A DNA stretch of 49,983 bases. It comes from Acidimicrobiaceae bacterium. GTDB lineage: Bacteria > Actinomycetota > Acidimicrobiia > Acidimicrobiales > UBA8592. Made by a program: the position numbers and the translations under genes. The notes beneath the pieces are model-generated. The model had not been told where the DNA came from and searched no databases. It saw only the letters and a program-made list of their open reading frames with translations. Positions 1-49,983 of the stretch are shown here, one piece after another. Where the stretch lies: NCBI GenBank assembly GCA_002720485.1, contig PBIQ01000039.1:1-49983 (forward strand). Reading direction: 5' to 3'. Each line of letters begins with the position of its first letter. Position 1 is the stretch's first letter.

Positions 1-99
1 GCCACTCTCTCAGTGACCCGAAGGTCGAGAGCGTTCGACTTGCATGTATTAAGCACGCCGCCAGCGTTCGTCCTGAGCCAGGATCAAACTCTCCGTCAA
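1..99 (-). rRNA. rrs: 16S ribosomal RNA, 5' end (partial)
   Basis: On the minus strand the sequence reads GAGTTTGATCCTGGCTCAG, the universal 16S 5' region, followed by GACGAACGCTGGCGGCGTGC and then the start of helix 6 (ATGCAAGTCGAACG). The gene runs off the left edge, so only about the first 100 bases are present. The 5' end was placed by alignment to E. coli numbering, taking the G of GAGTTTGATC as nucleotide 9, so the exact first base is uncertain by a few positions. The wording fits Actinomycetota. No 23S, 5S or tRNA gene is visible in the window because they would lie further left. Confidence 0.97.
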
Positions 100-376
100 A
101 ATCTCTGAATGCTAAGCACTCATTGAAATCAGGTGCTCTGCCCTACTACTCCCTTAGGGAGTTCTTGAGTAAGGTTTTGCGTTTTTGGAGAGCCAGGGTC
201 GGAGGGGCTTCCTCGTTACCTGACTGGCACAAAACAGTGCGCCCCTATTGAGAAATAAGGGCACGTTGTCCAATGTGCGGGTGCCACCTTATTAGGTGGC
301 GGAATTGTTAAGGTCGACGTTTGGGTTCAAGAAAACCCGCGCGTCGCCCGCACTGGCTTTTTCGTCCTCTCTTCCG

Positions 377-389
377 TTTTCAAAGAGCA
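377..389 (-). promoter_or_regulatory. boxA antitermination element of the rRNA leader
   Basis: The minus strand reads TGCTCTTTGAAAA, an almost exact boxA (consensus TGCTCTTTAACA). It lies downstream of both promoters and upstream of 16S, as expected for Nus-factor antitermination of rRNA transcription. nusB is encoded at the far end of this window. Confidence 0.8.
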
Positions 390-440
390 GTGTCACAGCC
401 TACGGCTGAAACCGCTTCCGGACGGCAAAGCCGGAGCCGG

Positions 441-469
441 ATATAACACCCTATTTGTTTCGAATTCAA
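441..469 (-). promoter_or_regulatory. rRNA promoter P2 (proximal)
   Basis: On the minus strand there is TTGAAT (469-464), a 17-base spacer and TTATAT (446-441). It lies about 63 bases downstream of P1 and also points toward 16S. Tandem promoters are usual for rRNA operons. Confidence 0.6.
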
Positions 470-503
470 TTACTCAGATTCCTATAAATAGGGCAGAAGA
501 TGA

Positions 504-532
504 AATCTACCCTTTACCTGCTAAAACGTCAA
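504..532 (-). promoter_or_regulatory. rRNA promoter P1 (distal)
   Basis: On the minus strand there is TTGACG (532-527), a 17-base spacer and TAGATT (509-504). This is a good match to the sigma70 consensus with ideal spacing, pointing toward 16S. The -35 box overlaps a palindrome at 528-543. Transcription would begin near 497. Confidence 0.6.
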
Positions 533-543
533 CGTTTGTTGAC
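528..543. promoter_or_regulatory. Palindrome overlapping the P1 -35 box
   Basis: GTCAAC and GTTGAC form perfect 6-base arms around a 4-base centre. The dyad covers the -35 element of the distal rRNA promoter, so a protein bound here would compete with RNA polymerase. No known regulator is recognised from the sequence, and it could be a chance palindrome. Confidence 0.35.
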
Positions 544-607
544 ATATTTCTCAGTATTTTTATAGCTTGTGATCTCCATCTAATCCGCACCAGATATGAG
601 TGGATGA

Positions 608-1870
608 CTAGTCCTGAACAACAATAAGATTCCTTTGTTTCTTTCCTTTTTGGAGCAACAAAAAACGCTCGCCAATTAGTGCAGATGCGGCCACATCCCC
701 AGATGAGGTTTTTTCGCGATTCACTGACACTCCCCCTTGCCTTAAGAGCCGTCGAGCTTCACTTTTTGACGCTGTTAGACCACTATCAACGAGCACATCG
801 ATCAATGCCTCACCACTATCAAAAACCGATCTTTGAACTGGGGTTTTAGGAATAATTCCCTCTAGAGCTTCTAACATTTCTTCGGTTAGGTCACCTGATC
901 CGAATAAAGCAGAAGCCGCTAATTTCGCTTGCGATACAGCATCAACGCCGTGGACGAGAGCAGTAATTTCATCTGCGATACGTTGTTGCCCATAACGTTT
1001 TTCTGGAAACTTTTCGTGTTCCTTTACTACTTCTTCGATATCTTCAAGGTCTAATAACGTCAACTGCATGAGGAATCTCTCAACATCTCTGTCATCGATA
1101 CTGAGCCAGTATTGATGAAATTCGTAGGGTAACGTCATCTCAGGATCGAGCCAGATGGCCCCATCAACTGACTTGCCATACTTCTGGCCGTCACTTCTTG
1201 TAATAAGTGGCCATGTCAAGCCGTGGACCATCTTCCCATTTCTTCGTCGAATCAGGTCGACTCCCTGAGTTATATTTCCCCATTGATCTGATCCACCGAT
1301 CTGCAATTGGCAATTATGTTGCTCATGGAGCCACCAGAAGTCATACGCCTGAAGGAGCATATACGAGAACTCTGTATACGAGATTCCGTGCTTGCCTTCC
1401 ATCCTGGTTCTTACGGAATCCTTGGCAACCATTTGGTTCACTGTTGCGTGTTTTCCTATATCGCGGAGAAAGTCCAGAACATTAACGCCCTTGGTCCACT
1501 CATAGTTGTTGACTAGTTCAGCTTGATCAAGATCAACCAACGCTTCCAATTGGTTACGGATCCCAGAAAGGTTCGCTGCGAGAGTTGCTTCATCGAGAAG
1601 ATTCCGTTCTTCGGACCGTCCGCCTGGATCTCCTATCATGCCTGTCGATCCCCCTATAAGGACAATCGGTTTATGTCCCGCTTCTTGGAACCTGCGCAGC
1701 ATTAGAACCCCAATGAAATTCCCTATGTGCAAACTAGGAGCTGAAGGGTCAATCCCGTGATACAGGGTTATAGATTCGGAGGATAAGAGATCCCTCAACG
1801 CATCTCTATCCGTTGTATCTTGCACCATTCCTCTGCGTTCGAGGTTTTCGAGAAGATCTTCTTTAGCCAT
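608..1870 (-). CDS. tyrS: Tyrosyl-tRNA synthetase
   Basis: A 420-residue class I aminoacyl-tRNA synthetase that charges tRNA-Tyr with tyrosine in the cytoplasm. The HIGH-type signature reads HIGN at residues 48-51 and the KMSKS-type loop reads KYGKS at 230-234, both usual for bacterial TyrRS. The C-terminal 70 residues (from about 350) form an S4-like RNA-binding domain ending in a basic tail. The length is typical. The gene sits directly upstream of the rRNA operon on the same strand. There is no clear Shine-Dalgarno sequence; instead a TAAGGT hexamer lies six bases before the ATG, which suggests a leaderless message. In many actinobacteria tyrS lies close to argH; here the two are separated by the accessory region. 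Confidence 0.97.
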   Translation of the reverse strand: MAKEDLLENLERRGMVQDTTDRDALRDLLSSESITLYHGIDPSAPSLHIGNFIGVLMLRRFQEAGHKPIVLIGGSTGMIGDPGGRSEERNLLDEATLAANLSGIRNQLEALVDLDQAELVNNYEWTKGVNVLDFLRDIGKHATVNQMVAKDSVRTRMEGKHGISYTEFSYMLLQAYDFWWLHEQHNCQLQIGGSDQWGNITQGVDLIRRRNGKMVHGLTWPLITRSDGQKYGKSVDGAIWLDPEMTLPYEFHQYWLSIDDRDVERFLMQLTLLDLEDIEEVVKEHEKFPEKRYGQQRIADEITALVHGVDAVSQAKLAASALFGSGDLTEEMLEALEGIIPKTPVQRSVFDSGEALIDVLVDSGLTASKSEARRLLRQGGVSVNREKTSSGDVAASALIGERFLLLQKGKKQRNLIVVQD

Positions 1871-1876
1871 ACCTGA

Positions 1877-1882
1877 ACCTTA
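1877..1882 (-). promoter_or_regulatory. Candidate leaderless -10 box of tyrS
   Basis: The minus strand has TAAGGT followed by six bases (tcaggt) and the ATG. The spacing would place the first transcribed base at or next to the start codon. No good -35 is visible, so confidence is low. Confidence 0.35.
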
Positions 1883-1996
1883 GGCCTCTTTAGAGCTTTA
1901 GCGAGTGATTTTCCAAAGAGTTCAGTTGTCTTTTCTTTTGGGCATTTGGCAAAGCCGTTTCAATAAAGCAATGCTTACTACAACAGGAGAGTTGTT

Positions 1997-2530
1997 ATGG
2001 ATACTAATTTAGATGGAAATATTGTCTATAAAAGGTGGACCTTCTGGAGAGTGGTCTCCTTACTCTTGCTGCTATCAATAGTTGCCTTCTGGGTATGGGC
2101 CTTATCCCCTTTGGCCCCACAGGGACATCCGGACAAACTAGACGAACAAACATTCTCTGAAGCTGCCAAGCCACTGTGCGTGGATGCAAAAAATAGAATT
2201 GAAGATCTGCCTCTTGCCTTAACATCGAGAAACCCCGATGAACGAGCCGACCTCATTGACCAAGGGACGGCGATTTACAGAGACCTACTTGCAGAGTTAG
2301 TCTTGATTTCTCCTTCCCCTAATTCTCGTGACGGGGAAATCGTTCAGTTGTGGATAGAGGACTACGAAATTTATTTGAGTGACAGAGACGTCTATGCAGA
2401 TAAATTCAGAAATGGTATTGACGAAGCTTTCACGGTTTCCAAAAAGGGAAATAGATGGGTTACAGATCCTATCGATGAGTTTGCGAAAGCTAATGACCTC
2501 AAAGAATGCATGGTTCCGCTTGATGTTTAA
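1997..2530 (+). CDS. Hypothetical protein with one N-terminal membrane segment
   Basis: A 177-residue protein of unrecognised family. The start is supported by an AGGAGAG ribosome-binding site six bases before the ATG. Residues 1-15 are short and polar, and residues 16-40 form one strongly hydrophobic helix rich in Leu, Val and Trp. The remaining 135 residues are polar and acidic and would face the outside if the helix is a signal anchor. Two cysteines (near residues 57 and 172) could form a disulfide in an exported domain. The first half of the soluble part looks alpha-helical. It ends one base before the lacZ stop on the opposite strand. Nothing nearby suggests a function; it may simply be a lineage-specific envelope protein. 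Confidence 0.75.
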   Translation: MDTNLDGNIVYKRWTFWRVVSLLLLLSIVAFWVWALSPLAPQGHPDKLDEQTFSEAAKPLCVDAKNRIEDLPLALTSRNPDERADLIDQGTAIYRDLLAELVLISPSPNSRDGEIVQLWIEDYEIYLSDRDVYADKFRNGIDEAFTVSKKGNRWVTDPIDEFAKANDLKECMVPLDV

Positions 2531-6880
<4,350 letters not shown>

Positions 6881-6884
<4 letters not shown>

Positions 6885-7402
6885 TCGTCGATTCGTTCAG
6901 TTTCAGGCAGCCGAACTAGTGGGATTTTTCGACTTGTCTTATCTTGATAGTCTGCATACCAAGCCCGGTCTGCACAGAGCTGGCCCCAAATCGTCTCATG
7001 TTCTTGCCCTTCAAGTATCTCGGGTTCAGACCAGAATTTTCCATCTTGGACCTGACAAAGGAGCTTTGGATTTGCTTCTTTGTCGCGAAGATTTAGATAC
7101 CAAGATGGGTTCTTGTCAGATCCGGCGAAGGAAGCGACGACGACCCGGATTCCATTGCGGTCTCGCCAAGTTGGAAGTGCCACCTTATGCTGATTTCCTG
7201 ATTTCCTTCCGACTGTTGTTAAAAGAACATGGTGCATTCCTGCTTGAACCCAAACCATGTCGTCATTAGTCATTTCCATCGCCTCAACGTGAACTTTGGT
7301 AAGGTCTACAATCTCCTCATGGCTCGGGGTATCCCAAACCTGTTCGACGAACTGGTCAGTTGATTCGGGATTTTCTGCCGTCACTTTTCTTCCTTCATTC
7401 AT
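6881..7402 (-). CDS. Ddn-like deazaflavin (F420)-dependent nitroreductase family protein
   Basis: About 173 residues, DUF385/Ddn family. Members use reduced coenzyme F420 for hydride transfer, or bind F420 or related cofactors. Key motifs are LLTTVGRKSG, the F420 phosphate-binding segment, and NPSWYLNLRDKEANP further on, both highly typical. An upstream in-frame start exists at 7432, but the ATG at 7402 overlaps the amidohydrolase stop by eight bases, the same overlap used repeatedly in this window, so I chose it. The gene is probably co-transcribed with the amidohydrolase. F420 use is characteristic of actinobacteria and supports the taxonomic call. The substrate is unknown. Confidence 0.88.
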
Positions 7403-8579
7403 CAAAATCCAGCCCGAAGAGGTTAATGGCATTACCGCGAGCTATCTTATAAATTTCGTCTTGTTGTAAGTGGCCAAATAACTCTTGAGCGACTGTTCGA
7501 GAATTCGGAAATGTTCCATCCTGATGCGGATAGTCAGTTTCAAATAGAACATTGTCAATCCCGATTTGATCGAGAAGTCCTATCCCTACGGTGTCCTTAA
7601 AAAAACAACTATGGATGTGATTGCGATAATAATAAGAAGGAGGTTTAGGGATTCTGTTTTCTCCTTGCGCCCATTGGTGTGTATGCCATGTATCGTCAGC
7701 GCGTTCAATGAAATACGGGATCCACCCAATCTGGCTTTCTGCGTAAAGAAGTTTCAAATTGGGAAATTGCTCAAATTTTCCAGAGAAGATCCAATCGATC
7801 ATTGATGCAGCACTATTGCAGACAATTAAATTTGCCGTCACAACAGTTGGGGCTTCTGGTGATGTTTGAACTGTTCGGGTTCCTGAACCGATATGCATGC
7901 AAATGACGGTTCCAGTAGCTTCGCAAGCCTGAAAGAATGGATCCCAATGGTTCCCATGGATCCCAGGCTGCCCAAGCCACGAAGGAAGTTCCGACCAGGC
8001 AACAGCTCTACAGCCTCTTTCTGCAACTCGGTATATTTCATCCGCAGCTAGCTTTGGGTCCCACAAGGGAACTATGCAAAGAGGGATTAGGCGACCTTCG
8101 CTATCGCCGCACCATTCATCAATCATCCAGTCGTTATATGCCTGCACACACAGTAGACCGAGTTCAAGGTCATCAGCTTCAGAAAAAAGCTGGCCGCAGA
8201 ATCGTGGGTAGTTTGGAAAGCAGAGTGAAGCTTCTACATGATTGATATCCATATCAACAAGCCTTGCCTTAGGGTCGTAGCATCCATCTGCGATATCGTC
8301 GTACGTTACTCCCTCCATGGTGACTTCTTCTGGGGGGATACCGGGGCAGGCGACCATCTGCTTAATTTGATAACGTTTGTTTTCGAAATGCCACCAGGCT
8401 GCCATTTTGTCTCCTGTGCCAGGAGTTTCAACCCACACGCCATCATCTAGCGCCATTTCACCCTGTGGGGCTATGACTATTTTAGGCGCTTTTTCTTTAT
8501 GTTTTAATGGGACTCGGTCTTGCCAAACGCTGGCAGGTTCTATTACATGGTCATCTGCGCTAATTATTTTTGGGATCAT
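7395..8579 (-). CDS. Amidohydrolase family protein (amidohydrolase_2, TIM-barrel metal-dependent hydrolase)
   Basis: A 394-residue cytoplasmic protein of the ACMSD-like branch of amidohydrolases. The N-terminal metal-site motif is SADDHVIEP, a central CMHIGSG supplies a further His, and FETDYPHQDGTFP near residue 340 carries the conserved Asp. Members decarboxylate or hydrolyse small aromatic or carboxylated compounds. The subgroup with DDHVIEP and DYPHQDGTFP is common in actinobacteria and often sits beside P450, nitroreductase or acyl-CoA genes, but its substrate is generally unknown. The gene overlaps the Ddn-like gene downstream by eight bases, so the two are likely an operon. A TAAGAT hexamer seven bases before the ATG suggests a leaderless transcript. 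Confidence 0.92.
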   Translation of the reverse strand: MIPKIISADDHVIEPASVWQDRVPLKHKEKAPKIVIAPQGEMALDDGVWVETPGTGDKMAAWWHFENKRYQIKQMVACPGIPPEEVTMEGVTYDDIADGCYDPKARLVDMDINHVEASLCFPNYPRFCGQLFSEADDLELGLLCVQAYNDWMIDEWCGDSEGRLIPLCIVPLWDPKLAADEIYRVAERGCRAVAWSELPSWLGQPGIHGNHWDPFFQACEATGTVICMHIGSGTRTVQTSPEAPTVVTANLIVCNSAASMIDWIFSGKFEQFPNLKLLYAESQIGWIPYFIERADDTWHTHQWAQGENRIPKPPSYYYRNHIHSCFFKDTVGIGLLDQIGIDNVLFETDYPHQDGTFPNSRTVAQELFGHLQQDEIYKIARGNAINLFGLDFDE

Positions 8580-8586
8580 TAGTAAT

Positions 8587-8592
8587 ATCTTA
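8587..8592 (-). promoter_or_regulatory. Candidate leaderless -10 box of the amidohydrolase gene
   Basis: TAAGAT lies seven bases before the ATG on the minus strand, with a weak TTATGA 18 bases further upstream. There is no ribosome-binding site between them. Confidence 0.4.
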
Positions 8593-8654
8593 GATTGCGC
8601 TGAGCTCTTTTCATAACTTGCCGCAATTACAAAGCTGTTTGAGGAGCTAATGGG

Positions 8655-10160
8655 CTATGTTCTAGTCCCCATTATGATACCGAAGCACATTTCATCGTCG
8701 CTTCCGTCGGCCCAAAGAACATATCTGGGTTCGATGTCTGGTGGCCTTAGGGAACGGTCCCATGTGCATTCCAGCCGGATGATGTCACTGGGCTTTATGC
8801 TTATTTCTTCAATCGGATCATAGTTAAACTGCCATTCGAAATCCCATTTAGGGATATCAAGGAGGATTCGCTCCTTAGGAGTATCTGGATTTAGAGTCAT
8901 TCTAAAAGTTGTACCGATACCATGCTGGTGGCCGAGAACGGAGACGATAGTCCCCGAGAATCTAGCAGGTTGATCACATGTTGAGGACGCATAACCGTCT
9001 GTCATATGTGAAAAATCTTCAGGTGAGTATCCGCAGAGATCTAGAATCATATCTGCTTGTACTCCTTGTCCGTCGTAGCTTGCTAGTCGATCAATGAGTG
9101 ATGCATCCCGGTCGCATAAGGGGCCAGTTTCGCTTGTCGAGCACGGAATTTCCGCTGGGGCGAAATATTGGATTAGCTCTACTGGGGTGATTGATTCGTC
9201 TGCACTCCATTTCGCGCGGAAGGAAGAATTATCTGCTGGGGCTTCTACATCGAAGTGATAATGGATTTGCATTACAAAAAAGTCGCCAGGGTTCATCTCT
9301 AGTCCATGCCCATGATGGTATTCAACCGCTCCGGTTCCAGGACCCCAAAGAGTGATCATTTGATTGAGCGTTCCTATTTGGTTTCCGCCAAGTCCAGTGC
9401 CTCCAAAGCAGCTCCAGCCTCCTTGCCCGTCAGAGAAGTTTTTTAGATTAGCGGCTTCTCTAAGTTCTTTTGGGACCCTATATCCGACAAGATGATGAAC
9501 CACTTCTGTTTGATCAGGAATAAATTCGTAGCCAATGAGATATTTGCGTTCAGTCAACTGGGGGTCATAAATGAAACAGCGGTATTCGTCGGTCTGCCCC
9601 TTCTCCCCGTCATAGTTTCCTATCGGGAAGATCTCTTGGTCGTAATCAACAAGATGGTGAGCTTCTTCGCTCGCAGTGATCTTGGTTGACGGGTCGATAT
9701 CAATACTGCCGCCGGATCTGGTCCACTGAATAACGGCATCTCTGTCTTCCTGGCTCAAACTCCAATCATGTTCAAATGGAACGCTCAAATTCGAAGCCGG
9801 CCAAGGCGGCATGATCTCTGCTTCAACAACTGCAGCAACTGCGAAAGCATTGGCGGATACATCCGAAGCCGTCCCGAGAAAGGCATGCGTCGTTCCGGGG
9901 GCATCTCCGATATGGCAGCGTGCACATGATGATTCAATTATTGGAAGAATTCTTTCACCAAAGCTAATGACTTCTGTTTGCTGGCTCTCCGGTGGTGTCT
10001 CATCGTGAGTATTTTCGGGTATCTGGTTTGTGCTTGTTTCAGAAGGCACCTCCGTATTTACTGATTCAGGTGTCGAAGTTTCTTCGCTTGATCCGCAGGA
10101 AAAAATTAAGGCAAAAAGAAACAGGAAAACAAATAGGTTGAGTTTTTTCCGTAAGGTCAT
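8655..10160 (-). CDS. Lipoprotein with cytochrome c site and PHM-like copper type II monooxygenase domain
   Basis: About 501 residues, exported. A basic N-terminus, a hydrophobic segment and the lipobox-like IFSC (Cys 22) predict a lipoprotein, followed by a Ser/Thr/Glu/Pro-rich linker to about residue 60. A single c-type haem site CARCH is at 79-83, with MPPW at 117-120 as the likely Met ligand. The C-terminal part resembles copper type II, ascorbate-dependent monooxygenases (peptidylglycine hydroxylating monooxygenase fold). HH at 222-223 and His 300 (MQIHYHF) would form the CuH site; HQH at 411-413 and Met 491 would form CuM. All expected copper ligands are present. The haem domain may feed electrons to the copper centre. 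An ATG ten codons upstream is possible, but the shorter start gives a normal signal peptide. Substrate unknown. Confidence 0.85.
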   Translation of the reverse strand: MTLRKKLNLFVFLFLFALIFSCGSSEETSTPESVNTEVPSETSTNQIPENTHDETPPESQQTEVISFGERILPIIESSCARCHIGDAPGTTHAFLGTASDVSANAFAVAAVVEAEIMPPWPASNLSVPFEHDWSLSQEDRDAVIQWTRSGGSIDIDPSTKITASEEAHHLVDYDQEIFPIGNYDGEKGQTDEYRCFIYDPQLTERKYLIGYEFIPDQTEVVHHLVGYRVPKELREAANLKNFSDGQGGWSCFGGTGLGGNQIGTLNQMITLWGPGTGAVEYHHGHGLEMNPGDFFVMQIHYHFDVEAPADNSSFRAKWSADESITPVELIQYFAPAEIPCSTSETGPLCDRDASLIDRLASYDGQGVQADMILDLCGYSPEDFSHMTDGYASSTCDQPARFSGTIVSVLGHQHGIGTTFRMTLNPDTPKERILLDIPKWDFEWQFNYDPIEEISIKPSDIIRLECTWDRSLRPPDIEPRYVLWADGSDDEMCFGIIMGTRT

Positions 10161-10221
10161 ATGTGATGAGTGTAGGACCACTTTATGCATTGGGGGCGTC
10201 AGAAGGATTGGCAGCCAGTAA

Positions 10222-10827
10222 TTAGTGCTCGGGTGACTTAATTGTGCGAGCTAACTCAAGGCCTATTCGAGCTATGCGCTGGAGTCTTTCTTCGCCCGTG
10301 AGTGTCTCTAGTTCTTTGAGCGTTACCCATCGCATATCTGTACTTTCGTGATTTCGCTTTATCACTGCTTCTCTCGGCGCTAGAAGAAGGTAGGTGAGGT
10401 CAAAGTGTAAATGCTCTTTTTCATCTCCAAACTCTGGAATTCTGTGTACATCACAATCTATTGCAGTGTCCCAAAGGGCTAGATTGTCGATTCCCGTCTC
10501 TTCGAAAGCCTCTCTATACGCGACATTGGACAAGTATCCTTCACCATCTGCATGGCCACCGGGCTGAAGCCAGATGCCAAGTTTTTTATGCAACATGACC
10601 AAAACCCGCTCAAATGAGCTTTCTACTATCATCGCTGATCCGGTCAGGTGACCCTCGACGCACGTTCGGTAGAGGGCATCATTATGGGTATTTATGAATT
10701 CGAGGATTTTCTCTCGCGCGAGATCTGATTCGGGTGAACTGGATATAGCGTTCCGAACCTCTTGCTTTGCTTGTGAGATAGATCCCCCCGATGGGAGACC
10801 GAAGGTAAAAGATGCGCCGGTTGACAT
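10222..10827 (-). CDS. Nudix hydrolase
   Basis: A 201-residue protein with a Nudix box beginning PGGHADGEG and ending REAFEETGI (around residues 98-122). The spacing between the first Glu and the RE pair is one residue longer than the textbook pattern, which is usual for the PGGHADG subgroup. Nudix enzymes cleave nucleoside-diphosphate-linked compounds using Mg2+ held by the REXXEE glutamates. About 85 residues precede the box, with a helical N-terminal extension. The gene lies directly downstream of the thioesterase gene, with about 20 bases between them, and may be part of the tail of the arg transcript. The substrate cannot be named. Confidence 0.9.
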   Translation of the reverse strand: MSTGASFTFGLPSGGSISQAKQEVRNAISSSPESDLAREKILEFINTHNDALYRTCVEGHLTGSAMIVESSFERVLVMLHKKLGIWLQPGGHADGEGYLSNVAYREAFEETGIDNLALWDTAIDCDVHRIPEFGDEKEHLHFDLTYLLLAPREAVIKRNHESTDMRWVTLKELETLTGEERLQRIARIGLELARTIKSPEH

Positions 10828-10846
10828 TATTTGTTTGCCTATAGCG

Positions 10847-11245
10847 TCATGAGTTCTGAGCGGTCGCTAAATGATCGTGCAGCTCTTGGGGAACAGGAAT
10901 TGGCCTATAGTTTTCATGATCTACGCATACGTAGATAACAGATGTAATAAACGAGGGCTCATCCTCCACTTTGCCCTCAAAGTGTACTGTAAAACTTGTA
11001 TTGCCCCAGCTCTCGATCTCACAACGGATCTGTAATTTGTTAGCGAACTTTACTGGCGTCTGCCATGTGATTTCAGCCTTTTTAAGCATTACTTCCCAGC
11101 CATATACCTCTTCAAACGCTAGGTCTAGACTTCGAAGCCAGCAATCAAAGGCATCGTCGACGAACGTCAAGTAATGGGCATTGTAGACAACCCCCTGCAT
11201 ATCGCAGTCAGCGTATCTGATGCGGACCTCATGACTGTAGGTCAT
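10847..11245 (-). CDS. Acyl-CoA thioesterase, YbgC/4-hydroxybenzoyl-CoA thioesterase family
   Basis: A 132-residue single hotdog-fold protein. The N-terminal motif RYADCDMQGVVYNAHY contains the catalytic Asp and the conserved Tyr/Asn of the 4HBT class, followed by the long hotdog helix (YLTFVDDAF...). Such enzymes hydrolyse short or aromatic acyl-CoA thioesters. The length is normal. The ATG overlaps the argH stop by four bases (ATGA), so it is translationally coupled to the end of the arginine operon. That position may be accidental rather than functional. The CoA substrate cannot be deduced. Confidence 0.9.
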   Translation of the reverse strand: MTYSHEVRIRYADCDMQGVVYNAHYLTFVDDAFDCWLRSLDLAFEEVYGWEVMLKKAEITWQTPVKFANKLQIRCEIESWGNTSFTVHFEGKVEDEPSFITSVIYVCVDHENYRPIPVPQELHDHLATAQNS

Positions 11246-12642
11246 AGTTGGTCCTCGTCAGAGATAATTTTCTTTTCAAATCTTTTAATTTGTTCATCTA
11301 GTTTTCCTAAGCTTGCAGAGCCGTGTGTTTTTTTGCTGTTGAGCAAGTTCTCTGGCTTTAAGAGAGCTACTGCTTCCTCTCCTAAATTCTCGTCCATCGA
11401 TATTAGATCAGCAAGCGCAACCCCCTCGGATAGGGACCGTGCTACCAATCCACCAACGACTGCATGCGCCTCTCTAAAGGGCATGCCACGTTGAACGAGC
11501 CATTCGGCTAGGTCCGTTGTCGCTAGATAGGGTGATAGAGCCTGTTCACGCATTTCTTCAACTTGAAATGTTGCTGTGCTAATCATTCCCGTTACTGCAG
11601 GCAAAATTTTCAATATGGTATCAACTGCGTCGAATAGCGGCTCTTTGTCCTCTTGAAGGTCCTTGTTGTATGCAAGAGGAAGACCTTTTAGCGTTGCTAG
11701 AAATCCTGCAAGGTTACCGATAAGCCTTCCAGATTTCCCTCGGGCTAATTCTGCAATATCTGGATTTTTCTTCTGTGGCATCATTGAAGAACCTGTTGAG
11801 TAACTGTCAGAAAGCTCTACATATCCGAATTCTGTTGAAGACCAGAGAATTACTTCCTCCCCTATCCGCGAAAGGTGAACGCCGAGAAGTGCAAGCACGT
11901 ATAGTGCATCTGCGACAAAATCTCTATCGGAAACGGCATCAATACTGTTGTCGAATACTCGAGAGAAATGGAGATCTTTCGCGACACTGTCGACATCTAG
12001 AGGTACCGATGACCCTGCCATTGCCCCTGCACCCAGAGGTGAAACGTCCATACGTGTGATCGCTTGTAAGAGTCTTTCGACGTCACGTGATATAGCCCAT
12101 CCATGAGCCAAAAGGTGATGGCCTAGAGGGACGGGTTGTGCTTGCTGGAGGTGAGTGTATCCCGGCAGAACTGCCCCATCCACCTCAATCACTTTCTCAA
12201 GCAGGACCCTTTGAAGAGAAATAGCCATGCGAGCTACGTCCGTGAGCGCCTGTTTCGTCCATAGTCTTAAATCAGTAGCTACTTGATCGTTTCTGCTTCT
12301 TCCCGTATGTAGCCGTGCTCCTGAAGGCGTTATTTCTGTTATGCGCCGTTCGACATAGGTGTGCACATCTTCATCGGTTGGCAATACTTCAAAAGACCCG
12401 CTACGAATTTCTTCCTCGACCTGATCGAGGGCGAATAGGACTTCAGAGAGTTCTCCTTCTGAGTAGACGCCAATACTTTGTAGCATCTTCGCATGGGCCC
12501 GAGATCCTTCAATGTCTTGACTGAACAGCCGGATGTCATACGAAATACTATTGTTGAGCTGTTGTAATTCATCAGCTGACTGTTCAAGGAAACGTCCGTG
12601 CCAGAGTGATTTATTTTCGTTCTTGTCAGGGTTTTGGTTCAT
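11242..12642 (-). CDS. argH: Argininosuccinate lyase
   Basis: A 466-residue enzyme of the fumarase/aspartase superfamily that splits argininosuccinate into arginine and fumarate, the last step of arginine synthesis. The superfamily signature GSSMMPQKKNPD is intact, TGRSRNDQVATDLRLW marks the substrate-binding region, and YTHLQQAQP the third conserved block. The length is normal. It is the last biosynthetic gene of the arg operon, 24 bases after argG, with an AGAAGG ribosome-binding site just upstream. The downstream thioesterase start overlaps its stop. Confidence 0.98.
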   Translation of the reverse strand: MNQNPDKNENKSLWHGRFLEQSADELQQLNNSISYDIRLFSQDIEGSRAHAKMLQSIGVYSEGELSEVLFALDQVEEEIRSGSFEVLPTDEDVHTYVERRITEITPSGARLHTGRSRNDQVATDLRLWTKQALTDVARMAISLQRVLLEKVIEVDGAVLPGYTHLQQAQPVPLGHHLLAHGWAISRDVERLLQAITRMDVSPLGAGAMAGSSVPLDVDSVAKDLHFSRVFDNSIDAVSDRDFVADALYVLALLGVHLSRIGEEVILWSSTEFGYVELSDSYSTGSSMMPQKKNPDIAELARGKSGRLIGNLAGFLATLKGLPLAYNKDLQEDKEPLFDAVDTILKILPAVTGMISTATFQVEEMREQALSPYLATTDLAEWLVQRGMPFREAHAVVGGLVARSLSEGVALADLISMDENLGEEAVALLKPENLLNSKKTHGSASLGKLDEQIKRFEKKIISDEDQL

Positions 12643-12666
12643 TTTCTGTTTTCCTTCTCTGAACTA

Positions 12667-13896
12667 TCAATTTCCGATTCGCTTTGATGCCAATGTCCTC
12701 AGCCTTAAAGCATTTAATTTTATAAAACCACCTGCGTCAGCTTGATCGTAAACGCCTTCGTCATCTTCAAAAGTCGCAATTTTTTCATCGAAAAGTGACT
12801 CGTCGCTGCGTCGGCCTACAACTTCCACGTTTCCTTTGAAGAGCTTTAATCTAACGTCCCCGTTAACAAAGAGTTGACTATGGTCTATTGCGGCTTGAAG
12901 CATCTCACGCTCTGGGCTCCACCAGTAACCGTTATAAATGAGACTCGCATACCTTGGCATTAATTCATCCTTCAGATGGGCAACTTCTCTGTCTAACGTC
13001 AAGCTCTCTATAGCTCGGTGTGCTTTAAGCATGATTGTCCCGCCTGGAGTTTCATAAGCACCGCGCGATTTCATCCCTACAAAGCGATTTTCGACTATAT
13101 CTAGCCTTCCAATACCATTCGATCCTCCGAGTTCATTGAGAGTAGAAAGGACTTGGGCGGGTGTCATCGGCTTCCCGTCAATAGCAACAATGTCACCACC
13201 TTTGTAGGTGATTTCTACAAATGTGGCTTCATTCGGCGCTGCTTCTGGGCTTACCGACCACCGCCACATCTCCTCTGGTGGCTGAACCCATGGATCTTCT
13301 AGAGGCCCTCCCTCATATGAAATATGGAGGAGGTTTGCATCCATCGAAAAAGGTGACTCTTTCCCTCTTTTCATTTCGATTGGTATGCCGTGCGTTTCGG
13401 CATAGGCCATAAGTGACTCGCGAGACCCGAGGTCCCATTCTCTCCATGGTGCGACGATTTTTATTGATGGATCCAAAGCATAGGCGCCTAGTTCGAATCG
13501 CACCTGGTCGTTGCCTTTTCCAGTGGCTCCGTGACTTATTGCATCCGCGTTGGTTTCTCTCGCTATTTCAACGAGTCGCTTTGCTATAAGGGGTCGGGCT
13601 ATTGAAGTTCCAAGGAGATATTCGCCCTCGTAGATTGCATTCGCCCTGAACATCGGGAATACGAAGTCTCGAGCGAAATCTTCACACAAATCTTCGATAT
13701 AGATTTCTTCCTCAGGATCTCCCATTTGGAGTTCTTTTGTTCTCGCAGGTTCAACTTCCTCACCTTGCCCTATATCTGCTGTAAAGGTGACGACTTCGCA
13801 ATCGTAGGTGTCCTGAAGCCATTTCAGAATTATTGAAGTGTCAAGACCACCTGAGTAAGCCAATACAACTTTATTAATGCCTGGTTCTAGTTCCAT
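12667..13896 (-). CDS. argG: Argininosuccinate synthase
   Basis: About 409 residues. It joins citrulline and aspartate using ATP to make argininosuccinate. The ATP pyrophosphatase P-loop AYSGGLDTS is at residues 14-22, and the [14 protein letters not shown] block follows. The frame is open upstream to 13962, but that region overlaps argR and lacks family similarity. The ATG at 13896 starts just after the argR stop, has an AGGA sequence upstream and gives the usual N-terminus ([11 protein letters not shown]). It is part of the argCJBDFRGH operon. Confidence 0.98.
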
Positions 13897-13900
13897 GTTC

Positions 13901-14368
13901 TTATTCCAATCCTGCTGTTTTTCTGAGCGAATCCGCCACAGCGCTTCCGCTGCTTCCTTCATTCGTGATGATCATTATGGTGTCATCACCTGCGACTGTC
14001 CCCAGTATTGTGTCTACACCAGCCCTATCAATAGCCGAAGCAACAACATGTGCTGATCCTGGTGGTGTTCGCATTATTACGATATTCCCGGATGAGCTGA
14101 CTTCGACGACCCATTCGCCTAGGACTCTCTTCAAATGATCCTCTGGAAGGTGCTGTTCTGATGGAAGTTCGGGGATTGCGTAAATGATCTTTCCGCCACT
14201 GCCCCGAACTGTGACAGAGCCCAGTTCATCCAAATCCTTTGAGACGGTCTTTTGGGTCGTTTCGATTCCTTCTGATCCGAGCAGTTCTACTAGTTGGGTT
14301 TGTGACCGAACAGATTGTTCAGCGAGTAGCTGCACGATGACTTGTTGGCGTTGTCTTTTGGTAGTCAT
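13901..14368 (-). CDS. argR: Arginine repressor
   Basis: A 155-residue ArgR/AhrC regulator. Residues 1-70 form the winged helix-turn-helix DNA-binding domain ([29 protein letters not shown] region), and the C-terminal half is the hexamerisation and arginine-binding domain with [12 protein letters not shown]. With bound arginine the hexamer binds ARG boxes and represses biosynthesis. The gene lies inside the operon it probably controls, overlapping argF by four bases (ATGA). A likely operator is the dyad in front of argC at 19652-19685. Confidence 0.97.
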
Positions 14369-15267
14369 TTTTGATTCCCTTCTTGAAATAGGTGCAATAG
14401 AAATCCCCTAGCAGCGTGCATTCGGTTTTCTGCCTGTTCCCATATTCTGCTTCTGGCACTATCAAGAACTGACCGTGACACTTCCTCACCTGGATGGGCA
14501 GGCAGGCAGTGCATGAAAATACTGCCTTCTTTTGTTAACTCAAACAATTTATCTTCAACTGTGTAGCCTTCGAAGTCCGCCAACCTTTTTACCCTTTCCT
14601 TTTCTTGCCCCATCGATGCCCAAACGTCGGTGTATACAACGTTTGCTCCTACCACAGCTTCTGAAGGGCTATGTGTAGAGGAAAGTAGCGTCCCGATCCC
14701 TCGAATTGCTTCTTCGTCGGATTTTGAGAAACCGTAACCATCGGGATGAGCGATACGGAATTCAATACCCATCAGACCACAGGCCATTGCAAGCGATCGC
14801 GCTACATTATTCGCATCACCTACATATGCGACAGCGCATCCCTCAAAAGTGCCAAATTCTTCCCAGATTGTTAATAAATCAGCAAGAGCCTGAAGAGGGT
14901 GTGATGAGTCTGAAAGCATATTCACGACTGGTACGGTCGATGCCCCCGCAAGCTTTTCAACAGTCGAATGAACGAAAACCCGTGCTCCAATTAACGCGTG
15001 GTAGCAGGATAGTGTCCTAGCTACATCTTCTGCACTTTCACGCTCCCCGATACCAACTTCATCGGGACGGATAGTAATTGGGTGGCCCCCTAGTTGGATA
15101 ATTGCCATTTCCATGGAGTTCCGTGTCCGGTTTGATGGCTTCTCAAATAGAAGTGCGGCTCCTTTATTCCGAAGTACTTGATCGGGGTCCTCTACTTTTG
15201 ACAGTTCAATTATTTTAGTTATTGCAGCAGAGGATAGATCATCGATCTCAAGAAGGTGGTTGGGCAT
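14365..15267 (-). CDS. argF: Ornithine carbamoyltransferase
   Basis: A 300-residue enzyme that makes citrulline from ornithine and carbamoyl phosphate. The ornithine-binding HCLPAHPGEEV is intact, and HPLQALADLLT corresponds to the carbamoyl-phosphate-binding HPxQ motif. The first signature reads SNRTR instead of the common STRTR, so one phosphate-contacting Thr is Asn. Some actinobacterial homologues vary at this position, and the rest of the sequence argues for an active enzyme. The start overlaps argD by 20 bases and the stop overlaps argR by four. The carbamoyl phosphate would come from carAB in this same window. Confidence 0.95.
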   Translation of the reverse strand: MPNHLLEIDDLSSAAITKIIELSKVEDPDQVLRNKGAALLFEKPSNRTRNSMEMAIIQLGGHPITIRPDEVGIGERESAEDVARTLSCYHALIGARVFVHSTVEKLAGASTVPVVNMLSDSSHPLQALADLLTIWEEFGTFEGCAVAYVGDANNVARSLAMACGLMGIEFRIAHPDGYGFSKSDEEAIRGIGTLLSSTHSPSEAVVGANVVYTDVWASMGQEKERVKRLADFEGYTVEDKLFELTKEGSIFMHCLPAHPGEEVSRSVLDSARSRIWEQAENRMHAARGFLLHLFQEGNQK

Positions 15268-16480
15268 GGAGAACTCCTTTCAGGATGCTCATGGCTTCAT
15301 CTACGTGATCGTGTGAAGTTGATAGTGGCGGAGTAAGGCGAATAGCAGTAGAGGTAATGGGATTAACTAAGAGGCCATTCTGGGTAGCTTTCGCAGCAAT
15401 ATCTGCACTGATCTCCCCGTCCAACTCTGCTGCGAGCATCCCTCCCATCCCTCTTACGGAAAGGACTCTCGGGAGGTTTCCAAGTGCATCAGAGAGAACA
15501 TCACCCAAGGTTGCTGCCTTCTGGGGGTAATTATCTCTTTCCATGATCTCAAGGACTTTTCTTGCGGCCGCAGTTCCGAGCGGGTTTCCGCCGTATGTAC
15601 TTCCATGGTCACCAGCTTGGAATGCCGAAGCAATCTCAGCTCTTGCCCACACTGCTGCAATTGGGAAACCGTTACCAAGAGCTTTAGCGATACAGACAAC
15701 GTCTGGTTCAACGCCGAAATGTTGAAAAGCAAACCATTTCCCTGTTCGACACAGGCCGCTTTGAACCTCATCAACCATGAAGAGGACTTTATTTTCTGAA
15801 GAGAGTTCTTGGACTCGAGACATGAACGCTTTATTACTTGGCCATACTCCACCTTCTCCTTGAACAGGCTCAACATGAATAGCGGCGGTTGAAGAGGACA
15901 ATAGTTCCTCCAGCGAATCTGACTCATCTCTTTTGAAATGATGGAAGCCTGATGGCATGGGCTCAAAAGGTTCGTGCTTGTGAGGTTGACCGCATGCTGC
16001 AAGAGCTGCGAGTGTCCTCCCATGGAAGGAACCCATTGCTGTGAGAATCTCGTATTGATCGCTTCCTGTATATTTTCTCGCTAGTTTAAATGCAAGTTCA
16101 TTTGCTTCTGCCCCTGAGTTACAAAAGAAAACCTGGCCGGAAGGAGAACCAGAATCTGACCCATAGGAACTTCCTGACCCTGTGATATGCCTATCGAGTT
16201 GGAGAGCAACGTGATGGGCGTGTTCGGTTGCCCAGTAGTTGGATACTTGAGTTAACGTCATTGCCTGCTCGGAAATAGCCTCTGCAACTTCTGGATTTGC
16301 ATGACCGAGTGATTGAACAGCCAGACCACCAACAAAATCTAGATACCTTTTACCTTGTGAATCCCATAATTCAGTCCCCTGCCCACGCACGAACATGACT
16401 GAAGGCGCCCCATAGGTCGGCATTATTGGGCATCTCGCCTGTTCGGCGTCAGCCCCCATATTGATTGCGTGGTTAGACAT
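15248..16480 (-). CDS. argD: Acetylornithine aminotransferase
   Basis: A 410-residue class III PLP-dependent aminotransferase converting N-acetylglutamate semialdehyde to N-acetylornithine. The PLP-binding Lys lies in CIAKALGNGFPIAAV, with the cofactor Asp in FMVDEVQSGLCRTG about 30 residues before. The phosphate-binding FCNSGAEANE motif and the FHGRTLAALA block are present. The length is typical. The start overlaps the argB stop by eight bases. A sequence of several Ser/Gly residues around residue 115 is a small low-complexity insertion. Confidence 0.97.
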   Translation of the reverse strand: MSNHAINMGADAEQARCPIMPTYGAPSVMFVRGQGTELWDSQGKRYLDFVGGLAVQSLGHANPEVAEAISEQAMTLTQVSNYWATEHAHHVALQLDRHITGSGSSYGSDSGSPSGQVFFCNSGAEANELAFKLARKYTGSDQYEILTAMGSFHGRTLAALAACGQPHKHEPFEPMPSGFHHFKRDESDSLEELLSSSTAAIHVEPVQGEGGVWPSNKAFMSRVQELSSENKVLFMVDEVQSGLCRTGKWFAFQHFGVEPDVVCIAKALGNGFPIAAVWARAEIASAFQAGDHGSTYGGNPLGTAAARKVLEIMERDNYPQKAATLGDVLSDALGNLPRVLSVRGMGGMLAAELDGEISADIAAKATQNGLLVNPITSTAIRLTPPLSTSHDHVDEAMSILKGVLHAQPPS

Positions 16481-17378
16481 CCTCTCCCCCTTTTTTAATC
16501 ATGGTTCCGATTCCACTATCTGTGAACAGCTCTAAGAGGAGTACATGCGAGACGCGCCCATCAAGCAGATGAGCGGCTTTTGCGCCTTTTTCTAGAGCGT
16601 GGATACATGATTCGACTTTGGGAATCATCCCATCAGAGATGACTCCCTTCTCAAACATTGTGTGAAGTTCCTTGTCTTGAACCGAAGAAATAATTGAGGT
16701 TGGGTCATCTTTGTCAATTAGCAATCCGGGAACATCAGAAAGATATATTGCTTTTTCTGCAAGAAGTGCTCCTGCGAGAGCACCAGCAGCGGTATCTGCG
16801 TTGATATTGTATGCTTGGCCACCAGTATCCTGCCCAATGGTGGAAACTACCGGTACTTCCCCTTGCTGATGAAGGCGTGAAATAATATCAGGGTTTACGT
16901 TGGAGACTTCTCCAACAAATCCGAAACGTTTACCTTTGGGTATGACTGTGAGAAGGCCTCCTGTCTCTCCTGTTAGTGCTGTAGCTGATCCGCCATAAGC
17001 AGTTATTGTCTCAACTATTTTTTTCCCAACTTGATGAACAAGAACCTCTCGAACAGCAGTGAGCGTTTCAGCATCAGTGACACGAAGACCATCAATGAAC
17101 GTGCTTTCTTTCCCAATTTCTTTTAGGTGCTGTCCAATCTGAGGTCCCCCGCCATGGACAACGACTGGCTGTATTCCGACCGACGCAAGGAGCACAATAT
17201 CTTGGGCGAATTTTGAGAATAGTTCTTCATCGACGAGAGCGCTGCCCCCCATCTTCACAAGAATCACTTTTCCAGAAAATTGTTGTATGTACGGAATGGC
17301 TTCCACGAGCGCTTTTGCTCGAAGTTCTGGGCTAAATCCGATAGGCAAATCTGAAGACACTTCTTGAATTCTCGTCAT
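16473..17378 (-). CDS. argB: Acetylglutamate kinase
   Basis: A 301-residue amino-acid-kinase-fold enzyme that phosphorylates N-acetylglutamate. VKMGGSALVD near residue 41 is the Lys/Gly-rich ATP motif, VVHGGGPQIG the substrate loop, and NINADTAAGALAGAL the conserved Asn/Asp block. The long N-terminal helix (residues 1-35) is typical of the arginine-inhibited hexameric form, so feedback inhibition by arginine is likely. It overlaps argJ by four bases and argD by eight. Confidence 0.98.
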   Translation of the reverse strand: MTRIQEVSSDLPIGFSPELRAKALVEAIPYIQQFSGKVILVKMGGSALVDEELFSKFAQDIVLLASVGIQPVVVHGGGPQIGQHLKEIGKESTFIDGLRVTDAETLTAVREVLVHQVGKKIVETITAYGGSATALTGETGGLLTVIPKGKRFGFVGEVSNVNPDIISRLHQQGEVPVVSTIGQDTGGQAYNINADTAAGALAGALLAEKAIYLSDVPGLLIDKDDPTSIISSVQDKELHTMFEKGVISDGMIPKVESCIHALEKGAKAAHLLDGRVSHVLLLELFTDSGIGTMIKKGGEDV

Positions 17379-18589
17379 GAGCGGTACCCAGCATTTATGT
17401 CGATGTAGCCGTGGGTAAGGTCACATGTCCAGACGGTGGAACTGCCATTCCCTACTCCAACGTCTACCTTGATAGAGATATCTTTACCCTCAAGATGTGC
17501 AGAAGCTCGCGACTCTTCATAGTTTGCTGACTGCATGCCGTCTTCGGCTATGAGTTCATCACCGATCCAAATTTTTAACCTATCCCGTTCCGCTAATTCC
17601 CCAGCCTTACCGACAGCCATAACGATCCTTCCCCAATTAGCGTCTTGGGCTGCGATTGCAGTTTTAACGAGCGGTGAATTCCCCACAGACTTTCCGATTT
17701 TTGTTGCGGCAGCATCATCTTCAGCTCCTGTCACGGTTATTTCGATAAATTTCGTAGCCCCCTCACCGTCTCTAACTATTTGATGGGCTAGCCCAAGCAT
17801 GACGTCATCAAGAGCGTTCTGAAAGTCAAGCTGATGATCTTCGATAGCGTTACCAGACTCACCTGTAGCAAAAGTCAGAACCGTATCGCTTGTTGACGTG
17901 TCTGAATCAACAGTTATAGAGTTGAAACTTTTGTTAACTGACTGCTCAGTTAACAATTGCAAATCTCCATGGCTTATCTCCATATCTGTAAAAATAAAAG
18001 CAAGCATTGTTGCCATATTCGGAGCGATCATCCCACTTCCCTTGGCTATCCCGGCGATGTAGGACCCTGAATCTCCAACTTTGGAGTAGGAACCTTTAGG
18101 AAAGGTATCTGTAGTGCGAATTGCATTAGCTGCGGCTTGCCACATACTGGAATCGGGGGCCTCCAGTCTATCAACCAGAGTTGTCAGGTGTTCTGTTATA
18201 ACGTTTGGGTGGAAAGGCTCTCCGATTACTCCAGTAGATGCCAAAAAGACCTCTTTGGCAGTTACAGAGAGTAGATCGGAAACAGCGTTTGTACAGCTAT
18301 CGACTACATCGAAGCCAGCAGTACCAGTAAAGGCATTCGCATTGCCGGCGTTACATAGCAAAGCTCGGGCCGATCCTAGATGAATCCACTCTTTGCACCA
18401 TTCGACCGGAGCAGACGGGCAAAGAGACTGAGTGAAGACGCCCGCAACAGTAGTTTTTGGTGAGAGGGTCGCGAGAAACAAATCGTCCCGTCCGCTGTAC
18501 CGCATGCCAGATGAGGCTACGGCGAACTGCACTCCCCCTATAGGAGGGATGTCAGGGAACGATGATGGAGCTAGAGGAGAAGTAGGCAT
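17375..18589 (-). CDS. argJ: Bifunctional ornithine acetyltransferase / N-acetylglutamate synthase
   Basis: About 404 residues. It recycles the acetyl group from N-acetylornithine to glutamate, making a separate argE unnecessary. The self-cleavage site is in GSGMIAPNMATMLAF, where the bond before Thr is cut and the Thr becomes the nucleophile. The first in-frame start is at 18613, inside argC. The ATG at 18589 has an AGGA ribosome-binding site about ten bases upstream and follows the argC stop closely, so it is preferred. Whether it also makes acetylglutamate from acetyl-CoA cannot be read from the sequence. Confidence 0.97.
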   Translation of the reverse strand: MPTSPLAPSSFPDIPPIGGVQFAVASSGMRYSGRDDLFLATLSPKTTVAGVFTQSLCPSAPVEWCKEWIHLGSARALLCNAGNANAFTGTAGFDVVDSCTNAVSDLLSVTAKEVFLASTGVIGEPFHPNVITEHLTTLVDRLEAPDSSMWQAAANAIRTTDTFPKGSYSKVGDSGSYIAGIAKGSGMIAPNMATMLAFIFTDMEISHGDLQLLTEQSVNKSFNSITVDSDTSTSDTVLTFATGESGNAIEDHQLDFQNALDDVMLGLAHQIVRDGEGATKFIEITVTGAEDDAAATKIGKSVGNSPLVKTAIAAQDANWGRIVMAVGKAGELAERDRLKIWIGDELIAEDGMQSANYEESRASAHLEGKDISIKVDVGVGNGSSTVWTCDLTHGYIDINAGYRS

Positions 18590-18596
18590 ATCAGTC

Positions 18597-19631
18597 CTAG
18601 GGATACAGGCCAAGGGATGGAATCCCTAAAGTTTCAGGTAGGCCAAGGGCAAGATTTGCATTCTGGATTGCCATTCCCGATGCCCCTTTTACGAGATTAT
18701 CAAGTGCCGAAATTGAAACAAGCATTTCTGTCCTTTCATCGACTCTGGCAGTCAGGTGTACAGTATTCGCGCCCAGAGTTGATTTGGTAGAAGGAGGCCT
18801 TTCATCCACGACGAAGAAAGGCTCCTTTTCGTAGAACCGACTAAGTTGGTTTAGGGCTTCTTCTGTAGTAATTCCAGATCTTGTCCGTCCGTAGCAAGTC
18901 GCTATTATTCCTCGATCAATTGGTGCGAGGTGAGGTGTGAAGAGAACTGAATTCGTTTCCCCTGCGAAAGTGGTTAGCGCTTGTTCAATTTCAGGTGTAT
19001 GTCGATGTGTTATCAAACCATACGGGGTGATATTGCCGCTAACCGTACAGAACGTCGTATGCTCTTTCGGTGGCCTGCCAGCGCCACTTACACCCGTTAT
19101 GAGATCGACAATTATTGCATCGTTCTGAATCGTGTTCGACTGAACGAATGGGGCAAGAGCAAAAATAGCAGCCGCTGCATTACATCCGGTTGCCGCTATG
19201 AGGGGGGCACCTTCGATTTCATTTCTAAATAGCTCAGGTAGTCCGTAGACAAATTCATCAAGTAATTCTGGGCAGGTGTGTTCTGATCCATACCACTGTT
19301 GGTAAAGAGAAGGATCCTTAAGCCGAAAGTCTGAACCCAAATCCACAATGTGGCCTACTCTGCCGTATATATCTGGGATGACGGTTTGGCTTACTCCGTG
19401 AGGCAGTGCACAGAAGACGAGGTCAAGGCCATCAACAATTTCGGGAGAAAACGAGTCGAAGTTTGCCTGCGGGTATGAAGTGGTAAGGCTTGGGTACAGG
19501 TCTCGTATAGCAGTACCTGCTTGGGTTTCACCAGTTGCGATTTTGAGGGTTAGTTCAGGGTGTTCGGCAACGAGTCGAAGTAACTCGGCGCCGGTATATC
19601 CCGAAGCTCCTATGATGCCTATATTTTTCAT
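18597..19631 (-). CDS. argC: N-acetyl-gamma-glutamyl-phosphate reductase
   Basis: A 344-residue NADPH-dependent reductase, first gene of the argCJBDFRGH operon. The N-terminal Rossmann motif is GASGYTGAELLRL, and the catalytic Cys is in ATGCNAAAA. HRHTPEIEQ and the GVSGAGRPP loop are also family features. The start codon has no ribosome-binding site but is preceded by TATAGT six bases upstream, which points to a leaderless transcript. An AT-rich dyad resembling paired ARG boxes lies immediately upstream. Confidence 0.98.
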   Translation of the reverse strand: MKNIGIIGASGYTGAELLRLVAEHPELTLKIATGETQAGTAIRDLYPSLTTSYPQANFDSFSPEIVDGLDLVFCALPHGVSQTVIPDIYGRVGHIVDLGSDFRLKDPSLYQQWYGSEHTCPELLDEFVYGLPELFRNEIEGAPLIAATGCNAAAAIFALAPFVQSNTIQNDAIIVDLITGVSGAGRPPKEHTTFCTVSGNITPYGLITHRHTPEIEQALTTFAGETNSVLFTPHLAPIDRGIIATCYGRTRSGITTEEALNQLSRFYEKEPFFVVDERPPSTKSTLGANTVHLTARVDERTEMLVSISALDNLVKGASGMAIQNANLALGLPETLGIPSLGLYP

Positions 19632-19637
19632 GTTCTC

Positions 19638-19643
19638 ACTATA
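19638..19643 (-). promoter_or_regulatory. Leaderless promoter -10 box of the arg operon
   Basis: TATAGT on the minus strand, then GAGAAC, then ATG. The spacing places transcription start at the argC start codon. The ARG-like dyad covers the region where RNA polymerase would contact the -35. Confidence 0.6.
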
Positions 19644-19651
19644 CCAAAAAT

Positions 19652-19685
19652 AGTATATTTATACTCATTTATGTATAAATATACT
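19652..19685. promoter_or_regulatory. Probable ArgR operator (paired ARG-box-like dyad)
   Basis: AGTATATTTATAC at 19652-19664 and its exact reverse complement GTATAAATATACT at 19673-19685 are separated by eight bases. ARG boxes of other bacteria are AT-rich imperfect palindromes in tandem, and each 13-base arm resembles one. The dyad lies directly upstream of the argC -10 box, overlaps the pheT stop codon and is in front of an operon that carries argR. A pure stem-loop terminator is less likely because there is no GC-rich stem. Confidence 0.65.
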
Positions 19686-22050
19686 ACAGTCGGAGTCTCG
19701 CTTCGGTCTTCTTCTCAACCAATTGAATGCATTTCAAGCGCAGAGCCGCTACCTCATCATCAGTAAGGGTTCGATCATCCGCTTGAAATCGGAGCCTATA
19801 TGCAAGGCTGCGGTGCCCTTCTTCAATGGCATCACCGGAATAGGCGTCGAACAGTTTTACCTGTTGCAAAAGATCGCTTCCTGCCTTACGTAGACAGCCC
19901 AATATCGATGCTGAACTAACCGATTCAGGAACATCGAAGGCAAGATCCACATCGCTTGAAGGGTATTTTGAAACACTTCTGTAGCTTTTCTTTCCAAGCG
20001 GTCCAGATAAGACCTTTCCGAGATTCAACTCTAGCCATGAAACCCTTCCATTGACCCCATAGGACATCAGAACTCGAGGGTCTACTTCGCCTATGACGCC
20101 ACACGACTGTCCTGCTACTAAGATCTCAGCTGCTCTCCCAGGGTGCATTCCTGGCAATTCGTCAGAAGCGAGTTGGAGATTAGGAAGCGCTAGCTCATTT
20201 CCCAATACGTATAGCAGGTCTACCATTTCAGAAACATGTACGTCTACGAGCGCCACAGAAAGATGTTCGCGCTCATCAGGGAGCACTCCATCAGATGAAG
20301 CCAAAAAGACGTGACCGATCTCGAAAAACCGGAGATCCTCTACCCTATGTGACTGATTAAATGCAATCACCTTTAGCTGCCCCGGTAAAAGTGAAGTGCG
20401 CAAAAGCGACTCTTCATGGACTAGGGGATTTGTGAGACTTATCGCTTCTTCAGCTAGTCCAGCTGAACGAAGATCCCCAGGGGCAAGGAAAGGCATAGGC
20501 ATCGTCTCATCACATGCAGCCCCAACAAGTATTTCACGAACACGCCTTCGGTTTTTCTGATATTGGGTAAGAGCCCCCGGAGCAGTCCCTTTCGGAACTG
20601 AGCGCCGAATATTCTCATAACCGTACATCCTTGCTACTTCTTCTGAGATGTCGGTTTCGGTGATTGTATCCCATCTCCAAGTAGGTATTGTGACCGAAAG
20701 GTCACCCTTCTTAACCGAGACTTCAAATCCGATCGACTCCAAATGAGACTTCATATCTTTTGCTGATAAGTCAACTCCCAGTAGCCCATTAATTTTGCTT
20801 GCCCTTACCTTGATCGATTCACGAGAAGGCAAGTCTCCGGTATCTTGTTCGATTCCAGAGGCAATCTGTGCTCCCCCATCGGTAAGAAGGTTCCCGATAC
20901 GACCTAACGCACGTTCAATATTGTCCCCGTAATCTGCACCTCGACGAAAACGCATCGACGCTTCACTCATGAGGTTTAATCTCTTGACGGTTCTGGAGAT
21001 AGAAGGAGGGTCCCACCATGCAACTTCGACCAGCACATCAGTAGTGCTTGTAGAAATCTCTGTCGAAAGCCCGCCCATAACTCCAGCTATCCCTATTGCT
21101 TCCCCCCGAATATTGGCGATCACACCGTCTTCTGTGATCAGAGACCTCTCTTCGCCATCTAGGGTGGTAATAGCTTCCCCTTCACTTGCACGCCGAATAG
21201 CTAGGTGCCCTTCAGGGACTTTCGCAAGATCATAAGTATGGTTCGGTTGTCCAAGTTCAAGCATGACATAATTTGAAACATCCACAACGTTATTGATTGG
21301 CCTCATTCCAAGACTTATTAGCCTGTTTTGCATCCAACGTGGTGATTCACCAATTGACACACCTAAAGCCGCCCGCACTGCAAATCGCCCACATAATGTC
21401 GGGTCAATAATTTCAACAGATGACAGGTCAGAAAGTCTCGTACTTCCTTCGACAAATTCATACTCAGGGTATCCAAACGGAATTCCCAAAGATGCAGCGA
21501 GATCACGAGCAACACCGGACACGCTCATAGCATCAGGTCGATTAGCATTCACCTCAAGGTCCCATAAGATATCTCGTTGCATCCCCAACGCTTCCGTAAT
21601 TGGGGCACCAGGAGAGGTCGCATCAGAATCTTCCGGAAGAATCATTATCCCGTCATGATCGTCGCCCAAACCAAGCTCAGCCGGCGAACAGCACATCCCA
21701 TTCGACAGTTGACCACGGAGTTTCCTCTGTGAAATTTCTAGCCCATCAGGAAGGACGCTCCCGATTGTCGCAACAGGAACATGGTCACCAACCTGCATAT
21801 TGAACGCACCACAACAAATTTGAGTGGCATTGCCATCCCCTAGGTCGACATCGACCAACTGGATCCTTTCCGCATCTGGATGGGGACGAAGGTCCAATAT
21901 ACGACCAACGACTACCCCGTCAAGGCCTTCTCCAAGCACCGACATTTCCTCCACTGCCAAACCCAGATGGCTCAATCGCTCCCCTAAAGAAATGGGGTCA
22001 CCTTCAATCTCTGGAGCAAATTCCTTCAACCATGACAGTAGAACTTTCAT
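19684..22050 (-). CDS. pheT: Phenylalanyl-tRNA synthetase beta subunit
   Basis: A 788-residue subunit of the alpha2-beta2 enzyme charging tRNA-Phe. The order is an N-terminal tRNA-binding EMAP-like domain (residues about 40-150, with SNGMCCSPAELGLG), a B3/B4 editing domain, the B5 domain, a catalytic-like core, and the C-terminal FDX-ACB anticodon-binding domain (SVSKYPSSDVDLAFDVP onward). This is the full-length bacterial form. It follows pheS with eight bases between them. The stop codon lies inside the ArgR-type dyad of the argC promoter. Confidence 0.98.
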   Translation of the reverse strand: MKVLLSWLKEFAPEIEGDPISLGERLSHLGLAVEEMSVLGEGLDGVVVGRILDLRPHPDAERIQLVDVDLGDGNATQICCGAFNMQVGDHVPVATIGSVLPDGLEISQRKLRGQLSNGMCCSPAELGLGDDHDGIMILPEDSDATSPGAPITEALGMQRDILWDLEVNANRPDAMSVSGVARDLAASLGIPFGYPEYEFVEGSTRLSDLSSVEIIDPTLCGRFAVRAALGVSIGESPRWMQNRLISLGMRPINNVVDVSNYVMLELGQPNHTYDLAKVPEGHLAIRRASEGEAITTLDGEERSLITEDGVIANIRGEAIGIAGVMGGLSTEISTSTTDVLVEVAWWDPPSISRTVKRLNLMSEASMRFRRGADYGDNIERALGRIGNLLTDGGAQIASGIEQDTGDLPSRESIKVRASKINGLLGVDLSAKDMKSHLESIGFEVSVKKGDLSVTIPTWRWDTITETDISEEVARMYGYENIRRSVPKGTAPGALTQYQKNRRRVREILVGAACDETMPMPFLAPGDLRSAGLAEEAISLTNPLVHEESLLRTSLLPGQLKVIAFNQSHRVEDLRFFEIGHVFLASSDGVLPDEREHLSVALVDVHVSEMVDLLYVLGNELALPNLQLASDELPGMHPGRAAEILVAGQSCGVIGEVDPRVLMSYGVNGRVSWLELNLGKVLSGPLGKKSYRSVSKYPSSDVDLAFDVPESVSSASILGCLRKAGSDLLQQVKLFDAYSGDAIEEGHRSLAYRLRFQADDRTLTDDEVAALRLKCIQLVEKKTEARLRL

Positions 22051-22058
22051 AAAATCCC

Positions 22059-23054
22059 CTAAAACTGCCTTAGGAATCTGGCATCATTAACTACCAATTC
22101 ACGAATATCATCAAGCTGAAACCTCATCGCAACGAGTCGATCAATTCCAAAGCCGAAAGCAAAACCCTGCCATTCTTCGGGGTCGATTCCACAATTCGAA
22201 AGCACATTAGGGTGAACCATTCCGCACCCGCCAAGTTCAAGCCAGCTTCCGTCAGGTCTGGAGATGTCAAATTCCGCTGATGGTTCAGTAAATGGAAAGT
22301 AGCTTGGCCGCAATCTCGACTTAACCTCGGACCCAAAAAAGGCTTGAACGAAAGAATCTATTGTTCCTGCTAGATCACCCATAGTGATTCCCTTATCAAC
22401 GACAAGGCCTTCTATCTGGTTAAAGGCTGGAAGATGCGTGGCATCAGCACTGTCCGTTCGAAATGTTCGACCTGGAGCAACTACATATATAGGCGGTTGA
22501 TGATTCTCCATTGTCCGGACCTGAACAGGTGACGTGTGAGATCGAAGCATAACCTCTTCAGGGGATCCTAAGTTAACGAAAATCGTATCGAAGTTTCCTC
22601 TTGCTGGGTGCCAATCTGGGATGTTAAGCGCCTCAAAGTTATACCAAGCAGTTTCAACCTCAGGCCCTTCTGCGACAGTAAAACCCATTCCAACAAAAAC
22701 ATCCTCCAGGTGATCGCGAGCTTGCGTAATAAGGTGCAAGTGCCCCCTCCGCAAGGTTTCAAGCCTCTCGGATAAGTCCAATCGTTCTGACTCGAACTGA
22801 AGATTCCATGCTTCTTCTTGAAGCGCCGCTTCACGTTGTTCGAAAACCTCTTCAATTAGGTTTAGCACTTCGTTTAATTCTTTTCCGGCTGCAGCCCGCT
22901 CAACTTCCTCAAGTTTCCCTAATCCTTTTTTGGCATCAGATAACAGGGATTTCTTTCCGAGGAATTTACTACGCGCTAAAGCTAGCTCATCAGCATTCTG
23001 AGATGATTCAGCAGCTCCCCGAGCTCCATCGATAAGTTTTTGGTATTCACTCAT
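22059..23054 (-). CDS. pheS: Phenylalanyl-tRNA synthetase alpha subunit
   Basis: A 331-residue class II catalytic subunit. The N-terminal 90 residues form the long coiled-coil that contacts tRNA. GFTVAEGPEVETAWYNFEALN and the LLRSHTSPVQVR motif 2 region identify the family, and GFAFGFGIDRLVAMRF is motif 3. The length is slightly under 340, normal for bacteria. About 120 bases separate it from the upstream trmH-type gene, so it could have its own promoter, but none is clear. Confidence 0.98.
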   Translation of the reverse strand: MSEYQKLIDGARGAAESSQNADELALARSKFLGKKSLLSDAKKGLGKLEEVERAAAGKELNEVLNLIEEVFEQREAALQEEAWNLQFESERLDLSERLETLRRGHLHLITQARDHLEDVFVGMGFTVAEGPEVETAWYNFEALNIPDWHPARGNFDTIFVNLGSPEEVMLRSHTSPVQVRTMENHQPPIYVVAPGRTFRTDSADATHLPAFNQIEGLVVDKGITMGDLAGTIDSFVQAFFGSEVKSRLRPSYFPFTEPSAEFDISRPDGSWLELGGCGMVHPNVLSNCGIDPEEWQGFAFGFGIDRLVAMRFQLDDIRELVVNDARFLRQF

Positions 23055-23176
23055 GATTTACCGTCTTTAAACGTCGCTAGTGTCATTGTCGCAGGTTGGT
23101 GATACATAATGCTGAGAATTAGAAGATAGGTTACCAATGCCTAGAATAATCGGATCAACAAGCTGACTGAGTGATG

Positions 23177-23977
23177 TCAAACATCATTGCGGTTCCTTTG
23201 TCGATGCACTTCGAATGACACGATTGCCAGTGCAACCGCTGCATTAAGAGATTCCACTCCAGCTTCCATAGGAATTGAAATTTGTGTCTCGAGCTCACCA
23301 ACAATAGACCTATCCAAGCCCCTAACCTCATTTCCGACAAGCAGCGCTATCGGGTGATCAAAATTATATGTTGAGTAGTCAATCTGCCCCTCGCCAGCCA
23401 AACCCAATGGGGCGATCCCATTCTTTTCACAACTTCTAAGGAGGTCGGCTATACCTATAGATCGAATCACAGGAATTCTGAATATCCCCCCAGCTGAAGC
23501 TCGAACAACTTTAGGGTTATACACATCAACAGAACCGTGAGAGAAAATTACAGCGTCAGCGCCAGAAGCTGCTGCAGTGCGAATAATCGTCCCTGCATTC
23601 CCTGGGTCATTAATTTCAACTCCAATAACTAAAAAACTTGGGGAGAACTCCAAAATATCATCCAACGAATACTCAACCATCGGTACAGTCGCGACAACTG
23701 ACTGCGGATTCTGAGTAGACGCCACTGATCTCAGCACCTTCTCCTCCATCTCCCAGACCGTCGAGCCCTCAGATACGAGTGCACTGACATCAGAAGTCAT
23801 GTCGGTGTCGTTCTCTGCAACGAAAATATCAATAGGGGTATTCCCCGTCAGCGCAGCCTCGCGCAACAGTCCTCTGCCCTCAATAACATAGACCTGCATT
23901 TCGTCACGGTATGAACCACGTCGTATGAGTTTGCGTAACTCTCGGACTCTTCGGTTGCTCTTGGATACAGCGACCAT
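23177..23977 (-). CDS. RNA 2'-O-methyltransferase, TrmH/SpoU family
   Basis: A 266-residue SPOUT enzyme that probably methylates a ribose 2'-OH in rRNA using SAM. The three C-terminal SPOUT motifs are present: DPGNAGTIIRTAAASGADAV, LLVGNEVRGLD, and SIPMEAGVESLNAAVALAI. The N-terminal part, with VIEGRGLLREAA, is the substrate-binding domain of the RlmB/TsnR group. The gene lies 18 bases downstream of rplT, and an actinobacterial spoU gene is usually found exactly here. The exact target nucleotide cannot be assigned. Confidence 0.94.
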   Translation of the reverse strand: MVAVSKSNRRVRELRKLIRRGSYRDEMQVYVIEGRGLLREAALTGNTPIDIFVAENDTDMTSDVSALVSEGSTVWEMEEKVLRSVASTQNPQSVVATVPMVEYSLDDILEFSPSFLVIGVEINDPGNAGTIIRTAAASGADAVIFSHGSVDVYNPKVVRASAGGIFRIPVIRSIGIADLLRSCEKNGIAPLGLAGEGQIDYSTYNFDHPIALLVGNEVRGLDRSIVGELETQISIPMEAGVESLNAAVALAIVSFEVHRQRNRNDV

Positions 23978-23995
23978 TTCTCTTGCTAGCCTTTT

Positions 23996-24355
23996 TTAGT
24001 TAGCATTTGCCTTATTTGCTATCTCGACCAATTCAGCAAAAGCAGCTGGGTCATGGATAGCAAGGTCAGAGAGATTTTTGCGATCCACTTCTACTTCGGC
24101 ACTCTTTAAGCCGCTAATAAACCGGCTATAAGTAGTTCCATGCTGACGACATGCCGCATTAATACGCTGGATCCACAATTTTCTAAATTCGCCTTTCCTT
24201 GCACGACGGTCACGAAAAGCATAATTGCCACTATGCATAACCTGCTCATTAGCCGCACGAAATGTTCTACTTTTGTTGCCGTAGTATCCCTTAGCCTTAC
24301 CCAGTACCTGACGACGGCGTTTCTTTCTATTTACTGAAGTTTTTGTTCTTGCCAT
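23996..24355 (-). CDS. rplT: 50S ribosomal protein L20
   Basis: A 119-residue, strongly basic, helical protein needed early in 50S assembly. The basic N-terminal half ([15 protein letters not shown]...) and the [13 protein letters not shown] block identify it. It has an AGGAGAAGAG ribosome-binding site. L20 is a known translational repressor of its own operon in several bacteria; the hairpins in front of rpmI and infC are candidates for such control here. Confidence 0.98.
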
Positions 24356-24415
24356 TTCTCTTCTCCTATGCCACTGATGGACGGACTCCGATCTAATTTG
24401 AGATCAAAGGTATTA

Positions 24416-24610
24416 CTAAATTCCTAAGTTTCGACGGACAGCGGGAGCATCGGCCTTACTTACTTCCCCCGGCCTTCTAGCTTGTCGCTTACGCTTTGGC
24501 GATTTAGCTTCAGCCAAGTGGTTACGGTGCATCCGGCCTCGCTTAAGCTTACCCTTCGACGTTTTTTTGAACCTTTTAGCTGAACTCTTATGAGTTTTCA
24601 TTTTTGACAT
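24416..24610 (-). CDS. rpmI: 50S ribosomal protein L35
   Basis: A 64-residue basic protein with the family start MKTHKSSAKRFKKT after two extra residues (MSK) and the C-terminal RRNLGI region. A GGAGAG ribosome-binding site lies just upstream. It is the middle gene of infC-rpmI-rplT. Confidence 0.97.
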   Translation of the reverse strand: MSKMKTHKSSAKRFKKTSKGKLKRGRMHRNHLAEAKSPKRKRQARRPGEVSKADAPAVRRNLGI

Positions 24611-24630
24611 ATTCTCTCCATTGAATTCTG

Positions 24631-24648
24631 AGGTAAACTTATTTACCT
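24631..24648 (-). promoter_or_regulatory. Hairpin upstream of rpmI
   Basis: AGGTAAA and TTTACCT form a perfect 7-base stem with a 4-base loop, about 20 bases before the rpmI start and close to its ribosome-binding site. L20 binds structured RNA near rpmI in enterobacteria, so a similar role is possible here, but no L20 motif is proven. Confidence 0.4.
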
Positions 24649-24718
24649 ACGGCAATCTGGCGATTTATTTCTTATCTGATCAATTAACTTCGCTCGGGAG
24701 CCTACGACGTGGCTTAAG

Positions 24719-25297
24719 TCATTCTCGGTCTTGGCCGCCCTCTTGTTGCTTGTTCTTCTCCTTGCGAAGGTTAGCAATTGCCTTTTTATCTGGGCCAAGG
24801 ACCATAGTCATGTTTCTGCCATCAAGCTCTGGGTAAGCCTCGAGAATAGCGATATCTTCCATGAGCTCGGCCACGTCATCGAGAATCTTTCTTCCTAATT
24901 CTGGATGTTGAACTTCTCGACCTCGAAACATTATCGTCAATTTCACCTTGTGCCCATCTTCCAGAAATTTCCGAACTTTGCTTGTTTTCGTATTGAAATC
25001 ACCTTTGGCAATTTTGGGTCGGTATTTAAGCTCTTTTACTACGATATTTGTGCTTTTCTTTCGGGAGTCTTTTGCCCTTTGAGCTGCCTCATACTTGTAT
25101 TTTCCGTAATCCATGATCCTGCAAACCGGAGGATTTGCATTCTCTGCCACTTCTACTAGATCGAGTTCCAGGTCTCGGGCTTTTTCTAGAGCCTCACCAA
25201 TTGGCGTTATACCTATTTGCTCTCCTTCTGGAGAAACAAGTCGAACTTCACTTGCGCGTATCGACTCATTGATGCGAGGCTCTGTGTTCCCAGCTAT
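24719..25297 (-). CDS. infC: Translation initiation factor IF-3, apparent ATA start
   Basis: About 192 residues. It binds the 30S subunit and checks start codons. The N-terminal domain (PRINESIRASEVRLVSPEG, then LDLVEVAENANPPVCRIMDYGKY) and the C-terminal domain (IMFRGREVQHPELG, then NMTMVLGP) are both complete. The first ATG in frame, at 25150, would delete most of the N-terminal domain and must be wrong. Upstream there is no ATG, GTG or TTG before a stop codon. AGGAG followed by six bases leads to ATA at 25297, giving MAGNTEPRINE. infC is known to use rare start codons (ATT in E. coli), which lets IF-3 repress its own translation, so ATA is plausible. Confidence 0.93.
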   Translation of the reverse strand: MAGNTEPRINESIRASEVRLVSPEGEQIGITPIGEALEKARDLELDLVEVAENANPPVCRIMDYGKYKYEAAQRAKDSRKKSTNIVVKELKYRPKIAKGDFNTKTSKVRKFLEDGHKVKLTIMFRGREVQHPELGRKILDDVAELMEDIAILEAYPELDGRNMTMVLGPDKKAIANLRKEKNKQQEGGQDRE

Positions 25298-25627
25298 GTC
25301 AAGCTCCTGATCAAGTTAAATCTCCTTTAATTAAAATTTTACTGAACCACTGTCTCATAGTGATCTCTGAAATACTAAACGGTGGGGCTAAGAAAATCAG
25401 CACCCACCGTACTTGCCTTAAGGCGACGACTTGTGTTGCACCTATGCTGCGCAAATCAGAGGATCCCTCTGACCTCATCTTTTGATGATGCAGGTAGGTG
25501 ACTGCCTCTCGACAGTACTTTCTTGAACCCAAAATTACATTTTGAGACAAGACCAGAGTACCAGCGAAACTTTCAGATCAGGCATCTATCTATATAGAGT
25601 TCATATAAGACTATTCAAGGAGAGCAG
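25298..25627 (-). promoter_or_regulatory. Long structured leader of infC (no gene)
   Basis: About 330 bases without a credible gene separate infC from the divergent DUF1844 gene. On the minus strand it contains a candidate promoter, then a CAGAGG/CCTCTG hairpin (25457-25471), the palindrome GCCTTAAGGC (25417-25426 region), and a strong stem ACGGTGGG/CCCACCGT (25379-25410) extended by AGC/GCT. The leader then runs about 80 bases to the ATA start. A leader of this kind fits autogenous control by IF-3 or L20, or transcription attenuation, but the class is not recognised. Confidence 0.6.
25591..25618 (-). promoter_or_regulatory. Candidate infC operon promoter
   Basis: TTGAAT (25618-25613) and TATATA (25596-25591) are separated by 16 bases on the minus strand; TATAGA with an 18-base spacer is an alternative -10. 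This would give a leader of about 285 bases before infC. Confidence 0.45.
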
Positions 25628-26077
25628 ATGAGTATTTGGACGCCACATGGAGAACACGATGTTCCCAGAGATGAAAACAGCGGTAGCCAACCCCAAGGGG
25701 AAGTAGGCGGGCCCCCTGGATTTGATGATCTAAGCCCAGAGGAGCAGGAACAAGCCCGTATCATGGCGGCAGAGCTAGCCGAGGTGAGGAAGCGACTATC
25801 CGAAACCCCGGCAGAGGATATTATCGCAAATCATGCAATGGGCATATACGAATTGGCAGCAATTCACTTATCGGGCCAGCCACCATCTATAGATGAGGCA
25901 AAGGTCGCTATTGACGCCATGAGTGTCTTATTGTCGGGCCTTGAAGGGCGCCTCGGAGAGAATGAGAATGTACTCCGAGAGGCCCTGCAACAAATCCAGA
26001 TTGCCTTTGTGCAGATATCTCAACAAGAGGACATCAGAGATGAGCCCCAGCCAGAGGAAGAAACCGACGGCATATAA
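25628..26077 (+). CDS. DUF1844 domain-containing protein
   Basis: A 149-residue soluble protein of unknown function. Residues 1-35 are a Gly/Pro/Gln-rich, probably disordered, segment. Residues 37-135 match the pattern of actinobacterial DUF1844 proteins: a first helix, then ANHAMGIYELAAIHLSG, AKVAIDAMSVLLSGLEGRLGENE and LQQIQIAFVQI. The C-terminus is acidic. The ribosome-binding site AAGGAGAG is strong. In actinobacteria this family is commonly found divergent from infC, as here, which suggests a link to translation, but no role is established. Confidence 0.8.
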   Translation: MSIWTPHGEHDVPRDENSGSQPQGEVGGPPGFDDLSPEEQEQARIMAAELAEVRKRLSETPAEDIIANHAMGIYELAAIHLSGQPPSIDEAKVAIDAMSVLLSGLEGRLGENENVLREALQQIQIAFVQISQQEDIRDEPQPEEETDGI

Positions 26078-26121
26078 ATTCAACAAGTACTTATTGAGAT
26101 AAAGGTAAAATTTGAAGGACT

Positions 26122-27006
26122 ATGGAAACAGAGGAAGCAACCGCCAACGTTAACGGAATTGAAGTTTGTTATTCGGTAAATGGCGCCATAGATGGAGATC
26201 CGCTTCTCCTCATTATGGGCCTTGGAGCGCAGTTGATCGCCTGGCCGATCGAATTCGTCGAAACCTTAGCCGATGAAGGTTTCAGAGTTATCCGTTTTGA
26301 TAACCGTGATAGCGGTTTATCCACAAAGACTATTGGGAAACCACCCGAAGCCCTTGACCTACTTGCGAAGGCATTAAATGGAGAAGAAGTTGAATCATTC
26401 TATTCCTTATCGGATATGGCTAATGACGCTATCGCGCTTTTGGATTTTCTAGGTTATGAGTCAGCTCATATTGTCGGAGTATCAATGGGCGGAATGATAG
26501 CCCAGACCTTAGCGATAGAACATCCGAACTATGCGCGGTCTCTCACTAGCATCGGTTCGGTAACTGGCGCTCCCGAACTCTTTACACCAACCGAAGAAGC
26601 GCTAGAAGCTATCATTGGAGATACTCCAGAGACCAGAGAAGAAATTATCAGGGCTAACGTTATTGGCTCTCGTGCGCTCGCCGGACCACTTTGGGACGAA
26701 GAATATGCCACTTTGTTGGCAGAGAGGAACTACGATCGGAGTTTCTTCCCTGAAGGCGTCGGCTTTCAGATTGGGGCTATTGCAATGAGCGGTGACCGAA
26801 CGACCAGACTTACCACCCTGAAGCTACCAACGCTGGTAATTCATGGATCTGTTGATCCACTGCTCCCCCTCCACTGCGGAGTCGCGACAGCTGAAGCGAT
26901 ACCAAACTCTGAGCTATTGGTGTATGACGATATGGGACATGATTTACCTTCGGTTTATTGGCCAGAAATTTCAGAAAGAATTCGGCTTCTGGCCAACCGC
27001 ACCTAG
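26122..27006 (+). CDS. Alpha/beta hydrolase
   Basis: A 294-residue alpha/beta-hydrolase-fold protein. The nucleophile elbow is GVSMGGMIAQ with Ser near residue 121, the oxyanion region is LIMGLGAQLIAW, FRVIRFDNRDSGLS is a conserved strand-turn, and the late catalytic His lies in YDDMGHDLP. HGSVDPLLP supplies the likely acid. The fold covers esterases, epoxide hydrolases and lactonases, so the substrate is unknown. It has an AAGGA ribosome-binding site. The neighbouring P450 gene may act on related compounds. Confidence 0.93.
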   Translation: METEEATANVNGIEVCYSVNGAIDGDPLLLIMGLGAQLIAWPIEFVETLADEGFRVIRFDNRDSGLSTKTIGKPPEALDLLAKALNGEEVESFYSLSDMANDAIALLDFLGYESAHIVGVSMGGMIAQTLAIEHPNYARSLTSIGSVTGAPELFTPTEEALEAIIGDTPETREEIIRANVIGSRALAGPLWDEEYATLLAERNYDRSFFPEGVGFQIGAIAMSGDRTTRLTTLKLPTLVIHGSVDPLLPLHCGVATAEAIPNSELLVYDDMGHDLPSVYWPEISERIRLLANRT

Positions 27007-27066
27007 AAACTTCTTGATATACCCCTTTTGATCAAACTAGGACGTGCATATGCTTGAAGTCTTTCC

Positions 27067-27072
27067 TACGAT
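27067..27072 (+). promoter_or_regulatory. Candidate leaderless -10 box of the P450 gene
   Basis: TACGAT is followed by six bases (ctaaat) and the ATG. There is no ribosome-binding site, and no good -35 is visible. Confidence 0.4.
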
Positions 27073-27078
27073 CTAAAT

Positions 27079-28302
27079 ATGGCTTCTGAAATTGATTACA
27101 ACCCATTTGCGGCTAATACGCTGGACGACCCCTTCAGCGAATACGAAAAATTGCGTCAAAAGTGCCCAGTCCACAAGTTTGATGATTTCTCACACCCTCT
27201 TTTCACAGTTACCCGCTATGAGGATGTTGTCCAGCTCTTGACAAATATTGAAATGTGGTCGAGCCACTACGGTCAGATGCCACGCTACTCTGTCCAGGGC
27301 TGCTTGTTCAGTGACCCCCCTCAACATACTTGGTACCGGAAACTCATCCAAAAGAGTTTCGCCCCTCGACATGTCGCTGATATGGAAGGTGAAATATCTG
27401 CTCTAGTCGATCAGCTACTTGATGAAATGGAAAGTGAGAAGCGCTCAGATCTTCATGATGCATTGGCTTGCCCGTTACCGGTTCTAGTTATCGCAAAGAT
27501 CTTAGGTGTCCCCACGAAAGATATTGACCAATTTAAGGCTTGGAGCGATCAACAACTTGCTAAGGCGGGCGCCCCGGATATGGAAGGCCCAAAAGCGGCA
27601 CGACAAGCCATGGAAGAGTACCTGTTGCAGCAAATTGAGAATCGAAGGCAAACCTTAATAGATAATGGCTTCCCCCCAGAAACTGCTGATCAGAGCGTCG
27701 TTGAAACTGTGCTTCCAGATGATGTGATAACTGGAACCCTCATAGCGGAAGTAGATGGAAGAAAACTCAACGACAGTGAGCGTTTGGTTATGTTAAATCA
27801 GCTTCTCGTCGGCGGAAACGAAACGACGACTTCACTTATCACAAATATTTTCTTCAGACTTTTAGAGACGCCGGAGCTGTATCGCAAAGTCCAAGACGAC
27901 CCTTCTCTTGATGCGATTGCGATAGAGGAAAGTCTTCGAATGGACTCTCCTGTTCTTGGCCTCTACAGGACAAATACTGAAGAAACTGTTTTCAATGGCG
28001 TTTCAATGCCTGAACGGTCAAAAGTAATGGCTACATTCGGTGCAGCAAACCGTGACCCTGAGGTTTTTGACGACCCTAACAGGTTTCGGCTTGATCGGAG
28101 TCCTGAGGAACTGAGAAAGCACGTTGCGTTCGGCCTCGGGCACCATTTCTGTCCCGGAGCTCAACTTTCAAGGCTTGAAGCGAAGATTGCTCTTCGGGCT
28201 GTAGCGGAGCGATTTCCAAATTTACGGCTGGATGGCAAACCGGAAAGAATTGAACCTTTCCTCCTTTGGGGAAAAAGAACTCTTCCGGTTCGTTGGGACT
28301 AG
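27079..28302 (+). CDS. Cytochrome P450
   Basis: A 407-residue soluble bacterial P450. The oxygen-binding I-helix reads GGNETTTSLITN (G-G-x-E-T-T, the usual pattern), the K-helix ExxR is EESLR, and the haem-binding loop is FGLGHHFCPG, with the Cys ligand at about residue 358. It needs a ferredoxin and reductase, which are not encoded nearby. The end overlaps hisG on the opposite strand by four bases. The substrate is unknown; an alpha/beta hydrolase precedes it. A TACGAT box six bases before the ATG suggests leaderless initiation. Confidence 0.96.
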   Translation: MASEIDYNPFAANTLDDPFSEYEKLRQKCPVHKFDDFSHPLFTVTRYEDVVQLLTNIEMWSSHYGQMPRYSVQGCLFSDPPQHTWYRKLIQKSFAPRHVADMEGEISALVDQLLDEMESEKRSDLHDALACPLPVLVIAKILGVPTKDIDQFKAWSDQQLAKAGAPDMEGPKAARQAMEEYLLQQIENRRQTLIDNGFPPETADQSVVETVLPDDVITGTLIAEVDGRKLNDSERLVMLNQLLVGGNETTTSLITNIFFRLLETPELYRKVQDDPSLDAIAIEESLRMDSPVLGLYRTNTEETVFNGVSMPERSKVMATFGAANRDPEVFDDPNRFRLDRSPEELRKHVAFGLGHHFCPGAQLSRLEAKIALRAVAERFPNLRLDGKPERIEPFLLWGKRTLPVRWD

Positions 28303-29174
28303 GGCACAATTTTTGAGATTGGTAGCTCGATAATGTCAGTCGCTCCAGCGCTTCTTAGATCTGGTATAAGAATGTTGATTTGATCTTTCTCCACAACTGT
28401 TTCAACAGCAAAGCCATCACCAGTAGATAGTTCGTTTACCGTGGGTGATTTCATCGAAGGCAGTCTACCGATCACTTCGTCAAGGTTTTCAGATAGAACG
28501 TTCATCTTAACCATAACTTTTCCTCTAGCATCGAGAACTCCCTGGAGCAGAGTACGAATCTGATCCATAGCTTTGCGTTTGTCTTGATCGGCAAAGGACG
28601 CTGGATTAGCAATAAGTTCTGTATGACTTGTAAGTATTGTGTCTAATATCTTTAGGCCAGCGGCTTTGAGCGCTCTGCCTGTCTCAGTGATATCGACAAC
28701 AGCATCTACGATCTCAGGAACTTTTGCTTCCGTAGCCCCATAGGACAGTTGAATGTCTGCGTTCACCCCCTGAGACATAAAATAATTTGAGGTAAGCGTC
28801 GGATACTCTGTACTTACTTTGACTCCTTCCGGAAGGTCACTAACTTCACTCCAAGGGCTTTCACTCGGGACCGCTACAACGATTCGAACTGGACGTTCAG
28901 TATTTTTGCTGTATCGCAGTTGGCCAAGAGACTCTACTTCGCTTTGAGTTTCTTCGATCCAATCCCGGCCCGTAATTCCGAGATCAAAAAGACCATCAGC
29001 CACATATCGGCCGATCTCTTGTGGGCGAAGAATCCTAACTGATTCGACTCTCGGGTCGTTAATTGTCCCTTTATAGTCAACATCCGACCCTCTGCTTACT
29101 AAGAGGCCAGCAGAAGCGAATAATTCCATAGTCGATTTTTCTAAAGAGCCTTTCGGCAATACCAGTCGAAGCAT
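28299..29174 (-). CDS. hisG: ATP phosphoribosyltransferase, long form
   Basis: A 291-residue enzyme starting histidine synthesis from ATP and PRPP. The N-terminus LRLVLPKGSLEKSTMELF and DLGITGRDWI are hallmarks, and DAVVDITETGRALKAAGL is the PRPP-binding segment. Residues after about 210 form the C-terminal regulatory domain of the long, histidine-inhibited HisG_L type, which works without HisZ. No hisE lies next to it, unlike in many actinobacteria. It ends a block that also includes ribD and mog. Confidence 0.96.
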   Translation of the reverse strand: MLRLVLPKGSLEKSTMELFASAGLLVSRGSDVDYKGTINDPRVESVRILRPQEIGRYVADGLFDLGITGRDWIEETQSEVESLGQLRYSKNTERPVRIVVAVPSESPWSEVSDLPEGVKVSTEYPTLTSNYFMSQGVNADIQLSYGATEAKVPEIVDAVVDITETGRALKAAGLKILDTILTSHTELIANPASFADQDKRKAMDQIRTLLQGVLDARGKVMVKMNVLSENLDEVIGRLPSMKSPTVNELSTGDGFAVETVVEKDQINILIPDLRSAGATDIIELPISKIVP

Positions 29175-29181
29175 GTATCTA

Positions 29182-29187
29182 ACCGTA
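29182..29187 (-). promoter_or_regulatory. Candidate leaderless -10 box of hisG
   Basis: TACGGT lies seven bases before the ATG on the minus strand. There is no ribosome-binding site in the gap after ribD. Confidence 0.35.
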
Positions 29188-29211
29188 GCGTCTATCTCAT
29201 CATGAGTTGGT

Positions 29212-30234
29212 CTATTTACTTAACTTTGGCCTAACCGTTACGTGAAAATCATTTCCGAGCTGTGAAAGTTCAACTATCTCACCTCTCCATAGATCTTTCA
29301 TACTCAAAGACCCTTCACCAGAAAGCATCGGCACTGCGTCATCTCCTCCAAAAAAGGCAGCAGCGAAGAAAATTTCGTATCTATCTACACAACCTGAGTC
29401 GTGAAACCTGCTGATAGTTTTTCCGCCACCTTCAACTAATAACTGCAGGATTCCTCTTTTGCCTAACTCTTCTAGTACATCTTCGATTTCTCCGCTTAGC
29501 TCGATACATGGGTGCACCAAAGCGTTATCAGGGGCTTGGCCCAGAACTATTCGCTCCGGATCAAGATTGATATCTGGGCCTGCTTCGTGAGTCCAGTCTC
29601 GGACAGTTAATCTGGGGTTGTCCAACCGAACGGTTTCTGCCCCAACGCAGACAGCATCAGAATATGCACGTAATTTATGCCCAGCTTCTCGAGCAGCAGG
29701 GCCAGTTATCCATTGACTACTTCCGTCTGGCGCCGCAATTCGACCATCTAGGGTCATTGCGATCTTTACGACAACATATGGGCGTCCTGTTTTTCTATGG
29801 TGGATGTACGGAAGCAACTGGGATCTTACTTCTGCTTCTTTCACTCCGACTTCAACTTCAACTCCGCTCGCTTTGAGATGTGCGATACCTTGTCCATTCA
29901 CTTTCTCATCTGGATCAACAATGCCAATCACAACCCGTTCTACTCCAGCTTTTATTAATGCTTCTGAACAGGGTGGCGTATTCCCAGTATGAGAGCAAGG
30001 TTCAAGGGTGGTATATAGAGTAGATCCACGAGAATGGCTACCTGCTTCTAGCAGACAGTTCACTTCTGCATGTCCTGCACCCACTGGCATTGTCCAACCA
30101 TCGAATACCTCCCCATCAGGAGCTACCAGCACTGATCCAACCCATGGGTTCGGAGACGAAAGCAGACGCGCCTTTTCAGCGTTTCGCATCGCCCTCTCCA
30201 TCATTAGCTCATCACTTGGTTTGCTGGCAGACAT
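29212..30234 (-). CDS. ribD: Bifunctional riboflavin biosynthesis deaminase/reductase
   Basis: A 340-residue protein catalysing two early riboflavin steps. The N-terminal deaminase domain has the Zn ligands HAEVNCL and PCSHTGNTPPCSEAL. The C-terminal reductase domain has VKIAMTLDGRIAAPDGSSQWITG and ends with a GGGKTISRFHDSG loop. The length is normal. The start codon shares one base with the mog stop. The other rib genes are not in this window. Confidence 0.96.
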   Translation of the reverse strand: MSASKPSDELMMERAMRNAEKARLLSSPNPWVGSVLVAPDGEVFDGWTMPVGAGHAEVNCLLEAGSHSRGSTLYTTLEPCSHTGNTPPCSEALIKAGVERVVIGIVDPDEKVNGQGIAHLKASGVEVEVGVKEAEVRSQLLPYIHHRKTGRPYVVVKIAMTLDGRIAAPDGSSQWITGPAAREAGHKLRAYSDAVCVGAETVRLDNPRLTVRDWTHEAGPDINLDPERIVLGQAPDNALVHPCIELSGEIEDVLEELGKRGILQLLVEGGGKTISRFHDSGCVDRYEIFFAAAFFGGDDAVPMLSGEGSLSMKDLWRGEIVELSQLGNDFHVTVRPKLSK

Positions 30235-30734
30235 CAGTTGCCAGACTGTGTCGGATGTGGGTCTTTGTTGTCTTGAAGGAGCCGGACAGCATGATCGATG
30301 ATGTCAAGAACAGCTTCTAAGCACTCGACGCTCCCTTTAGCCGAACCAGGGACATTTAAGATAAGGCTTGAACCCAAGGTCCCAGCAACAGCACGAGACA
30401 GCCTTCCGAGCGGATTAGTTAACCGCATCGCTTCTGCAAGACCTGGAGCTTCACGCTCGATGACTTTGAGTGTTCCTTCGGGAGTTTGATCTCGTGGGCC
30501 AAATCCTGTTCCACCAGTAGTGACAATCAGCCCATGGAAATCCTTGGAAAGGTCGAGAAGGCCAGCGGCCACTGACTGTGAACCATCTTTCACTACTGCT
30601 CTTTTCTTCACAACCCAACCTGAATCTTCAAGAAGTTTCTGAAGATTTCCCCCAGAGATATCTTCACGTTCGCCTATAGCTACCCCATCAGAAACAGTAA
30701 GTATCTTTGCTTCAAGTGCCAGTGAGTCTTCCAT
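30234..30734 (-). CDS. Molybdenum cofactor biosynthesis protein, MogA/MoaB family
   Basis: About 166 residues, a MoCF-fold protein that adenylylates molybdopterin. LIVTTGGTGFGPRDQTPEGT is the nucleotide/molybdopterin-binding loop, AVAGTLGSSLILNVPGS the second signature and EREAPGLAEAMR typical of the MogA/MoaB group. A TTG start at 30740 is possible; the ATG at 30734 has TAGAAT six bases before it and is preferred. In relatives, rpe often lies between rsmB and ribD; here this gene takes that place. Confidence 0.93.
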   Translation of the reverse strand: MEDSLALEAKILTVSDGVAIGEREDISGGNLQKLLEDSGWVVKKRAVVKDGSQSVAAGLLDLSKDFHGLIVTTGGTGFGPRDQTPEGTLKVIEREAPGLAEAMRLTNPLGRLSRAVAGTLGSSLILNVPGSAKGSVECLEAVLDIIDHAVRLLQDNKDPHPTQSGN

Positions 30735-30740
30735 AACCAA

Positions 30741-30746
30741 ATTCTA
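30741..30746 (-). promoter_or_regulatory. Leaderless -10 box of the mog-ribD pair
   Basis: TAGAAT on the minus strand is followed by six bases (ttggtt) and the ATG. The hexamer differs from TATAAT at one position. Confidence 0.5.
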
Positions 30747-30783
30747 CTGTATTTAGTTAATTCTCCGATAAGTTCGGAGGTCG

Positions 30784-31932
30784 TTATTGAATCTTCCATT
30801 TGAACATGTACATTCCATCGGTCCCATGGTCTTGTGGCAACAACAGTCCACCGTCACCATTTTTTCGCCAACGAGGATCATCAAGTGGAATAGCAGAGAT
30901 CCCATGAGTTCTTTCTGTGAATCGTGATACCACTTCCGATGTTTCGGCTCTGGTTACTGTACAAACGCTGTAAATGAGTTCGCCACCAGATTTGACCAAA
31001 TCTTTCGCCGCACATAAAAGCTCAAGCTGTAGCACAGCTAAATTGTCGACATCAGCTTGATTGATTCTCCATCGTGCGTCAGCCCTACGGTGAAGAACCC
31101 CTATCCCCGAACATGGAGCATCTACTAAAACTTTGTCAAAAGCTCGCTGGGCGAAGCAAGGTTGAGTTCCATCAGCCGTTACCTGCAGGATCTGGCGAGT
31201 GTTCAGACGCTCTATGTTCTGCGCTATAAGTCGACTTCTCGATTGATGAAGGTCAACAGCTACTACGAGCGCCTCCTTTGATGCCATTGCTGTCGCTTTC
31301 CCACCAGGTGCAGCGCACATATCAAGAATCAGATCCTTGGCCTGGATATCGATATTCTGTACTACCCATTGTGAAGAAAGATCCTGCATGTACCCGTCAT
31401 CACGTTCATTTACTAGAGGAGATTTGTTCATCTGCTCAAGCATTGCTTGCCCTTCAGCGTCTCCATACTCTGCTTCAACAAGGTTAATAATCCAATCTGG
31501 GTAACTAAGTCGAACACCTTCGTTGGGCCATTCGACTGGAAGTTCTTCAGCAACTTTTCTTAGCACTGCATTAACAACTCCCTTATTCTTTTTCGAACTG
31601 GCTTCAACCGTCGTACTAACAGCTGCATGGGGAGGGATTCGGGTGTAAAGCAGTTGGTAAGTCCCAACTCGAAGAGATGCCCGTAAAGCCGGCGGGGGAG
31701 ATTTCATGAGATACCGGTCTACAACCCAGTCTAAAGCCCGTTGCATTCTTGTAGCCCCGTAAACGATCTCAGTAACTAGATTTCTGTCGCGTTGGTCTGC
31801 ATTTGCTTTCTTAAGCGCATTTGAGAGGACGATATTTGCATAGCCTTCGGATTCGTCAATACGATTAATACAGCTAATAGCTAGCTTTCTAGCTTCAACA
31901 CCACCCTGTGAAACTGTAGGCGGCTTATTCAT
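30784..31932 (-). CDS. rsmB: 16S rRNA m5C methyltransferase (RsmB/Fmu family)
   Basis: About 382 residues. The N-terminal 150 residues form a NusB-like RNA-binding domain (ARKLAISCINRIDES, then VVDRYLMKSPPPALRASLRVGTYQLLY). The C-terminal SAM-dependent domain has LDMCAAPGGKATAMA (motif I), VDAPCSGIGVLHRRAD (motif IV with catalytic Cys) and IYSVCTVTRAE (motif VI, PC-type). The frame opens upstream to 32028, inside fmt, but the ATG at 31932 overlaps the fmt stop by eight bases and fits the family. It modifies 16S rRNA C967 in E. coli. Confidence 0.94.
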   Translation of the reverse strand: MNKPPTVSQGGVEARKLAISCINRIDESEGYANIVLSNALKKANADQRDRNLVTEIVYGATRMQRALDWVVDRYLMKSPPPALRASLRVGTYQLLYTRIPPHAAVSTTVEASSKKNKGVVNAVLRKVAEELPVEWPNEGVRLSYPDWIINLVEAEYGDAEGQAMLEQMNKSPLVNERDDGYMQDLSSQWVVQNIDIQAKDLILDMCAAPGGKATAMASKEALVVAVDLHQSRSRLIAQNIERLNTRQILQVTADGTQPCFAQRAFDKVLVDAPCSGIGVLHRRADARWRINQADVDNLAVLQLELLCAAKDLVKSGGELIYSVCTVTRAETSEVVSRFTERTHGISAIPLDDPRWRKNGDGGLLLPQDHGTDGMYMFKWKIQ

Positions 31933-32797
31933 GTCCGAGATATCCGCCGGCGTCAACTGGTAGGCCATTAATCCAGTCCTTGACTGGCATTTGTTTTCTC
32001 CCCTCAGGCTGAACTTCAAGTAGTTCAATAGCCCCTTCGCCGGCCCCCACTAGAGATCCTTCACGCTCACCAATCCGCAAGTTGTCTGAGGTTCCTATTT
32101 TTGCTTCATGTATTCGTAAACGGCTTCCGGAAACAGTCGTCCAAGCCCGTCCGATACGGATTGACCTCAGTATTTCCTCGGATGAAAGTCCCCAATCTAT
32201 TTCAAGTTCCGCATTCGTAAGTTTATGAGCGTAGGAAGGTTCACCAGTTTGCTGAACAGGATCCCCAAGGCCTTCTTTAAGAGACTGAAGGAGCAAGGCG
32301 GTCCCCTCAGTTATGCATTTTATCTGGAGATCTTTAAGTGTTTCGTGAGAGCCGATTGGAATCTCAATCGAACTATATATCCCGCCAGTGTCTAGAGTTT
32401 CTTCGACTGCCATAATGCAAACGCCGGTTTTGGTATCACCTGCCAGAATTGCTCTTTCCAAAGGGGCAGCCCCTCTCCACCGCGGCAATAAAGAAAAATG
32501 GAGATTAATGATAAGAACATGATCTAGAACGTCTTTGGGAATCAACTTCCCGAAAGCCACCACAATAGCGAGGTCTACATCAATTGATTTTAGATCATCA
32601 ATGTCAGTGGAGATATTTAGTCCTAGGCGTTCAGCTTCGCGCTTGACTGGGCTGGGGGAAGTAGACGAGCCTCTCCCCCTTCTCTTGTCTTTGCCAGTAA
32701 TTACAAGAGGCACTTCATAGCCTGCTTCTACCAGTTCGGACAATGGCACGGCAGCGATTTCTGGAGTTCCGATATACGCAACACGCTGAATAGCCAT
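31925..32797 (-). CDS. fmt: Methionyl-tRNA formyltransferase
   Basis: About 290 residues. It formylates initiator Met-tRNA using 10-formyl-tetrahydrofolate. INLHFSLLPRWRGAAP holds the catalytic Asn and His, and TGVCIMAVEETLDTG has the Asp. The C-terminal OB-like tRNA-binding domain begins near residue 200. A GTG at 32812 overlaps the def stop and is an alternative start; the ATG at 32797 fits the usual family N-terminus better. It follows def, as in most bacteria. Confidence 0.95.
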   Translation of the reverse strand: MAIQRVAYIGTPEIAAVPLSELVEAGYEVPLVITGKDKRRGRGSSTSPSPVKREAERLGLNISTDIDDLKSIDVDLAIVVAFGKLIPKDVLDHVLIINLHFSLLPRWRGAAPLERAILAGDTKTGVCIMAVEETLDTGGIYSSIEIPIGSHETLKDLQIKCITEGTALLLQSLKEGLGDPVQQTGEPSYAHKLTNAELEIDWGLSSEEILRSIRIGRAWTTVSGSRLRIHEAKIGTSDNLRIGEREGSLVGAGEGAIELLEVQPEGRKQMPVKDWINGLPVDAGGYLGHE

Positions 32798-32808
32798 GCC
32801 AGAATTGG

Positions 32809-33342
32809 TCACGGAAACTGTATCTTTCTAGGCCCCTCTGGACCAGTGTTTCCCTGTCGCATAATCATCTGTCGAAGAATTTTTTTTGCTTCTTTTCTCT
32901 GTTCTTCGTCGAGATAGTCGAGAAGGAGTTTTCCGTCTAGATGATCCATTTCGTGCTGATATAACCTTGATTCAAGTTCATCAGCTTCTATAGAAATCTC
33001 TTCACCATTCAAGCCATAACCGATGATATGTATCATCTTGGGGCGAACGATATTCCATGACATTCCAGGAACGCTAAGACACCCTTCGTCATATTCCCAT
33101 TCGCCTTCGCTTTCTACTATTTCAGGATTGATCAGCACCTTAGGCCCGTCGCCGTAATCATAAACGAAAAATCTTTTGCTGACGCCTACTTGAGGAGCTG
33201 CTAAGCCAATACCTGGAGCTTCATACATCGATTCGAGCATCCGGCCACATAGATCGGCTAACGTTCCATCGATATCTTGCACTTCCTCAGCGACCCTCTT
33301 TAGTACAGGGTCACCAAACACTCGAATTGGTAAAGATTCCAT
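32809..33342 (-). CDS. def: Peptide deformylase
   Basis: About 177 residues. A metalloenzyme that removes the formyl group from nascent proteins. Motif 1 is GIGLAAPQVG, motif 2 EGCLSVPG (metal-ligand Cys) and motif 3 QHEMDHLDG (two His ligands and catalytic Glu). An upstream ATG at 33363 is possible, but the one at 33342 gives the usual N-terminus (PIRVFGDPVL) and has a TATCCT box six bases upstream. It heads the def-fmt-rsmB group. Confidence 0.96.
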   Translation of the reverse strand: MESLPIRVFGDPVLKRVAEEVQDIDGTLADLCGRMLESMYEAPGIGLAAPQVGVSKRFFVYDYGDGPKVLINPEIVESEGEWEYDEGCLSVPGMSWNIVRPKMIHIIGYGLNGEEISIEADELESRLYQHEMDHLDGKLLLDYLDEEQRKEAKKILRQMIMRQGNTGPEGPRKIQFP

Positions 33343-33348
33343 TCTCTT

Positions 33349-33354
33349 AGGATA
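33349..33354 (-). promoter_or_regulatory. Leaderless -10 box of def
   Basis: TATCCT, six bases (aagaga), then ATG on the minus strand. The divergent methyltransferase gene starts only about 50 bases away and has its own candidate box. Confidence 0.45.
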
Positions 33355-33381
33355 TAGCAGCACAGAAGGGTTCGAAGCATG

Positions 33382-33387
33382 TAGCGT
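33382..33387 (+). promoter_or_regulatory. Candidate leaderless -10 box of the rsmC-like gene
   Basis: TAGCGT lies seven bases before the ATG on the plus strand, back to back with the def promoter. Confidence 0.3.
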
Positions 33388-33394
33388 TTCTTAC

Positions 33395-33991
33395 ATGGAT
33401 TCCCAGTCACACTATTTCGATGAAGAACCTAAAAGTCTGTCTGAAACTTCCACAGTAGATTTGACCCTTCCGGACCTAACGGCAACTTTAGTTACAGACA
33501 GAGGTGTCTTTTCTTCGGGCAGAATTGACCCAGGCACAAAGTACCTTCTTCAAAGCGCACCGACACCTGAGGGAACAGTAGAAACAGCGTTAGACCTTGG
33601 ATGCGGTTATGGGCCAATCGCTCGAACTCTTGTCCATCGATTTCCTAAAGCCAAGATATGGGCAACTGACGTCAATTCGCGTGCCCGCTTATTAACCGAA
33701 AAAAACGTAGGTGGCCTTGGAGTAAATGTTGAGCACCCAGACAACATTGATGAAAATATTCGTTTTGACTTGATTTGGTCAAACCCCCCGATCCGTATCG
33801 GAAAGGCAAAACTTTACGAGATGTTAGAGATATGGTTACAAAGATTATCGGATGATGGAGAGGCTATTTTGGTTGTGCAGAAACATTTGGGAGCTGACAG
33901 TCTGGCAAAATGGCTAGCCACAGTGCCGTTTCGAGTTGATAGGTTATCGAGCAAATCTGGATATCGACTACTTAAGGTCACAGTGAAATGA
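33395..33991 (+). CDS. Class I SAM methyltransferase, RsmC/RlmG-like (MTS domain)
   Basis: A 198-residue protein. The SAM-binding motif I is LDLGCGYGPIA and the catalytic amino-methyltransferase motif is SNPPIR (N-P-P-I/L), as in RsmC, which methylates guanine N2 in 16S rRNA. VFSSGRIDPGTKYLL before motif I is also characteristic of this family. It is the single-domain form, lacking the N-terminal pseudo-domain of E. coli RsmC. Its stop overlaps the following SpoU-type gene by four bases (ATGA), so both RNA methyltransferases are probably made together. The exact target base is unknown. Confidence 0.9.
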   Translation: MDSQSHYFDEEPKSLSETSTVDLTLPDLTATLVTDRGVFSSGRIDPGTKYLLQSAPTPEGTVETALDLGCGYGPIARTLVHRFPKAKIWATDVNSRARLLTEKNVGGLGVNVEHPDNIDENIRFDLIWSNPPIRIGKAKLYEMLEIWLQRLSDDGEAILVVQKHLGADSLAKWLATVPFRVDRLSSKSGYRLLKVTVK

Positions 33992-34524
33992 ACGAAAATC
34001 TGTCAGGTACTGAGCTAAAAAGACTCCATCGAGAATGGCGAAAAAAAACTCGGGGCAAGATAGCGATCATCATCAATGGAGTTCAAGGCCCCTATAACAT
34101 AGGATCAATTCTTAGGACAGCAGCGGCAGAGCGTGTCGAGAGAATTTGGTTCACTTCAAATGCGACAACACCTCAAAATCCTAAAGTAGGGAAAACTGCA
34201 TTGGGCTCTGAACGATACCTAGACTGGAAAGCTGTTGACTCTCCATTTGAAGCTATCAACGAGGCCCGGTCCGAAGGGTACACTATTATCGGCCTTGAAC
34301 TTTCAAGTGGTGCACAACCAATATACGAAACTGACCTTACAGGAGATATCTGCTTTGTCGTTGGCCATGAGGATCGGGGGATAGAAACAAAGGTGCTTGC
34401 AGAATGCGACTCTTCTACTTTTATTCCTCAATTAGGGAAGATTGGCTCCTTAAACGTTGCAGTTGCCGCTTCAATCGCCATTTATGAAATTCGTCGACAA
34501 GCCTGGATCCAGCACGAGCAGTAA
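33988..34524 (+). CDS. RNA methyltransferase, TrmH/SpoU family (short form)
   Basis: A 178-residue SPOUT 2'-O-methyltransferase without an N-terminal extension domain. The motifs are GPYNIGSILRTAAAERVERIW (motif 1), CFVVGHEDRGIETKV (motif 2) and IPQLGKIGSLNVAVAASIAIYEI (motif 3). The short form resembles TrmH or TrmL-type tRNA enzymes. It is coupled to the upstream rsmC-like gene by a four-base overlap. Confidence 0.92.
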   Translation: MNENLSGTELKRLHREWRKKTRGKIAIIINGVQGPYNIGSILRTAAAERVERIWFTSNATTPQNPKVGKTALGSERYLDWKAVDSPFEAINEARSEGYTIIGLELSSGAQPIYETDLTGDICFVVGHEDRGIETKVLAECDSSTFIPQLGKIGSLNVAVAASIAIYEIRRQAWIQHEQ

Positions 34525-34527
34525 CGG

Positions 34528-36288
34528 CTAAAACCTTACAGGATCGATAGCGACTCTAAGGCGTTTCTTTGGTCGCGGAATCTCCGAAATATTTTTCGAG
34601 AGGCTCTCGACACTAGAACACTTTACAAGCCAAGCCCCATCATTTGGCCCAAGAACCTCAAGGCCGCTCTGGACGTCCAGCTGCTCTATAAATTCGTCAG
34701 AACCTGGACCAGAAACCACGGCTATGTGGCCAAATGGAGGATATTTAGTGATCTCTCTCCTTTGCGACTCTTTATCGCTCCATACGTCAATACCACCATC
34801 AGAAAACACATCAAAGAAAGTATGGTTAGGTTTCCGAGTTTGCAAAATGACAGTACCGGAGCTCTGACTTTTCCGGTTGACCAATCGGAGTGCCCTAATT
34901 AATTTTGTTAATGCCTGCTCTTCGCAGCGGTACCGTTTTGCAAGGAGCTCTTGATCAAAATCAGCGAAGACAACCAAATCAGCCCAATCAACTCGATGCA
35001 ATACAGCTTCGGTCCCCAAATATATTCTTGACCTTACGAAATCAATTGAAGAAGTCTCCTTCGTAATCTGAGTCACTGGTTCTTTCATGAGTGCCTCCAA
35101 TTCCTCCCCTGCCCTCGAAACACCTATTCGAAGATTTTTCATACTCGTTGATAAGCAACCTGAACATATAACTGGTCGTGAATGTCCAAATCTCGTGCAT
35201 TCGATAAGACCTTCCTCTAATTGCAACATGGCGCTTCCACAGTCCGTACAAGTCACCAGTTCGTCACATTGCCTGCAGGCGAGAAGACGAGATCTTCCTG
35301 AACGGTTTAAAACAACAACAGACCTTCCAGCGGATTTCAAAGCATATACTGTTGACCTCGGCCACAACCCCCCAATAGCCGAATTATCTTCGCGAGGATC
35401 GGTGATTCGAATCCCAGACCATACTTCCCTTTTGTCGCTCTTCTGATCGCTAATTATTCGAGTTCGGTGACGCACTTCTACGGTTGGAATTGGGGAAGTG
35501 AAGACACATGGAAGGCCTTGTCTTTTTGCACGCTCTAGAACAACCTCTCTAGCATGCCAAGTCGGTGCTGCTTCTTCTTGGAATGATTCATCGTGTTCAT
35601 CAATCATCAAAATGGCTGCAAGATTTTTTATCGAAGCAAAGGCTGCGGATCGATTACCAACTATCGTCCCTCCAGAAACGCCAATAACCCAATCTTTACT
35701 ATATTCCCCCACGTTAACCCCCATACGTCTTAAACGATTAGCAACTACTCGCACATCTGAAGCTGATGGAAGCAAAATTAAAGCATTGCCAAGCGCTACT
35801 GCTGCACATATATACGGCCACCGATCTCCTGTTGGTGGGATACGAACAACCGATGGACCGCCTTCGAATGCGGCCACGACTAACTTATCTTTCGGTGTCT
35901 CGATTTGTTTTGATGGCCTACTCGGAGGGATCGCCTTAATCATTCTTTGAGGACTTGCTGTCTTCATAAAACGAGAAACGGGCCCTTGCCAACGGTTTGC
36001 TGCCCAACGAACTACCTCTACTACTTCCTTAGAAGGCCCGTGACTGCTGAATTTTTTCAGCGGCTGCAGCTCAACGGTAGTTTCGGTCTCTGGATTGATC
36101 TCACTAATCCAACCCCCTATCGAGCGATTGCGAAATTGAATCCTGACTAGTGACCCGACACTAAGTTGTGATGCCAATCCGGATTCAATCCAATCTTCGG
36201 GAACTAGGTAGTCAAATTCTTTTGATACTGCTGGAAGATCAGGAATAACTCGAACATTTTTGGGAACAACTCGCTTTTCGTTTTCCAT
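34528..36288 (-). CDS. priA: Primosomal protein PriA-like, without Walker A
   Basis: A 586-residue protein of the PriA family that helps restart stalled replication forks. The N-terminal 3'-DNA-end-binding domain is recognisable (residues about 15-110). The Walker A position carries PPTGDRWPYI rather than GxGKT, and the Walker B-like block reads LMIDEHDESF. A zinc-binding region (CRQC, CTDC, CSGC) is present around residue 340. Actinobacterial PriA proteins are known to lack ATPase motifs, so this is normal for the group but means helicase activity is unlikely. The gene follows metK, as in other actinobacteria. Confidence 0.88.
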   Translation of the reverse strand: MENEKRVVPKNVRVIPDLPAVSKEFDYLVPEDWIESGLASQLSVGSLVRIQFRNRSIGGWISEINPETETTVELQPLKKFSSHGPSKEVVEVVRWAANRWQGPVSRFMKTASPQRMIKAIPPSRPSKQIETPKDKLVVAAFEGGPSVVRIPPTGDRWPYICAAVALGNALILLPSASDVRVVANRLRRMGVNVGEYSKDWVIGVSGGTIVGNRSAAFASIKNLAAILMIDEHDESFQEEAAPTWHAREVVLERAKRQGLPCVFTSPIPTVEVRHRTRIISDQKSDKREVWSGIRITDPREDNSAIGGLWPRSTVYALKSAGRSVVVLNRSGRSRLLACRQCDELVTCTDCGSAMLQLEEGLIECTRFGHSRPVICSGCLSTSMKNLRIGVSRAGEELEALMKEPVTQITKETSSIDFVRSRIYLGTEAVLHRVDWADLVVFADFDQELLAKRYRCEEQALTKLIRALRLVNRKSQSSGTVILQTRKPNHTFFDVFSDGGIDVWSDKESQRREITKYPPFGHIAVVSGPGSDEFIEQLDVQSGLEVLGPNDGAWLVKCSSVESLSKNISEIPRPKKRLRVAIDPVRF

Positions 36289-36336
36289 TGAACCTACTTT
36301 TCCAACTTATGGCAGGATGCAGGAAATCGAATAACC

Positions 36337-37533
36337 TTAGAGCCCTAAAGCATTCTTAATATCTGAGACCTTATTAAGATACTCCCACGTAAACTGCTCA
36401 TCATCCCGGCCAAAGTGGCCATATGCTGCTGTCGACGCATATATAGGGCGACAAAGATCTAAATCATGGACGATAGCTGCAGGACGGAGATCAAAAATTT
36501 CCGCTACCGCTGTCTCAATAGCATCTGGATCTACCTTCTCTGTCCCGAATGTTTCCACCAATATGGACATAGGCCTTGCTACGCCAATGGCGTATGCGAC
36601 TTGGACTTCGCAACGGTCTGCTGCTCCAGCAGCAACAATATTTTTGGCTATCCATCTGGTTGCGTACGCTGCGCTTCTATCTACTTTTGAAGGGTCTTTC
36701 CCTGAGAAAGCGCCTCCGCCGTGTCTGGCCATTCCTCCATATGTATCAACGATTATTTTTCTGCCAGTGAGGCCAGCATCTGCGACAGGTCCACCCTTTA
36801 CAAATCGTCCAGTCGGGTTGATAAATGTGTTGTAGTCATCGTCTTTAAACTGTTCCGGAATAATCGGACGAATGACATGTTCGAGAATATCGGGGGTTAT
36901 TTGATGTTTCGTGTCTATACCCTCATTGTGGTGTGCTGAAACGACTACATTTTCTAATCGAACTGGAGTCCCATCCTTATATTCGATAGTTACTTGAGTT
37001 TTTCCATCTGGGCGCAAATAGGGGATCGCCCCACTGCGTCGGATTTCCGTGAGGCGATATGCCATTTTATGGGCGAGATCTATGGGCATAGGCATGAAAC
37101 TATCTGTCTCATTCGTGGCATACCCGAACATTAATCCTTGATCCCCAGCACCTGTTGTGTCCCATTCATCTGTTATTTGACCTGACCGAGCCTCCTGTGA
37201 CGATCCTACCCCTTGTGCAATATCCCCCGACTGCTCTTCTAGCGCAACCATGACACCACATGTAGAACCGTCAAATCCTAAGGCTGGGTTGTCATATCCG
37301 ATACGGCAGATTGTCTCTCGCACAATTCCAGGTATATCGACATATGCCTCTTCAGTGCTGATCTCCCCTGTCACAATTGCTATCCCAGTTGTAACCAAAG
37401 TCTCACAAGCAACACGCGATTTAGGGTCAGAAGCCAGAAGCGCATCAAGAATGGAATCGGATATTTGATCCGCCATTTTGTCTGGATGGCCTTCGGTGAC
37501 CGACTCGGATGTAAAGGCAAATGATGATGACAT
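36337..37533 (-). CDS. metK: S-adenosylmethionine synthetase
   Basis: A 398-residue enzyme making SAM from methionine and [15 protein letters not shown] near the N-terminus, [12 protein letters not shown] in the middle and [19 protein letters not shown] in the C-terminal third are the signature regions. The length is typical. It would supply the several SAM-dependent methyltransferases encoded in this window. No clear ribosome-binding site is present upstream of the ATG. Confidence 0.98.
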
Positions 37534-37565
37534 ATTTTTAAACTCAAACTCGTAGGTTAGGGATA

Positions 37566-38759
37566 CTATCGGTTTTTATTATTCCGTAATTCAAGTATTG
37601 CATCAAGAATCTTATCTGCTACAACTCGTTTACTGGAAAAAGGCACCGTGCTTTGATCTTCGTTCGATATCAGAAGGACTTCATTAGTGTCATATGAGAA
37701 TCCTGTATTTGGAGCTGAAACATCATTTGCGACTATCAGGTCCAAGTTTTTTCTTTCCAATTTATCTATTGCATTCTTCTCTAGATCGTCAGTCTCTGCA
37801 GCGAATCCTACGACAATCTGGTTGGGTGACTTACCCTTACCAAGGTCAACGAGAAAATCATGAGTTGGTTCAATATCTAAGCTAATTACCTGTTCTGATT
37901 TTTTTATCTTTCTATCTTCCGGCATTGATGGCTGGAAGTCCGCTACAGCCGCGGCCATGATGATCACATCGTAATTATCTGCGCATGACATCACTACAGA
38001 CCGAAGATCATTTGCTGTCTCAGCACATAAGACATCCACTCCAACAGGAGCTTCTCGTTCAACCGTGGTAACTAAAGTAACAGCAGCACCTCGAGCAACT
38101 GCAGCTTCAGCGAGCGCGTATCCCTGTTTCCCAGATGACCTGTTCGTTATAAAGCGCACAGGGTCAATAGGCTCTCTTGTCCCACCTGCCGTAACGAGAA
38201 TTTTCAATTCTTCCAGGTCATTAAAAGTCACTGTTCGCTCAACAGCAGAGAAAATTGCATTCGTAGAAGCTAACCTTCCTTTCCCAATGTCGCCACCAGC
38301 AAGTTTTCCATCTTCAGGAGCAACGATAGTGACACCTCGGCTTTGAAGTGTTCGAATGTTCTCTTGGACTGCTGGATGTTCCCACATTTCAGTGTGCATG
38401 GCAGGACACAGAACAACTGGTGCCCGTGAAGCTAGAAGCGTGGCGGTTAATAAGTCATTGGAAATTCCTGCCGCGTATGTCCCTATAAGTCTCGCTGTAG
38501 CAGGAGCGATTAGGACTACGTCTGCTTCCTGCCCGAGCGTTGTATGAGGTATGGGGTCCTCATCATCCCAAAGAGATGACTTAACGGGTTCGCTTGCGAG
38601 GGCACTTAAGGTTGCTTCACCAAGAAATCTTTTTGCACCTGAAGTCATTATGGGAACTACATGAGCACCATTGTCAATCAACCGACGGCAGACTTCGACA
38701 GCCTTGTACGCTGCGATACCGCCGGTGACTCCCAGAACGACTTTTTTGCCAGAAACCAT
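37566..38759 (-). CDS. coaBC: Bifunctional CoaBC (phosphopantothenoylcysteine synthetase/decarboxylase)
   Basis: A 397-residue two-domain enzyme of coenzyme A synthesis. The N-terminal flavoprotein CoaC domain has [14 protein letters not shown], the catalytic His in PHTTLGQ and [11 protein letters not shown]. The C-terminal CoaB domain has the dimer and nucleotide segment [25 protein letters not shown], then AAAVADF and [10 protein letters not shown]. The ribosome-binding site AGAAGGG is good. It follows rpoZ with 14 bases between. Confidence 0.97.
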
Positions 38760-38773
38760 ATTTACCCTTCTGG

Positions 38774-39097
38774 CTATTCATCCTCAGGAGATTTAGTAAC
38801 TTCTTCCAGATAGGATTCAGCTGATATTGGCTCTCTTGCTTCTCCGGCAACAACCTTGCCAGCAATTATTTCTTCAAAAGCTATCGTAAGTGGCTTACTT
38901 GAAACTGACGCGACTTGAGGGGGGATAGACGCTCCTTGTCCCTCACCTAGCTGATACATGTATGCGTTGATTTGTCGGGCACGTTTGGCCCCTAGAGTAA
39001 CAAGTCGAAACTTTGATCCTTCTTTCCCTTCTTCGGCAGAGCGTTCAAGAAGTCCTTCTATTTCTGGCGAAATCATTGATTCGTTTTCGGTAGTCAT
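38774..39097 (-). CDS. rpoZ: RNA polymerase omega subunit
   Basis: About 107 residues. A small subunit that helps assemble RNA polymerase. KFRLVTLGAKRARQINAY is the conserved helix that contacts beta', and KPLTIAFEEIIAGKV the second conserved block. An in-frame ATG at 39109 exists, but GGAGAG between the two ATGs is a well-placed ribosome-binding site for the one at 39097. The acidic C-terminal tail is longer than in E. coli, which is common in actinobacteria. Confidence 0.93.
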   Translation of the reverse strand: MTTENESMISPEIEGLLERSAEEGKEGSKFRLVTLGAKRARQINAYMYQLGEGQGASIPPQVASVSSKPLTIAFEEIIAGKVVAGEAREPISAESYLEEVTKSPEDE

Positions 39098-39194
39098 TTT
39101 TCTCTCCATATTGATTTCTGAGCAGCAGGATTATCAGTCTATCCTGTCTTTAAGCGCCTTTGGTCAGTTACGACAACCTTTCCAACTAGACGCC

Positions 39195-39734
39195 TTATTC
39201 TCCGGAGCGATTCGACATAATTATTGAAGAAATTTCAGAAACCGCCCTATCAAGATCATCATTTACTACGACAATAGCACCTAGATTCTTAGCGTCATTT
39301 CGCTCTCGCTCTCCTTCTCGAATACGACGCTCGATTTCTTTTTCGCTGTCACCTCTCCCACGAAGACGCTCTGCTTGATCTTGAAGCGTCGGAGCGTCAA
39401 CAAATATCATTAAGAAATCGAGGCCTCTTTCAGTTACTGATTTTGCCCCTTGTACATCTATCTCAAGAAGAACATCGAAACCTTCAGGTGGGTTTGGCCA
39501 TGGGGTTCCATAGAAGTTGTTGTGAAACTCTGCCCATTCAAGAAAAACATCTTCGTCGATTGCTTTTTTGAATTCTTCATGCGTAACGAACACATACGAT
39601 TCTTCTTCCTCCCCTTCTCTTCGAGGGCGAGTCGTCCAACTTTTTGAAAGCCAGAGATTCGCGTGTTTCTCAACAAGTACCTCGGCGATCGTCCCCTTGC
39701 CGACCCCTCCGGGACCGGAAACAACAATCAGCAT
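39195..39734 (-). CDS. gmk: Guanylate kinase
   Basis: A 179-residue enzyme phosphorylating GMP to GDP. The P-loop GPGGVGKGT is at residues 7-15, and SWTTRPRREGEEEESYVFV is the GMP-binding segment. The lid region contains RGRGDSEKEIERRIREGERE. It sits between rpoZ and mihF, as in other actinobacteria. The start follows the mihF stop by nine bases. Confidence 0.98.
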   Translation of the reverse strand: MLIVVSGPGGVGKGTIAEVLVEKHANLWLSKSWTTRPRREGEEEESYVFVTHEEFKKAIDEDVFLEWAEFHNNFYGTPWPNPPEGFDVLLEIDVQGAKSVTERGLDFLMIFVDAPTLQDQAERLRGRGDSEKEIERRIREGERERNDAKNLGAIVVVNDDLDRAVSEISSIIMSNRSGE

Positions 39735-39743
39735 GATGAAGTA

Positions 39744-40058
39744 TCAGTCGAACTCAGCTAAAAGTGCCGCTCGTTGCTGATCTCCTAGGCCACGCAAACG
39801 TCTACTTTCTGCGATTCCTATACTTTCCATGAGTCTCCTAGCTTTTACTTTGCCAATTTTTGGCATTGACTCGAGGATTGCAAGGACTTTTGTTCTGCTG
39901 ACAATTTCATTCTGATCTGAAATGTCTAAAACTTGCCTCAATGTAAGAGAACCCATCTTGATGCGCGATTTCAATTCTGCGCGTACTCGACGGGCCTCAG
40001 CAGCTTTCTCAAGAGCGGCTTTACGCTGTGCGTCTGTGAGTTTTGGTGGGGATGCCAT
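39744..40058 (-). CDS. mihF: Integration host factor, actinobacterial type (mIHF)
   Basis: A 104-residue basic nucleoid-associated protein. The N-terminal helix is PPKLTDAQRKAALEKAA, and the DNA-binding helix-hairpin region is SMPKIGKVKARRLMESIGI. This protein is unrelated to the HU-like IHF of proteobacteria and is restricted to actinobacteria, which supports the taxonomic assignment. It sits next to gmk, its usual position. A TATTCT box six bases before the ATG suggests a leaderless message. Confidence 0.97.
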   Translation of the reverse strand: MASPPKLTDAQRKAALEKAAEARRVRAELKSRIKMGSLTLRQVLDISDQNEIVSRTKVLAILESMPKIGKVKARRLMESIGIAESRRLRGLGDQQRAALLAEFD

Positions 40059-40064
40059 AGCTAA

Positions 40065-40070
40065 AGAATA
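40065..40070 (-). promoter_or_regulatory. Leaderless -10 box of mihF
   Basis: TATTCT, six bases (ttagct), then ATG on the minus strand, in the short gap after pyrF. It would give the mihF-gmk pair its own promoter. Confidence 0.5.
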
Positions 40071-40114
40071 GTTCTGAGTAGGCAGTTAGTGGTGTATTTC
40101 GTCTAAAGAGATGA

Positions 40115-40822
40115 TCAAGAATCAGCGATTTCCACGTGAATTGCTTCAGCAGCCTCAGTTGGATTTTCTGCCAAAGTAACAGCTCTACCTATAACTAGAA
40201 GGCCGGCACCTTCATCGAGGGCTTTCGATGGAGTGGACACTTTTTTTTGATCATGGGCCTGTACTCCTGATGGGCGAATCCCAGGAACAACTGCTAATAA
40301 GTCAGGCGCTCGTCTCGAAACAACTGGTAAATCGTGTGCTGAACATACCAATCCGAGACAACCGGAATTTTTGGCGATATCAATCCGCTGTTCCATCAAC
40401 TCTTCTTCAGAACTCGGGTCACTAGTGAGAATTGTCACACCCAGCGCAGTTGGAGACCCAATCCCTGCATTTCGTGCCCCCTCAAGAAGCCCTTCAACAC
40501 CAGCTTCCATCATTTCATGTCCTCCAGCAGTGTGCAGCGTCAGATAATTAACTCCGAGAGAACCTAATACCTTTGATGCTCTATGGACTGTATTTGGGAT
40601 GTCATGCAATTTTAAGTCGAGAAAGATCTTGTAACCCATCTGTTGAAAGGTTCCGATTACTTCTGGCCCTGCAGCACTATAAAGTTCAAGTCCGATTTTT
40701 AGAACTGCGAAATATGGCTGCAACTCTCTTGCTAGACGAACTCCTACTACTAGATCATCGACATCCAGTGCAAGTGCGAGCTTCGTTCTGGCATCATCAT
40801 CTACATTTTCAGTTCTTTCCAT
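40115..40822 (-). CDS. pyrF: Orotidine 5'-phosphate decarboxylase, short (type 1) form
   Basis: A 235-residue TIM-barrel enzyme for the last step of UMP synthesis. LALALDVDD is the first strand, and FLDLKLHDIPNT holds the catalytic Lys-Asp pair (D-x-K-x-x-D). VPGIRPSG and GLLVIGRAVT bind phosphate. This is the E. coli-like short subfamily; mycobacteria and streptomycetes usually have a longer subfamily 2 enzyme. It follows pyrD with 18 bases between. Confidence 0.96.
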   Translation of the reverse strand: MERTENVDDDARTKLALALDVDDLVVGVRLARELQPYFAVLKIGLELYSAAGPEVIGTFQQMGYKIFLDLKLHDIPNTVHRASKVLGSLGVNYLTLHTAGGHEMMEAGVEGLLEGARNAGIGSPTALGVTILTSDPSSEEELMEQRIDIAKNSGCLGLVCSAHDLPVVSRRAPDLLAVVPGIRPSGVQAHDQKKVSTPSKALDEGAGLLVIGRAVTLAENPTEAAEAIHVEIADS

Positions 40823-40840
40823 ATTCGTCTATTCCCTTTC

Positions 40841-41791
40841 TCATTTCGTCAAGTCGTCGCGTATTTGGCTTTTCCCAACTATCGATCCGATTTCTTTAAT
40901 AGCATTCCGCTCGCACCAACGGTGAAGACCCTTGATGACTTTTTTCGATACCCGTGGATTGGCAAAATTCGCTGTTCCAATCTGAATTGCGTCAGCTCCT
41001 GCCATCATAAATTCTAATGCGTGCTTGTAGGTAGCTATGCCGCCGACGCCGATAATCGGAATCTGAGGAAGCGCAGACCGCACATCGAAAACTGAACGAA
41101 CCGCTACAGGCCTGATCGCTGGACCGCTGAGGCCTCCTCCCCCCGCCCCTAGAACCGGTCTTCCCGTTTCAATATCTATGGCCATACCTAAAAGTGTGTT
41201 CGCAATAGTAAGGGCATCTGCTCCCCCGTCTACCGCTGCCTTAGCGATGCTTACTAAATCTGAGGTATTTGGGCTTAATTTTGCCCATCTCGGACGACCC
41301 ACGTTGTTGGTCGCTTCCATAACACCCTTTGTCATGCTTGACGAGTGAGAAAAGATTTCTCCGCGGTCTTCAACGTTAGGGCATGAGACATTGACTTCAA
41401 CTGCAATAACTTCATCCGGTAGGCCCCTACAGAATTCTGCTGCTTCTTTGTAGTCTTGAGTAGTTCTGCCCCAGATGCTAACTATTATGGCTGCTCCTGA
41501 TTCGATCAAAGAGGGAAGTTCATTCGCTGCCCAATTTTCCAAACCTGGCCCTTGCAACCCAACACTATTTATCATTCCTGCAGGAGTTTGATGAACACGC
41601 GGAGCAGCATTGCCTTCCCATGGGAAAGTAGCAAGACTCTTAACAACCACCGCACCCAGCTCGCTCACATCGAAAAATGAACTGAATTCAGACCCATACC
41701 CAGCCGTTCCCGAAGCGAGCATCACGGGATTTTTCAGACACAAGTCACCAACTCTTGTTTCTAGTGGTGGGCCATGGGAACGAGAAAGCAT
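40841..41791 (-). CDS. pyrD: Dihydroorotate dehydrogenase, class I (PyrDB-like)
   Basis: A 316-residue FMN enzyme that oxidises dihydroorotate to orotate. LKNPVMLASGTAGYG is the N-terminal signature, SVGLQGPGLENW is typical of class 1B, and VEVNVSCPNVEDRG carries the active-site Cys of soluble class I enzymes. Class 1B enzymes normally need the PyrK iron-sulfur/FAD subunit to pass electrons to NAD+, but no pyrK is adjacent. It follows carB directly. Confidence 0.95.
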   Translation of the reverse strand: MLSRSHGPPLETRVGDLCLKNPVMLASGTAGYGSEFSSFFDVSELGAVVVKSLATFPWEGNAAPRVHQTPAGMINSVGLQGPGLENWAANELPSLIESGAAIIVSIWGRTTQDYKEAAEFCRGLPDEVIAVEVNVSCPNVEDRGEIFSHSSSMTKGVMEATNNVGRPRWAKLSPNTSDLVSIAKAAVDGGADALTIANTLLGMAIDIETGRPVLGAGGGGLSGPAIRPVAVRSVFDVRSALPQIPIIGVGGIATYKHALEFMMAGADAIQIGTANFANPRVSKKVIKGLHRWCERNAIKEIGSIVGKSQIRDDLTK

Positions 41792-41793
41792 AT

Positions 41794-44700
41794 TTAGATT
41801 TCCAATTGCTGCTGCGCTGCAGCATTTTTATGAAAATATTGAAGAGGTCGTACTCCTAGCGTATAACTTCGCCAATCGACAAGGCCCTTTGCTAACGCCA
41901 GACCTGCAGATGCTGTGGTTAGGAGAGGAATTCCTTGTTCTGCAGCAGCTTTGCGAATATGATCTCCATCTGCGCGAGGACCCCTACCGCGCGGGGAATT
42001 TATCACTAGACGAATCTTCCCTGACTCGATCAATTCTACGGCTGTTGTCCCTTCCTTCTCACCAATTTTGGCAATAACATCGACTACTTCAATACTCGCT
42101 GCATTTAATGCAGCTGCTGTGCCACGAGTAGCCGCGATACTGAAACCGAGTTTGCTGAGGATCGAAGCAGTTTCAATACCTATTTCTTTGTCTCTATCTG
42201 CTAAGGATAGAAAGACTGTTCCCGTCTCGGGAAGAGCCATGCCGGCAGCTATCTGACTTTTTGCAAATGCCAAACCGGGAGTTATATCTATACCCATTAC
42301 TTCTCCTGTTGAACGCATCTCAGGCCCAAGAATTGCATCAGTTTCTGGGAACCTGTTGAATGGCAAAACCGCTTCCTTCACCGATATGTGATCACCTATA
42401 GCTTTAGCTTCTAATCCACCATTTTCTCTAAGATCCGCAAGTGATTCTCCCAGCATTACTCTTGAAGCAACCTTGACTAAAGGCACTCCGATGGCCTTAG
42501 AAACGAAGGGGACAGTTCTCGATGCCCTCGGATTCGCCTCAATGACAAAGACCGTTTCCGACTCTCCTACTTTTTTCACAACGTATTGGATATTTATTAG
42601 ACCAATGACATCTAACCTTTCCGCAATTCGATTCGTGTACTCTTCTAAAGTTGCAAGTGTCGTAACGCTGAGATTTTGCGGAGGGAGCATGCAAGCGCTG
42701 TCGCCAGAGTGCACACCTGCTTCTTCGACATGCTCCATTATTCCACCGATGAATATCTGCCCTTCTTTATCTCGAATCGCATCTACATCAACTTCTGTAG
42801 CATCTTCCAAGAATCGATCTATGAGTACAGGGCGCTCCGCAGACAATCCGCCTTCACGCCCTAAGCTCCCCTGTTGCGTTAGTTCTTTCATAGCCTCATT
42901 TAGTTGTTCATCGTCATACACAATGCTCATAGCCCGACCTCCAAGGACATATGAAGGGCGAATAAGCACTGGATACCCGACGCGCTCAACTATTGATAGG
43001 GCTTCTTCCAAACTTACAGCTGTTCCTCCGGGTGGCTGTGGAATCTCCAGCTGTGAGCAGACGGCATTCCAACGTTCACGATCTTCGGCTAAGTCAATTG
43101 AATCCGGAGAGGTGCCTGCAATTATGTCCGAAGGTAACGTGTTAGCAAGTTTCAGAGGGGTTTGTCCTCCAAGGCCAACGATCACTCCAGCTATTCCGGG
43201 ACCATTCGCGCGTCTTGCTGACTCCGTTTCTACTTCGAGAATATTTCTAACGTCCTCTTCGGTTAATGGTTCAAAAAACAATCGGTCGCTTGTATCGTAA
43301 TCTGTCGAAACTGTTTCAGGATTACAGTTAACCATGATGGTTTCATAGCCTATTTCTCTCAGGGCAAAGCTTGCATGAACACAACAGTAATCAAATTCGA
43401 TCCCTTGCCCGATTCGATTTGGCCCAGAACCGAGGATAATGACTTTTGGCTTGTCGGAGGCAGCAACCTCATTATCATCATCATAGGTTGAATAGTGATA
43501 GGGAGTTTCAGCTTCAAACTCTGCGCTACACGTATCAACTGTTTTGAAGACTGGGAGTACCTCAAGTTCGATGCGTTTGTTCCTAACCGCCTCCTCTTGT
43601 TCATTCCATAAGTAGGCTAATTGATGATCGCTATATCCCAGACGTTTGGCTCGGCGCATTGATAGGCCAGTAATGCTCTCTAAGTTTTGTTCTTCAAGAG
43701 ACAATCGCTCTTCTATGACAATAAGCATCTGGTCTAGAAACCAAGGATCGATTCCTGTTGTATCATGAATCGTTTCAATTGAAATACCCCTATAGAGTAA
43801 CTCTCCTACTTCAAATATTCTTGTTGGTGTCCCAACTGCAACCCTTTTGAGTAGTTCCTCGTCGCTCACGTCTTTGAAGTTTTCTTCACCACTATCGGCA
43901 TTTAGGCCGTATCTTCCGAGTTCCAGTGAACGAATTGCTTTCTGAAGCGACTCAGGGAACGTTCTTCCTATGGACATTACTTCACCCACTGATTGCATTT
44001 GCGTCCCTAGAACAGCTGGCGTGCCAGGAAATTTCTCAAAAGCCCACCTAGGTATTTTTGTTACGACATAATCAATCGTCGGTTCGAAACTTGCAGGTGT
44101 CTTTTTGGTTATGTCGTTAGGTATCTCGTCAAGCGTGTATCCAATAGCCAGCTTTGTTGCGATCTTTGCTATGGGAAATCCAGTAGCCTTAGATGCTAAG
44201 GCGGAGGACCTACTGACTCGGGGATTCATCTCGATTATAACGAAATCACCGCTAGTAGGATCGACAGCAAATTGGACATTCGAACCACCCGTTTCGACAC
44301 CCACTCTTCTCATACACGCAAAGGCGGCGTTTCGGAGAATTTGGTATTCAACATCCGATAATGTTTGGGTTGGGGCGACTGTTATCGAATCTCCAGTGTG
44401 AACACCCATCGGATCTAGGTTCTCTATAGAACAGACGACCACACAATTGTCTGCCTTGTCTCTCATTACTTCAAGCTCATACTCTTTCCATCCTTTAATG
44501 GACTGCTCTATGAGAATCTCATGAATAGGGCTAGCTGCAAGACCATTGGACGCTAATTTAGTGAACTCTTCGAGAGTTTCGGCGATACCTGTTCCTTTGC
44601 CGCCGAGAATATAGGCGGGCCTCACAATCACTGGAAGGCCGATTTCTTCTATGATATTTTCCGCATCATCCATGGAATGCGCGACTCCACTGTGTGGAAC

Positions 44701-45126
44701 TGGAAGTCCGATTTCTATCATGGCATCTTTAAATCTGGCCCTATCTTCTGCTGTAGCAATAGCTTCAGCATCTGCCCCGATAAGTTCAACTCCATTTGCC
44801 TCTAAAACTCCAAGTTCAACTAGTTCCATAGCTAGATTGAGAGCTGTCTGCCCACCAAGAGTCGGCAGGAGGGCATCAGGCTTTTCCTCTTCAATAATCT
44901 TTGTCAATACTTCTGCCGTTAACGGCTCTATATAAGTTGCGTCTGCGAAGTCTGGGTCGGTCATGATCGTTGCAGGGTTCGAATTTGCGAGTACGACTGT
45001 GTAGCCTTCTTCGCGAAGGACACGGCACGCTTGGGTTCCCGAATAATCAAACTCGCATGCTTGCCCAATTACGATAGGCCCCGATCCTATAAGAAGGATT
45101 TTCTCTATATCAGTTCTCTTAGGCAT
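41794..45126 (-). CDS. carB: Carbamoyl phosphate synthetase large subunit
   Basis: About 1110 residues. It makes carbamoyl phosphate from ammonia, bicarbonate and two ATP for pyrimidine and arginine synthesis. Two homologous ATP-grasp halves are visible: [21 protein letters not shown] starts the first and [20 protein letters not shown] the second. [12 protein letters not shown] and [12 protein letters not shown] are the paired nucleotide loops. The C-terminal allosteric MGS-like domain begins near residue 970. The in-frame ATG at 45135 is possible; the one at 45126 overlaps the carA stop by eight bases. Confidence 0.98.
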
Positions 45127-46237
45127 TTTGACCACCGTTTACTTTGTCCATCAATTGATCAAATTCTGAAAATAAATAAGCGCTGTCATGAGGCCCAGGT
45201 CCTGCTTCTGGGTGGTGCTGAACACTAAAGGCATTTGCTTCGTCGATAGATAATCCCTGGCATACACCATCATTGAGATTCACATGAGTTACTGAAGCTT
45301 TCCCGTTAAGGGAGTAAGCATCCACAGCAAAATTGTGATTTTGGCTGGTTATTTCGATTTCTCCAGAGACCATATTTTTTACAGGATGGTTTGCTCCATG
45401 ATGTCCAAATGGCATTTTCACTGTGCTCGCACCAATAGCCCTGCCCAAAAGTTGATGGCCAAGACAAATTCCAAAAATTGGTACCTTCCCTAGTAAATTT
45501 GCAATCGTCTCAGGAGCGTTCTTGACAGAAGCAGGATCCCCAGGTCCGTTAGAGAGAAAAACCCCATCCGGCTTATAGGAAAGCACGTCTTCGGCTGAGG
45601 TCGATGCAGGAACGACCTGCACATCTCCGATCATCGAGAGATGCTTGATTATTGTTCTCTTTATCCCAAAATCTAATGCAACTATTTTTTTGTTATTTGC
45701 TACGCTTTGCTTCACTGCAGGAACAAAATATGGCTCTGAGCAAGTAACTTCGGCAACAAGATCAGTGTTGCTAGTCCCTGGCTCCTTTTGGGCCGCCGCG
45801 AGCAAAGTTTTCTCGTCGGCTGTTCCAAAAGCTCCAGGCATAGCCCCAGCTTCGCGGATGTGCCTTGTTAGCCGTCTCGTGTCGACTCCACATATTCCTG
45901 AGACTTTTGACCTAGTTAGAAACGTATTGAGGCTTGTATCTGATCGCCAGTTACTATATCGCCTTGCTAAATCTTTAATGATTATTCCCCTGCAATAAGG
46001 TTTATCACTTTCGAAATCTTCAGCATTTATTCCGTAATTCCCGATATGAGGATATGTGAAAGTAATAATCTGACCTGCGTAAGATGGATCCGTAATTACC
46101 TCTTGGTATCCAGTTAAAGCTGTATTAAAGACAACTTCTCCGCTCGCATATCCCAGTTCTGGTTCATTTCCAATCAACTCCCCTTCGAAGAGCGTCCCGT
46201 CTTGTAGAACGAGTGCCGCTTGTTTTATCTCTGCCAT
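45119..46237 (-). CDS. carA: Carbamoyl phosphate synthetase small subunit
   Basis: A 372-residue glutaminase subunit that feeds ammonia to CarB. The N-terminal domain has [13 protein letters not shown] and [15 protein letters not shown]. The class I amidotransferase domain has the nucleophile Cys in [15 protein letters not shown] and the His/Glu pair in HHPEAGPGP. The length is typical. It precedes carB and follows pyrC with 12 bases. Confidence 0.98.
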
Positions 46238-46249
46238 TGATTCCCTTCG

Positions 46250-47518
46250 CTATATTTGTACTTCGCCATTTGAAACAACTACATTTCCATTAACCAAGGT
46301 GTCCTTTATCTTTCCAGTCAGTTGACACCCGTCGAAAGGGCTATCCATGTTTTTGATAGCAACTTCAGAAACACTCGGACTCCATTGTTTGTTTTCATCG
46401 ACCACAATTAGGTTTCCTGGTCGTCCTTCCGAAAGCACTCCTCCATGAGTTGCTTCGAGGCCTGCTATCTCCGCCGGAACCCACGACATGGCAGAGAGGA
46501 TTTCACTAAGTGGTGCATTTAATTCGGTTGCTGATACAGCAAATGCTGTTTCGAGTCCGATCGTTCCGTAAGGTGCTTCTTCAAAAGGAAGATCAATGAG
46601 ATGCCGAGGTTTAGGAGAGTGTGATGTCGCTATTGCATCTACCTGACCACTCAATATCAACTCTTTAATCCCCTCTGTTTCTTTCTTTGTTCTCAATGGT
46701 GGAGCAACCTTGTATACCGTCCTGTAACTTCTTACTTCCTCATCCGTCAATGCAAGGTGGTGTGGGGAAACTTCACATGTAATTGAAACACCGTCCGTCT
46801 TTGCCGCAGAAATTATCTCAATAGCTTTAGGAGATGAAATCTGCTGAAGATGTAATCTTGCGCCGGTAAGTTGAGCCATTCTCACGAATTGGTATGTAAG
46901 GATTTCTTCCTCCTCGATGGCAATTCCTTGAATGCCTAGGTCTGAGGAAACTACCCCCTCATGCATATGGCCTATTCCATCAATAAACGGTGTAAGGCCT
47001 ATAGTGGCATCAAATTTAGTGCCATATTCCATTGCCCGTCGGAGTAAAGAGGCGTTCAAGCTGGAGAAATTAGAATGTACAAAAAAGCGAATACCCAAGC
47101 TAGCCATTTCGCCGATGGGCGATAATGCCTCACCCAAGCCATCCACAGTTAGTGAACCTGAGAATTCGATATGGCAGAGAGCTTCGCTGCGGAGACTTTG
47201 CATCTCTTTTACCGCTGCAGCAGAGTCTATTGTTGGGGAAGTATGCGGCATAAGCATAACGGCTGTATACCCTCCAAGAACTGCGCTTCTCGTTCCCGAC
47301 GAAATAGTTTCGATCTCTTCATCTCCAGGCTGACAGAAATGTGAATTTAAATCAACCAATCCTGAGGTGACAATGCAACCGGTTGCATCGATTACTTCTC
47401 CCCCAGCTATATCTTCACCAATCTGTGCGATATTTCCATCGGCGCCTATAGCAATATCTGCTTTTTTAGAACCTGTTTTGTCAAGGACCGTTCCGCCTTT
47501 GATAACAACCTCAGTCAT
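46250..47518 (-). CDS. pyrC: Dihydroorotase-like protein, probably catalytically inactive (pseudo-dihydroorotase)
   Basis: A 422-residue protein aligned along its whole length with class I dihydroorotase, in the normal pyrC position. Active-site residues are largely gone. The HxH metal motif reads NSH (58-60), the substrate Arg after it is Cys 62 and the MPN Asn is His 92. The metal-bridging Asp segment (TDDG in B. subtilis) reads HSNF near 148-151, and the next metal His aligns with Leu 175. The CHIST His is Gln 226, and the catalytic Asp of ATDHAPH is Ser 299 (ATSHSPK). SPHHL, PPLRT and IGLETAF, however, remain. Pseudomonas has a similar inactive PyrC' that holds the aspartate carbamoyltransferase complex together, and the same role is plausible here. 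The ATG at 47518 overlaps the pyrB stop by eight bases. Confidence 0.88.
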   Translation of the reverse strand: MTEVVIKGGTVLDKTGSKKADIAIGADGNIAQIGEDIAGGEVIDATGCIVTSGLVDLNSHFCQPGDEEIETISSGTRSAVLGGYTAVMLMPHTSPTIDSAAAVKEMQSLRSEALCHIEFSGSLTVDGLGEALSPIGEMASLGIRFFVHSNFSSLNASLLRRAMEYGTKFDATIGLTPFIDGIGHMHEGVVSSDLGIQGIAIEEEEILTYQFVRMAQLTGARLHLQQISSPKAIEIISAAKTDGVSITCEVSPHHLALTDEEVRSYRTVYKVAPPLRTKKETEGIKELILSGQVDAIATSHSPKPRHLIDLPFEEAPYGTIGLETAFAVSATELNAPLSEILSAMSWVPAEIAGLEATHGGVLSEGRPGNLIVVDENKQWSPSVSEVAIKNMDSPFDGCQLTGKIKDTLVNGNVVVSNGEVQI

Positions 47519-48470
47519 TGTCTTCATCCTCACTATTGAGTCCGGCCAGAGCTATTCCCGAACCAAGAATGTGATAAAGAACTGCCATTCTCACAATTAC
47601 ACCATTTCCCACTTGGTTTGTGATCACCGCGTTTGGAAGATTAGGGACGTTGTCTGAAATTTCGACACCCCGATTCATCGGCCCAGGGTGCATCACTAAT
47701 GCGGTTTTCTGCAATTGTTTAGATCGATCGAAGGTGAGTCCATACAGATTTGTATACTCACGAAGCGAAGGAACTAGCGACTCTTCTTGACGTTCAAGCT
47801 GCATACGAAGGAGATAAATCACATCAGCTTCCTTGATAGCTACATCCAAATCAGGGATGATATCAACTGGCCAATTTTCAATTGACGAGGGCAAGAGAGT
47901 AGGTGGGGCGACAAGAGCAACGCTGGCGCCAAGCGCACTAAACGCCTTTACATTCGAACGCGCAACTCGGGAGTGCTTTATATCGCCAACAATGATAATT
48001 CGCTTTCCAGCTATACTTCCGAGTTGCTGTGTGATGGTATAACAATCAGCTAGTGACTGCGTAGGGTGTTCATGAGCTCCATCGCCAGCATTAATGATCG
48101 AAGCATCCGTCCATTGGGTCAGCATCCATGGAACTCCTACAGACTTGTGGCGGACCACAATAGCTTCAACACCCATCGCAGAGATTGTTTCGACTGTGTC
48201 TCGAAGGCTTTCGCCTTTTTTCACAGAAGAAGAGGAAACACTAAAGTTCATGACGTCAGCCGATAGTCGCTTGGCTGCTTTTTCAAAGCTGAGGCGAGTT
48301 CGAGTTGAGTCATCAAAAAATAGGTTTGCGACTGTTTTACCTCGGAGCGCAGGAACTTTTGGTATTCTGCGATTGCTTACTTCGAGAAAGTGGTTGCTTA
48401 GTTCTAGAATTTCTAGAATCCCATCTTTTCCAAGATCTTCAACGCCTCTGACATGTTTGGCTGGAGTCAT
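47511..48470 (-). CDS. pyrB: Aspartate carbamoyltransferase catalytic subunit
   Basis: A 319-residue enzyme forming carbamoyl aspartate. The carbamoyl-phosphate motif [13 protein letters not shown] is intact, HPTQSLAD is present, and [11 protein letters not shown] is the aspartate-binding loop. No PyrI regulatory subunit gene is visible. It overlaps pyrR by four bases and the dihydroorotase-like gene by eight, so the products are made together and could form a complex. Confidence 0.98.
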
Positions 48471-49042
48471 TGGTCGGACTCCTTGTATTCTCCAATTTGG
48501 ACACTATCTTCTCGGACGTCAACAAGTTCATCTCTTCGAGTAGGAATATTTTTTCCCACAAAGTCCGGGCGAATCGGAAGCTCCCGATGCCCTCGGTCAA
48601 CCATCACCGCAAGTTGCACAGAAGCTGGCCGGCCAAAATCTGTGACAGCATCCAAAGCTGCTCGAATAGTTCTTCCAGTAAATAGAACATCATCTACGAG
48701 AACAACTGTCTTAGCGCTCAAATCGAAAGGGATTTCTGTTGGTTCCCGAGGAGAGACTGGTCGGAGTCCAATATCGTCTCTATAGAAAGCAACATCAAGG
48801 TAGCCGACTGGAATATTCGACCCTTCAATCTCAGCAAGGTTCGCCGCTAATTTTCTTGCTAGTGGGACTCCTCCGGTTTGCAGCCCGATGAGGGCTACGT
48901 CCGACACACCCTGGTTATGCTCGAGGATTTCATGTGCCATACGCCATAAAGCTCGACGAACATCATCTGCGTCCATGACTTCCGATCGGGAAACAAAAAC
49001 GCCCCGCACATGGGGCGTTAATCCGTCTTCGTCTACAGCCAT
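48467..49042 (-). CDS. pyrR: Pyrimidine operon regulator PyrR / uracil phosphoribosyltransferase
   Basis: About 191 residues. It is a PRPP-binding protein with the motif [20 protein letters not shown]. With UMP or UTP it binds RNA hairpins and represses the pyr operon, and it has uracil phosphoribosyltransferase activity. A GTG at 49057 is an alternative start; the ATG at 49042 has an AAAGG ribosome-binding site eight bases upstream. A PyrR-type binding loop lies 20 bases further upstream. Confidence 0.97.
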
Positions 49043-49060
49043 CTCGGCACCTTTCACCGT

Positions 49061-49080
49061 TCGAGCCTCACGGGACTCGA
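49061..49080 (-). promoter_or_regulatory. PyrR RNA-binding hairpin in the pyr leader
   Basis: The minus strand reads GAGTCCCGTGAGGCTC, flanked by further pairing bases. AGUCC...GAGGCU is the conserved PyrR-binding loop. It ends about 18 bases before the pyrR start and next to its ribosome-binding site, and no terminator stem follows. Repression is therefore likely at translation, as known in mycobacteria. Confidence 0.85.
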
Positions 49081-49166
49081 TTTACGGTCTTTGACACGGT
49101 ATCACCCCGGTATGGATTTGCGCGCGCTTTCTTTATTTTTTTATTTTTTACGTTTCTTCCATACTT

Positions 49167-49616
49167 CTATATAGGTTCCTCAGGACGGTGCCTCAGACAA
49201 GCTTCTGCTAAAACACCGTTGATAAATGGACCGGACGAATCTGTAGAATATTTAGCTGCCAACTCTACTGCTTCACTAACAATAACTGGTGCGGGAATTT
49301 TGGGGTTTGAAATAATCTCGCACATAGCCATTCGAAGGATCGATAAATCAACAGCAGCCATTCTCTCTAGCTCCCATTTCTGGCTTATCCCAGATATTTC
49401 CGCATCAACTCTTTCGATGTGACTAACTAGCTGGTCAAATATAGATAGTGCATAGCCATCAAGAGCTAAAGGGCGAGATTCCACAATATTTTGCAGATCT
49501 ACCTGTTTTAGCTCAGCTTCATATAGCAAATTCAGAATGGTTTCTCTGCCTTCACGGCGCTTTGCGATATATTCGGGAGTTCCTTCAGGTAGCTCGTTTG
49601 TAGCTGTTGAACCCAT
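49167..49616 (-). CDS. nusB: Transcription antitermination factor NusB
   Basis: A 149-residue all-helical RNA-binding protein that binds boxA with S10 to antiterminate rRNA transcription. ETILNLLYEAEL, MAAVDLSILRMAMCEI and VIVSEAVELAAKYSTDSSGPFINGVL are the conserved blocks. The GGAGGAG ribosome-binding site is strong. It lies between efp and pyrR, as usual in actinobacteria. A boxA that it could recognise is in the rRNA leader at 377-389. Confidence 0.97.
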   Translation of the reverse strand: MGSTATNELPEGTPEYIAKRREGRETILNLLYEAELKQVDLQNIVESRPLALDGYALSIFDQLVSHIERVDAEISGISQKWELERMAAVDLSILRMAMCEIISNPKIPAPVIVSEAVELAAKYSTDSSGPFINGVLAEACLRHRPEEPI

Positions 49617-49644
49617 TTGCTCCTCCTTCCTCAGAAGAGAATGC

Positions 49645-49983
49645 TCATGCTCTACTAATGTAACTTCCTGTTCTGGTATCGACTTTGACGGCTTCTCCTA
49701 TTTCAAGAAATAAGGGAACCTGTATTGTCAAGCCAGTCTCTAATGTTGCAGGTTTTGTAGCACCTGAGACTCGATCTCCTTGCATCCCTGGTTCAGTTTC
49801 CGTAATTACGAGTTCCACAGATGCAGTTAGTTCGGTACTTACGATTTCGTCTCCATACATAAGTAGGACAGCCGAGGATCCTTCGACCACATAATTAGCT
49901 GTCTCGCCAAGAGTCTCAATGTCGACATTGAGTTGTTCGTAAGTTTCATTATCCATAAATACAAACCCCTCACCGTCCCGATA
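49645..49983 (-). CDS. efp: Elongation factor P (C-terminal part, cut by the window edge)
   Basis: The last 112 codons of efp are present. The frame continues to the right edge as YRDGEGFVFMDNETYEQ, a standard EF-P segment linking domains I and II. Domains II and III follow, with GTVVL-like and TGLTIQVPLFLEIGEAVKVDTRTG typical of the C-terminus. The N-terminal KOW domain, including the modified residue loop, lies outside the window. EF-P relieves ribosome stalling at polyproline. Confidence 0.96.
   Translation of the reverse strand, partial: YRDGEGFVFMDNETYEQLNVDIETLGETANYVVEGSSAVLLMYGDEIVSTELTASVELVITETEPGMQGDRVSGATKPATLETGLTIQVPLFLEIGEAVKVDTRTGSYISRA

Follow-up and report, generated by a model that had tools for sequence, protein, structure and literature searches.

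Described two-copper monooxygenases and the protein of the window

Peptidylglycine hydroxylating monooxygenase (PHM) and dopamine beta-hydroxylase (DBH) share a two-copper core of the kind that animals use in hormone making. In both enzymes, electrons from ascorbate pass via CuH and O2 is activated at CuM, as laid out in PMC6123673 and PMC4846438, where the reloading of the distant coppers and the exchange of electrons over 11 Å are debated. The class is described as widespread in eukaryotes in PMC8812541. DBH carries an extra domain before the core, DOMON; PMC4846438 draws a comparison between it and the haem-binding cytochrome domain of cellobiose dehydrogenase.

The cellobiose dehydrogenase/LPMO system resembles the protein described here in that a haem domain passes electrons to a copper monooxygenase, an arrangement that we propose below. 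There, the cytochrome domain of cellobiose dehydrogenase feeds electrons to copper LPMOs; the system differs in consisting of separate proteins, in using haem b and in having a single copper site.

The window analysed here, a stretch of 49,983 nucleotides from an Acidimicrobiaceae bacterium (contig PBIQ01000039.1), encodes a protein (Table 1) that shares with PHM (PF01082 plus PF03712) the double jelly-roll core, the six copper ligands and the DEMC motif. It differs from PHM in being bacterial and probably a lipoprotein, in bearing a haem c segment in front of the core, in having further conserved cysteines (350, 359, 386 and 405) and different residues after the ligand Met, and in lacking a lyase domain. 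With DBH it shares the same core preceded by an extra domain. In the window protein that domain is, by its motifs, a c-type cytochrome; DBH depends on ascorbate. By its ligands and predicted fold, the window protein is a variant of the PHM/DBH monooxygenases.

Table 1. Features of the haem-copper gene and its immediate neighbours, in window coordinates
Feature	Position	Strand	Evidence or remark
Whole gene, 511 aa	8655..10190	-	Alternative start at 10160
Signal peptide and lipobox-like IFSC, Cys32 putative lipidated residue	10095..10160	-	Sequence; Met11 taken as start
Segment resembling a mono-haem c-type cytochrome, approximately residues 78-160	9711..9959	-	Pfam, alignment
CXXCH haem attachment motif, CARCH 89-93	9912..9926	-	Kept in 31/36
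MPPW 127-130; Met127, 38 residues beyond Cys89, probably provides the sixth haem ligand	9801..9812	-	Alignment
PHM/DBH-like two-copper core, residues 182-511	8658..9647	-	Pfam, profile against PDB, core model, structure comparison
His232-His233, CuH ligands	9492..9497	-	Invariant 36/36, profile alignment
His310, third CuH ligand (QIHYH)	9261..9263	-	Invariant 36/36, profile alignment
His421-x-His423 (HQH), CuM ligands	8922..8930	-	Invariant 36/36, profile alignment
Met501, CuM ligand (DEMC)	8688..8690	-	Invariant 36/36, profile alignment
Amidohydrolase (PF04909)	7395..8579	-	75 bases downstream, same strand; adjoins the gene in near relatives only
NUDIX protein	10222..10827	-	Upstream, same strand; adjoins the gene in near relatives only

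Copper core, haem segment and N-terminus

The 511-residue open frame is a real gene, present in one copy in its 1.49-Mb assembly (69% complete). Met11 corresponds to position 10160, the end given in a preliminary description of this DNA, and a start there is as possible as one at 10190. That description had named a CXXCH, an MPPW and the five His and one Met of two copper sites, all of which are present. An artefactual frame or a chance assembly of motifs was rejected on the basis of the invariance across 36 aligned proteins. The preliminary description had also called the product a lipoprotein. The lipobox-like I-F-S-C (C32) is indeed there, but Phe at position -2 is unusual; close relatives have ordinary lipoboxes (VASC, LVAC, LSSC, FASC and IASC), read from N-termini assigned mechanically as first starts (L026 is cut by the contig end).

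The copper ligands H232, H233, H310, H421, H423 and M501 are invariant in all 36 aligned proteins, as are Q308, D499, E500, C205, C261, C475 and C502, while the cysteines absent from PHM are each conserved in 35. In the window protein, PF01082 (Cu2_monooxygen) matches residues 200-312 at 30.4 bits, slightly above its cut-off of 30, and PF03712 (Cu2_monoox_C) matches residues 397-507 with 15.2 bits, below its cut-off of 23. Each of the two profiles matches 25 of the 36 proteins (E up to 0.01). No NCBIfam model was found for the window protein, and a phmmer search of the PDB with this single protein returned chance matches only, so that a profile was needed. The profile of the 36-protein alignment retrieved human DBH (1.9e-7) and PHM (2.6e-6) from the PDB. 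In these alignments, HH and the third His fall on the CuH residues of PHM, DEMC falls on the DEMC of PHM, and HxH falls on the CuM histidines of DBH (ligand numbers from PMC4846438). On DBH, the profile's DEMC lands on a later stretch, and the match of the Met ligand is therefore supported by PHM and not by DBH.

An AlphaFold2 model of the full-length protein, built from eight sequences, was poor (pLDDT 43), and that of residues 182-511, also from eight sequences, reached a pLDDT of 67 and a pTM of 0.73. With the core model as query, the first 31 Foldseek rows were all DBH or PHM chains. VIA-align superposed it on PHM (5wja) with a Z of 16.3 and an rmsd of 3.5 over 252 residues; DBH followed with a Z of 15.3, and the next fold was PNGase F with a Z of 8.4. 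A fold relation between the PHM/DBH type and PNGase F is described in PMC8812541. Structure prediction had been suggested as a check on whether the ligands assemble into two sites: the core model adopts a PHM fold and the ligand positions line up with those of PHM and DBH, so the PHM-like part of the preliminary reading is supported. Convergence of the ligands into two sites is thus predicted from alignment and fold.

The haem segment scores 14.9 bits with Cytochrome_CBB3, below the cut-off of 27, and this profile matches 22 of the 36 aligned proteins (E up to 0.01). CXXCH and MPP[WF] are both present in 31 proteins and both absent from the other five (L020-L024), a co-occurrence that bears out the c-type haem site claimed earlier. 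Where present, the Met lies 36-38 residues after the first Cys (31/36). Cytochromes that serve in electron transfer typically have a His/Met pair of this kind. Two Cytochrom_C_asm proteins, one in a frame of 667 aa and one in a frame of 295 aa, are encoded in the host genome, and covalent haem attachment outside the membrane is therefore feasible.

Unlike the stretch before the haem, which varies widely in length, the distance from CXXCH to HH is nearly constant: 141-152 residues (median 143) in all 31 haem-bearing aligned proteins. In a sample of the myxobacterial phylum it is 137-152 residues (29 of 29 proteins). This second range is subject to bias: the profile used to retrieve these proteins covers the haem part, and of several HH in one protein the one closest to 143 residues was chosen. 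Because the spacing is nearly fixed, the sequences suggest that the haem domain is docked at the copper core.

Distribution and variants of the family

Within the same order, 24 of the 99 genomes contain a relative. In a sample of the whole phylum, 10 of 198 genomes gave a match; seven belong to the same order, the host genome included, and the three from outside it consist of one partial core plus two genomes that match weakly, and in the haem part alone. Named contigs encoding proteins 58-82% identical to the window protein are Acidimicrobiales or Acidimicrobiaceae MAGs. The PHM/DBH class, described as widespread in eukaryotes, has a large bacterial branch. Among genomes sampled from the phylum to which the Myxococcales genome G290 belongs, 56 of 95 contain relatives. 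Thirty loci from that phylum (L071-L100; L071 and L037 refer to one gene) all encode CXXCH and HH, and 29 each encode HxHxxG and [DEQ]EMC. G290 itself has 37 matching pieces, with many PHM-like paralogues, several of them with haem. PF01082 was detected in none of 14 control genomes, and none of 19 candidate viral stretches encoded a relative. The plasmid search retrieved one chromosome-sized record, from Nonomuraea gerenzanensis, with 34.7% identity over residues 197-503, a match that does not extend to the haem part. No bacterial fusion of cytochrome c with PHM was found in a literature search whose coverage leaves out most subscription journals. The family is common among bacteria and, as far as that search reaches, apparently unstudied.

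The direct relatives, bacterial proteins joining cytochrome c to Cu2_monooxygenase, are 26-81% identical over the aligned length in Acidimicrobiales and Myxococcota. L033 was excluded from alignment A2 because it lies on the same contig as L002. Twelve of the 36 aligned proteins carry a YceI domain (PF04264) ahead of the haem (L008, L011-L015, L017-L019, L027, L029 and L030), each of 690 aa or more; the count derives from Pfam, with L012, L018 and L030 checked individually and the rest assigned from their sequence and their size of at least 690 aa. YceI-bearing proteins do not form one clade in a tree of 66 cores, and YceI was not detected in the host genome at its 69% completeness. Its position ahead of the haem is a hint that the partner may be a lipid or a quinol.

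The five haem-less proteins keep all copper ligands, and haem is therefore not needed in every member of the family. They form one clade (support 100/99) in the same tree, which does not settle gain against loss of haem because its root was placed at the midpoint.

Electron supply, substrate and genomic context

The window protein is probably an exported, membrane-anchored two-copper hydroxylase wired by its own haem. The haem would be reduced by a c-type cytochrome or a quinol-linked reductase of the respiratory chain and would hand single electrons to CuH; CuM would bind O2 beside the substrate, and a C-H bond would be hydroxylated as in PHM and DBH, without ascorbate. The preliminary description had already proposed this substitution of haem for ascorbate. 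It is plausible that the protein's own haem takes over the role of donor, and the fixed spacing between the two domains strengthens the case. Bacteria are not generally known to synthesise ascorbate. In a natural system of this kind, whose one-electron donor is coloured and covalently bound, electron entry at CuH could be tracked directly by stopped flow.

An active copper monooxygenase could also carry its haem as a redox, oxygen or ligand sensor, or as a dock for a partner, while some other small reductant supplies the electrons. The haem-less relatives speak for such an arrangement, since with all their ligands in place they must draw electrons elsewhere; no separate cytochrome was found for them, in that none of 26 frames, targets included, contains CXXCH at the two loci inspected (L056 and L057). 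Against it stand the near-fixed distance that separates the haem motif from the CuH motif in both phyla and the electron-transfer character of the His/Met pair, and we regard a non-donor haem as unlikely. Less probable again is a copper- and haem-containing redox protein that does not hydroxylate, for example an oxidase, a peroxidase-like protein or a copper-handling lipoprotein. It would agree with the lack of a substrate and of a conserved partner gene, and the many copies in one myxobacterial genome would be expected of binding proteins too, but the invariance of six catalytic-type ligands together with Q308, D499 and E500 goes beyond the needs of binding.

The substrate of the proposed haem-wired hydroxylase may, with weaker grounds than its electron path, be a small or membrane-associated organic molecule rather than a glycine-extended peptide. 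In PHM, an Asn and a Tyr after the ligand Met hold the peptide end. The aligned PHM chain has N and Y there; the window protein has F503 and I505, and across the family position 503 is F, Y or L and position 505 is variable. As these peptide-side residues are not kept, a peptidylglycine substrate appears unlikely from the alignment, and a bacterial peptidylglycine hydroxylase acting on glycine-ended peptides is highly improbable, even though fold and ligands are the same as in PHM. A more far-reaching possibility, which we advance only tentatively, is that these proteins constitute a large bacterial class of two-copper hydroxylases freed from ascorbate by a haem c of their own, fixed relative to CuH. 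In the YceI forms, an isoprenoid- or quinol-binding domain might then feed the enzyme or present its substrate, so that the membrane's quinone pool would be the direct source of electrons or an isoprenoid would be hydroxylated.

Comparison of genomic context had likewise been suggested beforehand. The order NUDIX, haem-copper gene, amidohydrolase is kept in the window and in the near relatives (L031-L036 and L039; L038 is the contig of L033). Beyond them, neither neighbour adjoins the gene at any of 16 loci (L037, L040-L050, L052, L054, L056 and L057), a count from which L051, L053 and L055 were left out, as the simple frame caller missed the gene there. No function was common to ten neighbouring proteins scanned in seven of the more distant loci: these include a hydrolase, an exporter, a LytR-type protein, an EXPERA protein, a fatty-acid hydroxylase, a haem peroxidase and a sulfatase, and three had no match. 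Conserved neighbours outside the near relatives thus yield no substrate clue and, since nothing recurs beside the gene there, the haem-copper gene behaves as a stand-alone unit.

Two further genes of the window deserve mention. A PriA-like protein of 586 aa is encoded at 34528-36288; the 3' DNA-binding domain is its sole Pfam match, so it is perhaps a helicase-dead form. At 5739-6884, a nitroreductase is fused to Polyketide_cyc2, and this gene adjoins one resembling F420H2-dependent quinone reductases.
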